Shown here: piece after piece, positions 1-57,975 of the stretch
Position numbering within the stretch: the stretch's first letter is position 1
Layout: every line of letters starts with the position of its first letter
Assembly (NCBI GenBank): GCA_025449835.1
Contig: JANWIO010000059.1
Location: forward strand, 1-57,975
DNA length: 57,975 bases
Source of the DNA: Vampirovibrionales bacterium
Lineage (GTDB): Bacteria; Cyanobacteriota; Vampirovibrionia; Vampirovibrionales; JAGQHJ01
Reading direction: 5' to 3'
Made by a program: the position numbers and the translations under genes
Notes under the pieces: generated by a model
What the model was told of the DNA's origin: nothing
Databases searched by the model: none
Seen by the model: only the letters and a program-made list of their open reading frames with translations

Positions 1-237
1 AACGACTGGGAAACAGTTCTGGAAGAGCAAGATGTTGTTCAGTTTTTCCCAGTGGGTTTTCATCCACGGGGAGCCATTGCTTGGTGGCCCTTTTTAGTGG
101 CTGGGTTTTGCCAATTGGGACAGTTTCTCGATGCAATTTCAGTGTTTTTTCCAGGACGCTACGAGCTTTCGCTTCGGTGGGGGCGTTGTTGGCTGATTCG
201 AGGAATTAAGCGTGATGATGTCACGTTGTTGACATAA
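1..237 (+). CDS. C-terminal part of an unrecognised protein, cut by the window edge
   Basis: The frame is open from the first base to a TAA at 235-237, giving 78 residues with no start codon needed, so this is probably the end of a longer gene. It is rich in Trp, Phe and Gly and ends with a basic stretch (WLIRGIKRDD). I do not recognise the family. A GTG at 52 could serve as an internal start, but the open frame upstream argues for truncation. An 84-base gap separates it from the next plus-strand gene. Confidence 0.4.
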   Translation, partial: NDWETVLEEQDVVQFFPVGFHPRGAIAWWPFLVAGFCQLGQFLDAISVFFPGRYELSLRWGRCWLIRGIKRDDVTLLT

Positions 238-321
238 AGCCATGGTAGGGTTGGGAAATTGAGTCACATGTTCATCAAAAAAGTGGAAGTACAATCAATC
301 GGTGGGGATGAATAAAATTTA

Positions 322-1290
322 ATGTATGTTCATAGAGCTTATCCGAAAATCCTCCAGCAGATGCCTGTATCTGCTAGGCCTAAGACTCAGTTGTGGAGCT
401 CAGAGCGTTTTCGGTTTTCACAAAACACTTTTTTTAATTTTGAGGGGCTTGATAGGGTTTTTAATGAGACAGGCTACCTGTCGAAGTGGAAAAAAGGGAG
501 TGCTATCCCTATTAATGGGCCTGTTGCAACAGAAAGCAGTTGGAATTACTTTTCACCTTCCTTGAAGCAAGAAATTTTGCCTTTTTTAAACAAAGATGCC
601 ATCCCGACCTTGGCAAAAATGTTGAAAAGAAAAAAATTAGGGGTTCTGGAAGAAGCCTCGGATATTTGGAATGAAAGTATTGCCCTTGCAGCTATGGAGG
701 TGGGTGCTTTAGACAATCTCCAGCTTCAGCGTACTGTGGAGTCCGTTTATCGTAAATCGGATCCCTCGAACCTAGCGCATTGTATCCAGGAAGTGGCCTC
801 CAAAATATCGAATCGCTTTGCAGAACAATTTGCGCAACTGTCGGATTTATCGACTCCAGAGGTAAAGGAAATTTTAGCATTGCATTATATCCGATTGGCC
901 TCGTTGCAACAGGAAGGGCGCTTTAAAAATTTAAAAAAGGATACCCTGACCCAACTCTTAGGGGAGTATCAAGAGCTGATGGAAAAGTTACCAACGGCAC
1001 CTTTACGGAATCATTTAAGAGATCTTCGTAAATATATGAAAAAAGGGCAAAAAATTTCGCCCAATCTCAAGCTGATTCAAGAAGGGTTAATTCAGATTTT
1101 GAGAGAAAGCTTGGGTAAAAAGGTGTCTGTTCAGCAGATGAATCAATTTTTGCAGGTGAAACACCGTTTGCGCCGAGGGTTACACCTTGTTCGCATTAAA
1201 GGGGAAAAGATTGATTATGATCGTCGTAAAGAGATGACCAAACCCTTTGAAGCCCTTGCTGAAGCGCAAATTGCCAACAACTGTTCTTAG
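322..1290 (+). CDS. Hypothetical helical protein, 322 aa
   Basis: A long open frame with ATG start and codon use like its neighbours. The predicted product is mostly helical and rich in Lys, Leu and Gln, with no signal peptide or membrane segment. Near the N-terminus it has SARPKTQLW followed by ERFRFS, which resembles the short Arg-Phe tag at the start of several other unrelated proteins here (see findings). No catalytic motif is visible and I do not recognise a family. It converges with murT, overlapping by 4 bases, so the two share no transcription unit. The start is not firmly fixed: the only purine-rich run upstream (301-307) lies about 14 bases away. Confidence 0.6.
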   Translation: MYVHRAYPKILQQMPVSARPKTQLWSSERFRFSQNTFFNFEGLDRVFNETGYLSKWKKGSAIPINGPVATESSWNYFSPSLKQEILPFLNKDAIPTLAKMLKRKKLGVLEEASDIWNESIALAAMEVGALDNLQLQRTVESVYRKSDPSNLAHCIQEVASKISNRFAEQFAQLSDLSTPEVKEILALHYIRLASLQQEGRFKNLKKDTLTQLLGEYQELMEKLPTAPLRNHLRDLRKYMKKGQKISPNLKLIQEGLIQILRESLGKKVSVQQMNQFLQVKHRLRRGLHLVRIKGEKIDYDRRKEMTKPFEALAEAQIANNCS

Positions 1291-2654
1291 CGACTCCCCA
1301 ATGCTTTGCTCAGCTGAAGGAGGGCCGTATAGGTGGGTAAGATGTACAGCGTTTCATCGGTTGATGTTTCATTTAATCCCTGTTGAAAGGCTTTTAGGAT
1401 ATCGGGTTTTGTTTTAATCTGGTTGACAGGGACACCTGCATACTGAAGTCGTACAGCCATATCTTCAGCACGGTGCCCAGAAACGATAATTGGTTTGGAG
1501 GATTGCGCCAACAACTCAAAAGGGGCATCCCACAGCCAAGAGATATCCCTACCATCGGCATAATTATCATTAATCATAATGACAATACGGCTTTTAGGGT
1601 CAGCAGTAACCACTTTCAGGACTTCTGTTGCACCAATCGGGTTTTTAATCAGCAGAATCATGACGGATTTTCCTTGGATGTGTCGTTTTTCTGCCCGACC
1701 AAAAATACTATGGTAACTGGAAACCCCTTGCTCAATGGTTTGGGTGGGAATTTGAAGCCAACTTGCTGTAACCGTTGCTGCCAAAAGATTATATGCATTA
1801 AACAAACCAGGGAGGTCTAAGCAAATAGGGTCAAACGGTTGACCCTCGCACTGAAATTGGATCTGACTCTCATTGGCGGAAATATCAATATTTTCTGCTT
1901 CTAACCAGGGTGCCGGACGCTTAAACTTACAATTTGGGCATTCATAATGCCCTAAATGGCCATAAAGCACCTTGGTATAGTAAAGCGGCGCTTGGCATAA
2001 GGGGCAATCGGTCACTTCTTGAGGAAATTCTACGGGAAAATCAAGGGATAACGTTTTGGGGTAGGAAACGTTGTTGACCCCATAGTAAATAACGCGATCA
2101 GGGGGAAAATGCTGTCCAATACTGGCGACCATCGGGTCGTCTGCGTTTAAGGCCAGCATGCCACCGCCTAAACGAATTCCTTCTTGGATCAGCTTTGCTG
2201 TGGTATTCAGTTCTCCGTATCGGTCCAATTGATCCCGAAATAAATTGGTAACCACAGTAAGGTGAGGGTGAATGACCTTGGCAATACCCGGTAGTGAAGC
2301 TTCATCCACTTCAATCACCCCGTAATCGGCATCGAGTTTACCGCAAAAGTGACTTTCTAACAGTAAAGCTGCCGTAATCCCTGGGAGCATATTGGCCCCC
2401 AATTGGTTATGAACCACTTTGTACCCACCAGCTTCAATAAAAGCAGAGAGTAATCCTGCGGTGGTGCTTTTTCCATTGGTCCCTGTGATGGCAACCGTTT
2501 TTTCTCGAATTTGATTACCCAGGCGCCCTAAAAGATTATTATCCAGCTTTAAAGCGACTTTGCCAGGCAGGGATGTTCCGGATCCAACTTTAAAGGTTCG
2601 AACCAGTTGAGCACTGAGTTTTCCGGCAGTCACCGCAAGGGTGGTTTTAAGCAT
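1287..2654 (-). CDS. murT: MurT-like Mur ligase, lipid II isoglutaminyl synthase subunit
   Basis: MurT with GatD amidates the D-glutamate of lipid II in peptidoglycan synthesis; it acts in the cytoplasm at the membrane face. Seen here: the Mur-ligase ATP loop GTNGKST at residues 58-64, a central CPLC...CPNC four-cysteine zinc ribbon typical of MurT rather than of MurC-F, and a C-terminal domain of the DUF1727 type. The 455-residue length fits the family. It overlaps the end of dapL by 8 bases on the same strand, suggesting a two-gene cell-wall operon. The glutaminase partner GatD, normally adjacent, is not in this window; nothing lies downstream on this strand before the window start, so it may be elsewhere. 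Confidence 0.85.
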   Translation of the reverse strand: MLKTTLAVTAGKLSAQLVRTFKVGSGTSLPGKVALKLDNNLLGRLGNQIREKTVAITGTNGKSTTAGLLSAFIEAGGYKVVHNQLGANMLPGITAALLLESHFCGKLDADYGVIEVDEASLPGIAKVIHPHLTVVTNLFRDQLDRYGELNTTAKLIQEGIRLGGGMLALNADDPMVASIGQHFPPDRVIYYGVNNVSYPKTLSLDFPVEFPQEVTDCPLCQAPLYYTKVLYGHLGHYECPNCKFKRPAPWLEAENIDISANESQIQFQCEGQPFDPICLDLPGLFNAYNLLAATVTASWLQIPTQTIEQGVSSYHSIFGRAEKRHIQGKSVMILLIKNPIGATEVLKVVTADPKSRIVIMINDNYADGRDISWLWDAPFELLAQSSKPIIVSGHRAEDMAVRLQYAGVPVNQIKTKPDILKAFQQGLNETSTDETLYILPTYTALLQLSKALGSR

Positions 2655-3846
2655 GGGTAGTGGTGGGTTGCTTGGTGTTTGTAAATTGGATACCTTGGGC
2701 TTTCAGGCGACGAATGGCTTCTTCAATCCGGCTTTCATTCTGGGTAAGCGCAACCCGGAAAAAGCCTGTGCCTGCTTCGCCGTAACCTGTCCCAGGGGCC
2801 ACCACAATATCGCATTTATCCAGGAGTAAGGCCACAAACTCAACATCACTATAGCCGGAAGGAACGGGAACCCACAGATAAAAAGTGGCTTTGTTGGGTG
2901 GAAAATCCCAGCCCATTTCATTAAGCCCTTTTACAAAAATATCCCGACGCTTTGCATAGAGGGTATTCAGATTTGCGAGTAGTTCATCAGAACGGTTTAA
3001 ACCGGCAATGGCTGCCTTTTGAATGGCTTTAAAAACACCACTATCGCAGTTGTTTTTAATCAAGCCTAATGCATCCAGGGCAGACTGGTTGCCAACGGCA
3101 AATCCTACCCGCCAACCGGTCATGTTGTACATTTTACTGAGGCTAAACATTTCAATACAAACCGATTTAGCGCCAGGGGCTTCTAAAAAGCTGGGGGCCC
3201 GATAGCCATCAAAGGTCATCTCAGAGTAGGCATAGTCATGGCAGAGCAAAATCTCGTTTTCTTTACAGAATGCAATGGTTTCAGCAATAAAATCGGGTGA
3301 TGCAAGGCTCCCTGTTGGGTTGTTTGGATAATTTAAGAACAGGAGCTTGGCCCGTTTTGCGATGTCAGATGGAATTTTTGAATAATCGGGTAAAAAATTG
3401 TTTTCAGGACGTAAAGGAATGGTATAAGGCTCTCCACCACAGAGAATGGTGAAATTACGATAAACAGGATAGCCTGGTGAAGGGACTAAAACCACATCTC
3501 CTGGATCAACGTAGGCCATGATTAAGTGAGCAATCCCCTCTTTAGAACCAATGAGTGACATCACCTCTGTTTCAGGATTGACGTCCACACCAAAACGGTT
3601 TTTCATCCACTGAGATGCTGCGGTACGGTATTCAAGGGTGCCACGGTAAGGCGGATAATTATGAGTTGAAGCATCATCAATAGCCTCATGCATGGCCTCT
3701 AAAATAGGCTGTGGCGTAGGGAGATCAGGATCCCCAATCCCGAGGTTGATAATATCTCGGCCTTGGGCTTTGGCCGCATCAATTTTTTTATCCAGTTCTG
3801 CAAACAAATAGGGAGGGATTTGCGTCAATTTTTGTGAGGGGCGCAT
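2647..3846 (-). CDS. dapL: LL-diaminopimelate aminotransferase
   Basis: A PLP-dependent class I/II aminotransferase that converts tetrahydrodipicolinate to LL-2,6-diaminopimelate, a one-step route to DAP and lysine used by cyanobacteria, plants and some anaerobes. The 399-residue protein shows the DapL-like N-terminus (RDIINLGIGDPDLPTP), the NYPNNPTG loop, and the PLP lysine in SLSKMYNMTGWRVG. Related aminotransferases (AlaC/AspC-like) share these motifs, so DapL is the best but not the only reading. The overlap with murT fits, since DAP is a peptidoglycan building block. The ATG lies just before the divergent gap to comB. Confidence 0.8.
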   Translation of the reverse strand: MRPSQKLTQIPPYLFAELDKKIDAAKAQGRDIINLGIGDPDLPTPQPILEAMHEAIDDASTHNYPPYRGTLEYRTAASQWMKNRFGVDVNPETEVMSLIGSKEGIAHLIMAYVDPGDVVLVPSPGYPVYRNFTILCGGEPYTIPLRPENNFLPDYSKIPSDIAKRAKLLFLNYPNNPTGSLASPDFIAETIAFCKENEILLCHDYAYSEMTFDGYRAPSFLEAPGAKSVCIEMFSLSKMYNMTGWRVGFAVGNQSALDALGLIKNNCDSGVFKAIQKAAIAGLNRSDELLANLNTLYAKRRDIFVKGLNEMGWDFPPNKATFYLWVPVPSGYSDVEFVALLLDKCDIVVAPGTGYGEAGTGFFRVALTQNESRIEEAIRRLKAQGIQFTNTKQPTTTHA

Positions 3847-3948
3847 CGGTTTTTATCCTTTTTGCTGATTAACTTCTATCTGGAGAACCTTTTCATCTTA
3901 TGATAGCTTGAATGTTAGCATAAATATAACGCCCTTGGAAACTATTCC

Positions 3949-4704
3949 GTGAAGATTGACGTTGCCATTACACCGGCTTTGCTCCCCCATCTGGATCTTT
4001 TGGATTCCATTGTGGTTGCTGTGGACGTATTAAGAGCAACGAGTAGTATGATTGTGGCATTTGAGAAAGGTGTTTCTCAGATTTATCCTGTCGAAACCGT
4101 TGAAGAAGCAATCAGTTTATCTCTGAAAATTTCAGAGAGCCTCTTGGTTGGAGAGGTTTCGAGTGTAAAACCAGTAGAATTTCAGTATGATAATTCTCCG
4201 GTGGCCCTTTATCACGCCGAGGATTTGGCTGGAAAAAGCCTGGTGATGCGAACCACCAATGGAACCGCTTTGCTAAAGCAATTGACTGCATTGGGTGTCC
4301 CGCAAGCCTATATTGGGAGCTTTTTAAACCTTCAGGATTTGTTACGTGTCCTTCAAGCTTACGAAAAGCCTATCTGTATCTGCTGTGCCGGGAATAGTGG
4401 TGAGGTGAGTGTTGAAGATTTGGGATTTGCCGGGGCCTTTGTGAGAGAATGGACTCAATTAAGGCAAAATGCTGAACTGACGGATGCTGCCAACGTGGCT
4501 TTAAGTCTGTGGGAAAATGTTGAGCAGAGTGTTGATGTTTTATTTTCAAGATCAACCCATGCCGAAAAACTGGAAGCCTTGGGACGAACGTCGGATCTGG
4601 TATTTATTGCCGAAAAAACGATTCCCTACGTGCCAGTATTTTTCTCCAAAGAAGGTGTTATAACCCTTCTACAAACAGAACAAAGAGTAGGACAGTTATT
4701 GTAA
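3949..4704 (+). CDS. comB: ComB-family 2-phosphosulfolactate phosphatase
   Basis: A ComB-family protein of 251 residues. The family is named for 2-phosphosulfolactate phosphatase of coenzyme M synthesis, but it is widespread in bacteria that do not make CoM, including cyanobacteria, where its substrate is uncertain. Family features seen: VVAVDVLRATSS near residue 23 (Asp plus Arg-Ala-Thr), LVGEV, and MRTTNGTALL. The start is GTG at 3949, the first start in frame after the divergent gap. It begins a tight plus-strand run comB-prmA-rsmE-cca; its TAA shares one base with the ATG of prmA, so translation is probably coupled. Confidence 0.75.
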   Translation: MKIDVAITPALLPHLDLLDSIVVAVDVLRATSSMIVAFEKGVSQIYPVETVEEAISLSLKISESLLVGEVSSVKPVEFQYDNSPVALYHAEDLAGKSLVMRTTNGTALLKQLTALGVPQAYIGSFLNLQDLLRVLQAYEKPICICCAGNSGEVSVEDLGFAGAFVREWTQLRQNAELTDAANVALSLWENVEQSVDVLFSRSTHAEKLEALGRTSDLVFIAEKTIPYVPVFFSKEGVITLLQTEQRVGQLL

Positions 4705-5591
4705 TGGTTAAAACACTGATGCGAACTTCTATTACCCTTACCCTGGTCTCTGATGAAAAGGCCACCTTTCTAGAGGAGATGCTCTGGACCCTGGATGGGG
4801 TTGAAAGTGTTACCTATCGATTAGATGGCGAAGAGTATTTTCAGGGTCTCCAAGTGATTGGAAACGCTCCAAATCTCTTGTCGCAGATTCAACAGCTTTG
4901 TGAAGAATATGGCTTGCAGCAAGCCGTGAGTATCCAGCCCCCTGTTGAGATCTCTGAAGCGGATTGGGCGGAGTGTTGGAAGCAATATTGGCATGTCAAT
5001 CGAATATTGCCGCATTTGGTGATTCAGCCGAGTTGGGAGCCCTTTACACCATTACCGAAGGATATTGTTTTAAAACTGGATCCGGGTTCAGCCTTTGGGA
5101 CAGGGACTCATGACACAACCCAATTGATGTTGTTTGTGTTAAACGAAATCATGCATTCTGCTGGGTCAAAACCTCAAAATCTTTTGGATGTGGGGACAGG
5201 GTCGGGAATTTTAGCTATCTATGGGGCTAAGCTGGGTATTTCAGATTGTGTGGCCATTGACAATGATTCCCATGCTGTGGATGTTGCTTGCGAAAATATT
5301 GCGTTAAATGGTGTCGCAGAACAAATTACCGGATCAACGCAAACGGTGGGTGAGATGGCGGGACAAAAACAATTTGACTTGGTGCTGGCCAATATTTTGA
5401 CACCCATTCTAAAAGACTTAATGCCGGATTTCGAGAAGGTTTTGTCACCACAAGGGATTTTGGTGATGAGTGGGATTACCCGTCGCCAATCCCCACAAAT
5501 TTTAGAAAGCATGCAAATCTATCATTTAGATTTAGTAAGGTTTATTCAGAAAGGGGATTGGGTTGCCCTTGTCTGTAAAAAGAAATCCTAA
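4704..5591 (+). CDS. prmA: Ribosomal protein L11 methyltransferase PrmA
   Basis: PrmA trimethylates lysines and the N-terminus of ribosomal protein L11 using S-adenosylmethionine. The 295-residue protein has the PrmA N-terminal domain, DPGSAFGTGTHDTT ahead of the SAM site, the class I motif LDVGTGSGILAIYGAKLG, and the active-site LVLANILTPIL (the Asn-Ile-Leu variant typical of the family). The ATG overlaps the comB stop by one base and the 3' end overlaps the start of rsmE by about 29 bases, so the run comB to cca is likely one operon of translation and RNA-modification genes. Confidence 0.93.
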   Translation: MVKTLMRTSITLTLVSDEKATFLEEMLWTLDGVESVTYRLDGEEYFQGLQVIGNAPNLLSQIQQLCEEYGLQQAVSIQPPVEISEADWAECWKQYWHVNRILPHLVIQPSWEPFTPLPKDIVLKLDPGSAFGTGTHDTTQLMLFVLNEIMHSAGSKPQNLLDVGTGSGILAIYGAKLGISDCVAIDNDSHAVDVACENIALNGVAEQITGSTQTVGEMAGQKQFDLVLANILTPILKDLMPDFEKVLSPQGILVMSGITRRQSPQILESMQIYHLDLVRFIQKGDWVALVCKKKS

Positions 5592-6360
5592 TCTGCATTG
5601 GTTTTTTGCTCGATTTTTGGTGCCATTAGGCTCTTTGCCAGCAACGGTTAAGCTCAATGATCCGGAGTTGGCCCACCATTTAAAAAATGTGATGCGACTG
5701 AAGCCGGGTGAAAAGCTTGTGTTGGTTGATGAACTTGAGAAACAACCTTATCTCTCTCAGATAGAAGCGCTTCAAAATCAACACGTTACGGTAACCGTCA
5801 TTCAGGCCCTGCCTGTAAATGTATCAGATGTCTCAACCTCTGTTGTTGCGGCAGTGTGCTTAATTAAAGGCCCGCGATGGGATTGGATGCTTCAAAAACT
5901 CACAGAACTGGGGATTTCTGAGATTATTCCTGTCATTTCAGAACGGACAATTATTGATGTGAAGAAGCCTGAAACAAAGCTTGAGCGATGGTCTCAAATT
6001 TTAAAAAATGCGGCTGAACAATCTGAGCGGGTTTTTATTCCCAAAATACGTCCACCCCTGTCTTTGACAGCTTTTGTTTCTCAGGCGCAACAGGAAAAGC
6101 GTTTATTAAAGCTGGTGGCCTCAGAACATGCCACGGTTCCACTTTCCCAGGCACTCCAGGGACGTGCAGATTATGGGAAAATGCTTTTTGTGGTGGGGCC
6201 GGAGGGGGGATGGAGCGATGCTGAATTGGGGCTGCTCCAAGACGGTGGTTTCCAATCTGTGAGCTTGGGTGATAAGATCCTCCGCAGTGAAACAGCTGCT
6301 TTGTATCTCGCAACCGTAGGTCATTATGTTACCTTTAAACCCCCTCATGAATCCCCTTGA
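5563..6360 (+). CDS. rsmE: 16S rRNA m3U1498 methyltransferase RsmE
   Basis: RsmE methylates N3 of U1498 of 16S rRNA; it is a SPOUT-fold (knotted) SAM methyltransferase. Seen: the N-terminal PUA-like segment (ARFLVPLG, HHLKNVMRLKPGEK), the central KGPRWDWMLQKLTELG, and the knot motifs VVGPEGGWSDAE and LGDKILRSETAAL. The length of about 265 residues is slightly long for the family. The start is uncertain: TTG at 5563 is the furthest in-frame start and overlaps prmA, while conserved sequence begins near residue 14, so little of the N-terminus is in doubt. It overlaps cca at its 3' end. Confidence 0.9.
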   Translation: MPLSVKRNPNLHWFFARFLVPLGSLPATVKLNDPELAHHLKNVMRLKPGEKLVLVDELEKQPYLSQIEALQNQHVTVTVIQALPVNVSDVSTSVVAAVCLIKGPRWDWMLQKLTELGISEIIPVISERTIIDVKKPETKLERWSQILKNAAEQSERVFIPKIRPPLSLTAFVSQAQQEKRLLKLVASEHATVPLSQALQGRADYGKMLFVVGPEGGWSDAELGLLQDGGFQSVSLGDKILRSETAALYLATVGHYVTFKPPHESP

Positions 6361-7777
6361 TTTTGAGAGACGCTTTCAAGAAGTGCCTCAAGTTCAAGCG
6401 TTCTTGGAAGTTTGCCGCCAACATCAAGTGAAACCCTACCTGGTGGGGGGGGCTGTTCGAGATCTCCTTTATCAGGATATCTTGAGCAAGGATTTGGATG
6501 TTGTCGTCCCCGTTGAAGCTGCAAAAAGTATTGCAACAGCCCTTTCAGAGGTTTTGGATGCCAAGCTCATCTGCTTGGATGAGCAGTATCAGATTTATCG
6601 ACTGATAATTTTTCCCCAGATTGATATGATAGACATTGCAGGCTGTATGGGGGAGACCATTGAGCAGGATTTAAGGCGTCGGGATTTAACCATCAATGCC
6701 ATCGCTTATGATTTTGAGACGAAGGCGATTTTAGATCCCCTGGGCGGTCAGGACGATTTGGCTCATGGCATGATTCGGATGGTGGACGAGAAAAACCTCT
6801 TGGATGATCCCTTACGCTTACTTCGGGTGTTTCGGATTGGGGCGGATTTAGGATTTACGGAAATTGAACCTAAGACGCTAGAAGCAGTGACTCGCCATGG
6901 GGAAAAGTTGATTCATGCATCCTCAGAGCGGATTCACTATGAATTGATGCGGTTGTTTTCAGCGCCGTTGTGCTATTCCCATCTTAGAACAATGGGAAAA
7001 TGTGGCCTGTTAGAAACGATTTTCCCGGAGCTTTCGCCAACCCGTCAGATCCCTGCCAATTTCTATCATCATTTGGGGCTGTTTGATCATACCTTAGAAC
7101 TCTTACATCAACTGGAAGTGCATTTTCAGGATCTCCCCCAACCCATCCAAGGGGATCTGTTGAAGCCCATCAACCCGTTTACCAAGCGGATTGCCTTGGT
7201 TCGCCTGGCCTGCTTGTTTCATGACATTGGAAAGCCCGCCACTATGGAGTATGATGCCGAAATCCAAAAATACAAGTTTTACGGCCATGATCTCGTCTCT
7301 GCAGAAATGACCTGGGGCATTGCCCAACGTTTGCCTTGGGGAAAAGAGGTGACCAAAACCATTTGCCAGTTGGTTCGGTGGCATCTTTACCCTGGTGATT
7401 TGATTAAGCCGGGTATAACACCCAAAGGGTATCGGAAATTTTTTAGGCGTTTAGGGCCAGTTTTAACGGAGCTTATCCCGGTGGCCATTGCGGATCGCTT
7501 TAGTGCGCAAGGCCCTGCCATTTCAAAAGCCGATTTAGAAGCCTCTAAAGCAGGACTTATTGGTTTATGGCATCAATACCAAGACTTTTTGGTAGCTGAG
7601 CAACAAAAAACCAATTTATTAACCGGTAAAGACGTAATAATGCACCTCAAATTAGAACCAGGGCCTCAGGTTGGCGACATTTTAGAGGCTGTTCAAGAGG
7701 CGTATTTAAATGGTGAACTTAACACCAAAGATGAAGCCCTGACCTGGATTAAAGCGCATTACGCAACGTTACATTAA
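6326..7777 (+). CDS. cca: CCA-adding tRNA nucleotidyltransferase with HD domain
   Basis: A class II tRNA nucleotidyltransferase that adds or repairs the 3' CCA end. Seen: the nucleotidyltransferase motif LVGGAVRDLL (about residues 40-49) with KDLDVVV supplying metal-binding aspartates, RRRDLTINAIA, the RNA-binding middle domain, and a C-terminal HD domain with CLFHDIGKPAT near residue 300. At 483 residues it has the size of HD-containing CCA or A-adding enzymes; sequence reading alone does not tell which bases it adds. Both tRNAs in this window encode CCA, so its role here may be repair. ATG at 6326 overlaps rsmE by 35 bases; a second ATG at 6347 is possible. Confidence 0.88.
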   Translation: MLPLNPLMNPLDFERRFQEVPQVQAFLEVCRQHQVKPYLVGGAVRDLLYQDILSKDLDVVVPVEAAKSIATALSEVLDAKLICLDEQYQIYRLIIFPQIDMIDIAGCMGETIEQDLRRRDLTINAIAYDFETKAILDPLGGQDDLAHGMIRMVDEKNLLDDPLRLLRVFRIGADLGFTEIEPKTLEAVTRHGEKLIHASSERIHYELMRLFSAPLCYSHLRTMGKCGLLETIFPELSPTRQIPANFYHHLGLFDHTLELLHQLEVHFQDLPQPIQGDLLKPINPFTKRIALVRLACLFHDIGKPATMEYDAEIQKYKFYGHDLVSAEMTWGIAQRLPWGKEVTKTICQLVRWHLYPGDLIKPGITPKGYRKFFRRLGPVLTELIPVAIADRFSAQGPAISKADLEASKAGLIGLWHQYQDFLVAEQQKTNLLTGKDVIMHLKLEPGPQVGDILEAVQEAYLNGELNTKDEALTWIKAHYATLH

Positions 7778-7786
7778 TTGATGATG

Positions 7787-8077
7787 TTAGACAGACTTTT
7801 GAGCGGCTTCTGCAATTCTTAATTCGGGGTAATATTGAGCGACTTGGCCCAAAGCGTGTTTTGCTCGATCCTGGGTGCCTTGAAGCGAGATATTTTGCAT
7901 GACGGGGCTTTTCTCTAATGGCAAAGCTGTGCCAAGGGATAATGAGTCGGTTTGGGGTTTCATTACGTTTTGAAATGCAACTTGGGTCTGCTTGTCAAAA
8001 GTTGGTTTTGAAACAGCTTTTTCCCCAGTGGTACCATTGGGACGCGAAAACGGTGAAAAATGGGCATTTATCGTCAT
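7787..8077 (-). CDS. Small hypothetical protein, 96 aa
   Basis: A 96-residue, Gln-, Ser- and Thr-rich protein with a disordered-looking first half and a short helix near the C-terminus (RAKHALGQVAQYYPELRIAEAA). Its ATG has a good Shine-Dalgarno (GGGGAGA about 6 bases upstream), which supports a real gene. The start MTINAHFSPFSRPNG resembles the short Phe-Ser/Arg-Phe openings of other proteins in this window. No family recognised. It converges with cca across only 9 bases and faces a 414-base gap upstream. Confidence 0.55.
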   Translation of the reverse strand: MTINAHFSPFSRPNGTTGEKAVSKPTFDKQTQVAFQNVMKPQTDSLSLGTALPLEKSPVMQNISLQGTQDRAKHALGQVAQYYPELRIAEAAQKSV

Positions 8078-8491
8078 ACTGCAATCTCCCCTTGTTAATC
8101 GTTCTTCAATGTAAATCAGGAATAAAACGTCTCATGCTCCGCTTTCGAGCAGGCGTTGAGGTGTATTTTTGGGTTTAAAAAATTTTTTGCGACAAGCGAT
8201 AGAGACCTCCCCACCCATATAAAAACAATCTGAATTCTGTTTGTTGATAGTTTATGAAGGGGATGTTACATCGAGAAAACAGGATTTCCGTTGGAAGATC
8301 GTCATGCCTGTTTTATAAAGCTTTTTTCGTATTGAAAGTGGCTTTTTGCTTGATCTTAGGAGTTTTTTTGTCCTAACATAATGGGGATATGTTGAGACAA
8401 TGCCTTCACATTTCATTTTTTTTGAGAAATACTAATACGTTATCAATCGTTTCGTTAGAAAGCCAACATAACAAAAGAAGGTAGGTTATAT
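8078..8491. promoter_or_regulatory. Divergent intergenic region upstream of korAB
   Basis: A 414-base gap between the minus-strand small gene and korA. It should hold promoters in both directions. A 6-bp inverted repeat (TTAGGA at 8356-8361 and TCCTAA at 8371-8376, around a T-rich loop) could be an operator or small hairpin. A Shine-Dalgarno run (AAGAAGGTAGG) precedes the korA ATG. I see no convincing -35/-10 pair, RNA gene or coding frame. Confidence 0.35.
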
Positions 8492-10324
8492 ATGGAAATC
8501 ACCAACCAGTTTTCGTGGATGATTGGCGGCCCGCAAGGAACAGGGGTGGATTCATCTGCCACCTTGTTTATTCGTTCTTGTGCAGTTGCTGGTTTAAACG
8601 TCTACGGAAAAAGAGAATACCACTCCAATATTATGGGAGAGCATAGCTACTTCCAGGTGCGTGTCAGTGAAAATCCTGTTCATTCCCATGTTGATCCGGT
8701 CCATTTACTTGCTACGTTTGATGATGAAACCGCCCGGATTCATGCCCATGAAGTGGTTCCCAATGGCTACTTTTTATATGACGCCAATGTGACCAAACCA
8801 GAAACTCTGGACTTACATCCAGATGTTAAAATCTTGGCCTTGCCTTATTCCCAAATTTTAGAAGAAGTTTCTGCTGAAACAGGCCAACCTTTAGCCAAGC
8901 TGCAAATTATGAAAAATACCATTGCTGTTGCAGCGTCTTTGGCAATGACATGCTTTGAAATTCAGTATATTGAAAAAGCCTTAAAAGGTATTTTTACGGG
9001 TGGCAAGGCAAAATTGGTGCCTTTAAACTTAAAAGTGGCCGAAAAAGCCTATGCTTGCATCACACAAGAAATTAAAAATGCATTTCCATATCGCTTGGTC
9101 GCCAAGCCCGATGCACCAGCTCAAATGATTGTCAATGGAACCACGGCTGTGGCACTCGGAAAATTAAAAGCAGGCTGCCGTTTTCAGTCGTATTACCCCA
9201 TTACCCCTGCCAGTGATGAAAGTGTCTATTTGGAATCTCACCCTGAGTATGGTGTAAACGTGGTTCAGTGCGAAGACGAAATCTCAGCTGTTTGTATGGC
9301 GGTCGGTGCCTCTTTAACAGGGGTTCGTGCTTCAACCTCTTCTTCCGGTCCTGGATTTGGTCTTAAAGCTGAAGGCCTTGGCTGGGCTGGTATTAATGAA
9401 GTGCCTGTTGTGGTTTTCAACTATCAACGGGGTGGCCCGTCTACCGGTTTGCCAACGCGGCATGAACAAGGTGACTTATTATTCAGCTTGTTTATCTGCC
9501 ACGGGGAGTATCCCAAAATCGTTGTGGCCCCTGGCGATATGACAGAGTGTTTCAACGATTCGTTTAATGCTTTTAACTATGCCGATCAATTCCAAACGCC
9601 GGTTATTGTTCTGTGTGATAAAGCATTGGCCAACAACACCGCATCCATTTTGCCTTTTGATGAAACCAATTTAAGAATTAACCGCGGAAAAAGGGCATCA
9701 GACGAATATCTGGCAGAATTGGCAAGTCGTCCTGATTTTAATGGCAAATATCCTCGGTTTGCAAATTCTGAAGATGGTGTTTCAACAAGATCATTGCCTG
9801 GTCAAGAAAATGGAATTTACTGGTGTACTGGTGATGAGCACGATGTCTATGGCCATATTTCAGAAGATCCTGAAAACCGGATTATGATGGATGACAAACG
9901 GATGCGTAAATTGGAACTTGCGGCTAAAACCATTCCACAAGATGAGCAATGGAAGCTGTATGGTCCAGAAAATGCAGACTATACCGTTGTAACCTGGGGA
10001 TCCACTAAAGGTCCGTTACTGGATGCACTGCCGATTCTTCAAAGCGATGGCATTTCCATCAACGTTCTTCAGATTCGGTTAATGAGTCCCTTCCCTGCTG
10101 AAGCGGTTTCTCAGATCTTGAATCGCGCCAAGGTTCGTATCGGTGTTGAACAAAACTTTACCGGTCAATTGGCGAAGATTGTTCGTATGGAAACAGGCAT
10201 TAAAATGGATCATATGGTTTCTAAGTACACCGGTCGTCCGATGTCGGAAACCGAGGTCGTTGCCGCTCTTAGAGAGATTACCAAGCAGAAAACAGAGAAA
10301 GTGGTGTTAACTTATGGTCACTAA
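8492..10324 (+). CDS. korA: 2-oxoacid:ferredoxin oxidoreductase, fused gamma-alpha subunit
   Basis: The large subunit of a two-subunit 2-oxoacid:ferredoxin oxidoreductase, most likely 2-oxoglutarate:ferredoxin oxidoreductase (oxidative decarboxylation to acyl-CoA with reduction of ferredoxin, or the reverse). Seen: an N-terminal gamma domain (about residues 1-190) starting with GGPQGTGVDSS and KREYHSNIMGEHSY, then the alpha domain (YYPITPASDESVY, SSSGPGFGLKAEG, RGGPSTGLPTRHEQGDL) and the C-terminal transketolase-like domain. Its length of 610 residues fits KorA. The 3' end overlaps korB by 11 bases. This is a ferredoxin-based, oxygen-sensitive type of enzyme, consistent with anaerobic or microaerobic metabolism. 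Confidence 0.9.
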   Translation: MEITNQFSWMIGGPQGTGVDSSATLFIRSCAVAGLNVYGKREYHSNIMGEHSYFQVRVSENPVHSHVDPVHLLATFDDETARIHAHEVVPNGYFLYDANVTKPETLDLHPDVKILALPYSQILEEVSAETGQPLAKLQIMKNTIAVAASLAMTCFEIQYIEKALKGIFTGGKAKLVPLNLKVAEKAYACITQEIKNAFPYRLVAKPDAPAQMIVNGTTAVALGKLKAGCRFQSYYPITPASDESVYLESHPEYGVNVVQCEDEISAVCMAVGASLTGVRASTSSSGPGFGLKAEGLGWAGINEVPVVVFNYQRGGPSTGLPTRHEQGDLLFSLFICHGEYPKIVVAPGDMTECFNDSFNAFNYADQFQTPVIVLCDKALANNTASILPFDETNLRINRGKRASDEYLAELASRPDFNGKYPRFANSEDGVSTRSLPGQENGIYWCTGDEHDVYGHISEDPENRIMMDDKRMRKLELAAKTIPQDEQWKLYGPENADYTVVTWGSTKGPLLDALPILQSDGISINVLQIRLMSPFPAEAVSQILNRAKVRIGVEQNFTGQLAKIVRMETGIKMDHMVSKYTGRPMSETEVVAALREITKQKTEKVVLTYGH

Positions 10325-11312
10325 TTTACCGTCATCCGAAGTTCAACGAAAACCCAAAGACTATAAATCAGACGTCCATCCTGATTGGTGTCCTGGTTGT
10401 GGTGACTTTGGGATTGTCAACGCCATTCAACAAGCAATGGCTGAGTTACAACTGAAACCTTCTCAGGTTTTAATGTACTCTGGTGTTGGGTGTTCTAGTA
10501 AAACCCCCCACTACATTAACACTTATGGGGTTCATACCCTCCATGGACGGAGCCTTCCCTTTGCAACGGGCTCTCACCTGGCAAATCCTGATTTGCAGGT
10601 AGTGGTTGCAGGTGGTGATGGTGATGGTTATGGGATTGGTGCCGGTCACTTTTTAAATGCTGGTCGCCGAAATGCGAATTTGGCATACATTGTGTATGAC
10701 AATGAAGTGTATGGCTTAACCAAAGGGCAAGCTTCACCGACCTTAAAACTCGGTGTGAAGACAAAGTCTTTGCCGTTACCCAACCCAAATGAGGGTATAA
10801 ATCCTTTGGCCATTGCTGTTTCTGCGGGATACACCTTTGTGGCTCGTAGTTATGCCTTTGATGCCAAGCATTTAAAAGAAACGATTAAGCGGGCGATTCT
10901 TCATAAAGGGATGGCCTTGGTGGACGTTCTTCAGCCTTGCCCGACCTACAACAACCTGCGCACCAAAGATTGGTTTGCTGAAGAAGTTGAAATTGGCGGG
11001 ACAAAATACCCCCGAACCTACCATCTGGATGAAAAAGGCTATGATGGTAAAGTTCATAACCCGGCTGATGAAAGGGAAATTGAAGCCAAGAAACTTCAAG
11101 CACTCCAAAAAGTAGAGGCATCAGAGCCTCAAATTGCCCTGGGTGTTTTTTACGAAGTGGAACTGCCGACCTTCTTAGAACGGGTAAAACCCAATATTCC
11201 ACTGTTGCAAAAATACACCAGTTGCAAAATGCCCATTGAAGATCCCAGCACCCACGTGCCCACCACGGATCTTTCGGCAGCCTACGCAGAGGTGTTAACC
11301 AACACCCACTAA
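10314..11312 (+). CDS. korB: 2-oxoacid:ferredoxin oxidoreductase, beta subunit
   Basis: The thiamine-diphosphate and 4Fe-4S carrying partner of KorA. Seen: HPDWCPGCGDFGIV (first two cluster cysteines), GVGCSSKTPHY, the ThDP/Mg motif GGDGDGYGIGAGHF followed about 20 residues later by YDNEVYGLTKGQ, and a later cluster cysteine in QPCPTYNN. The length of 332 residues is normal. The start overlaps the end of korA, so the two are co-translated. A strong intrinsic terminator follows 30 bases after the stop, closing a two-gene operon. Substrate (2-oxoglutarate versus pyruvate or other oxoacids) cannot be settled from reading alone. Confidence 0.9.
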   Translation: MVTNLPSSEVQRKPKDYKSDVHPDWCPGCGDFGIVNAIQQAMAELQLKPSQVLMYSGVGCSSKTPHYINTYGVHTLHGRSLPFATGSHLANPDLQVVVAGGDGDGYGIGAGHFLNAGRRNANLAYIVYDNEVYGLTKGQASPTLKLGVKTKSLPLPNPNEGINPLAIAVSAGYTFVARSYAFDAKHLKETIKRAILHKGMALVDVLQPCPTYNNLRTKDWFAEEVEIGGTKYPRTYHLDEKGYDGKVHNPADEREIEAKKLQALQKVEASEPQIALGVFYEVELPTFLERVKPNIPLLQKYTSCKMPIEDPSTHVPTTDLSAAYAEVLTNTH

Positions 11313-11342
11313 GGCGCTCATAGGGTTAAAACAAAACCAATA

Positions 11343-11382
11343 AAAACCTGCCTGATGTTGAAACGCAAAAGGCAGGTTTTTT
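11343..11382 (+). terminator. Rho-independent terminator after korB
   Basis: A perfect inverted repeat, AAAACCTGCC and GGCAGGTTTT, around an 18-base loop and followed by further T residues. It lies 30 bases downstream of the korB stop and probably ends the korAB transcript; the A-run on the left arm could also let it act on the opposing minus-strand gene. Confidence 0.85.
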
Positions 11383-11407
11383 AGTGCTTTACTGAGCGAC
11401 CTCGTGA

Positions 11408-11737
11408 CTAAACTTTAGCGGAAACCCCCTTAACGTGGGTTAAATAGGCTAAAATTTGTTTGTCCGCTATGTCGATATAGGGGTCTCGCCCAATATCAGA
11501 GCGAGAAGATGTTTTAAAGACAAATGAGTTTTTTTCTGTTTGATCGGTCGTTTTATTGCCACTATCATTAACCGAAATTGTTGTATGATCCCCTTTTACA
11601 ATGTCCAGGTCGACAAAAACTGGATTGTTTTTGCCGACAGCTTCAGCGGTTTGTCGTAAACCTTCAATTGCCTTTTGGCTACCGTTATGGGTGCCTTTAA
11701 TGGTCCCTGCAAAACGAATGGGGCTTATCATGGTCAT
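11408..11737 (-). CDS. Small hypothetical protein, 109 aa, with N-terminal PIRFAG tag
   Basis: A 109-residue hydrophilic protein opening with MTMISPIRFAG. The rest is Asp-, Thr- and Ser-rich with no cysteine and no membrane segment; the C-terminal part (DPYIDIADKQILAYL) may be helical. A Shine-Dalgarno-like AAAGGAC lies upstream of the ATG. The N-terminal Ile-Arg-Phe-Ala/Gly segment recurs at the start of other unrelated proteins in the window. No family recognised. It converges on the korB terminator. Confidence 0.55.
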   Translation of the reverse strand: MTMISPIRFAGTIKGTHNGSQKAIEGLRQTAEAVGKNNPVFVDLDIVKGDHTTISVNDSGNKTTDQTEKNSFVFKTSSRSDIGRDPYIDIADKQILAYLTHVKGVSAKV

Positions 11738-12008
11738 TGTTTTTGTCCTTTCAGTAATCGGTTTTATTCTTAAGAGGAATCTGAATTTAATTTAAGATAA
11801 AAGTTGCAGTCTTTGCAAGAAGACGGTAAATTGAAAATAAGATTTCATGCGACAGAGAAGCGTTTTGTTGAGGAGACGATGCCGCTTTTCTGATTTCAAC
11901 GTAAAATACGACGTGTGAAGATTTTGAAATCTTTCTTAGAGTGGATCGCTGAAAGCGACTTTAAAACAACTCAATTTTAATTTCCCCCTACAACCATGGA
12001 CAGCGTTG
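11738..12008. promoter_or_regulatory. Divergent gap upstream of mgtE with two small hairpins
   Basis: The 5' region of mgtE holds two adjacent short stem-loops: AAGATTT/AAATCTT (around 11918-11933) and TCGCT-GAA-AGCGA (11946-11958). They may form a leader structure. They do not match the M-box (ykoK) magnesium riboswitch as I know it. No clear promoter was found. Confidence 0.3.
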
Positions 12009-13394
12009 ATGATGGTTCCAACAACACTTACAACGCCTCTTGATGAGAAAATAAAGCGTTTTTTAGAAACGCGTAACGGGTCAGCCTTACGGCGCTTACT
12101 GGTGCGCTATAACTTTGCGGACATCGCCGAAGTGATGGAGAATCATCTGACTTTAGAAGAGGCTGTGACCTGTTTTCAATATTTGGATGTGGGACAAGCG
12201 GCGCAAGTCTTAACCAGTTTAGATCAAGAGCGTCAAGTGGCCTGTCTTTCTTCTCTCCCCACTCTGATGAGTAGCCAAATTCTCCGCTTTATGGCGTCAG
12301 ATGATGCGGTGGATATTTTGCAAGAGTTGGATACCCAGCAGAGTCAGAAAATTCTAAAAGAAATGCCCTTTGATGTGGAAACCCGGATGATTCATCACCT
12401 TATGATGGAAGAACCCGATACGGCAGCAGGGCTTATGTCAACAGACTTTCTGCAAATTAACATTGAAAGTACTGTGGGGGATGCTTTAAATCTCATTAAA
12501 AACGCCGAAGAAAAAGATTTTGTCTACTATTGCTACTTGGTCGATGGCCAAAATCGCTTGGTGGGCATTGCGAGCTTAAAGCAGCTGATTCTTCATTCAG
12601 AAGATACTGAATTGCACAAAGTGGCTCAGTTTGATGTGAAGTCAGTGCAAATATCAGATGATCAGGAAGTGGTGGTCAACCTGTTCAGAAAGTACTATAA
12701 CCTGTTGGCTGTTCCGGTTGTTAATGAAAATGAGATTATTCATGGCATTATCACCCTCGATGATATTATCGAAATTATCGATGAAGAATCCTCTGAAGAC
12801 ATCTATCTGGCATCTGGGATTAATTTGGAGGAGATGGATGAAAAAAATCTACTGACAGGGCCGATGCTCAAAGCCGTTAAAGCGAGAATCCCTTGGTTGA
12901 TGGTGACAATGGTGGGTGAACTGTTTGCCTCTTCCATCACAGCTTCTTTTCATGAAACTGTTGCAGCGGCAGCCATTGCTATTTCATTTATGCCCCTCTT
13001 GTCAGGGCTTTCAGGCAATATGGGAACCCAAAGTGAAACCATTTCCGTTCGGGGATTGGCGTTAAATTTAGTAAATACAGAGAATATCAAAGAAAAGATA
13101 ACCCGGGAGCTGGGTGTCGGTATCGTCACCGGATTTATTTTTGCCTTTACAGTGGGGATGTACTCTTTGATTGTGTATCGTCATTGGGTGCTCAGTGTTA
13201 TCTTGTTTGTGGCCATTATTTTTTCACTCTGTTTGTCTGCTGCTTTGGGGATTACCCTGCCCTATGTGTTTCATAAGTACTTTAAGCAGGATCCGGCTGG
13301 AGTCGGTGGCCCCATGATTACGACGTTATTGGATATTTTGACTTTTTCAGCCTATTTGTATGTAATTACCCTGTTTTTGCACCAGATGATTTAA
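12009..13394 (+). CDS. mgtE: MgtE-family magnesium transporter
   Basis: An inner-membrane Mg2+ channel gated by cytoplasmic Mg2+. Domain order seen: an N-terminal MgtE helical superhelix (to about residue 130), a CBS-domain pair (about 135-260, with TLDDIIEIIDEE near its end), and a C-terminal membrane domain with five hydrophobic helices containing the family's PLLSGLSGNMGTQSE pore segment and PAGVGGPMITTLLDI. The length of 461 residues is typical. ATG at 12009 (or the next ATG at 12012) is preferred over the TTG at 12006; there is no strong ribosome site. It converges with the alcohol dehydrogenase pair and is transcribed alone. Confidence 0.92.
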   Translation: MMVPTTLTTPLDEKIKRFLETRNGSALRRLLVRYNFADIAEVMENHLTLEEAVTCFQYLDVGQAAQVLTSLDQERQVACLSSLPTLMSSQILRFMASDDAVDILQELDTQQSQKILKEMPFDVETRMIHHLMMEEPDTAAGLMSTDFLQINIESTVGDALNLIKNAEEKDFVYYCYLVDGQNRLVGIASLKQLILHSEDTELHKVAQFDVKSVQISDDQEVVVNLFRKYYNLLAVPVVNENEIIHGIITLDDIIEIIDEESSEDIYLASGINLEEMDEKNLLTGPMLKAVKARIPWLMVTMVGELFASSITASFHETVAAAAIAISFMPLLSGLSGNMGTQSETISVRGLALNLVNTENIKEKITRELGVGIVTGFIFAFTVGMYSLIVYRHWVLSVILFVAIIFSLCLSAALGITLPYVFHKYFKQDPAGVGGPMITTLLDILTFSAYLYVITLFLHQMI

Positions 13395-13399
13395 AAAAA

Positions 13400-14476
13400 T
13401 TAATTATTGTCGGGCTTTAAAGCAACTTTAACGGCTTTTCCCTCAGAAACCAGTTCGAGGGCTTCTGTCACACAGTGCAATGGCAGTTCAAGACTTATCA
13501 GTTGGGTTGGGTCAAGTTGCCCCTCAGTGATTAAGGTCAAAGCCTTTCTGAAATAACTCGGCGTATGATGAAAAGGACTTACTAAAGTGATTTCATCGTA
13601 ATGGATGCGTCGGGTTTCTAGCGCAACAGTACTCCCCGATTCACATCCTCCAAAAAGATTTACCAAACCTCCTCGGCGAACCATTTGGATGGCTTTTTCC
13701 CAGGTGGTGGGTAAACCTACTGCTTCAATCACAACATCAAACCCGTAACCCCCTGGCGTAAATTCTTCAACAATCTGTTGGGGATCTGAAAATTGGTTTA
13801 AATTCAGAACCGCATCGGCGCACGCAAAGGATTCTGCCATTTTTCGTTTTAGTGGGTTACGGCCAAGCCCCACAACATGGGCGCCACGTAATTTGGCGAG
13901 CTTGATCATAAATTGACCAATGGCACCAAGCCCAATCACAGCAACAGTATCACCTGGGTTGATATGGCAGGCCTCAATACCACGAAGACTCACCGATAAG
14001 GGTTCGGTAAAAGCGGCTGCTTCAAAGGGAACATGCTCAGGGATAATCAACGTATTGTGTTGCGCAATTTGGGCGGGGATTTTAATGTAGTCGGCATAGG
14101 CACCATTTAACAGATCGAGATGCTCACACAAATTATATTGGGCTTTTTTGCAGAAGAAGCAGGTTTGGCAGGGTGCAGAATTGGCCGCAACCACTCGATC
14201 TCCCACAGACAAATGCGAAAAACCTTTACCAATGGCAGTAACAATGCCAGAACATTCATGGCCAAAGGGGGCTGGAAAATTTTTGAGTAAAACGGGGTGA
14301 CCCCGCCGGAAGGCTTTTAAATCGGTTCCGCAGGTTAAAGCGGTTTCTACTTTAACCACAATTTCACCGGTAGCAGGTTTTGGCATTGGAACTTCTTCGT
14401 ATCGGACATCGCCCGGCTGATAGAAAAGTGCCGCTTTCATGGTGGTTTGGGTTTGTGGGTTTAATACAAGGGTCAT
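13400..14476 (-). CDS. Zinc-dependent medium-chain alcohol dehydrogenase
   Basis: An MDR-superfamily NAD(P)-dependent dehydrogenase of 358 residues. Seen: the catalytic zinc Cys in TCGTDLK and GHECSG, the structural-zinc cluster CQTCFFCKKAQYNLC, and the Rossmann motif VIGLGAIGQFMIKLAKLRGA. The family includes sorbitol, threonine and alcohol dehydrogenases, and the substrate is not readable. Its ATG overlaps the TGA of the upstream dehydrogenase (ATGA), so the pair is translationally coupled. The two proteins are clearly related but not near-identical, suggesting an old duplication with divided substrates or a heteromeric enzyme. Confidence 0.85.
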   Translation of the reverse strand: MTLVLNPQTQTTMKAALFYQPGDVRYEEVPMPKPATGEIVVKVETALTCGTDLKAFRRGHPVLLKNFPAPFGHECSGIVTAIGKGFSHLSVGDRVVAANSAPCQTCFFCKKAQYNLCEHLDLLNGAYADYIKIPAQIAQHNTLIIPEHVPFEAAAFTEPLSVSLRGIEACHINPGDTVAVIGLGAIGQFMIKLAKLRGAHVVGLGRNPLKRKMAESFACADAVLNLNQFSDPQQIVEEFTPGGYGFDVVIEAVGLPTTWEKAIQMVRRGGLVNLFGGCESGSTVALETRRIHYDEITLVSPFHHTPSYFRKALTLITEGQLDPTQLISLELPLHCVTEALELVSEGKAVKVALKPDNN

Positions 14477-15540
14477 AGGCTCACAAACACTTTGAGTGCT
14501 TCTCCATGTTGATAGTCTTGAATGGCATCATTGAGTTCGTTTAACGAAACAATCCGGCTGATAAGTGGGGCAACCGTAATGTGATGATGCATGATTAAAT
14601 CATACGCTTTTTGTAAATGCACTAGGGAAGGAGAGTAACTGGTGATGAGATTGATTTCTCGAAAGTAAAGTTCGTTCTGGTTAATGAGTGGTTCTCCCTT
14701 ACCATAAGAGGTAAACAACAGAAGGGTCCCACCATCTCGAACCGCTTTTAATGCTAAAGCAATGGTTGCTGGATTGACGATAGATAAGAAGACCAAGTCT
14801 GCACCGCGTCCTTCGGTTTTTTGGAACAATTCATCCAATATCTGGCCTTGATCTGTTGAACCACTTGTTACCATTGCATGGGTTTGCGCAAGATCTACCC
14901 GATCGGGTTTTAAATCAATGCCAAAAACGGTGTAGTCTTGATGTTTTAAATATTGAGACGATAAAAGGCCAATAAAACCCAGGCCGATCATAAAAGCAAC
15001 GTTTCCAATTTCTTTGGGGATTCTGTCAACAGCTCGAATACAACAAGATAAAGGCTCAATACAACTTCCAACGGGGTCTGAAATATCATCGGGTAATGGA
15101 AAAACCGTGTGTGCCAAATGTTCTTTTGAAATGGCGATATATTCGCAAAATCCCCCTGGGGTAATGTTACTTTGTTTAAAAGCTCTGCACATGGAAGGAG
15201 AGCCATGGGTGCAGTAATAACATTGCTGGCATGGGATGTGATGGGCTACACTCACTCTCTGCCCCTCTGCGTATTGGGGGGAATGAACTTTTGCGCCTTC
15301 AGATAAAGTTTCAATGACGCCCACCACCTCATGTCCGAGGACAGTGCCTTCTGCAAGAGTGCGATGTTGCAATTTATCCAGGTCAGATCCACAAATACCA
15401 CACCCGGTTACCCGAATAATGGCGCCGTCTTTGGGAAGGGAAGGTGCTTGGATATTCTGGACACCCAGTTTTTTTCCGGTTTCAATAACAGCTGCTTTCA
15501 TCATTTCTGTAATTTCTCTGGCCTGTTGTTTCTCTGGCAC
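14473..15540 (-). CDS. Zinc-dependent medium-chain dehydrogenase (second of pair)
   Basis: A 355-residue MDR dehydrogenase. Seen: GCGICGSDLDKL, GHEVVGVIE, the structural-zinc cluster CQQCYYCTHGSPSMC, and a Rossmann segment MIGLGFIGLL. The GSDL spacing resembles sorbitol/threonine-type members, but the substrate is unknown. GTG at 15540 is the longest start; an ATG pair at 15504 just before KAAVIETG is the more usual beginning for this family. It is the first gene of the two-gene minus-strand unit and faces DUF177 divergently across 103 bases. Confidence 0.83.
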   Translation of the reverse strand: MPEKQQAREITEMMKAAVIETGKKLGVQNIQAPSLPKDGAIIRVTGCGICGSDLDKLQHRTLAEGTVLGHEVVGVIETLSEGAKVHSPQYAEGQRVSVAHHIPCQQCYYCTHGSPSMCRAFKQSNITPGGFCEYIAISKEHLAHTVFPLPDDISDPVGSCIEPLSCCIRAVDRIPKEIGNVAFMIGLGFIGLLSSQYLKHQDYTVFGIDLKPDRVDLAQTHAMVTSGSTDQGQILDELFQKTEGRGADLVFLSIVNPATIALALKAVRDGGTLLLFTSYGKGEPLINQNELYFREINLITSYSPSLVHLQKAYDLIMHHHITVAPLISRIVSLNELNDAIQDYQHGEALKVFVSL

Positions 15541-15643
15541 CTGATTGACAGTTGCAGTTTTTCAAAAAAGAATGAGTATGCTACAACTGATCACATTTCA
15601 TTCATACCGCAAAAATAATCAACTGACGATTGGTATTTGAAAA

Positions 15644-16072
15644 ATGACCTTAGAAAAAATCAAACTCAAAGATTGGATTCGAACCGGCAGGCGAGAAACA
15701 GACGTAGATGAGTCCTACACCTACGAAGATTTGCCTTTAAAAGTCCCAGCAGAGGTTCATATTCATTGTAGGCTCAATGCCACAGGGGTAGATGTTCGGG
15801 GCAACTATAAAACGGTGGTTGAAGAACCTTGCGATCGCTGTTGTGAGCTCTATGAACGCCCATTGGGAAATGCCTTTGATGAACGTTTTGTGTATCAATC
15901 GTTTATTGATGAAGCGCCTGCTGGGGATATGGAGCTTCATACAGAAGATTTTTACGAAACCATTGGCCCAGAAGGGGTTTTGGATTTAAAAGATCTGATC
16001 CATCAATATATTGTGATGGCCATGAGTACGGATCGGGTATGCAACCGAGCCACTTGCGAGATTCGACACTAA
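15644..16072 (+). CDS. DUF177 (YceD-like) protein
   Basis: A 142-residue DUF177 protein. The family is conserved next to rpmF in most bacteria and is linked to 23S rRNA metabolism. Seen: the family core EEPCDRCCELYERPLG (paired cysteines), DLKDLIHQYIVMAMS and a C-terminal CNRATCE. Its position upstream of rpmF and plsX is the classic order. The 214-base gap to rpmF contains a good promoter, so rpmF can be transcribed separately. No strong Shine-Dalgarno precedes the ATG. Confidence 0.85.
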   Translation: MTLEKIKLKDWIRTGRRETDVDESYTYEDLPLKVPAEVHIHCRLNATGVDVRGNYKTVVEEPCDRCCELYERPLGNAFDERFVYQSFIDEAPAGDMELHTEDFYETIGPEGVLDLKDLIHQYIVMAMSTDRVCNRATCEIRH

Positions 16073-16151
16073 TTTTGAGAAAAAAAACGGTTGTTACTGG
16101 GCTTATTAGGAGATTCCGTTTGACATACCATGGGGTTGCCAAATTAAAAGC

Positions 16152-16180
16152 TTGAAATTTTGAAAAAGGTTTGTTATAGA
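16152..16180 (+). promoter_or_regulatory. Sigma-70-type promoter upstream of rpmF
   Basis: TTGAAA at 16152-16157 and TATAGA at 16175-16180 are separated by 17 bases, close to the consensus. It lies 107 bases ahead of rpmF and would drive rpmF and the fatty-acid genes. Confidence 0.45.
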
Positions 16181-16286
16181 TAGTCTGCGCTCAAAAGGAA
16201 AAAGCCTTGAGCTTTGATTTCTTTTCTGCCATAGTATCATTTAAGCGTTGTACTGACCCTTTAACACCAGAATGAGGTAATCCTTT

Positions 16287-16472
16287 ATGCCAGTTCCTAA
16301 GAAACGTGTGGGTAAATCAGACCAAGGACATCGACGATCCACCTGGAAAGCAACGGTTCCTAGCTTAATGACATGCCCTCAATGCGGTGACCAAAAACTG
16401 ACCCATGTAATTTGTCAGACCTGTGGCTATTATGGCGGAAAAAAAGTTTCCGAAAGATTTGGAATTTCCTAA
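16287..16472 (+). CDS. rpmF: 50S ribosomal protein L32
   Basis: L32 of the large ribosomal subunit, 61 residues. Seen: MPVPKKRVGKSDQGHRRS at the start (the family signature) and a zinc-ribbon CPQCG...CQTCGYYGGKKV; the four cysteines indicate the zinc-binding form of L32. ATG is preceded by GAGGTAA. It sits between DUF177 and plsX as in many bacteria, linking ribosome and lipid synthesis. A short terminator-like hairpin follows directly and may attenuate read-through into plsX. Confidence 0.96.
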   Translation: MPVPKKRVGKSDQGHRRSTWKATVPSLMTCPQCGDQKLTHVICQTCGYYGGKKVSERFGIS

Positions 16473-16473
16473 G

Positions 16474-16498
16474 AAGGGCTTCTTGAAGCCTTTTTCTC
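16474..16498 (+). terminator. Terminator or attenuator between rpmF and plsX
   Basis: An 8-bp stem, AAGGGCTT (16474-16481) with AAGCCTTT (16486-16493) including one G-T pair, loop CTTG, then more T and C. It starts one base after the rpmF stop. It would limit transcription from the ribosomal gene into plsX-fab. Confidence 0.5.
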
Positions 16499-16575
16499 TC
16501 TCAAATTGAATTTCCCCTTATCAAGGTCAGTTGATTCAGGGGAATTGTATGAGTGGTAAACGAATTGCATTTTGA

Positions 16576-17595
16576 ATGAGCAGTAAGCAACAGATTTGTA
16601 TCGCAATTGATTGTATGGGCGGCGATTATGCCCCCCAAGAAATTGTGAAAGGTGCTATTCTGGGAGCTCGACAATATGGTGTAGCCCTGCAATTGGTGGG
16701 GCAGCCAGATAAAATTCAAGCTGAGCTGGATGCATTAGAGACGCAAGGGATTCAGTACGAGATTGTGCCTGCCCTGGAGACCATTGATATGGGTGAATCT
16801 CCTGCGGCGGCTATTCGAAAAAAGAAAAATGCATCAGTGGTTGTGGCCAGTACCTGTGTTGCAAAAGGAATGTCTCAAGGGCTTGTTGCTGCCGGAAATA
16901 CAGGGGCAGCTATGGCGGCGGCCATTTTTAATATGGGACGGATTGAGGGTGTGGATCGACCTGCCATTGCCGTTGTGCTCCCCACTACCTATAAAACACC
17001 TTGTATATTGGTGGATGCGGGCGCTAATGCGGATTGCATTCCAGAAATGTTAATTCAATTTGGTCGGATGGGAAGTATTTTTTCCCAAGCCGTTTTACAG
17101 GTCAAAAACCCTCGAATTGGGCTACTCAATATTGGGGAAGAATCCTCTAAAGGAAATAGTTTTGCGCTCTCAACCTATAAGCTTTTAGAACAGCATGACG
17201 AACTGAACTTTATCGGCAATATCGAGGGGAAACACCTTTTTGATGGGTCTGCCGATGTGGTGGTTTGTGATGGCTATACAGGAAATGTGGCTCTGAAAAC
17301 CGCTGAAGGGGTTGGCAATATGGTGATGTCTCTCTTTAAAGAAGAAACCCAAAAAAGTCTTCGGGCCAAAGCGGGCGCCATTCTGGTAAAATCAACGTTG
17401 AGAAAAGTAAAACACAAAGTCTCTGATGAAGAGTTTGGAGGCGCTTTGCTTTTAGGTGTAAAAGGCATTTGTGTAATAGGCCATGGTGGCAGCAATGCCT
17501 ATGCCATTCAAAATGCAATCCGGGTGACGAAAGAAGCAATTGATCAGGATGTTATTGGGAAGATTGAAAGCAAAGTGTTGGAAGGATGTTTGTAG
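16576..17595 (+). CDS. plsX: Phosphate acyltransferase PlsX
   Basis: PlsX converts acyl-ACP and phosphate to acyl-phosphate, the first step of the PlsX/PlsY phospholipid pathway; it is a peripheral membrane enzyme. Seen: IAIDCMGGDYAPQEIVKGA at the N-terminus, SVVVASTCVAKGMSQGLVAAGNTGA, and VCDGYTGNVALKTAEG, all family signatures. The 339-residue length is normal. It directly precedes fabH with a junction of a few bases, so flux into phospholipid and fatty-acid initiation is co-expressed. Confidence 0.94.
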   Translation: MSSKQQICIAIDCMGGDYAPQEIVKGAILGARQYGVALQLVGQPDKIQAELDALETQGIQYEIVPALETIDMGESPAAAIRKKKNASVVVASTCVAKGMSQGLVAAGNTGAAMAAAIFNMGRIEGVDRPAIAVVLPTTYKTPCILVDAGANADCIPEMLIQFGRMGSIFSQAVLQVKNPRIGLLNIGEESSKGNSFALSTYKLLEQHDELNFIGNIEGKHLFDGSADVVVCDGYTGNVALKTAEGVGNMVMSLFKEETQKSLRAKAGAILVKSTLRKVKHKVSDEEFGGALLLGVKGICVIGHGGSNAYAIQNAIRVTKEAIDQDVIGKIESKVLEGCL

Positions 17596-17598
17596 GTG

Positions 17599-18657
17599 AT
17601 GCATAAATATGGGGTTTCTGTAAAAGGCATTGGCGTTTCTTTACCCTCTACTGTGGTTAAAAATGAAGATTTAACTGCATTGGTGGAAACTTCTGATGAA
17701 TGGATCAGTAGCCGAACTGGGTTTCGAGAACGTCGGGTGGTTTCTGGCAACGAAAAAGTAACCGATCTTGCCATTGAAGCTGCACAGAATGCATTGGCCT
17801 ATGCTGGGATGACAGGGAGCGACGTGGATTTAATTATCAATGCAAGTTCTACCCCAGATTATATCTATCCTGCTGGGTGTGGTGTGGTGCAACAAGGGAT
17901 TGGTGCTCCTCAGGCCTTTGGCTTTGATGTGGCAATGGGGTGTAGTGGTTTAATTTATGCCTTAGGGATTGCCATTCAATTTATTGAAAACGGAACAGCC
18001 AAAACAGCACTCGTGATTGGGGCAGATACCCATTCTCGTTATACCGACTGGTATGACCGAAACACCTGTGTTTTGTTTGGGGATGGGGCCGGTGCTTTTG
18101 TGATTTCCCGAAATGAATCCCCCTCAGAAACAGATATTTTGGCGATGGACTTTATGTTGGATGGCACTAAAGGGCAGGAAATTCGCCTTCCCATTAATCG
18201 AGACAATTGCCCGTTGGTAGAACCCCGAAATTTTGAAGAGCAATCTTCGGTGTATATGAATGGCCGAGAAGTCTTTAAATTTGCGGTCGGGGAAGTTCCG
18301 AAAATTATTGAAGCAACTCTCCAAAAGGCGGGTTTAACCCCTCAAGAAGTCGATTATTATGTATTACATCAGGCCAATGTTCGCATCATGAATTCGATGA
18401 GCGAACGGATGAATGTTTCTCCGGAACAACTGATTGTGGGGTTGGAAAAATATGGAAATACCTCGGCAGCATCCATTCCGTTGGCTTTGTATGATGCTTT
18501 ACAGGCAGAACAAATTCAACCTGGGGCAACATTGGTGCTCTGTGGTTTTGGTGCTGGGCTTGCCGTTGCAACGGCCGTGGTGAAATGGAACTGTATTGAT
18601 CGCCGAAAGTCTTCATCAGCAGAGACCGTGACGGATAAATCTACTGAGAAAGTTTAA
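17599..18657 (+). CDS. fabH: 3-oxoacyl-ACP synthase III FabH
   Basis: FabH condenses acetyl-CoA with malonyl-ACP to start fatty-acid synthesis. Seen: TSDEWISSRTGFRERR, active-site Cys in AMGCSGLIYAL, His in LHQANVRIMNSM, and Asn in KYGNTSAASIP: a complete Cys-His-Asn triad. At 352 residues it carries about 20 extra C-terminal residues (Ser-, Thr-, Lys-rich), beyond the usual end near CGFGAGL. The start is ATG 17599, or GTG 17596 immediately before it, both just after the plsX stop. Confidence 0.94.
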   Translation: MHKYGVSVKGIGVSLPSTVVKNEDLTALVETSDEWISSRTGFRERRVVSGNEKVTDLAIEAAQNALAYAGMTGSDVDLIINASSTPDYIYPAGCGVVQQGIGAPQAFGFDVAMGCSGLIYALGIAIQFIENGTAKTALVIGADTHSRYTDWYDRNTCVLFGDGAGAFVISRNESPSETDILAMDFMLDGTKGQEIRLPINRDNCPLVEPRNFEEQSSVYMNGREVFKFAVGEVPKIIEATLQKAGLTPQEVDYYVLHQANVRIMNSMSERMNVSPEQLIVGLEKYGNTSAASIPLALYDALQAEQIQPGATLVLCGFGAGLAVATAVVKWNCIDRRKSSSAETVTDKSTEKV

Positions 18658-18674
18658 TAGAAGGAGTCTGAAAA

Positions 18675-19622
18675 ATGGCGAAAACCGCTTTTCTCTTTCC
18701 GGGACAAGGATCTCAGTCTGTTGGCATGGGGAAAGACCTGTATGAAAAATATCCCGCAGCCCGCCAAGTGATTGACCAGTTCACCCAATGGGTATTGCCT
18801 GATCTCAAACAAGTGATGTTTGAAGGGCCGGAAGAAACCCTTAAAAGAACCCTTTATGCCCAGCCCGCCATTTTGTCTGTGTCTTTGGCAGCACTGACGG
18901 TTTTTCGAGAAAAATATTATGATCAACCTATTCTTGCTGCCGGCCATAGTTTGGGAGAATACGGCGCACTATACGCGGCAGGGGTTATCGACTTAGAATC
19001 TGCGGCCAAGTTGGTTAAAAAACGGGCTCAACTCATGGAAGATGCGCCATCTGGTGCCATGGCGGCAATTTTGGGGCTGCCTGAAACACAATTGGACAAA
19101 GCCGTTTTGCACGTGAAAAATGAGAGCAATGGGATTGTGACCATTGCCAATTATAATACGGCCGAGCAATTGGTGATTTCGGGTGAAAGATCCGCTGTTG
19201 AAGCGGTTTGTGCTCTTGCAAAAGAGGCAGGTGCTTTAAAGGCTATTATGCTTCCGGTGGGGGGTGCTTTCCACTCTCCCTTAATGCAGCAAGCCAGTGA
19301 AGCTTTTGGTGAGTATGTGAAAACGTTTGAATTTCACGATGCTCGTTTCCCTGTGGTTACCAATGTGGATGCCCAATACACAACCCATGCACAGCAGTTC
19401 AGAGAAAAACTGGCTGATCAAATTCAGTCACCCGTGCGTTGGTTGGATTCCGTGAATTTGATGCGCCAGGAAGAAATCGACACTTTTGTTGAAATTGGGC
19501 CTGGAAAAGTCTTAACGGGGATGATTAAGCGAATTTATAAAGATGCAACTCTTTATAATGTCTTTGATTCAACCTCTTTAGAAACGACAATAGAGACGCT
19601 AAAAGAAAGGATACAGGTGTAA
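18675..19622 (+). CDS. fabD: Malonyl-CoA:ACP transacylase FabD
   Basis: FabD loads malonyl groups onto acyl carrier protein. Seen: FLFPGQGSQSVGMGKDLYE at the N-terminus, the nucleophile in GHSLGEYGALYAAG, and the His-containing PVGGAFHSPLM. The length of 315 residues is standard. A strong Shine-Dalgarno (AGAAGGAGT) precedes the ATG. Its TAA overlaps the ATG of fabG by one base (TAATG). Confidence 0.95.
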   Translation: MAKTAFLFPGQGSQSVGMGKDLYEKYPAARQVIDQFTQWVLPDLKQVMFEGPEETLKRTLYAQPAILSVSLAALTVFREKYYDQPILAAGHSLGEYGALYAAGVIDLESAAKLVKKRAQLMEDAPSGAMAAILGLPETQLDKAVLHVKNESNGIVTIANYNTAEQLVISGERSAVEAVCALAKEAGALKAIMLPVGGAFHSPLMQQASEAFGEYVKTFEFHDARFPVVTNVDAQYTTHAQQFREKLADQIQSPVRWLDSVNLMRQEEIDTFVEIGPGKVLTGMIKRIYKDATLYNVFDSTSLETTIETLKERIQV

Positions 19623-20356
19623 TGGCAGAAACCACCCAAAAAGTGGCCCTGGTAACAGGTGGTTCTCGTGGTATCGGGAGGGCATGTGCAGTTGCTTTAG
19701 CCGAGAACGGCTTTAATGTAGTATTAAGCTTTGTTTCAAACAAAAGCGCTGCGACAGAAGTTGAAAAAACCATTCAGGTTCTTGAAAGAGACTCGTTGGC
19801 CGTTCAAGGAGATGTTTCCAACGCGGCAAATGCGCAGTTTATTTTGGATGAAACCTTAAATCGCTTTGGTCGGCTGGATGTTTTGGTGAATAATGCCGGG
19901 ATTACTCGGGATAACCTCTTAATCCGAATGAAAGATGAAGACTGGCAAAAGGTGATTGACACCAATCTCACCGGAGCCTTTTATATGACTCGGGCTGCTT
20001 CAAAGGTGATGATTAAGCAAAGAAGTGGTTCCATTGTGAATATTACCAGTGTCTCTGGAATTTATGGTAATCCAGGACAGATTAATTATTCAGCCAGTAA
20101 GGCGGGGCTCATTGGGATGACCAAATCAGCTGCAAAAGAACTGGCAAGCCGAAATATTACCGTCAATGCTGTTGCACCGGGATTTATTGTGACAGATATG
20201 ACCGATGGTTTGGACACAACCAAGGTGCTTGAACATATCCCATTGGGGCGTTTGGGGACATCAGAAGATATTGCGAATGCAGTTCTTTTTCTGGTAACAT
20301 CAGGAAACTATATTACCGGGCAAGTCCTTCAAGTTGACGGTGGATTGGTTTTGTAA
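19622..20356 (+). CDS. fabG: 3-oxoacyl-ACP reductase FabG
   Basis: FabG reduces 3-oxoacyl-ACP with NADPH. Seen: the SDR cofactor motif VTGGSRGIGRA near residue 13, NNAGITRDNLL, and the catalytic Ser-Tyr-Lys set in NITSVSGIYG and YSASKAG. The length of 244 residues is typical of FabG. The gene is coupled to fabD by a one-base overlap. Its last codons contain the -35 of the likely acpP promoter. Confidence 0.95.
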   Translation: MAETTQKVALVTGGSRGIGRACAVALAENGFNVVLSFVSNKSAATEVEKTIQVLERDSLAVQGDVSNAANAQFILDETLNRFGRLDVLVNNAGITRDNLLIRMKDEDWQKVIDTNLTGAFYMTRAASKVMIKQRSGSIVNITSVSGIYGNPGQINYSASKAGLIGMTKSAAKELASRNITVNAVAPGFIVTDMTDGLDTTKVLEHIPLGRLGTSEDIANAVLFLVTSGNYITGQVLQVDGGLVL

Positions 20357-20363
20357 GTATACT
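20334..20363 (+). promoter_or_regulatory. Internal promoter for acpP
   Basis: TTGACG (20334-20339) and TATACT (20358-20363) with an 18-base spacer straddle the 3' end of fabG. A separate promoter would explain high acyl carrier protein expression. Confidence 0.5.
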
Positions 20364-20401
20364 AGGTCAACATTAAGTAGAAAATGGAGGTCACAAAAAT
20401 C

Positions 20402-20647
20402 ATGAGTACAGCTACATCCACACTAGAACGGGTTAAAAAAGTTGTTATTGAGCAATTGAGTGTTGAAGACAAAGAAGTCACTTCTGAAGCAAGCTTTCAA
20501 GCTGATTTAGGTGCAGATTCTTTAGATACGGTAGAATTGGTTATGGCTTTTGAAGAAGAATTTGGGCTTGAAATCCCGGATGAAGAAGCTGAAAAAATTG
20601 TTACCGTGCAAGATGCTGTAAACTATATTGAAAAGCACGCAAAGTAA
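20402..20647 (+). CDS. acpP: Acyl carrier protein
   Basis: The small acidic carrier on which fatty acids are built. Seen: the phosphopantetheine site [19 protein letters not shown] with the attachment serine, and a typical acidic tail ([19 protein letters not shown]). I chose ATG 20402 (81 residues): a GGAGGT Shine-Dalgarno sits 9 bases upstream, and this motif overlaps the alternative ATG at 20384, which therefore cannot be the main start. Confidence 0.95.
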
Positions 20648-20707
20648 TTGGCTTTGCTGTTTCCCCTCTTAATTCATTTACAAACAACAGGATAACCTGC
20701 AAAAACG

Positions 20708-21973
20708 ATGGCAAATACACATAAACGCCGGGTTGTTATTACAGGTATCGGTGTCATAACACCTTCTGGCGTAAAATTAGAGCCTTTTTGGCAATCGCTC
20801 CTTGCTGGAAAAAGTGCCATTGGGCCAATGACATTGATTGATACCAGTGAACAAATCTGTAAAATTGCCGGTGAAGTCAAAGATTTTCATCCGGAAAACT
20901 ATATGGATAAAAAAGACGCCCGGCGTATGGATCGCTATACTCAGTTTGCCATGGCGGCTGCACGAGATGCTTATACAGATTCAGGATTAACCTCTGAGTC
21001 TGTTGCGCCTGAACGGTTTGGTGTTGTCGTGGGTAGCGCTGCCGGTGGCATTGGAACCATTGAAACCCAGTTACGAGAGGTTATAGCGAAAGGTTATCGT
21101 CGTTGTAGTCCTTTTTTGGTCCCCATGATGATTTGTGATATGGGCGCAGGTCGAATTTCTATTGAATATAATGCCAAGGGGCCAAACATGGCGGTTGTAA
21201 CGGCATGCGCAACTGGTGCTCATTCCCTGGGGGATGCGTTTCGGATTATTCAAAATGATGAAGCCGATGTTGTTTTTGCAGGTGGTGCAGAAGCCCCCAT
21301 TACCCCTATTTCAGTCTCTGGGTTTGCTGCAGCAAGGGCTCTATCCCTTCGCAATGATGATCCTCAGCATGCCAGTCGCCCTTTTGAAACTGGTCGAGAT
21401 GGTTTTGTTATGGCTGAAGGGGCCTGTGTACTGATTCTAGAAGAATTGCAACGGTCGATTGATCGGGGTGCCAAAATTTATGGTGAGATTATTGGTTATG
21501 GGCGTTCTGCCGATGCCCATGATATTGTTTCGCCCCCTTCAGACGGAAGTGGCGCTGTTTTTGCCATGAAGGCCGCGTTAAGAGATGCGGGGCTCTCTCC
21601 TGAAGAGATTTCTTATATTAATGCTCATGGAACCAGCACACCTTTAGGTGATCTGGCAGAGACGAACGCTATTAAGCATGTGTTTAAAGATCATGCCAAA
21701 AGTGGGAAGCTTTTAGTGAGCTCAACCAAAAGCATGACGGGGCATCTTCTCGGGGCTTCTGGGTCTACGGAGGCCGCAGTATCGCTACTGGCTTTAAGAG
21801 ATCAGTTAATTCCGCCTACCATTAATCTTGAAAATCAAGATCCGGCATGTGACTTGGATTATGTTCCTCATACCCCACGTAAAGTCAGTGGTTTTAAGGT
21901 GGCTATGTCCAACTCCTTTGGATTTGGTGGACACAATGCCTCACTCATTTTCCGGGCTTGGGAACAAAATTAA
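20708..21973 (+). CDS. fabF: 3-oxoacyl-ACP synthase II FabF
   Basis: FabF is the elongating condensing enzyme of type II fatty-acid synthesis. Seen: RVVITGIGVITPSG, active-site Cys in VVTACATGAHSLGDA, and the two histidines in NAHGTSTPLGD and STKSMTGHLLGASG: a Cys-His-His triad as expected for KAS I/II. The length of 421 residues is typical. It closes the plsX-fab cluster and converges with prs. No fabZ, fabI or acc gene is in the cluster, so these lie elsewhere. Confidence 0.95.
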   Translation: MANTHKRRVVITGIGVITPSGVKLEPFWQSLLAGKSAIGPMTLIDTSEQICKIAGEVKDFHPENYMDKKDARRMDRYTQFAMAAARDAYTDSGLTSESVAPERFGVVVGSAAGGIGTIETQLREVIAKGYRRCSPFLVPMMICDMGAGRISIEYNAKGPNMAVVTACATGAHSLGDAFRIIQNDEADVVFAGGAEAPITPISVSGFAAARALSLRNDDPQHASRPFETGRDGFVMAEGACVLILEELQRSIDRGAKIYGEIIGYGRSADAHDIVSPPSDGSGAVFAMKAALRDAGLSPEEISYINAHGTSTPLGDLAETNAIKHVFKDHAKSGKLLVSSTKSMTGHLLGASGSTEAAVSLLALRDQLIPPTINLENQDPACDLDYVPHTPRKVSGFKVAMSNSFGFGGHNASLIFRAWEQN

Positions 21974-22068
21974 TCTCTTTTTTTGACGCCAAGGCACCAT
22001 TAACAAGCTCAAGAGAAGCGTTGTTTTTGTGTTGTTCTTCTTGGTGGAGAGTCGGTTTATTAAAACAT

Positions 22069-23064
22069 CTAACTGACGGACATAACGTCATGGATACGGC
22101 CAATGGCTTCTCCCAATAGGCGAGCAAAACTGAGCAGCGTAATTTTTTGGGTTTGTGCACCAGCCGGGCTTAGGGGGATACTGTTGGTGACGATAATTTC
22201 ATCAATGGGGGATTCTGATAAGCGTTGGATGGCCGGGCCACTAAAGACAGGGTGAGCGGCACAGGCAAAAATCTGTTGAGCGCCTTGTTCTTTGAGCATT
22301 TTGGCGCCTGAGCAAATGGTACCTGCAGTATCAATCATGTCATCCACAATAATGGCGTTACGCCCACGGACATCCCCAATAAGGTTATACACTTCAGCAA
22401 TGTTATGGCCTACCCGACGTTTATCGATAATGGCAATGGGGCAATCCAGTTTTTTTGCAAACACTCTGGCCCGCTCAACGCCCCCAGCATCAGGGCTAAC
22501 CACCACTGGGTTTTCTAAGCGTTTTTGTTGAATATAGTCAATTAAAACGGGGGTTGCGTAAAGGTGATCGACTTTAATGTTAAAGAATCCTTGTAGCTGA
22601 CCGGTGTGAAGGTCCATGGCGATAATGCGATCAGGGCCAGCGGTGGTAATGAGATCAGCCACTAGCTTGGCAGAGATAGCTTCACGTCCAGCGGTTTTTC
22701 GGTCCTGTCGGGCATAACCATAGTAGGGCATTACAATATTGATGGTGTTCGCGCTGGCACGCTTAAACGCATCAATCATAATGAGCAGTTCCATGATATT
22801 TTCGTTGGCCGGGCTGCAGGTGGGTTGGATTAAAAAGACATCATTGCCGCGAATGCTTTCTTGGATTTGAACGTAAGTTTCACCGTCGCTAAAGTTTTTA
22901 ATTTGAATGGGGCTCAATGAGGTTCCCAAATAATGGGCAATCTCTTCGGCGAGTTCTGGATTGGCTCGCCCTGTAAATATTTTAACTTTACATGTTCCGT
23001 CTAGCATCCGATTACGCTCAAGCTGCGGAATATGCATTTCTACGGCCACTGAATGATCCTCCAT
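22069..23064 (-). CDS. prs: Ribose-phosphate pyrophosphokinase
   Basis: Makes PRPP from ribose-5-phosphate and ATP for nucleotide, His and Trp synthesis. Seen: KIFTGRANPELAEEIA, the flexible catalytic loop YGYARQDRKTAGREAISAK, VVSPDAGGVERAR, and the PRPP-binding IVDDMIDTAGTI. It is 331 residues from ATG 23064, with about 20 extra N-terminal residues (EDHSVAVEMHIPQLERNR) before the usual beginning; a later start is possible. The gene is alone on the minus strand, and a terminator-like palindrome lies in its upstream region. Confidence 0.93.
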   Translation of the reverse strand: MEDHSVAVEMHIPQLERNRMLDGTCKVKIFTGRANPELAEEIAHYLGTSLSPIQIKNFSDGETYVQIQESIRGNDVFLIQPTCSPANENIMELLIMIDAFKRASANTINIVMPYYGYARQDRKTAGREAISAKLVADLITTAGPDRIIAMDLHTGQLQGFFNIKVDHLYATPVLIDYIQQKRLENPVVVSPDAGGVERARVFAKKLDCPIAIIDKRRVGHNIAEVYNLIGDVRGRNAIIVDDMIDTAGTICSGAKMLKEQGAQQIFACAAHPVFSGPAIQRLSESPIDEIIVTNSIPLSPAGAQTQKITLLSFARLLGEAIGRIHDVMSVS

Positions 23065-23487
23065 TCCATACCTTTCTGTTCATTTCATGTTGATAAACAC
23101 ATCGGGCAATCAAAAGTTGCGTTATTTTAGGTTCTTTTTTTAAAATACCAAAAAACCACCGCTTTAAAGCGGATGCGTTAACTTTTCTAAACTGTTTTTG
23201 TGTTGTCATAAAAATAGGAGGCATTGCCACCATATTTACCATATAAAAGAGACGTTTGTAGGAGCAAAATCTTCCCATCGTGCGAACACCACTCTCTATT
23301 GTATGCCGAAAATTGAGAAAATGCTTTATCTTGTTAGCGTATTTATAACCCAAAATATGAAACCAGGCTTGATCTTCTAGTAGTGTTGAAAGATTGCTGA
23401 GGTAGATGTTGGTATTTTAAGGGGACTTGGTCAAAATGGTCTATAGAAAAGCTTATTTTCATTCTTTGATGAGGTATAATAAGGGCT
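23065..23487. promoter_or_regulatory. Divergent intergenic region prs / GH15 gene
   Basis: A 423-base AT-rich gap. On the minus strand it carries the prs leader, with a perfect palindrome at 23159-23172. On the plus strand TATAAT at 23475-23480 lies only 7 bases ahead of the GH15 ATG, which if used would give an almost leaderless mRNA; no good -35 is visible. A minus-strand open frame across 23018-23353 looks non-coding. Confidence 0.4.
23141..23172 (-). terminator. Terminator-like palindrome upstream of prs
   Basis: The perfect palindrome CCGCTTTAAAGCGG (23159-23172), read on the minus strand, is followed by TGGTTTTTTGG. It lies about 95 bases upstream of the prs start, so it may act as an attenuator in the prs leader rather than end a gene. 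Confidence 0.4.
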
Positions 23488-25281
23488 ATGGACTCATTGG
23501 ATTATGGCATTATCGGGAATGGACAGATTAATGCACTGGTATCCTCTGAGGGGAACATTGAATGGGCCTGTATGCCCGCATTTGATAGTCCATCTGTCTT
23601 TAGCGCCATTTTAGATAAAGAGCAGGGGGGCTGTTTTAAGGTCAAGCTAAAAGGCTTTTACGGGACCGAACAACAGTATTTAAAAAATACGGTTATTCTG
23701 GAGACCCGTTATTTGGGCCGTAATGGGGCGTTTAACATTATCGACTTTGTTCCCCGCTTTTATATCGATGCGGAGGCCATTTACAAACCTGCACAAATAT
23801 ATCGTTTAATTGAGGTGACCCAGGGAGAGCCGCAGGTTGAAATTTATTTTGATCCCCGCTTTGATTATGCCCGAGGTGAAACCCATTGTTCTATTGAGAG
23901 GGGCGTATTGGTTGCGGTACAGGGGGAACAGAAACTTTATTTGTACTCAAACCTTGATTATCAGAAGATTTTAGACCATGAAGAAATAACCTTAACCCAA
24001 GGAAGCTTTTTGGTCCTTTCTTACATGGAGCCATTGCAAGGGATTACCTATGAAAGTGTTATTGAAAAGTTTCAACGCACCACGCATTATTGGCGTGGTT
24101 GGGTAAAACATTGTTATCTGCCTGCCAATTATCAAAATGAGATTATTCGATCTGCTCTAACCCTAAAACTGTTGGTTTATGATGATACAGGTGGGGTTAT
24201 TGCAGCGCCCACCAGTAGTTTACCTGAGATTTTTGGGGAAAACCGTAACTGGGATTACCGCTATTGTTGGCTGAGAGACTCCTATTTTATTGTGAATGCC
24301 CTGATGAAACTCTCTCAATTTGAGGAGTTAGAGGGGTTTATTCGTTATTTAAAGCTGGTTTTAGGAAAAAAGGTGTATGAGGCGGGCAAAGATCTGGAAA
24401 ACTTACGGCCCCTTTACGCTATTTCAGGTCGGCCCGCGCCGATGGAAGAAATTTTATCTCATTTAAAAGGATTTAATGGGAGTCAGCCCGTGCGGATTGG
24501 GAACGATGCCACCAACCACTTTCAAATTGATATTTATGGTGAAGTGATCCAAGCGTTGTATCCCATGTTTTTTGATCAACGCATTGTTCGGGAAGATCTG
24601 GACCAACTGTGGAACATTGTCAAAGATTTGGTTGATCTGGCCATCAAAAAATTTCCAGATAAGGACAATGGGATTTGGGAGTTTCGCAATGCCCGGCGCC
24701 ATTACACCTTTTCAAAACTCATGTGCTGGGTGGCTGTTGATCGGGGCGTTAAGATTGCACGGCATCTTTCCAAGGCTGAGGTGAGTAAATGGACTCGGCT
24801 TCGGGATGTGATGCGAAACGATATTCTAAAAAAGGCTTGGAACCCTGATGTACAAGCGTTTACACAATCCTATGGGTCTCAATATTTAGATGCCAGTACG
24901 CTCTTAATGCCTGTATATGGTTTTATTTCGGCAAAAGATCCGAGAATGAAGAATACCATCACGCAAAGCGAGAATTTGCTCATGAAAAATGGCTTTGCAT
25001 TTCGTTACACGAATGAAGATGATTTGGGTGTGCCTCAAAATGCCTTTTTGGTCTGCACTTTTTGGTTTATTGATGCGCTTATTCTTGCAGGAGAATCGAA
25101 AAAGGCTTTATATTATTTCGAAAACGTTTTACAATATTCAAATCACGTGGGATTGTTTTCTGAAGATGTTGATCCCCAACTGGGTGTCCTGACGGGAAAC
25201 TTTCCGCAAGGGTATACACATGTGGCTATTATCAACACCGCGATGAAGTTGAATAATCATCATGAGGTATACAGCACGTAA
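23488..25281 (+). CDS. Glycoside hydrolase family 15 protein
   Basis: A GH15-type (alpha/alpha)6 barrel protein of 597 residues; the family holds glucoamylases, glucodextranases and some trehalases. Seen: the N-terminal beta domain typical of bacterial members (YGIIGNGQINALVSSEGNIEW, CMPAFDSPSVF), the catalytic-domain start ENRNWDYRYCWLRDSYF, and near the C-terminus SEDVDPQLGVLTGNFPQGYTH with a likely catalytic acid. No signal peptide, so it is cytoplasmic. It lies 36 bases ahead of otsA-otsB, which suggests a role in trehalose or glycogen/maltodextrin turnover; a trehalase activity is an attractive but unproven reading. Confidence 0.82.
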   Translation: MDSLDYGIIGNGQINALVSSEGNIEWACMPAFDSPSVFSAILDKEQGGCFKVKLKGFYGTEQQYLKNTVILETRYLGRNGAFNIIDFVPRFYIDAEAIYKPAQIYRLIEVTQGEPQVEIYFDPRFDYARGETHCSIERGVLVAVQGEQKLYLYSNLDYQKILDHEEITLTQGSFLVLSYMEPLQGITYESVIEKFQRTTHYWRGWVKHCYLPANYQNEIIRSALTLKLLVYDDTGGVIAAPTSSLPEIFGENRNWDYRYCWLRDSYFIVNALMKLSQFEELEGFIRYLKLVLGKKVYEAGKDLENLRPLYAISGRPAPMEEILSHLKGFNGSQPVRIGNDATNHFQIDIYGEVIQALYPMFFDQRIVREDLDQLWNIVKDLVDLAIKKFPDKDNGIWEFRNARRHYTFSKLMCWVAVDRGVKIARHLSKAEVSKWTRLRDVMRNDILKKAWNPDVQAFTQSYGSQYLDASTLLMPVYGFISAKDPRMKNTITQSENLLMKNGFAFRYTNEDDLGVPQNAFLVCTFWFIDALILAGESKKALYYFENVLQYSNHVGLFSEDVDPQLGVLTGNFPQGYTHVAIINTAMKLNNHHEVYST

Positions 25282-25317
25282 AGTTTAAATGAATTAATGA
25301 GACATTGAGATCTGAAA

Positions 25318-26808
25318 ATGATTGAAGTAGAGCCTGTAATACAACAAGAATCCTCGGTGCTATCTGGCCATCGCCTTATTATTGTGTCTAATCGTGAGCC
25401 GTTTCAAGTAGTCAGGGAAGAGGATAGTTTAAGACTGGAAAGATCTGCTGGTGGGCTTATTTCTGCCCTTGATCCTGTGGTTCAAAGCTCAAATGGTCTT
25501 TGGATCTGCTGGGATGGGGCTTTTCAAGAGGATGATTACAGTTTTGAAGACTTATCTCGCTTGGCAGAACTCAACAATATTGAGTTCCCTTACCCTTTAC
25601 AGATGGTAAAGCTGAGTGAAGAAGATATTGAACACTATTATTATGGATTTGCAAACCAGCAAATTTGGCCGCTGTTTCATTATTTCCCTTCGCGCTATGC
25701 CTTTCAGGAAAAAGAGTGGGCCCAATACACGGAAGTAAACCAAAAATTTGCTCAATCCATTGTGGAAAATGCAACGCCTGAAGATTTTATCTGGATTCAA
25801 GATTATCACCTTATGTTGGTACCCAGTTTTGTTCGGGAAAAACAGCCTGATTTAAATTTAGGTTTTTTCTGCCATGTTCCTTTTCCGCATTATGAGGTGT
25901 TTCGAGTATTACCCACCCGTCGTGAAATTTTAAGAGGGATGTTGGGGGCGGATATCATCGGATTTCATACACCTGACTACGCCAAGTATTTTATGGAATG
26001 TGCCGAAATGCTTCTGCCGGGAGAGGTAAAGGTGCTGGATGGGGAGACGCTTATGTTTCGATCTCGCCAGGTTCGGGTAAAAGCTTATCCCATTAGCATT
26101 GATTACGATTCGATTGATGCGATTTCTCGTCGACCTGAAACCGATGAAGCCGTGGCGCAATTGCGAAGCTCATTCCAGCCTGCCGAATTGATTGGTTTGG
26201 GAATTGACAGGCTGGATTACTCCAAAGGCATTTTTGATCGTATGGAGTGTATTTCGTTGTTCTTTGATCGGTATCCTGAATACCGTAAACGCCTTGTCTT
26301 CATTCAGATTGCGGTTCCCAGTCGAACCAAGGTGGAAGATTATCAGCAACTCAAACATGAAGTGGATGAAGCGGTTGGCCGGATTAATGGTCGGTTTAGC
26401 GAAGATGGCTGGGCGCCGATTCATTATTTATATCGTGGTTTTCCCATGGAAGAGCTGGTTGCCTACTATAAAGCTGCAGATTTTGCCTTAGTGAATCCAC
26501 TTCGGGATGGAATGAATCTGGTTGCCAAGGAATATTGTGCTGCACACAGCGATGATAATGGTGCTTTAATCTTGAGTGAAATGACAGGCTCTGCCTATCA
26601 GTTGAAAGAAAGCTTTTTGGTGAATCCTTACGATTATCCCAGTGTGGTAGAAGCCATGCATGCCGCTCTGAGTGCCTCGAATGAAGAAAAAAGGGAGCGG
26701 ATGATTCAGATGCGAAAGACGATTCAAGAAAACAATATTGAAAAATGGCTTAATGACTTTCTGGCTGATTTTAACGTGGCTATTCAGCATCGGTATGACA
26801 ATGCCTAA
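25318..26808 (+). CDS. otsA: Trehalose-6-phosphate synthase
   Basis: A GT20 enzyme that joins UDP- (or ADP-) glucose to glucose-6-phosphate. Seen: IIVSNREPFQ at the N-terminus, the acceptor-site WIQDYHLMLVPSFVRE, FFCHVPFPHYEVFRVLP, LGIDRLDYSKGI, and the donor-binding VNPLRDGMNLVAKEYCA. The length of 496 residues is normal. The 3' end overlaps otsB, so the two steps of trehalose synthesis are coupled. It follows the GH15 gene closely. Confidence 0.93.
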   Translation: MIEVEPVIQQESSVLSGHRLIIVSNREPFQVVREEDSLRLERSAGGLISALDPVVQSSNGLWICWDGAFQEDDYSFEDLSRLAELNNIEFPYPLQMVKLSEEDIEHYYYGFANQQIWPLFHYFPSRYAFQEKEWAQYTEVNQKFAQSIVENATPEDFIWIQDYHLMLVPSFVREKQPDLNLGFFCHVPFPHYEVFRVLPTRREILRGMLGADIIGFHTPDYAKYFMECAEMLLPGEVKVLDGETLMFRSRQVRVKAYPISIDYDSIDAISRRPETDEAVAQLRSSFQPAELIGLGIDRLDYSKGIFDRMECISLFFDRYPEYRKRLVFIQIAVPSRTKVEDYQQLKHEVDEAVGRINGRFSEDGWAPIHYLYRGFPMEELVAYYKAADFALVNPLRDGMNLVAKEYCAAHSDDNGALILSEMTGSAYQLKESFLVNPYDYPSVVEAMHAALSASNEEKRERMIQMRKTIQENNIEKWLNDFLADFNVAIQHRYDNA

Positions 26809-27571
26809 ACCCCTTTTGTTAATGCTAGACTACGATGGGACATTGACCCCCATTGTGCCCCATTTTGACCAAGCCCAGGTTTCTCAAGATCAGATTGACG
26901 TTTTAAGAAAATTGGCATCCTTGCCAGCGGTCCAATTGGCCATTGTCAGTGGCCGATCTGTTCCGCAATTGCGCTTTTTCTTAATGGACTTAGCCGGAGA
27001 GTCCCTTTATTTGGTGGGGCTTCATGGGGGAGAAGTGTATGACTTTCAGTCAGAGCAGTTTTTGGAAGAACCCGACTCAAGCTATAAGCATAGCATTGAA
27101 GCTTTAAAGCAGTATCTTGAAAAAGCTGGCATTCATCAAGTGAAAGGGGTTGCTCTTGAAGATAAAAATTATTCATTGGGCGTCCATTACCGACAAGCAT
27201 CCCCCGAAGATGCAGAAAAAGCCCTTGGTTGCTTAAGAGAGGGAATGAAAACATTAGGACTTTCCCTATCTTTTATTTTGCGTCCCGGCAAACAGCTTTT
27301 AGAGGCGGTTCCTAAAGGATTTAATAAAGGGGTTGCTGTTGATCATTTGCTACCCCTGGCGACAAAACGTTTTGGCCAAGGGCCTAGTCTGACTTATATT
27401 GGTGATGACGTGACCGATTTTGATGCTTTTCGCCAGGTAAATGCCCATGGGGGACAATCCATTTATGTGGGTCAAATTCTTCCCGAAGATTCACCACCTG
27501 TGGCTCAGGTTTTGCCGAATGTGCAAGCTGTGTATGATTTTTTAGAACGAAATATTCTTTCTGCGGTGTGA
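26795..27571 (+). CDS. otsB: Trehalose-6-phosphate phosphatase
   Basis: A HAD-superfamily phosphatase that releases trehalose, an osmoprotectant and stress solute. Seen: HAD motif I LDYDGTLTP close to the N-terminus, motif II IVSGR, and motif III/IV YIGDDVTDFDAF. I chose ATG 26795 (MTMPKPLLLMLDYDGT); 26801 is equally possible, while the longest open frame from 26738 would add 19 residues translated from within otsA. It overlaps the end of otsA by 14 bases. Length about 258 residues. Confidence 0.92.
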   Translation: MTMPKPLLLMLDYDGTLTPIVPHFDQAQVSQDQIDVLRKLASLPAVQLAIVSGRSVPQLRFFLMDLAGESLYLVGLHGGEVYDFQSEQFLEEPDSSYKHSIEALKQYLEKAGIHQVKGVALEDKNYSLGVHYRQASPEDAEKALGCLREGMKTLGLSLSFILRPGKQLLEAVPKGFNKGVAVDHLLPLATKRFGQGPSLTYIGDDVTDFDAFRQVNAHGGQSIYVGQILPEDSPPVAQVLPNVQAVYDFLERNILSAV

Positions 27572-27638
27572 ATACTGCCGGAGATAACGGCCAATTATAC
27601 AGTGGGGATAGAATCCGCTTCTGGCAAAAGAAAGCGAG

Positions 27639-27668
27639 TTCCCATGAAATCAAAAGAATCGCTATAAT
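27639..27668 (+). promoter_or_regulatory. Promoter ahead of the 27715 gene
   Basis: A perfect TATAAT at 27663-27668 with a weak TTCCCA (27639-27644) 18 bases upstream. It separates the TPR gene pair from the trehalose operon. Confidence 0.4.
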
Positions 27669-27714
27669 GAAGTAACTAAATGATGGATATCCTTGGGAGG
27701 ACCCAATTTGTTCC

Positions 27715-28155
27715 ATGGGGAATAATCTTCCTGCAGATCAAGCGGCCCGGCGCTTTTATGCATCCTTGATGGAAAGTCAGTGCCAAGTGAGTTGGTCTTT
27801 TTTTTCAAAGACAACGCAAAATAAATTTGCGGAATGGGCCTTGCATGACCTCTACCAACGGAATCAGGAGGCTGCGAAAGCTGCCAATTTAGGAATTAAA
27901 GAAGTAAAGCTTATGTTTGAGCGAAATGACCCAATGCTCCTCAAGTTTTTTTGGCGCCGCTTTTTCTTTGCCAGTGGGGCAAATGAAATTTATCGCTTGG
28001 GCTATTTTAGTATCGACTCGGTGAAGGGAAAAACAGCCGTGGTTAAGGTAACATTAAAATATCCCAATGGGCAGGTTCGAGAGATTGGACTTCCCATGGT
28101 GGAAGAACGTGGCGGATGGAAACTGGCCTATGTTGAAAACAAATTGCCGTTTTAG
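27715..28155 (+). CDS. Hypothetical NTF2-like protein, 146 aa
   Basis: A 146-residue protein whose layout (two helices, then alternating strands ending in GGWKLAYVENKLPF) resembles the NTF2/SnoaL-like fold found in many DUF4878-type bacterial proteins; this is a structural guess, not a firm family match. No signal peptide or catalytic motif. A GGGAGG ribosome site lies about 14 bases before the ATG. It is 15 bases ahead of the TPR gene and probably co-transcribed with it. Confidence 0.6.
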   Translation: MGNNLPADQAARRFYASLMESQCQVSWSFFSKTTQNKFAEWALHDLYQRNQEAAKAANLGIKEVKLMFERNDPMLLKFFWRRFFFASGANEIYRLGYFSIDSVKGKTAVVKVTLKYPNGQVREIGLPMVEERGGWKLAYVENKLPF

Positions 28156-28170
28156 AAAGGATAGGTTGAA

Positions 28171-30420
28171 ATGGTAAGCAGTCGATTTTTGCAGTTTAAG
28201 GTTCACAAGGCCTTTTTATGGGCCAGTGCTTTAATTTGCCTGGTTCCCCTGGTGCAGATGCCATGTTTTGCGCAAGAATCCCAACTGCCTCCCATGAGTC
28301 AGCAAAACCAAAATGTAGAGAATGGGAATGGCCAGCAAGCCTCTAGCCAATACTATTATGACTACATGCAAAAGGCGATGGATTTTTATAATAAGTCCGA
28401 TTATGGTCAGGCCATTGATTTGATGAAAAAAGCCTTACAACTCTCTCCCAATAACCCCTCTGTTATTAACAATCTGGCAGCAAGCTTAATTCAACAAGGG
28501 GTTTATTACCAAAACACTAAAAAAGACTACAAAAAGGCCGTTGATGATTACCGTCAGGGGCTCTTTTACATGGTATATGACTGGCCTGATGGGGTGCTGA
28601 TGTCTCCTCAGGTGTCGCAAAATGTTAAAATTCTTCGCCTTAACATTGATAATGCCATGAAAAGCCTGAGAGAACCTACTGAAGACTGGAAATGGCATCT
28701 GAAAACAGCCTGGGACTTGAGACGTAAAGGGCAATTGGAAGAAGCCATGGTGGAGTATGGCTGGGTAACCCAGTTAAACCCCCGGGATTCAGAGGCATGG
28801 CTTGCCCAAGGTGATATTTATCGGGTGAAACAAAATCCGGGAAAAGCGGCAAGTGCTTATCAAAAAGCCATTGATACCGCATCATCTCCTACCGATGATT
28901 TATATGTGAAGCTGGGAACGGCTCTGTTGCAAAATGGTGATCCCGAAAAAGCCGTGACGATGTATAACAAAGCTTTGTCCATTAATCCGAAAAATCAAGA
29001 TGCTTTATTGGCCCTTGAACAGGTTTGGAACAAAGAAATTGTCTTAAACCCTCGCAATATGTCGGCGCATTTAAACTTAGGAGCTGTGTATCAGCAGTTG
29101 GGAAATTATGATGATGCCTTTGCCCAATATCAAGTGGCCGATCGCTTAACCCCCAATAATCCTTTGGTTAAGCTAGACTTAGGGAGTCTTTACCAGGCCA
29201 AGGGTCAGTTAAATCAAGCATTGTCCATGTATAACGCTGTTCTACAGCAGGATCCCAACAATACCCAGGCCATGTTGTATAAAGCCGATATCTTAGAGCA
29301 GCAAGGAAATCATCAGGAAGCAGCCCAATTGCTTCAAAACGCCTTACAGGGCAGTTCTGATAAAAAGCAAGTGTTAAATCAACTGATGGCGATTTATAAA
29401 ACCGAAGGGGATCCTCAAAAAATTAAAATGGGCTGGGAACGTTATGCCAACACGTTTCCCCAAGACGCCTCGATTCAGTATCAAGCTGGATTAGCCCTTC
29501 ACGAAATTAAAGATTATGCCGATGCGGTCACCTATTATCAGCGGGCGGCTGACTTAAATCCCCAGATGTCGGATGCTTATGCCAATATGGGCGCTGCCCT
29601 TCATGCCATGCATCAAGATAAAGAAGCGTTAACGGCTTTAAAAAGGGCGTTAAGTCTTGATCCTACTTTACAACAAGTTAAAAGCCTCATTGCGGCTATT
29701 GGGCAACAATCGGGCTCGGAAGCGTTGGTGAAGGCTGCACAGCTTCATGAACAGGGGAAATATCAAGAGGCGCTGAAATACTATGAACAAGCCCTTAAAG
29801 AAGATCCCAATAATGCCGATATCGAGGCTCGGTATGGCTTGGCCTTACAGGCTTTAAATAAAGATAAAGAAGCTTCAGCGGCCTATGACCAAGCCATTGC
29901 TTTGGCACCGGATAATGGGACCTATTATTATTACAAAGGCACCTTATTTGATTCGCAAAATCAAGATGATACCGCCAAAAAGCTTTATGAAAAAGCATTG
30001 GCGCTGGATCCCAGTTTAACCCAAGCCAAGCAAGCTTTAAGTGCCCTTGCAAGTACGGCCACGGATAGTCAGTTGGATGATGCATTGGCAGCCTACAACA
30101 AAAAGCAATATGAGACGGCTTTAAATACGATTGATACCGTTTTAAAGACAGATCCCAATAATGCAACCGCTTACTATTACAAGGGCTTGGTATATGATGC
30201 CCAGAAGAAGCTGGAGCCTGCCAGAAGCGCTTATGCCAAAGCCATTGCTTTAAACCCACAAAACAGTGATGCTGTTTATGCGTTGGCGGTGGTACTGGAT
30301 ACCCAAGGGGAAAAATTGGAGGCCAAGAAAGCGTATCAACAGTTTCTCGGCCTGAAAAAGAACCAGCCGGAAGATACCTACATGAAATATGCCAAACAGC
30401 GGGTCTCTTCTCTCAAATAA
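28171..30420 (+). CDS. Exported TPR-repeat protein, 749 aa
   Basis: A long tetratricopeptide-repeat protein. The N-terminus is a Sec signal peptide (basic start, hydrophobic ALICLVPLVQM, cleavage likely after CFA), so it is periplasmic or surface-exposed. From about residue 70 to the end there are roughly fifteen TPR units, recognisable by repeats such as AVTMYNKALSINPKNQDAL and ALKYYEQALKEDPNNADIE. The middle carries a Tyr-rich YYDYM segment before the first repeats. TPR arrays scaffold protein complexes; the partner is unknown. Ribosome site AAAGGATAGG precedes the ATG. A weak hairpin (TTTCTT/AAGAAA) follows the stop. Confidence 0.85.
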   Translation: MVSSRFLQFKVHKAFLWASALICLVPLVQMPCFAQESQLPPMSQQNQNVENGNGQQASSQYYYDYMQKAMDFYNKSDYGQAIDLMKKALQLSPNNPSVINNLAASLIQQGVYYQNTKKDYKKAVDDYRQGLFYMVYDWPDGVLMSPQVSQNVKILRLNIDNAMKSLREPTEDWKWHLKTAWDLRRKGQLEEAMVEYGWVTQLNPRDSEAWLAQGDIYRVKQNPGKAASAYQKAIDTASSPTDDLYVKLGTALLQNGDPEKAVTMYNKALSINPKNQDALLALEQVWNKEIVLNPRNMSAHLNLGAVYQQLGNYDDAFAQYQVADRLTPNNPLVKLDLGSLYQAKGQLNQALSMYNAVLQQDPNNTQAMLYKADILEQQGNHQEAAQLLQNALQGSSDKKQVLNQLMAIYKTEGDPQKIKMGWERYANTFPQDASIQYQAGLALHEIKDYADAVTYYQRAADLNPQMSDAYANMGAALHAMHQDKEALTALKRALSLDPTLQQVKSLIAAIGQQSGSEALVKAAQLHEQGKYQEALKYYEQALKEDPNNADIEARYGLALQALNKDKEASAAYDQAIALAPDNGTYYYYKGTLFDSQNQDDTAKKLYEKALALDPSLTQAKQALSALASTATDSQLDDALAAYNKKQYETALNTIDTVLKTDPNNATAYYYKGLVYDAQKKLEPARSAYAKAIALNPQNSDAVYALAVVLDTQGEKLEAKKAYQQFLGLKKNQPEDTYMKYAKQRVSSLK

Positions 30421-30522
30421 GTTTCTTCAAACAAGAAAGTAATGATCGTTTGCATTTTGCAAAATCGAGCTTTTTCGATATTGTAAAATGACATTCATCA
30501 AATTTTGAGGGGGAGATACAAT

Positions 30523-32085
30523 ATGATTCAATCCATACCCTTGAGCCAGCCCGTTAAGCCCCGATTTGGAACGACGAAAAAAGCATGCACACGTCGCGGC
30601 TTTTTAAACGCGATGCTGTTGACTGCCGGGATTTCCTTGGTTGGAAATACGGGCATACAAAAACCACTGGTTGCCGATCAATTTACAAAAACTGCTGCAG
30701 CAACACCGGTTTCCAACGAAGATACCCCAAAAACCGCCCAACGCTTTGAGCAACTGGTGGGGCGTTATATCAATGAAGCGCCCGGCACACAGAAAGCATT
30801 GGAAAATTTTCAAAAAAACTTGCAGCTGATTAATCCAAAAGAACTCACACCGGAGTATCAAGGGCTTTATATGCTCTTTGATCATCACCTTCAGCGAAAC
30901 GTTTTTGACTTAGAAGAAGGCGATGCCTTAAAAGACCTTGGGGTCAAGCTGGTTCGTCCGAAAACACTTGAAGATCGACTTTGGAAACATCGAATATACC
31001 CCAAACCTTCAGAAAAGCTTTTAGCTGAAGGAATTGGGAAACGTCGTTATGATGCCCTTTTAAAAATTGATAATTTTGTGAATTTAGATAGCGAAGGGTT
31101 AATTCGCTTGGCAAAATCGCAATATGATGCCATTGAAGCCCAGATGAAAAAAATTGCCAAACAGATTGATCCCAATAAAGACTGGCGAGAAGTTTATCAA
31201 TCGATTCGTAAAGATCATCCCAAACAGGACGAACTTTTAAAAACATATCGGGATGAAGTTCAGAAAGCTCGCACTTTTTTACTGGAGAAAGACTTGGTCA
31301 CGATTCCGCCAGACCATTTGCGTGTCATTGAAACCCCAGATTATTATAAAGATTCAATTCCCTTTGCGGCGTATCTGGGAGGGCCCAATGGCTCTGGCAT
31401 CTTTATGGTGACCACGGTGTTGGACAAAGATCCGGCAAAAGCCGAAGAACAACTGCGAACCCATAATTATGGGTTTATTCCATCCGTGACGGTACATGAA
31501 ACCATGCCAGGGCATCATGTGCAGCATATTCACGACGATTTGGTCAATATTGATGTGACAAATCCCAAACAACAAACCTTTGCCCAGATTTTGGACATGG
31601 TTCCGGAAAGCACCTTTTTTGTGGAAGGGTGGGGCGTTTACAGTGAAGAAATGATGCATGAGCAAGGGTTTTTCAAAAAACCTGAGGTCGAGTTGGTGGC
31701 GATGCGCAATTTGTTGTGGCGGGCCGCACGGGCATGGATTGATCCGCAGGTTCACACCGGAAAGATGAAGTATGATGAAGCCGTTGATTTTCTCGTGAAA
31801 AATGTGGTCATGGAGCGAGATCGTGCAGAAGTTGAGGTCAACCGATACTTTCAGCATCCTTCAGCCGTGGCCAGCTATATGGTGGGAAGCCTTCAGATTC
31901 AGCAACTGCGAAAACAGGTTCAAAATGCGGAAGCCCAACAGTTCAAATTAAAAGCGTTTCACGATAATCTACTCAATGGCAAAGAATTACCGGTGCCGGT
32001 CTTGGCAAAAATGCGCTTTAATCAGGATTTGGTGTTGCAGAATGCACCGATAGCTGTAGAGCAATCGGCTAAAGTGAAACAATAA
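30523..32085 (+). CDS. DUF885 family metallopeptidase-like protein with Tat-type signal
   Basis: A DUF885 protein of 520 residues, related to zinc peptidases. The motif VHETMPGHHVQ (HExxPGHH) supplies likely metal ligands, with a downstream glutamate in FVEGWGVYSEEM. The N-terminus has a twin-arginine motif TRRGFL (residues 23-28) followed by a hydrophobic stretch, so export by the Tat pathway is likely. Unusually, about 22 residues precede the twin arginines and contain a PRFG tag. I chose ATG 30523, which has a GGGGGAGA ribosome site; the TTG at 30505 would lie over that site. Confidence 0.82.
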   Translation: MIQSIPLSQPVKPRFGTTKKACTRRGFLNAMLLTAGISLVGNTGIQKPLVADQFTKTAAATPVSNEDTPKTAQRFEQLVGRYINEAPGTQKALENFQKNLQLINPKELTPEYQGLYMLFDHHLQRNVFDLEEGDALKDLGVKLVRPKTLEDRLWKHRIYPKPSEKLLAEGIGKRRYDALLKIDNFVNLDSEGLIRLAKSQYDAIEAQMKKIAKQIDPNKDWREVYQSIRKDHPKQDELLKTYRDEVQKARTFLLEKDLVTIPPDHLRVIETPDYYKDSIPFAAYLGGPNGSGIFMVTTVLDKDPAKAEEQLRTHNYGFIPSVTVHETMPGHHVQHIHDDLVNIDVTNPKQQTFAQILDMVPESTFFVEGWGVYSEEMMHEQGFFKKPEVELVAMRNLLWRAARAWIDPQVHTGKMKYDEAVDFLVKNVVMERDRAEVEVNRYFQHPSAVASYMVGSLQIQQLRKQVQNAEAQQFKLKAFHDNLLNGKELPVPVLAKMRFNQDLVLQNAPIAVEQSAKVKQ

Positions 32086-32106
32086 TCCCTTTTCTCAAGA
32101 TTAAAA

Positions 32107-32922
32107 TTACGTTTTTGAGACAGGGATAGGCCGTTGCGACTTGGAAATGCCTAGTCCAAAAAGGGCAAAGTCGTATTTTGCCGGATCTTCTGGGCAAAAT
32201 CTGCGAAAGTATTGGGTAATTTCTTCAGCCGTTTTCCAGTCATTGGATTTTCGTCGGGTAATCTTGAATTCACGGGCCATGGTGGCCACGTGGGTATCCA
32301 GTGGGATGATGAGTTCTGAAGGGGGCGTAATATCCTTCCAAAGACCCAGATCGACGCTGTCATGACGAATCATCCAACGTAAAAACATATTAAAGCGTTT
32401 GGCTGCGCTATTTTGCAGTGGGTCGGCCAGCAGGAACTTTAGCCCGTAGGTGCTAGGTGAAGCAATCGTACCGCCTTCTAAAATAACTTGGCGAAACTCA
32501 TGAATACTGGTTTTAAGGCACTGTGTGTTGGTATAAACATCGGTCCAGAGGGCTTTAAGGCTCCCATAGGTTTGATAAACCTCAGAAAGCCGCTGTAGGA
32601 GAAAAAGCAGGTCTGTTTCTGTGTTGAATCGGTAATAAAACCCGTTGAACTGTTTTTTGAGATCTTTGGGAGAAGCCTGCAATAGAGAAGAAACCGGTTG
32701 CTCACCAAAGGGCTGAAAAAGCTGTGTTAGGGTCTCTAAGATTTTTTCACGTCGCCCGTAGCTAAATAGCGCCGCGAGAAAAGCAACCATTTCAGCATCT
32801 CGCCAATCCGGGCTTTGGAGATAGCGATGCGGAAAAGAAATGGGATCGTTGGGAATAAACGCTGGGTTGTTATAACGCTCGCTCAGATCATCCCAGTCTT
32901 GTTTTGAAAGCTTTGAAGGCAT
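32107..32922 (-). CDS. TIGR02757 (DUF2400) family protein
   Basis: A 271-residue protein matching the conserved TIGR02757 family by its N-terminal pattern DPISFPHRY and DAEMVAFLAALFSYGRREKI, and by PLDTHVATMAREF toward the C-terminus. The latter and the helical layout resemble HhH-GPD base-excision glycosylases, but function is not established. Its ATG overlaps the exodeoxyribonuclease stop (TAATG), giving a two-gene DNA-repair-flavoured unit. It converges with the DUF885 gene. Confidence 0.75.
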   Translation of the reverse strand: MPSKLSKQDWDDLSERYNNPAFIPNDPISFPHRYLQSPDWRDAEMVAFLAALFSYGRREKILETLTQLFQPFGEQPVSSLLQASPKDLKKQFNGFYYRFNTETDLLFLLQRLSEVYQTYGSLKALWTDVYTNTQCLKTSIHEFRQVILEGGTIASPSTYGLKFLLADPLQNSAAKRFNMFLRWMIRHDSVDLGLWKDITPPSELIIPLDTHVATMAREFKITRRKSNDWKTAEEITQYFRRFCPEDPAKYDFALFGLGISKSQRPIPVSKT

Positions 32923-33698
32923 TATAAACTCAATTCAAGGCTTACAGGGCAATGATCCGACCCCATCACCCCTTGATGAATGTCCGCATGGGAGAGTTGT
33001 GATTCTAAATTGGGAGACGTAAAGAAATAATCGATGCGCCACCCGACGTTTCGCTCCCGGGCTCGGCTTCGTACATTCCACCACGAATATTGATGCGGTT
33101 CATCCCCATGGACCATCCGAAATGTATCTTGGTACCCTTCATTAACAAATTTATCCATCCAGGCCCTTTCAATGGGGAGAAAACCCGAAATTTTTTCATT
33201 TTCCTTAGGTCGGGCCAAGTCGATGGGTTTGTGGGCCGTGTTGAAATCCCCACAAACAATGAGTTTCTTTCCTTGCGATTTATACTGATTAAATACGTCT
33301 AAAAAGGCGTCGTAAAAGGCCAGCTTGTATTGAAGCCTATCGTCTCCTCGTTGTCCGTTGGGGAAATAGATATTAAACAGTGTGAAATCCGGGTATTCTG
33401 CAATGAGTGTTCGTCCTTCGGTATCAAACGGAGGAACACCAAGGCCTTCTTGAACCTTTAAGGGCGCTTCTTTGGTAAAAATCGCAACGCCACTATAGCC
33501 TTTTTTCTCTGCATGGGTCCAATAAGAAGTATAACCAGGAATATGCATTAAGGCCGGTGTTAAGAGATCACTGCTAATTTTGGTTTCCTGAAGCCCTAGA
33601 ATGTCTGGTTGTGTTGCTTCAACCCATTCTAAAAACCCTTTTTTATGAACAGAGCGGATTCCATTGACATTCCATGAATAAAGTTTTTGTTTTCCCAT
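32922..33698 (-). CDS. xth: Exodeoxyribonuclease III / AP endonuclease
   Basis: An ExoIII-family AP endonuclease for base-excision repair. Seen: SWNVNGIRS at the N-terminus, LGLQETKIS with the metal-binding Glu, the active-site GDFNTAHKPIDLARP, and the terminal GSDHCPVSLEL with the catalytic Asp-His pair. Length 258 residues is normal. AAGGAG precedes the ATG. The window also holds nfo, an unrelated AP endonuclease, 2.6 kb downstream. Confidence 0.92.
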   Translation of the reverse strand: MGKQKLYSWNVNGIRSVHKKGFLEWVEATQPDILGLQETKISSDLLTPALMHIPGYTSYWTHAEKKGYSGVAIFTKEAPLKVQEGLGVPPFDTEGRTLIAEYPDFTLFNIYFPNGQRGDDRLQYKLAFYDAFLDVFNQYKSQGKKLIVCGDFNTAHKPIDLARPKENEKISGFLPIERAWMDKFVNEGYQDTFRMVHGDEPHQYSWWNVRSRARERNVGWRIDYFFTSPNLESQLSHADIHQGVMGSDHCPVSLELSL

Positions 33699-33916
33699 AC
33701 AGCGGTGACTCCTTGCGACTCAGCATGATAGCTGCTTATACGCTACCACATATTGAGGATGGAAAAAACAAAATAGATTTTGAGGCGTGAAGCAAAGGAA
33801 ATGACTTCTGTAGCCGGGTCCTTTCCCTCCCCGGCACCCCTCCCTCTTTTTGTGGGCTTCGTCCCACGTCCCCTTTATTGTTTTCCTTTTGCACTTCGTT
33901 CCAATTTTTTAAGGCA
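33699..33916. other. Intergenic region with two GC-rich hairpins
   Basis: Between the protease end and xth. It holds GCCGGG/CCCGGC (33813-33835) and GTGGG/CCCAC with loop CTTCGT (33852-33867), separated by a pyrimidine-rich run. Neither is followed by a U-tract in the minus direction, so they look less like intrinsic terminators than like a dispersed intergenic repeat. Confidence 0.4.
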
Positions 33917-35539
33917 TTACAGAGCTGATTCATTGGGAATATTTCCCGTTAAGGCTTTAAGTTTGGTTTTAAGCTGTAAAACATCGGCTTTAAGCTGCTC
34001 ATATTCTTGTTCTCGTTGTTGTTGCTCAAGTTCAAGCTGTTTTAAATGTTCTGTTTCAGCTTTTTCGTGTTCTGCTTTTTCTTTTTCCAAACGCTCTTGT
34101 TCAGCTTGATCAAGTTTATTCTGCATAATTTGCGCAATCATCTTTTGCTCAAAGGCTGCCTGAAGCTTGTTTTCTTGCGCTAAGAATTTTTCTTTATCCA
34201 CCTGTTTTGCTTCGTCCGGCGTCATCATCGGAATATGCCATAAGTATTCCAGCGCGCCCTTAATGCGTTCGTTAGGAATGATAAAGCTAAAGCCGAAATC
34301 ATCTTTCAGGGTGGCTATACCCAGAAGTTTGCCATTGACCCCACTAAAGGCGCCTCCCCCAGAATTTCCACGATTTATCAACATATCAGAGGCCCAGAAG
34401 GGAGCGATACCATTGGGATATTGTTCTTTATGGCTTAAGATGCCCAAAGTGACTGTATCTTTTCTTCCAATAGGGGTGCCGATGGTAATGAGTGGGTGCC
34501 CCACATCGGTGTTTTCTGTTAAATCCGAAAACTCAGCGGGTTGGGTTAATGAAAGGAATTTGGTGCGTTCTTGTTTCTCGTCTTCAGTACCGTTGGGATC
34601 CCCTGGAACCTTAAGAAGCGCCAAGTCCAGAATATTGCCCTCTGAAAGGGCCTCATTGCCAGCATGGGTTTTGAGAACCTGAGTGGTGAAGGCAGAGTAA
34701 TTCAAAGTGCCAATGTAGGGCGCGACGCAAATAACATGGGGATTATTATCTTGGGCGAGTCCTTGCCACCCTTGCACAACATGGCCCGCGGTCAGTACAT
34801 AAGGCTGCTTGTTTTTATCTTGAATGACAACGCCAGCTCCAATGGGCTTAAGCTCTTGTGTTGCTTCATTATAATCAACGATGGTGACGGTAGAGGGTTT
34901 AATTTTTTGAACAATAGACTCAATCCGACTGGTGCCCAAGGTTTCCTGGAGCTTTTGAATCTCTGCCTTTAAGCCCTGCCCCAGGGTGCTTTGCGCCGCT
35001 TCAAGCTGTGTGTTCGAGGTGGTTAACTGGGACGAGATTTGTTGGGCTTGTGATGACAATTGACCAATGGCATTTGCGTTTCGAGTAATTTCAAAAGGAA
35101 GGCTTCTGAGTCGATTTAAGCGGTTTTCGGCGGAGGACACTCTATCTTCTACCACAAAGTGCCTTTCTGTGGCTTTTGCCTGAAATTCTTGAAGCTGAAG
35201 GTTTAGTTTATTGGAAAGATTGGTTTCCAGGTTTGCCAGTTGCGTTTTTTGATTATTGTTTTCTTCTCGGAGCGTTGAGATAGCTGTTTGAGCGTTCTGC
35301 ATCTCGTGTTGATGGGTTTTACTTTCGAGGGTGGTGTATCCGCCAAGCCCTGCAATGGTGAGGAGCCAGGCTGCCCAAGGGACCACTCGACGGGCTTTCG
35401 ATTTTAGACCGGAAGCTGGATTAGACGCTTTAGATTTTTCACTGGAAGGCTTTTCACCAAATCGGATGCGAGAAGCAGACTGTTTTAAGTGTGTTGAACG
35501 CTGTACCTGGGGTTGAAATTGAATGGGACGTGTCACCAA
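33917..35539 (-). CDS. Membrane-anchored trypsin-like serine protease with coiled coils
   Basis: A 540-residue protein. Order of parts: an N-terminal disordered segment with two tag-like sites (PIQFQP and SRIRFGEK), one membrane helix (WAAWLLTIAGLGGYTTL, about residues 54-72), a long coiled coil (about 75-200), a trypsin-like domain with His in VLTAGHVVQG, Asp in ILDLALLKVP and Ser in NRGNSGGGAF, and a C-terminal Gln/Glu-rich coiled coil (about 450-530). The complete triad suggests an active HtrA/DegP-like protease without a visible PDZ domain. The start is TTG 35539 or GTG 35536, both after AGGAG. Probably extracytoplasmic quality control; substrate unknown. Confidence 0.82.
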   Translation of the reverse strand: MVTRPIQFQPQVQRSTHLKQSASRIRFGEKPSSEKSKASNPASGLKSKARRVVPWAAWLLTIAGLGGYTTLESKTHQHEMQNAQTAISTLREENNNQKTQLANLETNLSNKLNLQLQEFQAKATERHFVVEDRVSSAENRLNRLRSLPFEITRNANAIGQLSSQAQQISSQLTTSNTQLEAAQSTLGQGLKAEIQKLQETLGTSRIESIVQKIKPSTVTIVDYNEATQELKPIGAGVVIQDKNKQPYVLTAGHVVQGWQGLAQDNNPHVICVAPYIGTLNYSAFTTQVLKTHAGNEALSEGNILDLALLKVPGDPNGTEDEKQERTKFLSLTQPAEFSDLTENTDVGHPLITIGTPIGRKDTVTLGILSHKEQYPNGIAPFWASDMLINRGNSGGGAFSGVNGKLLGIATLKDDFGFSFIIPNERIKGALEYLWHIPMMTPDEAKQVDKEKFLAQENKLQAAFEQKMIAQIMQNKLDQAEQERLEKEKAEHEKAETEHLKQLELEQQQREQEYEQLKADVLQLKTKLKALTGNIPNESAL

Positions 35540-35660
35540 CCTATCACTCCTACAATTGTCGATGTTAAAGTCATAACATCAAGGCGGTTGGATTGGAACC
35601 ATTTGGGGAAAGATTGTATAAAATATTTACAAATTTGAATTTAAAATTGAATTTTGGCTT

Positions 35661-35850
35661 AAAAAGCTCCGCCGATTCCGGCTCCGCTGGTGCGGAGGCT
35701 GTCGGGTAAAAATGGGGATAGCAACAAGGGTAAAGAAAGCTTTTCGTAGTATTTTAATAATAAAATCCCTTGTTGCGTAAGGGGCAATGGCCCCTTCGAA
35801 TGCGTCTCTTGCTAAAGAGTGGTGGGCGCTGAGAGGCTCGACTCCCGACA
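35661..35850. repeat. Left copy of a 190-bp imperfect tandem duplication
   Basis: Bases 35661-35850 match 35895-36085 with a constant offset of 234. The copy contains a CTCCGC-TGGT-GCGGAG hairpin (35682-35697), a second hairpin AAGGGGC-AATG-GCCCCTT (35779-35796), and a 3' tRNA-Val remnant. The copies differ at scattered bases, so the duplication is not recent. Open frames across both copies look non-coding. Confidence 0.8.
35820..35850 (-). pseudogene. tRNA-Val 3'-end fragment
   Basis: This 31-base stretch repeats the T-arm, acceptor 3' strand and CCA of the intact tRNA-Val. One base of the T-loop is missing and the rest of the tRNA is absent; sequence beyond 35850 is unrelated. It is either a leftover of tandem duplication or a scar of an element that once used the tRNA 3' end as attachment site. 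Confidence 0.7.
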
Positions 35851-35894
35851 CTGCCCCACTCGTCAGGTCTCGTGGGGACCCCTATTCCATTTTT

Positions 35895-36085
35895 TAAAAG
35901 CTCCGCCGATTCCGGCTCCGCTGGTGCGGAGGCTGTCGGGTAAAAATGGGGATAGCAACAAGGGTAAAGTAAACATTTCGTAGCGTTTTAAAAATTAAAT
36001 CCCTTGTTGCGTAAGGGGCGGCGGCCCCTTCGAATGCGTCTCTTGCTAAAGAGTGGTGGGCGCTGAGAGGCTCGAACTCCCGACA
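35895..36085. repeat. Right copy of the 190-bp tandem duplication
   Basis: The partner of 35661-35850; it runs from the spacer through the 3' part of the functional tRNA-Val. Hairpin stems are identical in both copies while one loop differs (GGCG here, AATG in the left copy). Confidence 0.8.
36013..36030 (-). terminator. Stem-loop downstream of tRNA-Val
   Basis: AAGGGGC and GCCCCTT form a perfect 7-bp stem with a 4-base loop, 24 bases after the tRNA 3' end in its reading direction. The following bases are only modestly T-rich, so it may be a terminator or a 3' processing element. Confidence 0.5.
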
Positions 36086-36129
36086 TCCTCCTTGTAAGGG
36101 AGGCGCTCTACCAACTGAGCTAAGCGCCC
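36054..36129 (-). tRNA. tRNA-Val (anticodon TAC)
   Basis: Read on the minus strand: acceptor GGGCGCT pairs with AGCGCCC, D-arm TAGCTCAGTTGGTAGAGC, anticodon stem CCTCC/GGAGG around loop CTTACAA with TAC at the centre, T-arm with GTTCGAGCC, discriminator A and encoded CCA. All arms are intact over 76 bases. A partial decayed copy lies 234 bases away. Confidence 0.95.
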
Positions 36130-36151
36130 ACATGTAAAAGGCTCCTAAAAG

Positions 36152-36179
36152 CATATAAGAATCGGGGGACAAAAATCAA
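36152..36179 (-). promoter_or_regulatory. Promoter for tRNA-Val
   Basis: On the minus strand, TTGATT (36174-36179) and TATATG (36152-36157) are 16 bases apart and 23 bases ahead of the tRNA 5' end, a plausible sigma-70 promoter. Confidence 0.35.
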
Positions 36180-36310
36180 TCACATCTCAAAAATGGATTC
36201 TCGGCGTCGATTTTTTGTCACGCTCCCCGGTGGTGGATGGCCTTCTGCGGGCAAGGTGTGATAGGCTGGAATCGCATCCGTCAGAAAATCAAGCGGAATC
36301 GAGAAATCTC

Positions 36311-37174
36311 ATGGCGCTTTTAGGGGCACATATTTCAGCTTCAGGTGGGGTGGATAAAGCCCCACAACGGGCTGCCGATATCGGATGCCAGTCCATGCAG
36401 ATTTTTACCCGAAATCAAATGCGATGGGATGCAAAACCCCTGACCGATGAAGCCGTATCTGGCTATAAAGCGGCCTTAAAAAAGCTTCCTCCATCATTTT
36501 CAGTGATTGTGCATGATTCCTATCTCATTAATCTGGGCTCCCCTGAGCCAGAGAAACTCAAAATGTCTCGTGACGCCTTTTTAGATGAGCTAGAGCGGGC
36601 CGAAAAATTAGGTGTCATGGGGCTGGCCTTTCATCCAGGTGCCCACTTAAACCAAGTTTCAGAGCAGGAGTGTCTAAAAATTGTTTCGGAGAGTCTGAAT
36701 TGGGTGATGCAACAATGTCCCAAGGGAAAGGTCAAAATCTTAATTGAAAACACCGCAGGGCAAGGCAGCACTATTGGGTATCGGTTTGAACATTTGGCTG
36801 AAATTATTGAAGGGACGGATTATCCAGAGCGCCTCGGCGTGTGCTTTGATACCTGCCATGCCTTTGCTGCCGGCTATGATTTTCGAAAAAAATCCAGTTA
36901 TCAGCAGGTTTTTCAGGATTTTGACAACATCATCGGCCTCCAGCGCCTCAAGGCATTTCATTTAAATGACGCCAAAAAGGGATTGAACAGTCGGGTGGAT
37001 CGTCATGAAGATATTGGCTTTGGTCATGTGGGACAAGAAGCCTTTGCATTGTTGGTGAATGATCCCCGCTTTGAGGACATTCCCATGGTGCTGGAAACGC
37101 CAGGAAGTCATCTGGATTATGAAAAAACCCTGGTGTTGCTTAAAAGTTTGGTGAAGGTGCCTCAGCCTTCCTAA
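36311..37174 (+). CDS. nfo: Endonuclease IV
   Basis: A zinc-dependent AP endonuclease for base-excision repair. Seen: LLGAHISASGGVDKAPQRA at the N-terminus, LAFHPGAHLN, NTAGQGSTIGYRFEHL, CFDTCHAFAAGYDF, and HLNDAKKGLNSRVDRHEDIG, which carry the metal-binding His, Glu and Asp residues. I chose ATG 36311 (287 residues, the family's usual length) because the open frame upstream to 36215 runs over the divergent tRNA promoter and lacks family similarity. Confidence 0.94.
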   Translation: MALLGAHISASGGVDKAPQRAADIGCQSMQIFTRNQMRWDAKPLTDEAVSGYKAALKKLPPSFSVIVHDSYLINLGSPEPEKLKMSRDAFLDELERAEKLGVMGLAFHPGAHLNQVSEQECLKIVSESLNWVMQQCPKGKVKILIENTAGQGSTIGYRFEHLAEIIEGTDYPERLGVCFDTCHAFAAGYDFRKKSSYQQVFQDFDNIIGLQRLKAFHLNDAKKGLNSRVDRHEDIGFGHVGQEAFALLVNDPRFEDIPMVLETPGSHLDYEKTLVLLKSLVKVPQPS

Positions 37175-37178
37175 TCTT

Positions 37179-37550
37179 TCAGGCAGATTCAACGGCAATA
37201 TTGTCCAGGTCAGTGGTTTTATTCCAAAGGGTAATAGGGCCATAAAGTCCAGGGACGAAATTATCGTACCCTTTTAGTTTGAGTTCCCTGAGGGCTTCTT
37301 GAACTTGCCGATCTGTGGTTCCAAAAAGGTCTTTTAAACTGCTCAGGGAGGGTAAAAAGACACAGGTTTTAAACTCCGTTTGATGAATATCGCCAATGAG
37401 TTTGCTGAGATAGCTTGTAATGGCCATCAGCGGATGATGCCATTCAGGACAAAAAGGGGGCATATCCTCAAACTTGAGGACTTTTGCAGAGCGGGCCGGT
37501 TCTATGGGAAGGATAAACTGGAGTGGGGTGTTGTGAGGGGGATGGGTCAT
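37179..37550 (-). CDS. Putative winged-helix regulator, 123 aa
   Basis: A 123-residue protein whose second half resembles a GntR-type winged helix: FLPSLSSLKDLFGTTDRQ followed by VQEALRELKLKGY, the pattern in which a conserved PS.R.L precedes the recognition helix. No effector domain follows. A strong AAGGAG lies before the ATG. It converges with nfo with a 4-base gap. It may form a group with the two small genes upstream on the same strand. Confidence 0.55.
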   Translation of the reverse strand: MTHPPHNTPLQFILPIEPARSAKVLKFEDMPPFCPEWHHPLMAITSYLSKLIGDIHQTEFKTCVFLPSLSSLKDLFGTTDRQVQEALRELKLKGYDNFVPGLYGPITLWNKTTDLDNIAVESA

Positions 37551-37611
37551 CTAAAAGCTCCTTGTTGATACGTTGCGTGGACTGGAAAGTTTGTAAAATC
37601 CAATTAAGCCG

Positions 37612-37866
37612 TTATAGAGAGTGAAACCGGAGGTCTCTTTCGTCTTCCTGAGGCTCTAAAATACTCTGCTGCTCGGTTTCACCTACCTCATCCAGATCGA
37701 GGCCGTTTTGATCCCACACCGCAAACAATCCCATTTTAGAGAGATATGCCAAAGCCTGATTAATGGTATTTTCAGGAGTTTCCTCTGACGTTACCGGATA
37801 AAAAGGAAACGGAAGGAGGGGCCTTTTAAAGTTGTAGGGAAAAAAACTATGAGCAGAGGCAGTCAT
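37612..37866 (-). CDS. Hypothetical protein, 84 aa
   Basis: A small acidic protein starting MTASAHSFFPYNFKRPLLPF, with an Asp/Glu-rich C-terminus (EVGETEQQSILEPQEDERD). ATG 37866 is chosen because GGAGAA lies six bases upstream, over the codons of the longer frame starting at 37911. No family recognised; context with the neighbouring small genes suggests a lineage-specific cluster. Confidence 0.5.
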   Translation of the reverse strand: MTASAHSFFPYNFKRPLLPFPFYPVTSEETPENTINQALAYLSKMGLFAVWDQNGLDLDEVGETEQQSILEPQEDERDLRFHSL

Positions 37867-37936
37867 GATGATTCTCCTTTCATGTAAGGCAGGCAACACA
37901 AGATAATGCATTGAACCACTAATTTGGAATGAGAGG

Positions 37937-38266
37937 CTATCTTACAGCTGCAATGGACTGGAAGGCGTTTTTATCCACATGAAGAATGACGTTTTGATGA
38001 TCCACTTCAAAATAAAACACAGACGGGCCATTTTCCGAATCGGAGTCATCTCGTGAGCCATCCAAATGCAGGGAATTCTCAAAAGAAACATTGGGGTGAT
38101 GAAACCGTTCATAGTCACTCCCAAATTCTGCATTGGATAATTGCTGCCATTCCGTCTTGGTAATAATGGTAGAGTGAGCCTTCTTCGGATTGGTGGCCGT
38201 GGTTTGGTAAGATAAAGTTGGATCTTTTAAGAGGGATGACGCATTTTGTTTGCATTTTTTTTGCAT
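37937..38266 (-). CDS. Hypothetical protein, 109 aa
   Basis: A 109-residue hydrophilic protein with a Lys-rich N-terminus and an Asp/Ser-rich centre (GSRDDSDSENG), followed by a strand-like VFYFEVDHQNVILHVD. No signal peptide is evident. GGAG lies about 9 bases before the ATG. No family recognised. It is the first of three small minus-strand genes ending at the putative winged-helix gene. Confidence 0.5.
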   Translation of the reverse strand: MQKKCKQNASSLLKDPTLSYQTTATNPKKAHSTIITKTEWQQLSNAEFGSDYERFHHPNVSFENSLHLDGSRDDSDSENGPSVFYFEVDHQNVILHVDKNAFQSIAAVR

Positions 38267-38465
38267 TCTCTAGTGACTCCGGGGTAATAAGGTGTGTATC
38301 TGCGTAGAGGATGGCAAAGATCTTTTTATCCCAACCGGTTCATCATCTTCGACATTGATAATAATAGTTTAGAGTCCGTTTTACCCCACCAGTATTGCCC
38401 ACTTGGGGGGATTTTTGGGTGAAACCAATTTAGGGAGACGACATGTTTTGGCTCTAAAAACCAAA

Positions 38466-38494
38466 AATAGCCGTAGCAATTCACTACGGCTATT
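38466..38494. terminator. Perfect 11-bp inverted repeat
   Basis: AATAGCCGTAG (38466-38476) and CTACGGCTATT (38484-38494) with a 7-base loop. It lies in the 278-base gap between the 38266 gene and the KGG genes. There is an A-run on its left, which would read as U on the minus strand, so it likely terminates minus-strand transcripts from the KGG genes. Confidence 0.65.
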
Positions 38495-38544
38495 CAATAG
38501 AGGTACCCTATCACAAGTTTTTTACCTCTCTCGGAAGAGAGATG

Positions 38545-38769
38545 TTAAACTTTAAGGCGTTCTTCGGGGTGTTTCCGAAAGTATTCTGCGGCTTCATGAA
38601 TTTCTTTTCCCCGAATTTCTCCGCCTTTTTGACCGATCTTGGAGTAAAACTCAGGGCCATATTTTTCTTTTACAGTGTTTCCGCCTTTACGTCCGGCTTC
38701 TTGTACCGTCATACCGCCTTTTTTCTCTTTTGATTTAGGTAAGGGTGCTTTTTGCTTTTTTCTTGGCAT
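38545..38769 (-). CDS. KGG-repeat stress-type protein (copy 1), 74 aa
   Basis: A small basic hydrophilic protein with two KGG-type repeats: TVQEAGRKGGNTVKEKYG and EFYSKIGQKGGEIRGKE. This matches the Em/GsiB-like (LEA group 1-type) stress-induced protein family found in bacteria under desiccation or general stress. A strong AAGGAGG is 6 bases before the ATG. It is a paralogue of the next upstream gene; the shared core is nearly identical for about 30 residues while the ends differ. Confidence 0.8.
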   Translation of the reverse strand: MPRKKQKAPLPKSKEKKGGMTVQEAGRKGGNTVKEKYGPEFYSKIGQKGGEIRGKEIHEAAEYFRKHPEERLKV

Positions 38770-38801
38770 AACATGCCTCCTTTGCTTAATGCTTTAGCAA
38801 G

Positions 38802-39008
38802 TTACACTTTCCCGAGTTTTTTAAGCTCTCGAAATCTTTTTGCTTCGGCTTGAACTTTAACGCCCCCTTTTTGACCGATTTGAGAATAAAACTCGGGGCC
38901 ATATTTTTCTTTCACAGTGTTTCCGCCTTTACGTCCGGCTTCTTGTACTGTCATTGGTTTTGATTTTGCAAGCTTTTGTTTGCTGCTTCCCCTTCCTCGT
39001 ACAGGCAT
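38802..39008 (-). CDS. KGG-repeat stress-type protein (copy 2), 68 aa
   Basis: The paralogue of the 38545 gene, opening MPVRGRGSSKQKLAKSKP and carrying the same two KGG repeats (AGRKGGNTVKEKYG, SQIGQKGGVKV) with a different Lys/Arg tail. ATG 39008 is preferred over the longer frame from 39056: GGGAGAA lies about 8 bases upstream of it. It precedes copy 1 by 32 bases and is probably co-transcribed with it. Confidence 0.78.
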   Translation of the reverse strand: MPVRGRGSSKQKLAKSKPMTVQEAGRKGGNTVKEKYGPEFYSQIGQKGGVKVQAEAKRFRELKKLGKV

Positions 39009-39359
39009 AAACCATATTCTCCCATTGTTTCTAATATCTAACAGATGACATCCCATAATAAGCTTTATCTTTATTTAAATGCATTGGCCTTGTGGACACT
39101 CTTGTATGGAAGACGCATTCACCATAAGAGGGATTTCTGAGCATGCCCATGTTCTGAGATGCCATTTTTCTGTTCAAGGCCTTGGGTAGAAATGATGAAA
39201 GGTATCCTTGGGATGGACCTCGACCATAAGGCCATGGCTTGGTTATTGCAGATTGACCAGGGGGTGAGGTAGAATAGGCTGGCCGATAAAAATGATAGGT
39301 GCCGGGTAAATTGGCGTTTAAACACTAAAAAAATCGGCTTAGAAAGGCTCATTGTACAA
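39009..39359. promoter_or_regulatory. Divergent gap KGG genes / YmdB-like gene
   Basis: A 351-base region. A plus-strand promoter candidate is TTGCAG (39246-39251) with TAGAAT (39270-39275), 18-base spacer. An open frame on the minus strand at 39119-39490 has no coding character. No RNA gene seen. Confidence 0.35.
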
Positions 39360-40220
39360 ATGGCCGAGCAAAAGCAAACCATTGATATTTTGTTTTTTGG
39401 GGATATCGTGGGGCGTCCAGGCCGACAGGCTGTAAAATGGTATCTTAATTCTTTAAGCGACTCCGCAAAGCCGGATGTGGTGATTGGCAATGTTGAAAAT
39501 GCCTCGCATGGCTTTGGGTTGAATGAAAAAAATTACCAGGAACTGCTCAGTGCTGGCTTGCAGATTATGACCAGCGGTAACCATATTTGGGATCGTCGTG
39601 AAATTTTTGATTACATTTATTCCGCCGATTGCTTGTTGCGTCCTGCTAATTTCCCTACGCCCAGTGTAGGCATTGGTGCGAGGGTGTTTGAAATCGCAGG
39701 CGTTAAGGTTGGCGTGATTAATTTAATTGGCCAAGTGTTTATGGGCAATTATAATTCTCCCTGGGAGCAAATTGAGGCGTTGGTGCCCCAGATGCTCTAT
39801 GAAACCCCCATTATTTTTGTTGATTTTCATGGGGAAGCAACGGCTGAAAAAATCGCTTTTGCTCGATATGCCAGTACCCTTGGCGTTAGTGCTTTTACGG
39901 GAACGCATACCCATGTGCAAACGGCCGATGAACGGCTTTTAAATGATCGCATGGGCTTTATCACCGATAGTGGTTTTTGTGGAGCGTATGAAAGCGTGAT
40001 TGGAATGGCCCCAGAGAGCGCCATTGAACGGTTAAAAACCATGTACCCCACTCGTCTGGATGTGGCGGATGGTTCTCTGGTTCAGGTGAATGCCAGCCGC
40101 TTTACCATTGAGGTTAAAACCGGGATTTGTCAACGTGTCAGCAGAGTGAATCTGGTTCACGACTTGGATGAAGTGGATGTGAAATTTAAAAATACTGCCG
40201 ACCGTCATTTGTCGGTTTAA
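39360..40220 (+). CDS. YmdB-family metallophosphoesterase (TIGR00282)
   Basis: A calcineurin-like phosphoesterase of the YmdB/TIGR00282 family, reported to hydrolyse 2',3'-cyclic nucleotides and to influence biofilm regulation in Bacillus. Seen: ILFFGDIVGRPGRQAVKWYL at the N-terminus, GNVENASHGFG, MTSGNHIWDRREIFDYI, VDFHGEATAEK and GTHTHVQTADERLL, which provide the metal-binding Asp, Asn and His residues. Length 286 residues, slightly above the usual 265. Start is ATG 39360 with no strong ribosome site. Confidence 0.88.
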   Translation: MAEQKQTIDILFFGDIVGRPGRQAVKWYLNSLSDSAKPDVVIGNVENASHGFGLNEKNYQELLSAGLQIMTSGNHIWDRREIFDYIYSADCLLRPANFPTPSVGIGARVFEIAGVKVGVINLIGQVFMGNYNSPWEQIEALVPQMLYETPIIFVDFHGEATAEKIAFARYASTLGVSAFTGTHTHVQTADERLLNDRMGFITDSGFCGAYESVIGMAPESAIERLKTMYPTRLDVADGSLVQVNASRFTIEVKTGICQRVSRVNLVHDLDEVDVKFKNTADRHLSV

Positions 40221-40236
40221 AAGAAAGTTTTTTCTG

Positions 40237-40257
40237 GAAAGCGGAGAATCCGCTTTC
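40237..40257. terminator. Stem-loop after the YmdB-like gene
   Basis: GAAAGCGG and CCGCTTTC form a perfect 8-bp stem with loop AGAAT, 16 bases after the stop. No U-tract follows on either strand, though T-rich sequence precedes it; it may stabilise the 3' end or terminate weakly between the convergent genes. Confidence 0.5.
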
Positions 40258-40280
40258 AGGCAACAGATGATTTGTTTCCC

Positions 40281-40736
40281 TTAAACGTGGTGAAGCAGTT
40301 CCTCGTATTCTTCCTGACGTTGTTTAATCACGGATTTTAAGTCAGTTAGAATGGCTTGCGGCTGATTTTGAAGGGTTGCAAAGTAATACTGGCGACTAAT
40401 CTGTTTTAGGCGAAACACGGCAAAATTCAGGAGCAAAGGCTGAATCTGCTGATCCGCATAGATAAAAGGCACTTCTTCCTGAAGAAAATGTTGGGCTTCT
40501 TCAGTCAGTTCTCGATGAAGATCGGATAAATGAATAAAACTATCCACAGAGTCTTGATGAGAAAGCGCTTTGCCTTCTTTTGTAAACTTCAAAAATGCAG
40601 ATGCGAGGGTTTTTGAAAATTGGCCATTGTGAGAATGTGGGATGCCAACTTTGATAAACCCGGGGATAAGCTTTGGACTATTTTCCAGTGTGAGCTTGAT
40701 ATCCTCTGTTGGAAGTTCAACACCTCTATTGGCCAC
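40281..40736 (-). CDS. Hypothetical protein, 151 aa
   Basis: An unrecognised 151-residue protein, mostly helical in its second half (LKQISRQYYFATLQNQP, KQRQEEYEELLHHV). The best start is GTG 40736, which has AAGGAG 7 bases upstream; the longer frame to 40814 would run through that ribosome site. No membrane or catalytic motif seen. It converges with the YmdB-like gene. Confidence 0.55.
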   Translation of the reverse strand: MANRGVELPTEDIKLTLENSPKLIPGFIKVGIPHSHNGQFSKTLASAFLKFTKEGKALSHQDSVDSFIHLSDLHRELTEEAQHFLQEEVPFIYADQQIQPLLLNFAVFRLKQISRQYYFATLQNQPQAILTDLKSVIKQRQEEYEELLHHV

Positions 40737-40904
40737 TGTGATGCTCCTTATGCTGATGAAGGATCGTTCTATATAGATTTTAAAACTATTCTTCCCGAAC
40801 AATTGCGCTTTCAACCAAAATTGAAACGTTTCTTAACGTTGCATCCTCTTGTTAGATGTTAAATAAGCATATTTCTATAGTTCCTATATCCTTAATAGTT
40901 TTAT

Positions 40905-40933
40905 TCTATCATCATTCATTTACAGATGATAGA
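40905..40933 (-). terminator. AT-rich inverted repeat after the cyclo-ligase gene
   Basis: TCTATCATC (40905-40913) and GATGATAGA (40925-40933) form a 9-bp stem with an 11-base loop. On the minus strand it follows the cyclo-ligase stop by about 20 bases and is followed by ATAAAAC, so it may be a weak terminator or an operator for the downstream gene. Confidence 0.4.
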
Positions 40934-40953
40934 GGGTAAAGAGAGAAAATAGG

Positions 40954-41550
40954 TCAGTTGTCTGGGGAAATTGTAGTGACATTGGGAAAAGATACAATTC
41001 CGGTTTCATAAATTCCCCAGTGCACCTTCACATCCCATGGGTCCTGAGGAAGTTCATCCATCCATAATGCAGACGGAATTGGGCAGCATAGGATACTTTT
41101 ATCGTGGTATTCGACCAAAAACCGATCATAGTATCCGCCACCAAATCCCAATCGAGTTCCATGGCGATCGATGAGGAGTGCTGGGATAAAAATAAGATGA
41201 AGGGGGATCTTGGGATCCAAAATTGGGGCTGTTGGCAAAGGTTCTAAGATTCCAAACGCGTTGGACGCCAGAGGCATCTGCGGAGAAGCTTGATGAATCT
41301 GTAATTTTTTTTGAGGGAGAACTCTTGGGAGATACCAGTGTTTCTCTGGAAATTGTTCGATCAAGGGAATCAAGTTAATCTCATCAGGAAGGGCCGCATA
41401 GGTGAGGATGTGAGTGGCCTTTTGAAATGTTTCCCATTGTGTAATTTGATTGCAGATTACTTGGCTGAGGGAAGCCATATCCAAATGAGCACGCTTCTCT
41501 CGTGCGTCTTGTCGAAGTTGTTTTTTAGCTTCTGCCGTGGATGGGGGCAT
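40954..41550 (-). CDS. 5-formyltetrahydrofolate cyclo-ligase
   Basis: Converts 5-formyl-THF to 5,10-methenyl-THF with ATP, recycling folate. Seen: the basic N-terminal helix KKQLRQDAREKRAHL that binds phosphate, and the family signature GTRLGFGGGYYDRFL. Length 198 residues is typical. ATG 41550 is used; a TTG directly before it is less likely. It is divergent from the XRE regulator. Confidence 0.88.
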   Translation of the reverse strand: MPPSTAEAKKQLRQDAREKRAHLDMASLSQVICNQITQWETFQKATHILTYAALPDEINLIPLIEQFPEKHWYLPRVLPQKKLQIHQASPQMPLASNAFGILEPLPTAPILDPKIPLHLIFIPALLIDRHGTRLGFGGGYYDRFLVEYHDKSILCCPIPSALWMDELPQDPWDVKVHWGIYETGIVSFPNVTTISPDN

Positions 41551-41643
41551 CAATCAAACCATCTTTCATCAATGCGTATTTATATGAGGGGACCTGATCA
41601 TTATTGTACTTAAAGTTTAGGGCAGAACGAACGATATGGAGAT

Positions 41644-41997
41644 ATGGAAGAAACACGAGTGACTTTAGGGGCGAAGCTGAAACAGGCTCGCCAGGAAGCA
41701 AACCTGAAGCAGGAACAAGTTGCCCGATATTTAATGGTTCCCACTTCAGCGGTTTCAGCCATGGAGAAGGGGCAGCGCAAGATTGATGCCGTGGAATTAT
41801 TTTATTTGAGTAAGCTTTATGCCAAGCCGTTAGACTGGTTTTTTGAAGATTCTCTGCCGTTAAGCGCTGCCAAAGGAATTCGATGGTACGATAATGATCC
41901 GTTGATTCGAGAGATTGTGGTTCTATTGGAAAAAGCGCCTTCTGACTTAAGAAAGCGGGCTGCATATGGTGTTTTAGGGTTTCTCAGTGAACGTTAG
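41644..41997 (+). CDS. XRE-family HTH regulator, 117 aa
   Basis: A Cro/CI-type helix-turn-helix protein: LGAKLKQARQEANLKQEQVA followed by the recognition helix VPTSAVSAMEKGQR and KIDAVELFYLSKLY. The remainder (DWFFEDSLPLS...) has the layout of small XRE regulators that lack an effector domain. It lies immediately upstream of the tRNA-Asp island junction, so it may belong to the host rather than the element; its codon use looks like the core genes. Targets unknown. Confidence 0.82.
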   Translation: MEETRVTLGAKLKQARQEANLKQEQVARYLMVPTSAVSAMEKGQRKIDAVELFYLSKLYAKPLDWFFEDSLPLSAAKGIRWYDNDPLIREIVVLLEKAPSDLRKRAAYGVLGFLSER

Positions 41998-42040
41998 CAA
42001 TATTTTTGCGCCGTTTTTATACCAAACATGAAAAAATGAC

Positions 42041-42070
42041 TTGTTTCTGAAAAGTTTATTGTGCTATAAG
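42041..42070 (+). promoter_or_regulatory. Promoter for tRNA-Asp
   Basis: TTGTTT (42041-42046) and TATAAG (42065-42070) with an 18-base spacer, ending 19 bases ahead of the tRNA 5' end. Confidence 0.45.
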
Positions 42071-42089
42071 GGGATACGTACCAACTTAT

Positions 42090-42166
42090 GGGGCGGTAGC
42101 TCAGTTGGTTAGAGTACCTGCCTGTCACGCAGGATGTCGCGGGTTCGAGCCCCGTCCGCCCCGCCA
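42090..42166 (+). tRNA. tRNA-Asp (anticodon GTC)
   Basis: Acceptor GGGGCGG pairs with CCGCCCC, D-arm TAGCTCAGTTGGTTAGAGTA, anticodon stem CCTG...CAGG with loop containing GTC, T-arm CGGGTTCGAGCCCCG, discriminator G and encoded CCA; 77 bases, all arms intact. Its 3' half also encodes the last 13 codons and the stop of the opposing recombinase, marking the island boundary. Confidence 0.96.
42125..42166. other. Putative attachment site within tRNA-Asp
   Basis: The 42 bases shared by the tRNA 3' half and the recombinase 3' end are where chromosome and element meet. A tRNA 3' end is the usual target of integrating elements. A second copy of this stretch, expected at the other end, is not in the window. 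Confidence 0.5.
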
Positions 42167-43600
42167 TTTTTCAAAATCCCTGAATTTATAAAAATATTCA
42201 AACGCTGGATTCCATACAGGACTTAAGTTTTCACCCTCCAATAAATAGTTCGATGAGATAAATCTCAGAAGTCTTCGCCGATTGGTAAAATTTTGATGTT
42301 CATAAAGCACCAGTGCTTTTTCGGCGAGTTCTATGAGTTGGATACCCATTTCGATATAAGAAACGCTACCCCTTTTATGCTCTTCTAAGGTTTTGAGGAG
42401 TTTTTGTTGTTCCTCAACATATTGTTGATGTTTTCTCCTCCAGAGTTCTTCAGGGATGATTCCCTCAAGCTTATCTTCGTATATCTGATCAAGCTTGGTC
42501 TGCACTTTAGATAGTTGGGCTTGGACGTGAGAAGTAGACTCTTTATGAAACACCTTTTCCTCAGCATGGTGTTCTTTTAAGGCTTTAATCACTATTTCAC
42601 TGTCGGGTTTCCCTATCTGAATCCCTTTTAAAAGTGCCAAAAATTGTTGTTCTAGCTTCTCTTCACGTACATGCTTTGCTCTTTGTGAACATTCCTTGTT
42701 CGAACAGTGATAGTAGATATAGCGGTTTTTCTTGAGCTCTGCGGTAATTGCACGTCCGCAGACAGCACAAGAAATTAAACCCGTATATTGGAATTCTCGT
42801 TTTGTGGTTTGCCCTTTATAGCGATTTTGAAGAATACTTTGAACCTTTTCAAAGTGTTCAACTGTAACAATCGGCTGATGTTTGCCTTTGTAATACTTCC
42901 CGGCCCAGTAAAAATCACCGATATAAATAGGATTTTTAAGCATTCTTTCGAGTGAAGTGGCTGGAATTCTCAATAAAGAAGAAGAATAGCGAAACCCTTC
43001 TTGAAAAAGTTTATTTCTCAAGGTAACTAAGGAAAACTCTTGTGATGCATAAAGTTCAAATGCTCGTTTTACCAGAGTAGAGGTCTCTGGATGAACCTCA
43101 ATCAGATGTGTTTCAAGGTTATTTTTATACCCATAAGGGGCAACTGAAGGAAAATGACCTTGTTCGGCTTTTTCTTTTTGTCCTTTTTTTACTTCCTCAG
43201 AAAGATTGTCAATATAATTTTTTGCCATGAGAACTTTAATGCCATGGATAAATTTTTCATGGGATTTTGCATCTTTGCTAAGGATTTCCCCTTCTTTGAC
43301 GAGATGGATTTCAACATCCAACTCCTCTAATCGAACATAGTCTTTGAAGTTTCGATACAAGCGATCAGTTTTTTCAACCAAAATACAATGGGGCTCTTTC
43401 GTGGATTTTAAGAAATCAAGCATTTTGTTAAACTGCTCTCTTCCAGAAGATTTGGCAGTTTCAGCCTCAGTGAAGGTGGTTGAGACGGTTAAGCCATTTT
43501 TGTCAGCATATTCTTGAAGTAATTTTAATTGCGCTGGGATGGAAAAGCCCTCTTTTTCTTGCTCACGGCTAGATACACGTGCGTAAATAACAGCTTTCAT
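42125..43600 (-). CDS. Large serine recombinase (site-specific integrase)
   Basis: A 491-residue large serine recombinase. Seen: the catalytic N-terminal domain (IYARVSSREQEKEGFSIPAQ, nucleophile Ser at about residue 10-11), a Recombinase domain (PSVAPYGYKNN, IYIGDFYWAGKYYKGKHQPI), a zinc ribbon (CAVCGRAI...YHCSNKEC), then a coiled coil (about 350-420). It would integrate and excise the island. The last 13 residues (GGRGSNPRHPA being the tail) are read from the tRNA-Asp gene, so recombination changes or restores the C-terminus. Most tRNA-targeting integrases are tyrosine type; a serine enzyme here is less usual. Its start is 5 bases downstream of the HTH gene. Confidence 0.9.
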   Translation of the reverse strand: MKAVIYARVSSREQEKEGFSIPAQLKLLQEYADKNGLTVSTTFTEAETAKSSGREQFNKMLDFLKSTKEPHCILVEKTDRLYRNFKDYVRLEELDVEIHLVKEGEILSKDAKSHEKFIHGIKVLMAKNYIDNLSEEVKKGQKEKAEQGHFPSVAPYGYKNNLETHLIEVHPETSTLVKRAFELYASQEFSLVTLRNKLFQEGFRYSSSLLRIPATSLERMLKNPIYIGDFYWAGKYYKGKHQPIVTVEHFEKVQSILQNRYKGQTTKREFQYTGLISCAVCGRAITAELKKNRYIYYHCSNKECSQRAKHVREEKLEQQFLALLKGIQIGKPDSEIVIKALKEHHAEEKVFHKESTSHVQAQLSKVQTKLDQIYEDKLEGIIPEELWRRKHQQYVEEQQKLLKTLEEHKRGSVSYIEMGIQLIELAEKALVLYEHQNFTNRRRLLRFISSNYLLEGENLSPVWNPAFEYFYKFRDFEKWRGGRGSNPRHPA

Positions 43601-43605
43601 TGTAT

Positions 43606-43791
43606 TTAAACTCCTTGGAGTGATAACAAAACTTGTTTAAGGTCTTCTTTTTGGTAGAGTCGGTATCCATTGAGAGGGTGTCTGATACCCTTGAGCTTAC
43701 CAGAGCGATCCCAACGACGGAGGGTCTCAGCACAGACTCCTATATAGTCAGCAGCTTGTTTGACCGTGAGATAGTCAGAAAGCTTGTTCAT
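43606..43791 (-). CDS. MerR-like HTH / excisionase-type protein, 61 aa
   Basis: A small DNA-binding protein: DYLTVKQAADYIGVCAETLRRWDRSGKLKG followed by GYRLYQKEDLKQVL is the MerR/excisionase-type helix-turn-helix plus wing. ATG 43791 starts the conserved part; the frame extends to 43815 without support. It directly precedes the recombinase (5-base gap) and so probably acts as directionality factor or regulator. The serine-recombinase plus MerR-HTH pairing resembles IS607 organisation, but here the parts are separate and the recombinase is of the large type. Confidence 0.8.
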   Translation of the reverse strand: MNKLSDYLTVKQAADYIGVCAETLRRWDRSGKLKGIRHPLNGYRLYQKEDLKQVLLSLQGV

Positions 43792-43951
43792 GGCGGTAGA
43801 CCTCAATATAAACAACGTTACACAACCTATTATATGCAGATGGGCTTTTAAAGAGAGCCTTTCCTAAGCGTTCCTTACAAAAAGTTAGCATTTCACTTGC
43901 CAAGCCATACTCTTTCGATTCGTCTTCGGTTTTCTGCCGGTGAGTTGTCTA

Positions 43952-44284
43952 TTAATAATGATTTGGCAAACCTTTAATAAACTTCTCCTGCCTAACGATA
44001 CCGTCAATCGGATTACCCGTTTCCTGCCAGCTGCATTGGGTCTTGAGCCAGAACATTGTCATTGCCGGGCATTTTCCAGACAATGCCAACTTGTAAGCGG
44101 TCTGCATAACACCGACTTTGGCTTTGGCTTTACCCTGGTAAAGTTGTTCATTGGCGTATTTTTTCAACGTATCAAGGCACATGCCTTTGAGTCGGGCAAT
44201 ATCTTCAAACCGCATGCCCAGACCTGCCATCATTTCAACCTCTGCCAACTCTTTTTCGGTCATTTTCTTAGCGGGATTGCTCAT
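43952..44284 (-). CDS. Phage-type HTH protein (terminase-small-like), 110 aa
   Basis: A 110-residue protein with an N-terminal helix-turn-helix (EMMAGLGMRFEDIARLKG, LDTLKKYANEQL) and a C-terminal MTMFWLKTQCSWQETG segment. This arrangement is common in phage genomes, in proteins often compared to terminase small subunits. No large terminase is nearby. Its ATG overlaps the methyltransferase stop by 4 bases, so it is translated with that gene. Confidence 0.6.
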   Translation of the reverse strand: MSNPAKKMTEKELAEVEMMAGLGMRFEDIARLKGMCLDTLKKYANEQLYQGKAKAKVGVMQTAYKLALSGKCPAMTMFWLKTQCSWQETGNPIDGIVRQEKFIKGLPNHY

Positions 44285-45303
44285 TTTTTATAACTCCGAA
44301 GTTGGGACGAAAAATTGGGTATTTTTGCCAGAATCTCTTTACGGATATGGCTGGCGATCGCCTGCATCAACAGTGGTGGAACACTGTTTCCAATTCGAGC
44401 CCACTGCTGCTCAATGGTTCCTTGAAATTTGTAGTCATCTGGGAAAGAAGCAATCTGCTTAAGCTCAGCAATGGAGAGATAGCGGTTCTCATCAGGATGG
44501 AGAAGGCCACACATCCCAGGCCGTAAGGTTTTACAGATGGTTGGCGCAACCTCAAACCAGCTTAATCGCTTCAGGGAGTAATAGCTTGCTTTTGCACCAA
44601 AACGGCTGTGCAACTGAGAACCATCTTCACCAGGTTTAAGGCATTGGGCAATTTGAGCAGCTTTGCCTGTGGGGCGCTCAAATTCAGATGAAGCTGGGAG
44701 ACTTTGCAGGGCCTCTTTTAAACAAATAGGAATGCCTTGTGGTGTTGGATGAGAGGGTAAAATGCCCAGGTCTTGTCGAACACCAATAAAAATAACGCGT
44801 TGACGGCTTTGTGGGACACCATAGTATTTTGCGTTCATCAGTCGGACAGAAACGTTGTAACCACTCTTTTTCAGGGTTTGGAGGATCTCAACAAAAATAG
44901 GCTTCATTGGCCCCTTGGCCATGCCAGAAACGTTTTCCATCACGAACACCTTTGGAGAAAGTGCCTGAAGTATCCGGATATATTCTTCAAACAATCGATT
45001 CCGGGAGTCTTTAACACATCGCTTCCCTGCGGTACTAAACCCCTGGCAAGGGGGTGAACCATCCAGGATGTCTAACTCGCCAGGTTTTAACCCCGTTTTC
45101 TCAAGGATCTCTTCACCTGTAACTGTAGCAATATCCTGATGAAATAAAAGGGTTTGAGGATGATTTAACCGATAGGTTGCCGCTGCGTTTTCATCCCACT
45201 CAACCGCTAAAAGCACTTTTCCCCCAGCCAGCTGATACCCCATTGAGGAGCCACCACAGCCCGCAAACAATGAAACCACATTGAATAACGGGTTACTCGA
45301 CAT
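44281..45303 (-). CDS. DNA (cytosine-5) methyltransferase
   Basis: A C5-cytosine DNA methyltransferase of 340 residues. Seen: motif I VVSLFAGCGGSSMGYQLAGG, catalytic motif IV GSPPCQGFSTAGKR with the active Cys, motif VI MENVSGM, motif VIII QSRQRVIFIGV, and motif X GNSVPPLLMQAIASHI. ATG 45303 begins the conserved domain; the longer frame to 45414 overlaps the ParB-like gene. No restriction enzyme is adjacent, so it may be an orphan methylase that protects the element or controls its expression. Confidence 0.9.
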   Translation of the reverse strand: MSSNPLFNVVSLFAGCGGSSMGYQLAGGKVLLAVEWDENAAATYRLNHPQTLLFHQDIATVTGEEILEKTGLKPGELDILDGSPPCQGFSTAGKRCVKDSRNRLFEEYIRILQALSPKVFVMENVSGMAKGPMKPIFVEILQTLKKSGYNVSVRLMNAKYYGVPQSRQRVIFIGVRQDLGILPSHPTPQGIPICLKEALQSLPASSEFERPTGKAAQIAQCLKPGEDGSQLHSRFGAKASYYSLKRLSWFEVAPTICKTLRPGMCGLLHPDENRYLSIAELKQIASFPDDYKFQGTIEQQWARIGNSVPPLLMQAIASHIRKEILAKIPNFSSQLRSYKK

Positions 45304-45817
45304 AGAAGGACTCCTGGCAGTTGGGACAAGTGACTTGTTTAAAGTTGTTCGGATCTTCTTTTTCCAGGATGGATTCATCCAATTCTGGTTCACTTTCTGG
45401 CAGTGATGGGACACTGCTTAAATTACTTAACTCTATCTCCCGAAAGCCGGTTAATTGAAGGTCTTTAAAGTCCAGTTCCTTCAACGATTCAAATTCAGTT
45501 CGTAAAAGCTCTAAATCCCAGCCGGTATTTAATGTCAATTTGTTGTGAGCAAGGGCATATGCTTTTCTTTCCGCCTCGGATAAATGCCCCAATTGAATAA
45601 CAGGGATTTTTTCCAATCCCAACTTTTGTGCAGCCAACAGGCGTCCATGGCCTTCGATGATGACATTTTCTGTATCAATCCCGATGGGGTCATTAAACCC
45701 AAAAGCTTGAATACTGGCAGCAATTTGGTCAATCTGTTCCGGTGGATGTTGTTTTGCATTATTGATGTAAGGGATTAAGGTCTCTATTGAAATCCATTTA
45801 ACGGTTAATGTGTTCAA
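45293..45817 (-). CDS. ParB/Srx-like nuclease-domain protein, 174 aa
   Basis: A ParB N-terminal-like protein: PYINNAKQHPPEQIDQIAAS, FGFNDPIGIDTENVIIEGHG (box with GHGRLLAAQKLG) and SEAERKAYALAHNKL. Such domains are often fused or adjacent to phage DNA methylases. A C-terminal CPNCQESF zinc-like pair is present. It overlaps the methyltransferase start by 11 bases, so the pair is co-translated. It may act in DNA binding or CTP-dependent loading rather than partition; no ParA is present. Confidence 0.8.
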   Translation of the reverse strand: MNTLTVKWISIETLIPYINNAKQHPPEQIDQIAASIQAFGFNDPIGIDTENVIIEGHGRLLAAQKLGLEKIPVIQLGHLSEAERKAYALAHNKLTLNTGWDLELLRTEFESLKELDFKDLQLTGFREIELSNLSSVPSLPESEPELDESILEKEDPNNFKQVTCPNCQESFYVE

Positions 45818-46001
45818 AACGAAAACTCCTGTGTAATTATTAAAATTAATATCGATACTTACAGCGTAACAGAGGGAATCTGGTTTCTTGAAGCTTTATT
45901 ATTTAAAACGGGTTTTTCTGAAATTGTCTTTAACACTTTAACTACGGGGTTGTTACTTAATAATGGCTAGGCTTTTAGGTTTTCATGCTGAAGGTAAAGT
46001 G

Positions 46002-48539
46002 TTAAAGTGGTTTTTCCAACTTTTTATCAAATCGATACCAAGTGACATTCCCACTGCGACGTTCTGTTTCAATTACCATAAAGCGTTCAATATTGGGTTT
46101 AAGACGTTGTAACTGGCGTCCCAATGACTTAGCATTTTTGATGTGGTAAGGGATTTTCAGATTCTCTGCCAGGATTAAAAGCTTTTGGTGAAGCGTTTTT
46201 GTGTCCATCCAATAATTGGGATACTCCTCCACAAAAAGCGTTAAGCACTCAAATAAGCTGTCCATTTCAAGGGTAAACTGAGATTGGCTATCGGAGAGCT
46301 TTTCAAGCAGTTTAATTAGCTCATCTTCATTACCTTGATATTTGGCAATTCGATAACAGAAGCTTGCAAAATCAGCCATCCTAAAATTGGTTTGAAAACC
46401 TTCTCCTGGGACAGAAGCCAAGGCTTTTAAAATGTTTTGGAGTTCTGGTATCAAGTCAGATAAAAAGGCATTTCGTGTTTCTAGAAGTTCTCGATTTAAA
46501 TCCGATTCGGGACGCTTTTCAGCTCCCCATGGCTTTAAACTTAATAGTAATAGGCGATCTGCAACATCATCCCTACGGTAATTTGGGGTCCGACTATTTA
46601 AAGCCAAAAAGGACTTAATTTGGATTTCTGTTTCTTCTGCCGTGGTGTACAGGGTTCGCATGCGGATTGTACCCCCTGTGGCGCAGATGGCCAAGGTGTC
46701 ATTTAACCATTTGGAGCGTTCATCCACATTGTCAAAGGCTAAAAAGTGATGATTAGCCAATGCTACCTGAAAATCTTGTTGTTTTTCAGGTAAGGGTGTT
46801 ACATCGAACCCTTTGCCAATCAAGAGCCTCCCAATTCGCCTTAATAAGGATGTTTTACCACTGCCTTTATCTGCCACAGGACAAAGAATAGGCCGGGTTT
46901 TCATCAAAGTGGGAAAGAACAAACTTAAAAAGTAAAATTTTAAAACGGTCTTTTGCTCATCCGGTGTTAGAAGGTATTCTTCATTAAAATTAATTTGGTC
47001 AAGCAACAACTCTGCAAGGTAGTCTCGGCCCAGATCAAATGGCACTTGTGTAAAGGGCTCATACTTATTATTTTCCACAAATAAAAAGCCATCCGTTCCA
47101 TTGGGTACGGATTCAATCATTGATGTTGTTATTTTCAAAATGGCTTGATTACCATTAGCCCAATAGAGTGTATTGGTAGCCTTTTCATAATGGAGTAGGT
47201 CGTGTACTTCAGTAAGTTTGCCATTACGAAAGGCCTCATTGAGTAATTCTTTGAGGATGTAGCCATGGATAGCTTCAATGGGATTAAGGCCAAGCTGATG
47301 GAGGAGGTGAAGAAGGCTTTGGGATTCCTTGTGAATGAGCATCAATTGGCATTTTTCATTATCAAAATAATAAAGAGCCAGCTTTGTTTTATAGAAAGTG
47401 CCTCGGTCTCGCATTTCTCCAATAACAAGCTTAGAGGCTCTTTGATTGACCTCAAATTCTTTTAATTTGGTTTCATTCTTCCGGATACCATGAAGCTCAA
47501 CTGTAATGGCACTTAAAAAGCGATATCGTGCCTTTGCTTCCATTGTAAGTTGTTGCAAGGCGATTAAAGCTTCATGAGGTGAACCATATCCCCGAAGAAA
47601 ACTATCAAGATCACTATCTGGAAGAGAAGCTTGAGTTACCCAGAAAGTCCGATGTTGTTGCATCTCCAACGCCAGATAGTCCCCAGCTTCATCATGATCC
47701 TGGAACAACAGCCATTTTCCTTTGTATGTTTTCAGTGTTCCCCAATCCACTGCAGAAGAGCTCCCAAGGGCAATACATGGTTGATAGGACTGCCCAGCTT
47801 TCAGAAGAGTACTTTGCAGCATCAATATGTTTATTTCCCCTTCAACAAGAAGGATATAGGGTTCTAAGGTGGCATCCTTCGTTGGATCTAGTTGTGGGTT
47901 AAACACACCGCATTTTGGAAAGGGCTTAAACCATGAAAATCGCTTGGAGAAGGGCTCTCTAAAACGGATTGAGGTAATTTCATTTTTAGAGCCGGTGTAA
48001 ATAAATGCCAGATTGCCGGGGTGGGTTACCTCTTTTAACTTTTCTAACATCTCATCAAAGTTGGATATCGCCTGTTCAAGACGTTCCTTGCGCTTTTTAT
48101 CCACAATCCCCTTCTCTAAAAGCCTTTCTAACTTCTCCCTGAAGGGGGCCGCCATGGTGTCAAGGTTAAGTTCTTGAGGGACTGTTCCGACCAAGCTTTC
48201 TTGAATTACCTGGGGATGGATTTTACGCTCATTTGTCAGATATTGCCAGGCAAAGCTGTAATGATCATCCGGGTTTTCGCCTTGCCTCAATATCTCTCGC
48301 TTGAGGTTCCCCACCAGTTCCCACAAAAATCCTTGAACAGGGTTTTTGTCCCCATCCAATGCCTGTGGGCTAATAAAGCGCCCACAGGTTGGATGGAAGC
48401 ATTTTGCAAGCTGGTCATTTTTCGCCACACTCATGGTGCCATGACTGCAAAATGGACAATTTACCTTTCCTTTTCCTTTGGTTGAAATACCATGTACTTC
48501 TGAGAGGTATGCTTTTGCAGAAAAATTAGTCTTTGTCAT
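46002..48539 (-). CDS. CHC2 zinc-finger primase / P-loop ATPase, 845 aa
   Basis: A large plasmid/phage-type replication protein. Seen: an N-terminal CHC2-type zinc finger (CPFCSHGTM...CFHPTCGRF), a TOPRIM-like segment (LLVEGEINILML, FQDHDEAGDYLA), and a C-terminal helicase-like ATPase with Walker A ADKGSGKTSLLRRIG and Walker B-like HHFLAFDNVDE. It would prime and help unwind the element's DNA. ATG 48539 has GGAGA upstream and overlaps the preceding 55-residue gene; the longer frame to 48581 lacks support. Its presence argues that the element replicates autonomously at some stage. Confidence 0.85.
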   Translation of the reverse strand: MTKTNFSAKAYLSEVHGISTKGKGKVNCPFCSHGTMSVAKNDQLAKCFHPTCGRFISPQALDGDKNPVQGFLWELVGNLKREILRQGENPDDHYSFAWQYLTNERKIHPQVIQESLVGTVPQELNLDTMAAPFREKLERLLEKGIVDKKRKERLEQAISNFDEMLEKLKEVTHPGNLAFIYTGSKNEITSIRFREPFSKRFSWFKPFPKCGVFNPQLDPTKDATLEPYILLVEGEINILMLQSTLLKAGQSYQPCIALGSSSAVDWGTLKTYKGKWLLFQDHDEAGDYLALEMQQHRTFWVTQASLPDSDLDSFLRGYGSPHEALIALQQLTMEAKARYRFLSAITVELHGIRKNETKLKEFEVNQRASKLVIGEMRDRGTFYKTKLALYYFDNEKCQLMLIHKESQSLLHLLHQLGLNPIEAIHGYILKELLNEAFRNGKLTEVHDLLHYEKATNTLYWANGNQAILKITTSMIESVPNGTDGFLFVENNKYEPFTQVPFDLGRDYLAELLLDQINFNEEYLLTPDEQKTVLKFYFLSLFFPTLMKTRPILCPVADKGSGKTSLLRRIGRLLIGKGFDVTPLPEKQQDFQVALANHHFLAFDNVDERSKWLNDTLAICATGGTIRMRTLYTTAEETEIQIKSFLALNSRTPNYRRDDVADRLLLLSLKPWGAEKRPESDLNRELLETRNAFLSDLIPELQNILKALASVPGEGFQTNFRMADFASFCYRIAKYQGNEDELIKLLEKLSDSQSQFTLEMDSLFECLTLFVEEYPNYWMDTKTLHQKLLILAENLKIPYHIKNAKSLGRQLQRLKPNIERFMVIETERRSGNVTWYRFDKKLEKPL

Positions 48540-48693
48540 TGGTAGTATCTCCTTTAAACTCATAAACGTTATGCAAAACATCTCTTAATGCTTGCTGAAA
48601 AAGGGGATGCTCTTTTAACCGGTCCCAAACCTCTATGGGGATTGGGCTCCAAAATCGCAACTCCAGATAAGGGCCATCATGCTTGTTGGACAT
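48526..48693 (-). CDS. Micro-protein, 55 aa, upstream of the primase
   Basis: A short gene below usual size cut-offs: ATG 48693 with GGGAGG 8 bases upstream, and TAA at 48526-48528, overlapping the primase start by 14 bases. The product begins MSNKHDGPYLELRFWSPIPI and contains EVWDRLKEHPLFQQALRDVL. The ribosome site and overlap argue that it is real and co-translated with the primase. Function unknown. Confidence 0.65.
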   Translation of the reverse strand: MSNKHDGPYLELRFWSPIPIEVWDRLKEHPLFQQALRDVLHNVYEFKGDTTNDKD

Positions 48694-48744
48694 TGAATCG
48701 CCCTCCCAAATACGCTATGATTATTTTGAAATTATTATTTTTGC

Positions 48745-48778
48745 CTACTGGTACCCGCCAGTAGCTTTTTTTTCGTTT
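48745..48778 (+). terminator. Intrinsic terminator oriented on the plus strand
   Basis: CTACTGG (48745-48751) and CCAGTAG (48758-48764) form a 7-bp stem with loop TACCCG, followed by a run of eight T and more T. It reads as a strong terminator on the plus strand although all genes around it are on the minus strand. Confidence 0.7.
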
Positions 48779-48780
48779 TT

Positions 48781-48981
48781 TCATTGTTGACCTCCTTTTG
48801 CCTCTGCTTCTTTTTGGGCGTCTTCCTGAGCCCATTTGTGTAAAATTCCGAAAAATCCCTTGAGGTTTGTTCCAATCTCTAGCCGATCCGCTTCAGATAG
48901 CGGATGACCATATAGCTTTTCCCAACCTGCATAAGGATCTAGGTGGGGAGTATTAGTACTTTCTTTAAGAGAAGTTTTCAT
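48781..48981 (-). CDS. Micro-protein, 66 aa (paralogue A)
   Basis: A 66-residue protein with core WEKLYGHPLSEADRLEIG and LKGFFGILHKWAQE, then an Ala/Glu/Lys tail. ATG 48981 is preferred: AAAGGAC lies upstream, while the longer frame to 49062 covers the neighbour. The core resembles that of the next gene (W...G..(V/L)SE.(E/D)A...L.GFF..L..W.QE), so the two are tandem paralogues. They overlap by 17 bases. Function unknown. Confidence 0.65.
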   Translation of the reverse strand: MKTSLKESTNTPHLDPYAGWEKLYGHPLSEADRLEIGTNLKGFFGILHKWAQEDAQKEAEAKGGQQ

Positions 48982-49159
48982 TTTTGTCCTTTCTATGGTT
49001 TGTTTCTGATTCATATTCTTGATTCCACTCCCATAAGAGGGAGAAAAAGCCTGTAAGATCACTGAGCAAGTTTTGAGCTTCGCTTTCAGAAACCTGTCTA
49101 CCTAGCCGCTCTTCCCAGAGGAGCTGAGTGTCTTCAACCAGTTTTTTACTGAAGGGCAC
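48965..49159 (-). CDS. Micro-protein, 64 aa (paralogue B)
   Basis: A 64-residue protein with core WEERLGRQVSESEAQNLL and LTGFFSLLWEWNQEYE. I chose GTG 49159, with GGAGAAG six bases upstream; the longer frame from 49198 overlaps the zinc-ribbon gene. It is a diverged paralogue of the next gene downstream and overlaps both neighbours, a tightly packed phage-like arrangement. Confidence 0.6.
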   Translation of the reverse strand: MPFSKKLVEDTQLLWEERLGRQVSESEAQNLLSDLTGFFSLLWEWNQEYESETNHRKDKNENFS

Positions 49160-49334
49160 AGGTCGCTTCTCCAAGCTTGAGAATGTTAAGCGCAGCACAC
49201 TTAGGACAAGCTGTTACAGCTTCTCCAGAACCTTGAAAACGAAACTGAAGTTGATCAGTTTGCAGTAATAGAAAACCTGGTTGGTAAGTCCCAAGCCCTT
49301 TTTTACAGCGATAACATAGCCAAAGTCGTTTCAA
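49146..49334 (-). CDS. Zinc-ribbon micro-protein, 62 aa
   Basis: A 62-residue protein with CYRCKKGLG near the start and CPKCAALN in the second half, a CxxC...CxxC zinc ribbon. It probably binds nucleic acid or protein. The ATG frame overlaps the following gene by 14 bases. Function unknown; such small zinc-ribbon proteins are common in mobile elements. Confidence 0.6.
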   Translation of the reverse strand: MKRLWLCYRCKKGLGTYQPGFLLLQTDQLQFRFQGSGEAVTACPKCAALNILKLGEATCALQ

Positions 49335-49452
49335 TCTTCAAGTTCCTTGGTTACTGAACCTGAGAGTAAAATACCTTAGGATGTTTTCTGTATTCCCCCG
49401 TTTGGAATCTGTTTTTTATCTGTTTTCTGGAAACTCTTTTGTAAATTTAACT

Positions 49453-50439
49453 TTAGAGATATGGCTCTAGTAAAAAGTTCTCTATATCAATATCTTGTGC
49501 CTTAAGATTTAGGCTAAATCCTTTATTGATAGTGGTAATAAGATGTTTTTCAAAGTCTGGGCGAATGCCTTTCTTTCCATGTAGTTTTGAAAAGGTCTTT
49601 AAAACGCTTCTTTTATGCTGATCTAATTGTTTTATGAGGCTTGGTTCATTCTCAATATGCCATAAATGAACTGCTATTTCATCATAACCACACCATTCTG
49701 AAGCCTTATGAGCTAAAAAGCAAAGCAATTTAAATGGTAAAGGGGAAAGTGTAAATGAATGCCCTTTGTAAATTACGATATTGGGAGACTTGAGAACTAA
49801 TGTCTTAAGTTCTGTATCCGTTTCTTTGTTTAGAGGGGATGGAATAGTCAACATAAGAGTTCTTGAATCAAAAATATCTTTAAGTGAGCTTACATAAATT
49901 CCTTCAGCCAATAAAGTAGACTCGATTGACTTATTCCGAGTTGGTTGAGGGAGAAGTAAAAATAATTCTGAGGCATTAAAGTGTCTTTTTGCGAGAGATG
50001 CACTGGAAACCAACAACTCTTTGGCAATATTGCCATAAGCTAAAACCATATTTCGCTGAGGTATAAGCCCAAAGGTATGCCATGGTGAGCAGGATGCATC
50101 CTCATATATGGTTGCACTTACAGAATTTTTGAGCAGCATAAGGAGTCGGTCAAAATCGACTTGAAAACCATTGATGTAGCGTTTATCAATCCATTGTAAG
50201 CCCCGAAGAAAGCCTGTTGGACAGGAAAAATAGGGCTTATTATCCTCATATTCTACCGGTAAAATGCATTGTTCATAGCATTCAAAGCAGTCATAATGTT
50301 TGAACACCAATGGTTTCAAAAGACGATTTTGTTCAAGAAATTGCCTTACCTCTTCAGGCAGCTTTGTAAACTCCTCCTGGTTTAAGGGGTTAAGGGGCAA
50401 TGACTCAAACCAGCAATGGTAAAAGTTGTTGTTTTCCAA
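49453..50439 (-). CDS. Unknown protein with C-terminal winged-helix domain, 328 aa
   Basis: The C-terminal ~100 residues look like an OmpR/PhoB-type DNA-binding winged helix: YKGHSFTLSPLPFKLLCFL, then DEIAVHLW, LDQHKRSVLKTF and ending TTINKGFSLN. The N-terminal ~200 residues are unrecognised, with a Cys cluster (YDCFECYEQC, SCPTGF) that may bind metal; there is no typical receiver domain. It overlaps the end of the upstream gene by 35 bases. As the pair is divergent from cas12e across a shared 332-base region, a regulatory role on the cas locus is possible but unproven. Confidence 0.65.
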   Translation of the reverse strand: MENNNFYHCWFESLPLNPLNQEEFTKLPEEVRQFLEQNRLLKPLVFKHYDCFECYEQCILPVEYEDNKPYFSCPTGFLRGLQWIDKRYINGFQVDFDRLLMLLKNSVSATIYEDASCSPWHTFGLIPQRNMVLAYGNIAKELLVSSASLAKRHFNASELFLLLPQPTRNKSIESTLLAEGIYVSSLKDIFDSRTLMLTIPSPLNKETDTELKTLVLKSPNIVIYKGHSFTLSPLPFKLLCFLAHKASEWCGYDEIAVHLWHIENEPSLIKQLDQHKRSVLKTFSKLHGKKGIRPDFEKHLITTINKGFSLNLKAQDIDIENFLLEPYL

Positions 50440-51559
50440 TCATAATCCCCCATTGAAATAAGTTTTTTTCAATACAGCAGTCAACTTGTGTGTCATTTAA
50501 ATTGGTAGTGTTTGTCTGTGATAGCGTAATGGTTCTATTCTTTGTTCTTCCATTATCCTGAAGGAAGGTAAATTGAATCCATGCTTTTTGGATTACCATT
50601 AAGTTTGGATCAATGTTTCTGGCCCTTAAGGTTTCCTCAACATCTCCCGTGAATCGCAACTCGAAAGTCGTTTTATTTGTGGGAGAGACTTTCCCCCGAA
50701 ATCCAACAATAGCAACATTTACGATTTTATCAATCGGATTGGTTTCAAATTGCCTCAATGTTTTCAGTCGGTGGAGGTTCAGAATGATTTTTGAGTTCTC
50801 TTGTTCGAAGAAATAAGCGTCTTCTAAGTACACGGCGGCAAAGCATTGGCGTGTAATGTCTTCAAAATCCTTACGTTTTGCCTTGATTTTCAGCTTACCT
50901 TCTTTTGGAAAGTAAATAAGGGTTGATTCAAAAATGGGTCGCCGTGGCATTTCTGAGAGGATGCCTTGTTGAAATTCTTTAATGGGCCTAAGGTAGTCTT
51001 CGTTGGTGATTACCATGGTTAAAGTACCGTGTTCTTCATCGAAGTCAGTTTCAGTATGAATATTTTCCCCAAGCTCTTTACCCTTAATGTGGCCTAGAAT
51101 GGCTTGTTTTAGTTCAAACTCTTTTTCCTCAGTCATAATAGAGTTTTTGGGGCTTTTACCAAGATATTCGGAATAGCCTTTCAGGTGATTGAGTCTGAGC
51201 CGACGTCGGGCCATTGTAAATCCCATAGGGTGGTTTAGATAGAGTGTTGCGGAAAGATTCAGTGGCAATACATCATGACGTGGGATTCCGAGACTGTCTG
51301 CAATGAGTATCATATTTTCTAAGCCTTCATCACAGGCCAAGTCATTGATTTGAGTGAAGCAAATATCACATTTCCCTTTTATTTCAGAAGGCAACGCAAC
51401 GTATTGGTCATAAAGAGCTTTGTGTCCTTCTTGCTCAAGGGCTTGGTAAAACTCGCTGTCATCAGGAACACCCATTGTCTTCACAAGCTCCTGCAAAAGC
51501 GACTTATCAATTTGTCTCAAAAAAGCTTTGGGTCGAAATTCTCTTAAGATTCCTTTCAT
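50405..51559 (-). CDS. Unknown protein, 384 aa, divergent from cas12e
   Basis: I do not recognise this family. ATG 51559 has CAGGAGAG upstream and is preferred over the longer frame to 51604. The sequence has a helical N-terminal half with paired cysteines (CDICFTQ, CDEG), then a beta-rich C-terminal half (YFPKEGKLKIKAKRKDFE, TTFELRFTGDVEETLRA). No transmembrane segment or nuclease motif is evident. It is the first gene of a two-gene unit with the winged-helix protein. Candidates are a defence or regulatory pair, or element-maintenance proteins; nothing in the sequence decides. Confidence 0.65.
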   Translation of the reverse strand: MKGILREFRPKAFLRQIDKSLLQELVKTMGVPDDSEFYQALEQEGHKALYDQYVALPSEIKGKCDICFTQINDLACDEGLENMILIADSLGIPRHDVLPLNLSATLYLNHPMGFTMARRRLRLNHLKGYSEYLGKSPKNSIMTEEKEFELKQAILGHIKGKELGENIHTETDFDEEHGTLTMVITNEDYLRPIKEFQQGILSEMPRRPIFESTLIYFPKEGKLKIKAKRKDFEDITRQCFAAVYLEDAYFFEQENSKIILNLHRLKTLRQFETNPIDKIVNVAIVGFRGKVSPTNKTTFELRFTGDVEETLRARNIDPNLMVIQKAWIQFTFLQDNGRTKNRTITLSQTNTTNLNDTQVDCCIEKNLFQWGIMIGKQQLLPLLV

Positions 51560-51891
51560 AGAACGTCTCTCCTGTATAAATATTACATTTATAACAAAAA
51601 ACAATTTATGTCTTTTACGACAGTCATGTTACAACAAGCTCTTCAGTAAACAAATAAATTTATTGATTTGTTTTGAATTGTAAAGTTAATAGTCATTTAA
51701 CAGATAAATGAATAAACAAAAAGCAGTAAACAACAAATAGTTGATGATATTTTGATTCAGGTTGAAATCTCTTGTGTAGAGCGAGGAAACAGTTTTAACT
51801 AGGTTTTCATGTCCTCCTGAGGATGCAGGTTGGCATGCTTTGTGCTTGAATACTGATACTTGGAAGAGTGTTGATTCAATGGTGAAAGCAA
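51560..51891. promoter_or_regulatory. Shared promoter region of cas12e and the divergent unknown pair
   Basis: A 332-base AT-rich region. CAGTAAACAA occurs at 51644-51653 and again at 51724-51733, and a variant AATAAACAAA at 51711-51720, which could be operator sites for a shared regulator. A small hairpin CCTC-CT-GAGG lies near 51813. GGTGA at 51881-51885 is the likely ribosome site of cas12e. No clear -35/-10 is visible. Confidence 0.4.
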
Positions 51892-54800
51892 ATGAAAATG
51901 GTCAAGGAAACTAAAGTTTCTTCAAGAAGAAAAAGTATTAATAAAACGCTTTATGAGACACATAAGCAACAATCTCTAAATACCAACCTGAAAGGGCAAC
52001 CTGTTAAGAGTAGTCGAACCGTCGTAGTTCGGGTTGCTGATCCAACCAATCCCAGGTTTGTAGATGTAAATCAAAAATTTTCATTTCCAGCCCGAGAACA
52101 GGATATTGCTCTTCTAAAGGATTTATTGAGTGATTTCGGATTGGCACGCCACTCCGTGATGGAAGACATTTGGCAAGACTTTCAACAAAATGAAGCCTTC
52201 TATATCCAGGAAGCACAGGAAGTTGAGTATGCTGAAAAGCATGGAACGAATATAAGCCGTTTTACCACTGAAGAAGGTGAGGTAATTTCTACTCCCTTTA
52301 GTTGCCAAGAATGTCAAAAACCTCTTTATGTTCATTATTATGACCCAATTCAGGATAAGAGTAAAAAGCCAAAACGCTATTATTTTGCAAGATGCATCGA
52401 AGAAACCCACAAACGTGGTATTAAACTATCTGACAAAAAGGATGTTAACGATTCTTCTAAAACTATGTTTGATATTAAAAAGTTTAAAGCCCAGCCATTA
52501 TCAAACCATTTCTCTGCTAAATACATTACTGGTAGTAAAACGAAAAATAGTTATGAAAATTGCTTAAAACCCTTTGAATTACCAAAAATAAAAAGACAAT
52601 GGGAACGTTCTGTTGGCGATTCACTTCGGCAAATTGCAGCTAGGGATTTAGCGGGGTTCCTGGACAAATATTATTCCGTCAAGGAGTCTATTCAAAAAAC
52701 GATTGAACATAATAATAAGCAGATTGATTCCAACAGCCTGAAATATGGGTTATCCAAATACCAAGTTTCACCCTTGAACCTCTCCTTGCTTTCATCTATT
52801 AATGGACGAGATGATATTGACGCTTATAATCGACTTGTCTCTACTTATAATACCTGGCTGAATGAAACCTGTTGGCAACACCCAGAGTATGGAAAAGAAC
52901 TTAAGGAAGCATTGCCTAAGTTAAAGCGTTTAAAAGGCTACCCCTCTTTTCCCATCATTGAAAAAGAGCAAAGTCGTTTTCAATATACGGAAGAAGAACT
53001 TGGACTAAAGTTTGAACAATTGATTGCTGACCTTGAAGCTAACTGGCATGTTCATCTTGAACAGTTGACCGATGGTATGTTTCATAATTTTTTAAAACGT
53101 CACAGTCCTCGGGTTATTTGGAAAAAACTACCAGAATATATTGATGATATATCCCCTCCTAAACGCCTCTATTTGAAAAGAAAAGATGAAAAGCAAAAAT
53201 CCCAAAAACAACCTCTGCAATTCAAAGCGACCGAACGCATTGGAAATTGGCTATTTTATGAGTATAAGCAAAAGAACCAGCCCTTGAAAACAGCGTTGAT
53301 AAATACACTGAAGCGTATTGACCAAAAGATTGGTGTACTGAAATTTCATTATCAGAAACAAAAACAGAATGATAAGGAAAATAGGGATATTCAGTCGTAT
53401 CAGCAACTTATCAAATGGTATCAAGCCAAGACAACCCTTCTTCTCGAAGCCCTCCATCCATCCTTGGATACGACAAGTGAGGAACAGAAAACGCTTTATT
53501 GGGAGGTTATCTCTCAAGCCAAAGATTTGTACGGATTGCTCAGAGGAGACCCTTTCAAAAAGAAATTAGAACGAAAAACATTTGAGGTTGTTGGGTTCTC
53601 ATCCTCTGGGAAAACGGGAAAAACTTCTCTTCAGTACGATGCAATCCTTTCAATTTATATCTCTGAAAAGAATGTACCGGAATATTACTTGCTGCTCCAA
53701 CCCCTGAAAAAAGAGAAAAAATGTAAATTTCTTTTAAATGTTGATGAACGGGTTAATCTGACCAGCCTATCCCCCGGCTGGTATGGTTTTTGGAAGGATG
53801 GAGGTAATGACACAACAGTTTTATCGCCCATGGAAGTGAATTTTACTGAAGAAGCTATTATCAGGCTTCCGTTAATCTTTGGTGAACGTCAAGGACAACG
53901 GTATTTGTGGAACAGAATATTCCCTTTAGCATCCTCAACAGAGATGGGCAAATTTCGACTCATGAATGCTCGTGTCATTGAGCAAAGCCTTGCAACTGAC
54001 TTGAAAGATGAAAGGCTAAGAAATAAATATCGCAAGCAAGAAGGACTTTATATTGCCATTGCTTTTGAGAAGGTGGCAGAACATGGGGTACTGGATGATA
54101 AAAGATGGCAATATCAAACAATTTTAGGAGTGGATCGGGGTGAGAAAATTCCTCTGGTTGCCAGATTACTTGATTTGGATGGTAATCCATTACTTGTAGA
54201 TGTTGAAAATGGACAAGATCCATCGATGGGGATACAAATTGGTGTGGATCATTATGCTATTCAGAAAAAATGGGCTGAGAAAATCAAACAGCAACAGAAA
54301 ATAGGTTCTGCTCAAGTCAATGTGGATAGTAACCGTGGGAAACATGTTGCTGATCAGATGATTAACAATGCTGTAGCCCAACTCTTGGATATTGCTAAGT
54401 CTCATAACGCCTTAATTGTATTTGAAGATTTGTCCAGAGGTTTTGGAAGGAGAGGCTCGAACACATATATGACACTCCAGCAGTATACCCGCTTGGAGGA
54501 TGCTTTAATCCGAAAGGCCCAGGAAGTCGGTTTATATCCAGCTAAAGGAGATCTTTTGACGAACTGTCGCAAGGGGATTTTAGCAAAAGTAATAGCTCAA
54601 CATACCTCTCAAACCTGTTCTGCTTGTGGCAGAATCAATAGCAAGGATGCTCTATCCAAAATCCTATTCTCAACCCTCCATAAAACGGACGGAAATTATG
54701 CTTTGAAACGTCCTGACGGTAGCTTGCTCTCTTTAAAAAAGACTGATTTAACCGAAGAAATAGATAAAATTCTAAAAAATGGACAATCCTTTCAGAATTT

Positions 54801-55224
54801 AACAAAGACAGCCCGTAAAAATTTGGTAAGCCTGCTAAACCAGGAATTACAATATAGACCGACCCAGGATCAGTTTCAATGTTTGTATTGTGACCATAAA
54901 GCACATGCGGATGCCCAAGCAGCCCTTAACATTGGACGAGCTTGGCTTTTTGTGCGGGAAGAGGAGGTCAAGGCTTTTCGAGATAGGAGTTCATTGCCTG
55001 GAGAAGCCAAGGGTAGCCAAGAACATCAGCAATACAAAAAGCAGCAAGAGAAGACTCAAAAAGCCAAAAACACTGGTAGGCATTCGAACGATATCGAGTA
55101 TTATCCAGAGAACGAATCGGAAGATATGCAAGGTGCAAAAGATATCAATCAAAAACAAGTTTCTTATGCAGACTTCTGGAGTCAGTTCTATCAAAAACGT
55201 CTGGAGCAAAAGCTATTTCAGTAG
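51892..55224 (+). CDS. cas12e: Cas12e (CasX)-type CRISPR effector nuclease, 1110 aa
   Basis: An RNA-guided DNA nuclease of type V-E. Matches to CasX that I recognise: an N-terminal FSCQECQKPLYV block (C138, C141, C168), RLKGYPSFPIIEK, PMEVNFTEEAIIRLPLIFG and RQGQRYLWN before the nuclease, then RuvC-I GVDRGEKIP (D748), RuvC-II IVFEDLSRGFGRRG (E845), and RuvC-III HADAQAALNIGRAWLF (D1007). The RuvC-I to -II spacing of 97 residues equals that of DpbCasX. Zinc pairs CSAC (909/912) and CLYC (997/1000) lie in the target-strand loading region. Compared with the roughly 980-residue characterised CasX, there is extra sequence at the N-terminus, in the middle, and about 50 Lys/Glu/Gln-rich residues before the terminal FWSQFYQKRLEQ. 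Start ATG 51892 follows GGTGA. Confidence 0.95.
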   Translation: MKMVKETKVSSRRKSINKTLYETHKQQSLNTNLKGQPVKSSRTVVVRVADPTNPRFVDVNQKFSFPAREQDIALLKDLLSDFGLARHSVMEDIWQDFQQNEAFYIQEAQEVEYAEKHGTNISRFTTEEGEVISTPFSCQECQKPLYVHYYDPIQDKSKKPKRYYFARCIEETHKRGIKLSDKKDVNDSSKTMFDIKKFKAQPLSNHFSAKYITGSKTKNSYENCLKPFELPKIKRQWERSVGDSLRQIAARDLAGFLDKYYSVKESIQKTIEHNNKQIDSNSLKYGLSKYQVSPLNLSLLSSINGRDDIDAYNRLVSTYNTWLNETCWQHPEYGKELKEALPKLKRLKGYPSFPIIEKEQSRFQYTEEELGLKFEQLIADLEANWHVHLEQLTDGMFHNFLKRHSPRVIWKKLPEYIDDISPPKRLYLKRKDEKQKSQKQPLQFKATERIGNWLFYEYKQKNQPLKTALINTLKRIDQKIGVLKFHYQKQKQNDKENRDIQSYQQLIKWYQAKTTLLLEALHPSLDTTSEEQKTLYWEVISQAKDLYGLLRGDPFKKKLERKTFEVVGFSSSGKTGKTSLQYDAILSIYISEKNVPEYYLLLQPLKKEKKCKFLLNVDERVNLTSLSPGWYGFWKDGGNDTTVLSPMEVNFTEEAIIRLPLIFGERQGQRYLWNRIFPLASSTEMGKFRLMNARVIEQSLATDLKDERLRNKYRKQEGLYIAIAFEKVAEHGVLDDKRWQYQTILGVDRGEKIPLVARLLDLDGNPLLVDVENGQDPSMGIQIGVDHYAIQKKWAEKIKQQQKIGSAQVNVDSNRGKHVADQMINNAVAQLLDIAKSHNALIVFEDLSRGFGRRGSNTYMTLQQYTRLEDALIRKAQEVGLYPAKGDLLTNCRKGILAKVIAQHTSQTCSACGRINSKDALSKILFSTLHKTDGNYALKRPDGSLLSLKKTDLTEEIDKILKNGQSFQNLTKTARKNLVSLLNQELQYRPTQDQFQCLYCDHKAHADAQAALNIGRAWLFVREEEVKAFRDRSSLPGEAKGSQEHQQYKKQQEKTQKAKNTGRHSNDIEYYPENESEDMQGAKDINQKQVSYADFWSQFYQKRLEQKLFQ

Positions 55225-55306
55225 AAGTTTCCATGAAAAGGCAATTTTTACCTGCCCCTTGTGTTGATTGTTTTATTAGTCCCTTCTTGAGTAGCCTAAG
55301 TAAGCC

Positions 55307-55951
55307 ATGTTTGAAGAAGAAAACCCACTTCTACCTGTTTCCTGGGTTGCTGATTATGCATTTTGCCAATGGGCAGGATATGCTTTCTTTACAGGTTTGG
55401 AAAATTTTGAACAAAAGAATACGGTTTATCAGGATAGCATTGCAGGCCATTTGAGTGTTCATGAGCAACAAAGCCGTTACCGGGAAAAAGGAATTGTTCA
55501 GAAAACGGATGTTTCACTCTCCCATGACATGCTCTACCTAACCGGTAAGGCGGATATGGTTGAGCTTTGGCCTGAAGGGAAAATTGTTCCCATAGAATAC
55601 AAACGTTCCGTTCCTGCCGAAGGGCCACACTTCCATCATCAGGTTCAGCTTTGTCTCCAAGCGCTTTGTCTGGAAAAACAGTATCAAAAGGATATTCCAG
55701 AAGGAGTTATATACAGCATTACCAGCCATCAAAGGGTGCCTGTTCCCTTGACTCCACTATTACGGGAACAAACTCTCAACCTGCTCTCTGAACTCAAAAA
55801 CAAGCTGAAATCTGGAAATCCAAATATGTTCCAAAAACGAAATGATCTGCTCTGCCGACAGTGTACGTTTTTCGAAATCTGCCTTCCACCTGTTTTCTTT
55901 GATGAGTTGAGAAAGACTTCTTCAGATTTTGCAGACCAGGAGGAATTTTAA
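55307..55951 (+). CDS. cas4: Cas4 CRISPR adaptation exonuclease
   Basis: Cas4 processes prespacers and helps select PAM-compatible ones with Cas1-Cas2. Seen: WVADYAFCQWAGYAFF with the first cluster cysteine, the nuclease core GKADMVELW and PIEYKRS (Asp...Glu-x-Lys), QVQLCLQALCLEKQY, and a C-terminal cysteine group CRQCTFFEICLP; four cysteines suggest an iron-sulfur cluster. The 214-residue length is normal. It lies 82 bases after cas12e, and its TAA abuts the ATG of cas1, so cas4-cas1-cas2 is translated as one unit. Confidence 0.92.
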   Translation: MFEEENPLLPVSWVADYAFCQWAGYAFFTGLENFEQKNTVYQDSIAGHLSVHEQQSRYREKGIVQKTDVSLSHDMLYLTGKADMVELWPEGKIVPIEYKRSVPAEGPHFHHQVQLCLQALCLEKQYQKDIPEGVIYSITSHQRVPVPLTPLLREQTLNLLSELKNKLKSGNPNMFQKRNDLLCRQCTFFEICLPPVFFDELRKTSSDFADQEEF

Positions 55952-56944
55952 ATGCGATATGATGGTTTGGAGCGTGTCCCCTTATATCTTTACGCAAAAG
56001 AGGATTACTCTTTAAAAAAATATGGCGACTTATTTCGCTTGTTCCGGGGAGAGGAACAAATTCAGAAAATTCCTGCCATTAAAGTAAATGAGATTCTGGT
56101 TTTCGGTGGGCTCACATTAACTTCTCCCGTAATCCAACTTTGTCAAAAGCACAAAATTAATATTCATTTTTTATCCGGTTCTGGCCAGTATCATGGTTCG
56201 CTCATTTTTGATCCAGCTAAGAACCTCTTTATCCGAAAAGCACAAGCTGAAATCCACCTGGATGACAAACGGCGTCTGGAGTTTGCCAAAGAGTTTGTGC
56301 TAGGAAAAATAACAAACCAAAAATGGGTTTTAGACAGTTTTAGAAAAAAACACCGATTTAACCCAAATATTGATTGGAATAAAATTGAATCTCTTGATTC
56401 ACTTCGTGGGGTGGAAGGGACGTATAGTCGCTTGTATTTTCAAGAACTAGCCAAGCAACTTAAAAACACTGATTTTTCCTTCAACGGACGCTCGAAACGC
56501 CCCCCAGCTGATCCGGTCAATGCGCTTTTGAGTCTTGGGTATACTTTCCTATTCAGTCGCCTTTTCTCATATACAACATTGATCGGTCTTGATCCCTATT
56601 TAGGTTTTTTTCATGAAAACTATTACGGCCGTCCTTCATTAGTTTGTGACTTGATGGAGCCATGGAGACCCCTCTTGGTCGATAAATTCATCCTAACGAT
56701 ATTGAATAGGAATGAATTGTCATTGGAAGACTTTGAACGGGTAGACGACAGCATAAAACTGAATAGTGAAGGTTTCAAGAAATTTATTCAGAAGTGGTAT
56801 ACAAACTTTGAGGTAGACAACCATACTTCAGGACGGTTTGAAACAGAACTGACATACCAAAAAGCGCTAGAGCTTGATACAAGGTTATTTGGGAAATCAT
56901 TGACACAAGAGATTGAAGCATATAAGGCTTATACCAGACCATGA
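55952..56944 (+). CDS. cas1: Cas1 CRISPR integrase
   Basis: The spacer-integrating subunit of the adaptation complex, 330 residues. Seen: a beta-rich N-terminal domain (IPAIKVNEILVFGGLTLTS), then the catalytic Glu in RGVEGTYSRLYF, His in LGFFHENYYGRPSL and the acidic VCDLMEPWRPLLVD. This set of metal ligands is complete, so it should be active. ATG immediately follows the cas4 stop (TAAATG), with AGGAGGAA upstream as ribosome site. The last 4 bases overlap cas2. Confidence 0.96.
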   Translation: MRYDGLERVPLYLYAKEDYSLKKYGDLFRLFRGEEQIQKIPAIKVNEILVFGGLTLTSPVIQLCQKHKINIHFLSGSGQYHGSLIFDPAKNLFIRKAQAEIHLDDKRRLEFAKEFVLGKITNQKWVLDSFRKKHRFNPNIDWNKIESLDSLRGVEGTYSRLYFQELAKQLKNTDFSFNGRSKRPPADPVNALLSLGYTFLFSRLFSYTTLIGLDPYLGFFHENYYGRPSLVCDLMEPWRPLLVDKFILTILNRNELSLEDFERVDDSIKLNSEGFKKFIQKWYTNFEVDNHTSGRFETELTYQKALELDTRLFGKSLTQEIEAYKAYTRP

Positions 56945-57216
56945 GGTACTTGATTTGTTATGATATTGAGGATGACAAACATCGTAATCGCCTTGTCAAA
57001 GTGCTTGAACAATATGGTGAAAGGGTCCAATATTCAGTTTTTGAAGTACAATTGCCGCCTAGCCTCCTGAAAACATTACGAAAGCGTCTGGTAGCGCAGA
57101 AAATAATAGGTAAACGGGATAGCCTGTTAATCTATCCTCTATGCGAAAGTTGCTACCCTAAAGTTGAACGAACCGGCAAGAACCCTTTGATCAATTCAAG
57201 CGGCATTGTGTTTTAA
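56941..57216 (+). CDS. cas2: Cas2 CRISPR adaptation protein
   Basis: The structural partner of Cas1, 91 residues. Seen: the ferredoxin-like start RYLICYDIEDDKHRNRLVK with the conserved Asp, YGERVQYSVFEV, and DSLLIYPLC. ATG overlaps the cas1 stop (ATGA). It ends the protein-coding part of the locus; the tracrRNA promoter begins within its last codons and the array follows. Confidence 0.95.
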   Translation: MRYLICYDIEDDKHRNRLVKVLEQYGERVQYSVFEVQLPPSLLKTLRKRLVAQKIIGKRDSLLIYPLCESCYPKVERTGKNPLINSSGIVF

Positions 57217-57234
57217 TGGCTAAACTGTTATAGT
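57206..57234 (+). promoter_or_regulatory. Promoter for the tracrRNA
   Basis: TTGTGT (57206-57211) and TATAGT (57229-57234) with a 17-base spacer. The predicted start near 57241 falls exactly where a tracrRNA upstream of the scaffold would begin. Confidence 0.55.
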
Positions 57235-57240
57235 TCCTTC

Positions 57241-57334
57241 TGGAGCCACAAGCTCTGGGCCATTTATTGGAAACTCTTCCTTTGAGTCCCGAACCCAGCA
57301 CGTAACGTGTATGGACAAAGTTGCTTCCTTACCA
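57241..57334 (+). ncRNA. CasX-type tracrRNA
   Basis: The segment reproduces the known CasX tracrRNA layout. CCTTTGAG at 57279-57286 corresponds to the ACTTTGAG element that pairs with the CAAAG at the repeat 3' end. The scaffold stem at 57295-57314 has the flanks CCAG...TATGG of PlmCasX with a different but still paired stem (CACG-TAA-CGTG). ACAAAG follows, then GCTTCCTTACC (57323-57333), which pairs with GGTAAGGAGC of the repeat except for one bulged T. A 5' hairpin GAGC-CACAA-GCTC is at 57243-57255. The 3' end is uncertain. Confidence 0.82.
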
Positions 57335-57347
57335 AATCTTTTATATT

Positions 57348-57370
57348 ACACATCTAACTGTGTGTTTTGT
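57348..57370 (+). terminator. Possible tracrRNA terminator
   Basis: ACACA (57348-57352) and TGTGT (57359-57363) with a 6-base loop, then GTTTTGT. A weak stem, but correctly placed just after the antirepeat. Confidence 0.35.
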
Positions 57371-57397
57371 ACTTTGAGAAAAGAATAAGGCGAAAGC

Positions 57398-57415
57398 CCT
57401 TACCTTATAAGGGTT
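57398..57415 (+). repeat. Perfect 18-nt antirepeat in the CRISPR leader
   Basis: CCTTACCTTATAAGGGTT is the exact reverse complement of repeat positions 7-24. A CTTTGAG (57372-57378) lies just upstream, as in the tracrRNA, but without the CasX scaffold stem. It could pair with the first repeat in the pre-crRNA or form part of a second tracr-like RNA. Confidence 0.8.
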
Positions 57416-57459
57416 AAGAAGATTTTTGTAACTTGCAAGGGTTTGTTTTATGAAAATGC

Positions 57460-57483
57460 TTTGATTGATAAGGGTTTTCAGAT
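57460..57483 (+). repeat. Degenerate inverted repeat copy in the leader
   Basis: CTTTGATTG followed by ATAAGGGTTTTCAGA matches both ends of the reverse-complement repeat with the middle deleted and one extra T. It looks like a decayed repeat in inverted orientation. Confidence 0.6.
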
Positions 57484-57554
57484 TTTAGGGATAAACTTTT
57501 CTCAACTCTTTAAAAGGCCAATGCTAAAAACCCTGAATATACAAGGAAAATGAG

Positions 57555-57975
57555 GTCTGAAACCCTTATAAGGTAAGGAGCATCATCAAAGGTAATCCGT
57601 CGGTTAACAATTTCTAGGATTTCAGTCTGAAACCCTTATAAGGTAAGGAGCATCATCAAAGATACTACTACACGTCAAACAGCGCAAGAGTTTGGTCTGA
57701 AACCCTTATAAGGTAAGGAGCATCATCAAAGTAGAGTTCTGTTGAGGGGTCTCCCGGTGGGGTGACGTCTGAAACCCTTATAAGGTAAGGAGCATCATCA
57801 AAGTAAAGAGCTAGATATGATTGTAGATCTTTACGGCCTAGTCTGAAACCCTTATAAGGTAAGGAGCATCATCAAAGTTATCAACATAGCCACCTTCAAA
57901 ACAAAGACCCACCGTCTGAAACCCTTATAAGATAAGGAGCATCATCAAAGATCAGGATTGCTCTAACGCTCCCAC
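57555..57975 (+). CRISPR. Type V-E CRISPR array, six repeats visible, continues past the window
   Basis: Six 37-nt repeats start at 57555, 57625, 57695, 57767, 57841 and 57914. Each begins GTCTGAAACCCTTATAAGG and ends GCATCATCAAAG, the ending shared with known CasX repeats (CATCAAAG). Five complete spacers are 33, 33, 35, 37 and 36 nt; a sixth is cut at 25 nt by the window edge. Repeats 1-5 are identical, while the sixth has one G-to-A change in the GGTAAGG part, which may mark the trailer side. Leader and tracrRNA lie on the cas2 side, so new spacers should enter at 57591. Confidence 0.97.

Follow-up and report, generated by a model that had tools for sequence, protein, structure and literature searches.

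A large serine recombinase gene reading antisense into tRNA-Asp in a Vampirovibrionales genome: the probable left end of an integrated element

Why should the reading frame of a site-specific recombinase end inside a tRNA gene? The question is raised by the window analysed here, a stretch of 57,975 nt that makes up the whole of contig C59 in the 2.9-Mb draft genome of a Vampirovibrionales bacterium (G000). The window carries an intact tRNA-Asp gene and, on the opposite strand, a gene for a large serine recombinase (LSR; Table 1). The final 42 nt of the LSR frame, comprising 13 codons and the stop, are antisense to the tRNA; the codons run from a tryptophan (W), read from the antisense of CCA, to an alanine (A), and the stop codon TGA overlaps the anticodon. 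In translation, the protein ends in ...FEKWRGGRGSNPRHPA, with WRGGRGSNPRHPA as the tRNA-encoded tail. ARAGORN and translation of the open reading frame thus reproduce exactly what a preliminary description of the locus had stated, namely, that the recombinase frame enters the tRNA by 42 bases and stops at the anticodon region.

Table 1. Features of the window around the tRNA-Asp gene and the recombinase gene
Feature	Position	Strand	Basis and remarks
tRNA-Asp (gtc), intact	42090..42166	+	ARAGORN; probable attB target, now attL
Large serine recombinase (LSR, integrase), 491 aa	42125..43600	-	ORF, Pfam
tRNA-encoded C-terminal tail WRGGRGSNPRHPA and stop	42125..42166	-	Translation
Inferred crossover zone, CCA/discriminator end of tRNA-Asp (antisense AAAAATGGCGGGG)	42159..42171		Mapped in relatives
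Visible part of the putative integrated element, to contig end	42167..57975		G+C, ORFs, Pfam
Small MerR/HTH_17 protein, immediately 5' of the LSR gene	43606..43815	-	Pfam HTH_17 5e-10

The protein displays the domain order characteristic of large serine recombinases, with Pfam matches to Resolvase (1e-21), Recombinase (8e-16) and Zn_ribbon_recom (3e-11), all above the cut-off; only serine-recombinase domains were recognized by Pfam, and a tyrosine recombinase domain is absent. Invariant residues of the catalytic region across 40 aligned sequences, that of the window among them, include Y4, R6, S8, R77 and R80, the N-terminal serine/arginine motif being YARVSS. The protein scores below the NCBIfam equivalog cut-offs of the XisF and CcrAB families (103 bits versus 375 for XisF and 86 versus 900 for CcrB).

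The arrangement is not a matter of chance, because it recurs throughout the closest homologues. Among the 80 best LSR relatives in public genomes, which span many phyla, 57 show an intact tRNA, in antisense orientation, where the LSR gene ends, and the LSR frame enters the tRNA in 54. tRNA targeting is therefore the rule in this LSR clade. Ten isotypes are represented among the 57, namely, Gln (24), Asn (12), Asp (6), Glu (6), His (3), Pro (2) and one each of Val, Ala, Leu and Met. The LSR gene of L083 ends at a called tmRNA gene, and the ends of L089 and L090 appear tmRNA-like by eye. A tree of 100 protein sequences implies at least 28 switches of target type. Among the LSRs from phage and plasmid collections, which were all distant, two of the three plasmid proteins checked also end at a tRNA. 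The earlier remark that LSRs seldom use tRNA genes accordingly holds for the literature, in which a 2011 account calls such genes rare targets of serine integrases and a 2015 account knows of no such targeting, and fails within this clade, in which tRNA targeting is the norm.

In 56 of the 57 tRNA-ended relatives, the LSR frame reads the tRNA end in one and the same phase, once tRNAs without an encoded CCA are corrected for. We considered this constancy as a sign of selection on the tRNA-coded tail, an argument weakened by the linker, which measures 75 or 30 nt almost without exception. The tRNA-coded tails themselves are arbitrary, and some terminate within a few codons (tRNA-His and some tRNA-Asn); in-frame stops are present in some LSR relatives. 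In six relatives (L013, L029, L040, L045, L077 and L085), the LSR gene is followed by the 3' part of a tRNA that is broken near the anticodon, which is best read as displacement by a later island inserted at the anticodon loop of the same tRNA.

The C-terminus is different in relatives that are not integrated. Twelve relatives on viral contigs (L111, L112, L114-L117, L120, L123, L124, L153, L167 and L172) have no tRNA at the end of the LSR gene and encode instead a C-terminal tail of their own, 29-38 aa in length. In L123, the int gene is flanked on one side by a primase/helicase gene and on the other by genes for a reverse transcriptase and tail proteins, indicating that attP lies inside a phage genome. 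Integrated close relatives, namely, L118 (tmRNA-like gene), L119, L122 (tRNA-Asp) and L170, match the free forms at the DNA level up to the TGG that is antisense to the CCA or the discriminator, and lose all DNA likeness to them beyond it; for instance, L117 and L118 are 88% identical over the 1 kb preceding TGG and 27% identical over the next 100 nt. In four independent pairs of free tails, with 123 aligned codons altogether, pN (0.14) is lower than pS (0.32; P=0.0012), and the free tail is, by this measure, under purifying selection. AlphaFold2 models the tail of L115 as two helices (pLDDT ~80-88). Together, the low pN and the two-helix model indicate that the free tail is translated and constrained. 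A profile recognizes it across divergent phages; the conserved free tails all come from gut-phage relatives, which are ~40-45% identical and belong to the same family. The free gut phages also encode a reverse transcriptase near their tail genes (L115:2748-3845 and L123:9243-10412; PHROG 1423, E 1e-94 and 1e-104, respectively), which suggests diversity-generating retroelements.

Both ends of an integrated element could be compared in two cases. In prophage G014, the recombinase gene at 44.3 kb ends in a tRNA that is cut by the contig end, and the profile of free tails detects an orphan tail at 11311-11412 (E 3e-10), giving an element of ~33 kb from tail to attL. The attL of G014 reads ...CATAAACTGG joined to GCATGAAGAGACTCGAACTCC and its attR ...CTTTATGGTGG joined to TGATAACGTCGCTAAAATCGAACTTT; only the 3 bp TGG are common to both, a very short core of the kind typical of serine integrases, and joining the chromosomal flanks yields a tRNA 3' end with CCA. 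In the complete Kordiimonadales genome G004, with tRNA-Gln as the target, attR was located by comparison with relatives at ~3,443,053, 19.6 kb from attL. Neither attR, of G014 or of G004, contains a tRNA fragment. The reconstructed tail of G004 is short (19 aa), and this element may therefore be decayed or different.

The att sites further suggest how the tRNA is recognized. In attP, the motif T(C/A)GAAC follows the NGG core at a distance of exactly 17 nt in 13 of 13 sites (the twelve free forms and the attR of G014), with a chance expectation for NGG-N17-T(C/A)GAAC of 0.0006 per sequence, as estimated by shuffling. Because this motif is read in differing protein frames, as S-N, L-E or V-E, it is conserved as DNA. 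In attB, the T-loop sequence TCGAA lies 12 nt after the core in the integrated L083, L118, L119, L122, L170 and L171. In the Listeria LI/A118 integrase, which has the same domain plan, the attB copy of the zinc-ribbon motif likewise lies 5 bp nearer to the core than the attP copy (PMC3783163); there, however, the target is not a tRNA and the offset was tested experimentally, whereas here it is deduced from sequence. Since the offset in the gut-phage relatives (N17/N12) equals the LI rule, the T-loop is the probable zinc-ribbon site, and the zinc ribbon of these relatives probably reads the tRNA T-loop. G004, in which the motif spacing differs from 17, does not fit the rule.

Turning back to the genome of the window, an empty counterpart of the locus exists, as G001, a member of the same family, carries an orthologous tRNA-Asp gene that is identical in 77 of 77 nt and is preceded by the same gene (5-formyltetrahydrofolate cyclo-ligase-like, named from sequence), with no LSR gene behind it. 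The preliminary description had proposed comparison with the empty locus of relatives as a check, and this comparison bore fruit; empty sites were found in Rhodopseudomonas as well. The crossover zone listed in Table 1 follows from the relatives, in which crossover maps to (T/C)GG at the 3' end of the tRNA; the window and the empty site of G001 have this stretch in common, and the exact dinucleotide within it is ambiguous for the window. Beyond the tRNA, G001 has a stretch resembling a terminator and an outer-membrane-efflux-like gene; a search for the attR of the window element by means of this gene gave no match in G000.

Three tRNA genes in the genome of the window bear traces of LSRs. Apart from the tRNA-Asp of the window, these are a tRNA-Pro on contig C144, in which a recombinase with 46% identity ends, and a second tRNA-Asp on contig C94, which is complete and is followed by remains of the C-terminus of a related LSR, decayed and with an internal TAA. 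The latter locus was considered as the attR of the window element and rejected, since a complete tRNA with a decayed LSR remnant represents another former attL. The genome contains two copies of tRNA-Asp, both complete, and no displaced 3' half. Such a second half had been proposed earlier as the mark of the far end, with the lack of any duplication as grounds for refutation; because attL and attR share a core of just ~3 bp, a displaced half is not expected, and that argument does not hold. The free-tail profile gave no match in G000, and neither the window element nor its close clade yielded a free form or an attR; the far end of the element lies outside the assembly. The nearest non-tRNA junction, that of L014, is ambiguous: this locus (L014:5001-11092) carries an LSR near-identical to that of L015, which is integrated at tRNA-Val in the same genome, and its junction reads TGG followed by TGGAGGAAATCC.

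On balance, we consider it likely that the window represents the attL of an element that uses an LSR specific for tRNA or tmRNA 3' ends and that loses the C-terminal tail of this LSR on integration and regains it on excision. The LSR would recombine at the tRNA's CCA/discriminator end, within a core of ~3 bp, and its zinc ribbon would read the T-loop (antisense TCGAA) on the tRNA side. Because the int gene ends at attP, its reading frame would span the point of crossover. While the element is a free circle, the frame would run on into element DNA encoding the conserved, folded tail of 29-38 aa; integration would leave the tail code orphaned at attR and endow the integrated int gene with an arbitrary antisense-tRNA tail, and excision would restore the free tail. 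Loss of the tail could lower or redirect activity, ensuring stable lysogeny or blocking re-integration. The earlier proposal that integration sets the C-terminus of the protein and excision changes it is thus borne out by the relatives, in which free and integrated forms differ at the C-terminus, and by the two ends of G014; by extension from these relatives, the element of the window would undergo the same swap.

Some components of this scheme have already been published, namely, C-terminal exchange on integration, in the rumA ICEs, and the rare use of tRNA genes by serine recombinases. The serine integrases of streptococcal rumA ICEs have the att site in their own 3' end and swap their C-terminus with the target gene on integration, as proposed here (PMC4701971). 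They differ in that they target a protein gene, without the participation of any tRNA, and the exchange is sense into the coding frame; a conserved free tail is not described in the available part (PMC4701971). In the Int (IntP) protein of Myxococcus phage Mx8, attP lies inside int, and integration replaces a 112-residue C-terminus with 13 residues and lowers activity (Tojo 1996; PMC6070905; PMC4701971); Mx8 Int is an unrelated tyrosine integrase (Phage_int_M match), so that the resemblance is convergent. Phage phiRSM1 (tRNA-Ser) and the Mycobacterium AICEs (tRNA-Leu) are rare cases of serine recombinases acting at tRNA genes, as in the window, with one target each and no C-terminal exchange described in the available part of the source (PMC3218068); the likeness noted is one of target. 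The tDNA islands collected by Islander also lie beside a regenerated tRNA gene with the integrase gene at the tRNA end, but their definition requires a tyrosine integrase together with a displaced piece of the tDNA, and no such piece occurs here (PMC4383910). The TIGER resource may contain islands of the present type, undiscussed.

Three other explanations were weighed against tail loss on integration. The C-terminal swap could be a functionless by-product of an int gene lying flush against attP, the tail being dispensable and the reading into the tRNA junk. We regard this as rather unlikely: it accommodates the arbitrary tRNA tails, at times only a few codons long, and the constant phase of the main clade, which follows from two fixed linkers, but it leaves the purifying selection on a free tail that is recognizable in divergent phages and modelled as folded without a reason, and the reduced activity of the Mx8 integrase after an analogous swap, as reported (PMC4701971), also speaks against it.

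Alternatively, crossover might take place inside the tRNA, in the anticodon loop, where many tyrosine integrases act, with the element carrying the tRNA 3' half. The six relatives with a tRNA broken near the anticodon could be taken in this sense, although they fit later displacement by another island. An element of this kind should leave displaced tRNA copies, and neither a 25-nt 3' copy of tRNA-Gln in ten occupied alphaproteobacterial genomes nor a tRNA-Asp copy in the genome of the window was found, in agreement with the attR sites of G014 and G004; a crossover at the anticodon is therefore very improbable. Least credible is a dead recombinase gene, accidentally truncated, that lost its stop codon beside a tRNA with no integration event. 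Decay does occur in this family, as seen in the C94 copy and the in-frame stops of some relatives, but the open reading frame of the window is complete and retains the family-conserved residues, the orthologous site in G001 is empty and tRNAs of ten isotypes share the arrangement.

Under the favoured reading, that of tail loss on integration, the stretch from the tRNA to the contig end would belong to one element, encoding the LSR, an HTH protein, a C5 DNA methylase, a ParB-like protein, an 859-aa ORF and a Cas12e CRISPR-Cas locus. The G+C content is mostly lower on the recombinase side (~0.37-0.43, with one stretch at 0.46) than on the left side (~0.44). The small MerR/HTH_17 protein is a possible candidate for a directionality factor of this element; as a factor common to the family it was discarded, a homologue being located upstream of the LSR gene in just 1 of 77 relatives. 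The type V CRISPR-Cas locus (51892-57950), on the recombinase side of the tRNA, consists of Cas12e/CasX, Cas4, Cas1 and Cas2 and an array of 36-37-nt repeats that extends to the contig end, and is possibly cargo of the element. Its Cas12e/CasX (1110 aa; NCBIfam NF045604, E 2e-111; PADLOC 5e-107) is long compared with the usual ~980 aa of CasX. In L014, the LSR gene directly precedes Cas9 (PADLOC 5e-31) and a Cas1-like ORF, the second instance of a CRISPR-Cas locus next to such a recombinase. On the other side of the tRNA, two neighbouring small ORFs on the minus strand (38545-38769 and 38802-39056) share the repeated motif MTVQEAGRKGGNTVKEKYGPEFYS.IGQKGG, which we take to be a KGG-type stress protein pattern.

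The literature searched yielded no broad clade that unites C-terminal exchange with tRNA use and has many tRNA and tmRNA targets, the T-loop motif and a conserved free tail. We tentatively propose such a clade, the members of which would read the universal T-loop with the zinc ribbon, be able thereby to shift among tRNA and tmRNA genes, and possess a built-in switch in the form of a folded tail that the integration-competent enzyme loses on integration and regains on excision. At least some of the C-termini of the '...GRDSNPRPPA' type in annotated recombinases may be antisense tRNA. Serine integrases are widely used in genome engineering, and a tRNA-targeting clade would supply many with safe, conserved landing sites, whereas the T-loop as the zinc-ribbon motif, placed 5 bp farther from the core in attP, would offer a simple rule for predicting both attB and attP. 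Removal of the tail by integration, if true, would constitute a self-acting control of directionality.

Follow-up and report, generated by a model that had tools for sequence, protein, structure and literature searches.

According to PMC11246509, the guide of Cas12e (CasX) combines a bulged stem with a triple helix of 3 bp. The locus described here was compared with two known systems and one further Cas12e locus. For PlmCasX (PlmCas12e, CasX2), the guide sequence was taken from PMC10251783. The DpbCasX locus (L006) lies in the Deltaproteobacteria MAG MGRL01000067 and encodes an effector of 986 aa, as in PDB 6NY1. Its genes cas12e, cas4, cas1, and cas2, the tracrRNA, and the CRISPR array follow each other on one strand, and the tracrRNA has a single long anti-repeat and a strong terminator at its end. 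The third locus (L007), from the Planctomycetota MAG JACQVU010000211, shows the same order, with a 37-nt repeat (GTCTGA...CATCAAAG) and a candidate tracrRNA between cas2 and the array. It differs in its effector of 1046 aa and in one 505-aa ORF (8239-9756) in the position of Cas4 and Cas1. This ORF, which comprises a Cas1 part at residues of about 180-500 and ~180 residues before it, is probably a Cas4-Cas1 fusion; the corresponding genes of our locus are separate.

CasX systems look very rare. A conserved-peptide scan of ~85,000 species genomes, based on a three-sequence RuvC alignment, detected two CasX loci, and the true number is higher because the scan, which relies on exact matches to its patterns, overlooks divergent members. 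Across sets of 386, 392, 382, and 395 genomes from relevant groups (~1,500 genomes, with some overlap), family searches yielded no new CasX above the cut-off, and close relatives of the system reported here, which would permit conservation testing, were found neither by the peptide scans nor by the family searches. Owing to this rarity, real information is gained from every deep branch whose guide RNA can be identified. The CasX tracrRNA as a kind of RNA is already known; what is new is a divergent member, accompanied by a second segment complementary to the repeat (AR2) as an unexplained feature.

A divergent Cas12e locus

The analyzed window of 57,975 nt is one entire contig (C59) of a 2.9-Mb genome that is 92% complete. 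The 3' part of its plus strand encodes Cas12e, Cas4, Cas1, and Cas2, followed by a gap of 338 nt and a CRISPR array. Cas4, Cas1, and Cas2 thus adjoin the effector and the array, as expected of type V-E:

51892-55224, plus strand: Cas12e/CasX effector, 1110 aa (NCBIfam NF045604; match to dPlmCasX in the PDB; RuvC triad)
55307-55951, plus strand: Cas4 (TIGR00372, 85.9 bits, cutoff 65)
55952-56944, plus strand: Cas1 (TIGR00287, 256.9 bits, cutoff 71.7)
56941-57216, plus strand: Cas2 (TIGR01573, 68.6 bits, cutoff 24.5)
57555-57975, plus strand: CRISPR array with six copies of the 37-nt repeat GTCTGAAACCCTTATAAGGTAAGGAGCATCATCAAAG, reaching the contig end

The effector matched the curated CasX equivalog NF045604 over residues 53-1019 with 373.7 bits (cutoff 200) and the PADLOC Cas12e model with 357 bits. 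Its best solved relatives were PlmCasX (E = 5e-85) and DpbCasX (E = 5e-73), and its sequence identity to DpbCasX, which is 124 aa shorter, and to the Cas12e of L007 was 29-30%. In an alignment with the latter two proteins, the RuvC triad (D748, E845, D1007) and the paired cysteines of the C-terminal zinc/TSL region (C909/C912 and C997/C1000) were invariant. With regard to a possible NTSB-type insertion, the N-terminal part aligned by sequence to that of PlmCasX, including the Cys motif. An AlphaFold model calculated from the three-sequence alignment reached a pLDDT of only 40. In the part encoded by window 54994-55224, an insertion of several dozen residues, enriched in Lys, Gln, and Glu, precedes the C-terminal helix; in the alignment it is absent from DpbCasX and the L007 protein.

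The 3' end of the CRISPR repeat, ATCAAAG, is consistent with CasX, and the repeat terminus CATCAAAG is common to all loci compared and to a primer in PMC10251783. Because the identical 37-nt repeat resumes at the extreme end of another contig of this genome (C94), with five further repeats, the two contigs probably carry a single array that was broken by the assembly. None of the nine complete spacers matched the phage and plasmid collections searched, so that no PAM, including TTCN, could be read from them. Directly past the array's distal end, contig C94 carries a gene for a Fic-domain protein with a winged helix (L022 8088-9287).

Identification of the probable tracrRNA

A sequence-only reading of the window had placed a tracrRNA with a CasX scaffold at 57241-57334. 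This segment lies in the gap between cas2 and the array. Our analysis bore out this assignment and resolved the following features:

57206-57234, plus strand: putative tracrRNA promoter, TTGTGT, 17 nt, extended -10 TGT-TATAGT (8/12 consensus)
57241-57333, plus strand: proposed tracrRNA body, starting at about 57241 (covariance match; alignment with Plm and Dpb)
57263-57265, plus strand: first UUU tract, proposed to supply the third strand in a CasX triple helix (aligned with the Plm and Dpb UUU; role by analogy with CasX)
57280-57286, plus strand: CTTTGAG, proposed partner of the repeat 3' end ATCAAAG and second UUU strand (aligned with PlmCasX ACTTTGAG)
57295-57314, plus strand: scaffold stem of 8 bp with a bulged A and three compensatory pairs relative to Plm and Dpb (RNAfold, alignment)
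57323-57333, plus strand: AR1, proximal anti-repeat GCTTCCTTACC, 10 bp and a 1-nt bulge with repeat positions 18-27 (pairing analysis)

A covariance model was trained on only two sequences, the tracrRNAs of PlmCasX (PMC10251783) and DpbCasX (from L006), with the scaffold stem as its sole structure. Its match to window positions 57251-57323 reached 24.5 bits (E = 3e-5 in a search space of 86 kb). Across the 2.9-Mb genome, this was the best and only significant match (E = 0.001), ahead of a runner-up with 13.8 bits; all E-values are rough. The search with known CasX tracrRNAs that had been suggested as a check of the prediction thus ranked the claimed element first in the genome. When the stem was omitted from the model, nothing was reported in the window at default settings, and forcing this model on the intergenic region gave 9.8 bits; the structure therefore supplies ~15 bits of the score. 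The L007 tracrRNA was too divergent to be detected by the two-sequence model, and no tracrRNA family of Rfam matched at our locus.

The scaffold stem (CCAGC-ACG-TAA-CGT-GTATGG) was folded by RNAfold into ((((((((...))))).))), which is identical to the dot-bracket structure of the PlmCasX stem CCAGCGACTATGTCGTATGG. Five pairs, the bulged A, and the loop letters UA are the same as in PlmCasX; relative to both Plm and Dpb, CCAGC and UAUGG are kept, together with the G-U pair and the bulged A, so that a bulged-A stem lies between CCAGC and GUAUGG as expected of a CasX tracrRNA. The three inner pairs are altered on both sides and all remain Watson-Crick pairs (GC>AU, AU>CG, and CG>GC); since the Plm and Dpb stem sequences are identical, these compensatory changes lie along one branch and do not represent independent recurrences. 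In the aligned stems of the window, Plm, and Dpb, 24 of 24 cells were paired, compared to 17-38% in control slides of 1-3 columns. The proposal that CCAG and TATGG match PlmCasX while the differing stem between them still pairs, and hence covaries, agrees with these three pairs and with the contribution of structure to the model score. Such natural compensatory changes are evidence that the scaffold stem of CasX is an RNA structure under constraint. A chance resemblance in this AT-rich intergenic region would be in line with the RNAfold energy over all 94 nt, which is unexceptional (z = -1.1), but the genome-wide match coincides with the position that had been predicted. The covariance matches and compensatory pairs refute this explanation, to which we assign a negligible probability, unless the E-values are off by orders of magnitude.

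Beyond the stem, the element shares with the PlmCasX tracrRNA a CUGG 5' stem, a UUU tract, CUUUGAG, AAAG, and an anti-repeat starting with GCUU, and the repeat terminus CAUCAAAG is likewise shared. The CTTTGAG expected upstream of the stem is present in the CasX order, as is AAAG (57317-57320) between the stem and AR1, and the succession of AAAG, GC, and anti-repeat is the same in Plm and Dpb. Both U tracts and the repeat CAAAG, the proposed strands of a triple helix, are present and aligned with Plm and Dpb. Relative to Plm and Dpb, an insertion of 5-6 nt separates CUUUG from the first U tract, which counts against a reading of the element as a tracrRNA.

AR1 begins directly 3' of AAAG, and its complementarity to the repeat at this fixed place is significant (P = 0.004; 0.4% of random 16-mers from the window pair equally well). 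Its position matters because its score alone does not stand out within the intergenic region (24 versus a shuffle mean of 23). The single bulged base resembles the bulged stem of the Cas12e guide (PMC11246509). Compared with PlmCasX, the contiguous anti-repeat is much shorter, and its duplex energy of -17.4 kcal/mol, compared to -30.0 kcal/mol for the Dpb duplex and -28.8 kcal/mol for that of L007, again counts against a tracrRNA. The sequence-only reading was right about where the downstream anti-repeat lies; this anti-repeat is unusually short and weak, and the stronger AR2 at 57398-57415 had been missed. Another point against a tracrRNA, and a difference from DpbCasX, is that no strong terminator follows close behind AR1. 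A weak hairpin with a U-run near 57348-57368 may mark the 3' end region. As for the -35/-10 pair thought to indicate a start near 57241, the extended -10 (ending at 57234) stood, whereas the -35 (TTGTGT, 57206-57211) is poor, with 3/6 consensus positions, and a promoter scan with a threshold of 9/12 found none at this site. Judged from its sequence, the tracrRNA promoter is plausible at best.

Because of the covariance match, the compensatory pairs, the stem fold identical to PlmCasX, the DpbCasX-like gene order, the effector model, and the position of AR1, we regard it as very probable that the element encodes the tracrRNA of a divergent type V-E (Cas12e/CasX) system. It is homologous to CasX tracrRNAs in sequence and structure, its stem covaries, and it has the expected position and complementarity to the repeat. 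A putative dual RNA is now defined for a 1110-aa effector that is ~30% identical to DpbCasX. By analogy with CasX, we infer its transcription, triple helix, loading, and role in cleavage as follows. A short RNA would begin near 57241, in the interval that separates cas2 from the array, and would be transcribed in the same direction as the operon. The scaffold stem and the U-rich tracts would form a CasX-type core, in which the 5' U tract and CUUUGAG would sandwich the CAAAG at the 3' end of the crRNA repeat, giving a U-A-U triple helix like that of known CasX guides; AR1 would pair with repeat positions 18-27 beside it. Cas12e would load tracrRNA and crRNA as a dual guide, hold the tracrRNA through the scaffold stem, and be directed by the dual guide to RuvC cleavage of DNA.

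A second segment complementary to the repeat

Downstream of the tracrRNA body, two further features were detected:

57334-57397, plus strand: 64-nt stretch between AR1 and AR2, with CCTTACC at both flanks and a hairpin (ACACA-TCTAAC-TGTGT)
57398-57415, plus strand: AR2 CCTTACCTTATAAGGGTT, 18 nt perfectly complementary to repeat positions 7-24 (duplex -33.3 kcal/mol), outside the claimed 57241-57334

By our estimate, only ~1e-7 occurrences of such a complement are expected by chance in 338 nt. AR2 may extend the tracrRNA as part of a split anti-repeat or may belong to the leader of the array, and it could make the system a CasX variant. It bears on how much anti-repeat CasX needs and on whether a split one is tolerated.

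If AR2 belonged to the tracrRNA, this RNA would extend from about 57241 to 57415-57430, with AR1 pairing to repeat positions 18-27, the distal part of AR2 (57405-57415) to positions 7-17, and a structured insertion of 64-71 nt looped out between them. AR1 and the distal AR2 could in this way form one 21-bp duplex. The split pairing (-69.2 kcal/mol) costs only 2 kcal/mol relative to AR2 alone (-71.3 kcal/mol), and the net duplex energy reaches the level of Dpb and L007. When the insert and one CCTTACC copy were removed on paper, a contiguous anti-repeat of -37.5 kcal/mol resulted, as expected for an ancestral CasX anti-repeat. The CCTTACC duplication is, however, forced by the complementarity and hence is not independent evidence, a second anti-repeat was found in neither L006 nor L007, and upstream of AR2 stands a CTTTGA motif of the kind with which the leader parts of these two loci begin, so that AR2 may already be within the leader. 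On balance, a longer tracrRNA with a split anti-repeat appears unlikely. AR2 may in that case first capture the pre-crRNA and pass its proximal part to AR1 via branch migration; the full scheme, a CasX tracrRNA of ~175-190 nt whose short proximal half receives the crRNA by such a hand-over from a perfect distal half 64 nt away, is slightly more doubtful still.

An assignment of AR2 to the leader, as an inverted partial CRISPR repeat or a regulatory site outside the tracrRNA, seems somewhat better than an even bet. This interpretation is limited to AR2 and compatible with the tracrRNA at 57241-57333. AR2 could have arisen by aberrant integration of a spacer or repeat, or could act as a cis anti-repeat in the leader of the pre-crRNA. 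It is located 26 nt past the CTTTGA motif, which is common to the leader regions of all three loci, and AAGGGTT occurs three times within the same leader (57409, 57437, and 57470). The L006 and L007 leaders each contain a single AAGGGT as well (at 5508 and 10277, respectively), even though this motif is missing from the Dpb repeat, and AAGGGTT/AAGGGT is possibly a leader motif. Moreover, the region 57336-57420, considered as a tandem duplicate of the tracrRNA for its resemblance in a MAFFT alignment, was not significantly similar to the latter (local alignment against shuffles, P = 0.77) and scored about zero with the CasX model. Against a leader origin, the leader contained no further inverted copy of the repeat above background: AR3 (57447-57483), examined as a third anti-repeat, scored above local shuffles with 36, but unrelated tiles of the window reached 44.5. 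We also considered minus-strand AR2 as a self-regulating mini-CRISPR repeat and rejected it, as the following 9-12 nt had no convincing TTC-flanked target in the window.

The CTTTGAG at 57372, behind which the region's strongest anti-repeat lies, might alternatively mark the start of a separate RNA that is the true tracrRNA, with 57241-57334 as a relic. This is very improbable, as the segment from 57372 on has no scaffold stem and scored at most zero with the CasX model, and the upstream element shows covariation that a relic would lose.

Genomic context

A 199-bp stretch with a tRNA-Asp occurs at window positions 42084-42282 and, with 95% identity, at G000:C94:20469-20667 (L022 470-668, minus strand). 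Both copies have the same orientation relative to the array and are located on the two contigs that share the array ends, with a large serine recombinase gene (42125-43600) directly bordering the first of them. Provided that the contigs join through the array, the CasX system seems to reside within an integrative element of ~25 kb bounded by the tRNA-Asp copies.

Follow-up and report, generated by a model that had tools for sequence, protein, structure and literature searches.

Additional antirepeats, spaced like the array's repeats, between the tracrRNA and the array of a Cas12e CRISPR-Cas locus from a Vampirovibrionales bacterium

The antirepeats of tracrRNAs are thought to be derived from copied CRISPR repeats, according to PMC8730458, which also describes a long-form tracrRNA in type II-A systems and names ectopic crRNA-like RNAs of the CreA or scaRNA type. 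For Cas12e, PMC11246509 gives a duplex and a triple helix, lists as features of the tracrRNA a bulged antirepeat stem and a pair of U-tracts flanking three adenosines of the repeat, and describes tracrRNA duplexes as typically processed by RNase III. The loci of DpbCasX (L041) and LesCas12e (L042) each carry one strong antirepeat within 400 nt before the array, covering positions 13-31 and 13-33, respectively, of the reverse-complemented (RC) repeat. No natural locus with multiple antirepeats or a split tracrRNA was found in the papers searched, among them PMC9067536 and PMC6882279.

The window analyzed here is a stretch of 57,975 nt from a Vampirovibrionales bacterium (contig JANWIO010000059.1, C59 of a 2.9-Mb assembly with 167 contigs), and its right end encodes Cas12e, Cas4, Cas1 and Cas2 followed by a tracrRNA and an array, which together make up a type V-E CRISPR-Cas locus (Table 1). 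The order on one strand is the same as in the DpbCasX locus (MGRL01000067.1), and the type V-E effector is identified by a Cas12e family score above the curated cut-off. At 1110 amino acids this protein is longer than the solved PlmCasX and DpbCasX chains (978-986 amino acids), with about 30% identity over the aligned parts. The array repeats lie 70, 70, 72, 74 and 73 nt apart, start to start, with a single substitution in the last of them within the window (57914-57950). The array is split across two contigs; five repeats that end contig C94 (29369-29691, L039) are taken to be the other part of it, its terminal piece. The + strand of the leader gave no sigma-70-type promoter match, and a search of Rfam returned nothing relevant at E values up to 1.

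Table 1. Features of the Cas12e locus at the right end of the window. RC, reverse complement of the repeat; AR, antirepeat.
Feature	Position	Strand	Basis or remark
cas12e (CasX), 1110 aa	51892-55224	+	NCBIfam NF045604, 373.7 bits (cut-off 200); PDB relatives PlmCasX, DpbCasX
cas4	55307-55951	+	TIGR00372, PF01930
cas1	55952-56944	+	TIGR00287, PF01867
cas2	56941-57216	+	TIGR01573, PF09827
tracrRNA, ends approximate	57255-57345	+	alignment with DpbCasX tracrRNA
tracrRNA U-tract	57262-57264	+	TTT
tracrRNA CTTTG	57280-57284	+	sequence
tracrRNA scaffold stem	57286-57316	+	sequence
AR1, the tracrRNA's own antirepeat	57322-57333	+	RC-repeat positions 10-20, one-base bulge
AR2, perfect 18-nt antirepeat	57398-57415	+	RC-repeat positions 14-31, exact RC of repeat bases 7-24
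AR3, inverted repeat with internal deletion	57459-57482	+	RC-repeat positions 1-7 and 23-36
Leader remainder, about 70 nt, presumed array promoter	57483-57554	+	by position only
CRISPR array, six 37-nt repeats reaching the contig end	57555-57975	+	start-to-start distances 70-74

The region 57217-57340 aligns with the DpbCasX tracrRNA with a score of 42.1, equalled by none of 1000 shuffles. The features given in PMC11246509 are recognizable here by sequence only, namely the TTT tract, CTTTG, a repeat ending in CAAAG, and the bulged AR1. The tracrRNA of DpbCasX shares with that of the window the U-tract, CTTTG, the scaffold stem and an antirepeat; however, its single antirepeat leads straight into a strong hairpin carrying seven consecutive T, whereas three antirepeats are present in the window, and its + strand from AR1 to the array yields no match to the canonical terminator pattern. 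AR1, to which TTATA at 57341-57345 possibly belongs, has a score of 19 compared with 18.5 for the best third shuffle match, and its predicted duplex with the repeat is weak, at -17.4 kcal/mol compared with -32.1 kcal/mol for the single antirepeat of DpbCasX and -28.4 kcal/mol for that of LesCas12e.

Matches to the reverse complement of the repeat were sought by alignment in the 338-nt interval that separates cas2 from the first repeat (57217-57554), and 1000 dinucleotide shuffles of the same stretch, in which the best, second and third matches reached maxima of 26.5, 20.5 and 18.5, served as the control for significance. The preliminary description of this DNA had reported a perfect 18-nt antirepeat in the leader, and AR2 bears this out, with a local-alignment score of 36 (18/18) against the shuffle maximum of 26.5. 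The third, internally deleted inverted repeat that it had placed at 57460-57483 is also present, with coordinates better given as 57459-57482. Both blocks of AR3 are free of substitutions, with one extra T, and the middle of the repeat is exchanged for TG; its gapped score of 25.5 exceeds the best second shuffle match, yet lies inside the range of best matches. AR2 and AR3 are confirmed as real and above chance. Across the whole 2.9-Mb assembly, with two mismatches allowed, the AR2 18-mer is matched outside the array at AR2 itself and nowhere else, and at three mismatches five matches occur elsewhere, which is the control level. Between AR2 and AR3 the repeat has a fourth inverted match, weaker than the others (57429-57444; 13/16, score 17), which was not counted as an antirepeat.

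The arrangement is rare as well as real. Array flanks of up to 400 nt (minimum 100 nt) were surveyed in 3 Cas12e and 52 type II loci; of the 62 Cas9-bearing genomes, 59 were taken as 60 regions (G553, G557 and G577 were omitted), which together with the Cas12e loci gave 63 inputs, 8 of them without an array, and a spurious second array in L098 was discarded. Among the resulting 97 flanks of 55 loci, 15 hold one match scoring at least 22 and a single flank, that of the window, holds two; reversed flanks gave best matches of at most 21.5 and second matches of at most 17.0. Across the 52 type II loci there is no case of two strong antirepeats within 400 nt on one side, a result that gauges the rarity of paired antirepeats adjacent to an array and not that of extra tracrRNAs, because most type II tracrRNAs are not encoded beside the array. 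A further match in the LesCas12e locus, more distant from the array (11163-11192, score 25.5, within cas1) was discounted since the reversed control there reaches 24.0.

Set in a full reverse-complemented repeat, AR1, AR2 and AR3 start at 57313, 57385 and 57459, and the steps of 72 and 74 nt between them fall within the array's own period of 70-74 nt. When AR2 and AR3 are placed at random, the probability that both steps fall in this range is 0.0017 (0.006 under looser anchoring), for a test that is post hoc (made once the spacing had been seen) and for an AR3 whose deletion permits another anchoring, about 10 nt less. This register suggests a short inverted array, or the ectopic growth of an array at an antirepeat, with the tracrRNA antirepeat as the outermost copy. 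The best explanation, held tentatively and just short of an even chance, joins an origin of this kind to a likely effect, if any, on the first crRNAs. A short inverted (or ectopic) array would once have stood at the leader, its outermost copy now serving as the antirepeat of the tracrRNA and its inner copies, AR2 and AR3, having been trimmed down to blocks. Antirepeats that are copies of repeats within CRISPR loci are of the same kind; the window differs in having several inverted copies in a row, with the period of the array and adjacent to it. If true, three inverted copies at the array period, one of them used as a tracrRNA antirepeat, would offer a snapshot of the birth of a tracrRNA.

Decayed inverted repeats had been among the readings of the preliminary description, and the copies are indeed inverted and in array register, but their divergence comes in blocks and not as scattered substitutions. 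Taken as a full copy, AR2 matches in 18/18 positions of its core against 5/19 in its flanks; when 23 matches are distributed at random over 37 positions, a run of 18 appears with a frequency of 5e-5. AR3 owes its divergence to a deletion and a one-base insertion and carries no substitutions. This block divergence implies that the copies were partial and are young, or that pairing with the repeat has been kept. AR2 is unlikely to have arisen by simple decay from a full copy, and partial copying or selection must therefore be added to the inverted-array origin. The two would-be spacers between the antirepeats were compared with phages, where the first has no match and the best match of the second has an E value of 0.7; a 21-base piece of each has no exact match in viral contigs. 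The arrangement is probably left over from the process by which tracrRNAs are made, and there is a fair chance that it still affects the processing of crRNAs.

Since the antirepeats, the tracrRNA and the array are all read from the same strand, a read-through RNA from the tracrRNA region into the array would be expected to fold AR3 on repeat 1 and AR2 on repeat 2 (or 3). Duplex energies with the repeat are predicted at -35.0 kcal/mol for AR2 and -25.5 kcal/mol for AR3, compared with the weaker AR1 above. Folding of 57217-57740 gives nested helices with 20.5 expected pairs for AR3 with repeat 1, 17.8 for AR2 with repeat 2 and 11.6 for AR1 with repeat 3, and AR2 favors repeat 3 over repeat 2 when 57340-57740 or 57390-57960 is folded. 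The fold-back on the first repeat that had been proposed for the extra antirepeats thus holds by prediction for AR3, while the preferred partner of AR2 is repeat 2 in some folded transcripts and repeat 3 in others. The folding energy of 57380-57661 has a z-score of -5.5 against shuffled leaders. Within AR2, the ten bases CCTTATAAGG are self-complementary and would allow the antirepeat to form a hairpin on itself. In these folds AR2 and AR3 could still pair with the guide precursor; the resulting long double strands would be open to cutting by RNase III and would compete with the tracrRNA for these repeats, and a present effect, if any, would fall on the processing and supply of the first crRNAs. 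With a tracrRNA end upstream of 57398 and an array transcription start downstream of 57483, both antirepeats would be absent from the RNA. Should transcription of the array still take in the extra copies, these would amount to a leader-borne control of crRNA processing.

The main rival to the inverted-array origin, unlikely but deserving serious weight, takes AR1 and AR2 as the halves of one ordinary Cas12e antirepeat, separated by an insertion of 64 nt with a duplicated 7-mer (CCTTACC) at its borders and used by a long tracrRNA. This tracrRNA would extend to about 57425, with AR2 for a long RNase III duplex, AR1 for the mature crRNA, and CCTTACC permitting exchange between them. The two halves, RC 10-20 and RC 14-31, together cover RC 10-31, which is near the single antirepeats of DpbCasX and LesCas12e, and CCTTACC is present twice, at 57327-57333 and 57398-57404. 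The duplex of AR1 alone falls well short of those of the single antirepeats, whereas a fusion of AR1 with the second half of AR2 would reach -37.5 kcal/mol. However, a split antirepeat accounts neither for AR3 nor for the steps of 72 and 74 nt that resemble those of the array, and in a fold of the long form (57255-57425) together with a single repeat, it is AR2 that pairs with the repeat and not AR1. A weak hairpin (-4.2 kcal/mol) before TTTTGT at 57365 could also terminate the tracrRNA upstream of AR2, and no inverted ends were noticed by eye in the 64-nt insert.

A further reading has the cis-acting antirepeats of the leader gate the production of guides, the clamp of AR3 on repeat 1 and the duplex of AR2 tuning tracrRNA binding, RNase III cutting and the supply of the newest crRNAs. 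AR3 would hold both ends of repeat 1 and leave free the stretch used by the tracrRNA antirepeat, as AR3 is without RC 8-22 and AR1 binds RC 10-20, and AR2 would form a perfect duplex across the expected processing site of another repeat. Such gating is considered distinctly unlikely.

AR2 and AR3 might instead be hairpins of the leader or of the tracrRNA end, acting as an attenuator or terminator, in which the match to the repeat would count only through the partly palindromic nature of the repeat itself. AR2 with its neighbors can form an 8-bp hairpin (-8.9 kcal/mol) followed 7 bases later by TTTTTG, and the AR3 region folds on itself (-8.7 kcal/mol) ahead of TTTTAG, but neither hairpin fits the terminator pattern. 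A hairpin also needs no 18-base match to the repeat, and the two blocks of AR3 are left unaccounted for. This reading is improbable.

A second tracrRNA, or an autoregulator resembling the long-form tracrRNA that sends Cas12e to the cas12e promoter, had also been put forward, and both fared poorly. There are three copies of the motif CTTTGA in the region (at 57280, 57372 and 57459), a number reached or exceeded in 0.1% of shuffles, and AR2 thus has an upstream U-tract in the manner of a tracrRNA. The similarity of the surroundings of AR2 to a tracrRNA scaffold is nevertheless at shuffle level, with p 0.76 for 57341-57554 against the DpbCasX tracrRNA and p 0.31 against the window's own tracrRNA. 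A stretch at 57371-57421 that resembles a shortened Cas12e tracrRNA by eye (CTTTGAG, AAAGC and the antirepeat) was rejected as its alignment scores equal those of shuffles. On the minus strand, AR3 is without the stretch that AR1 pairs with. For an autoregulator, no match beyond chance was found between the cas12e promoter (51605-51900) and the leader and tracrRNA region, the longest shared stretches being 9 nt for the leader (p 0.62) and 9 nt for the tracrRNA region (p 0.2). Guide-like stretches behind AR2 and AR3 on the minus strand have no PAM-plus-seed match of more than 8 within the window, with TTCN taken as the PAM. A crRNA-sense handle of the CreA or scaRNA type (20 bases, up to 3 mismatches, from which more diverged handles would escape) gave 11 matches in the genome, all of them array repeats. 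The type II-A long-form tracrRNA of PMC8730458 is similar in being an antirepeat RNA that exceeds the minimal tracrRNA; the window differs in that no promoter-matching guide was found in it and that a longer tracrRNA there is putative. Both readings are very improbable. Chance or an assembly error is scarcely credible: the assembly is fragmented and the array is broken at a contig end, but AR2 scores far above shuffles and the antirepeats lie inside the contig, between the tracrRNA and the array and away from its end.

No close relative of this locus was found in the collections searched. A Cas12e search of genome contigs gave two loci, and in 386 sampled genomes of the phylum the only Cas12e above the cut-off is that of the genome itself. 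No close relative of the protein was found among 18 genomes of the order or 382 sampled genomes of the class, and the latter contain no other Cas12e; the same holds for close relatives around DpbCasX (11 and 395 genomes) and LesCas12e (28 and 387 genomes). Protein and family searches found no close Cas12e relatives in viral contigs or plasmids. The repeat pattern is absent from the viral contigs searched and the leader from the plasmids, and in phages the only matches to Cas12e are weak ones of 27% identity at the level of RuvC, in 182 Salinibacter phage records. Three type II loci from the phylum of LesCas12e (L141, L151 and L152) are similar to the window in having a strong inverted match to the repeat adjoining the array and another candidate elsewhere in the locus; however, these are Cas9 systems, and the antirepeat at the array is single and at most about 12 nt from the array edge. 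The inverted partial repeats at these array edges lie at 13190-13213 in L141, 6170-6185 in L151 and 2102-2119 in L152, with a weaker one at 6653-6668 in L144, and three of these four loci also carry another antirepeat candidate elsewhere.
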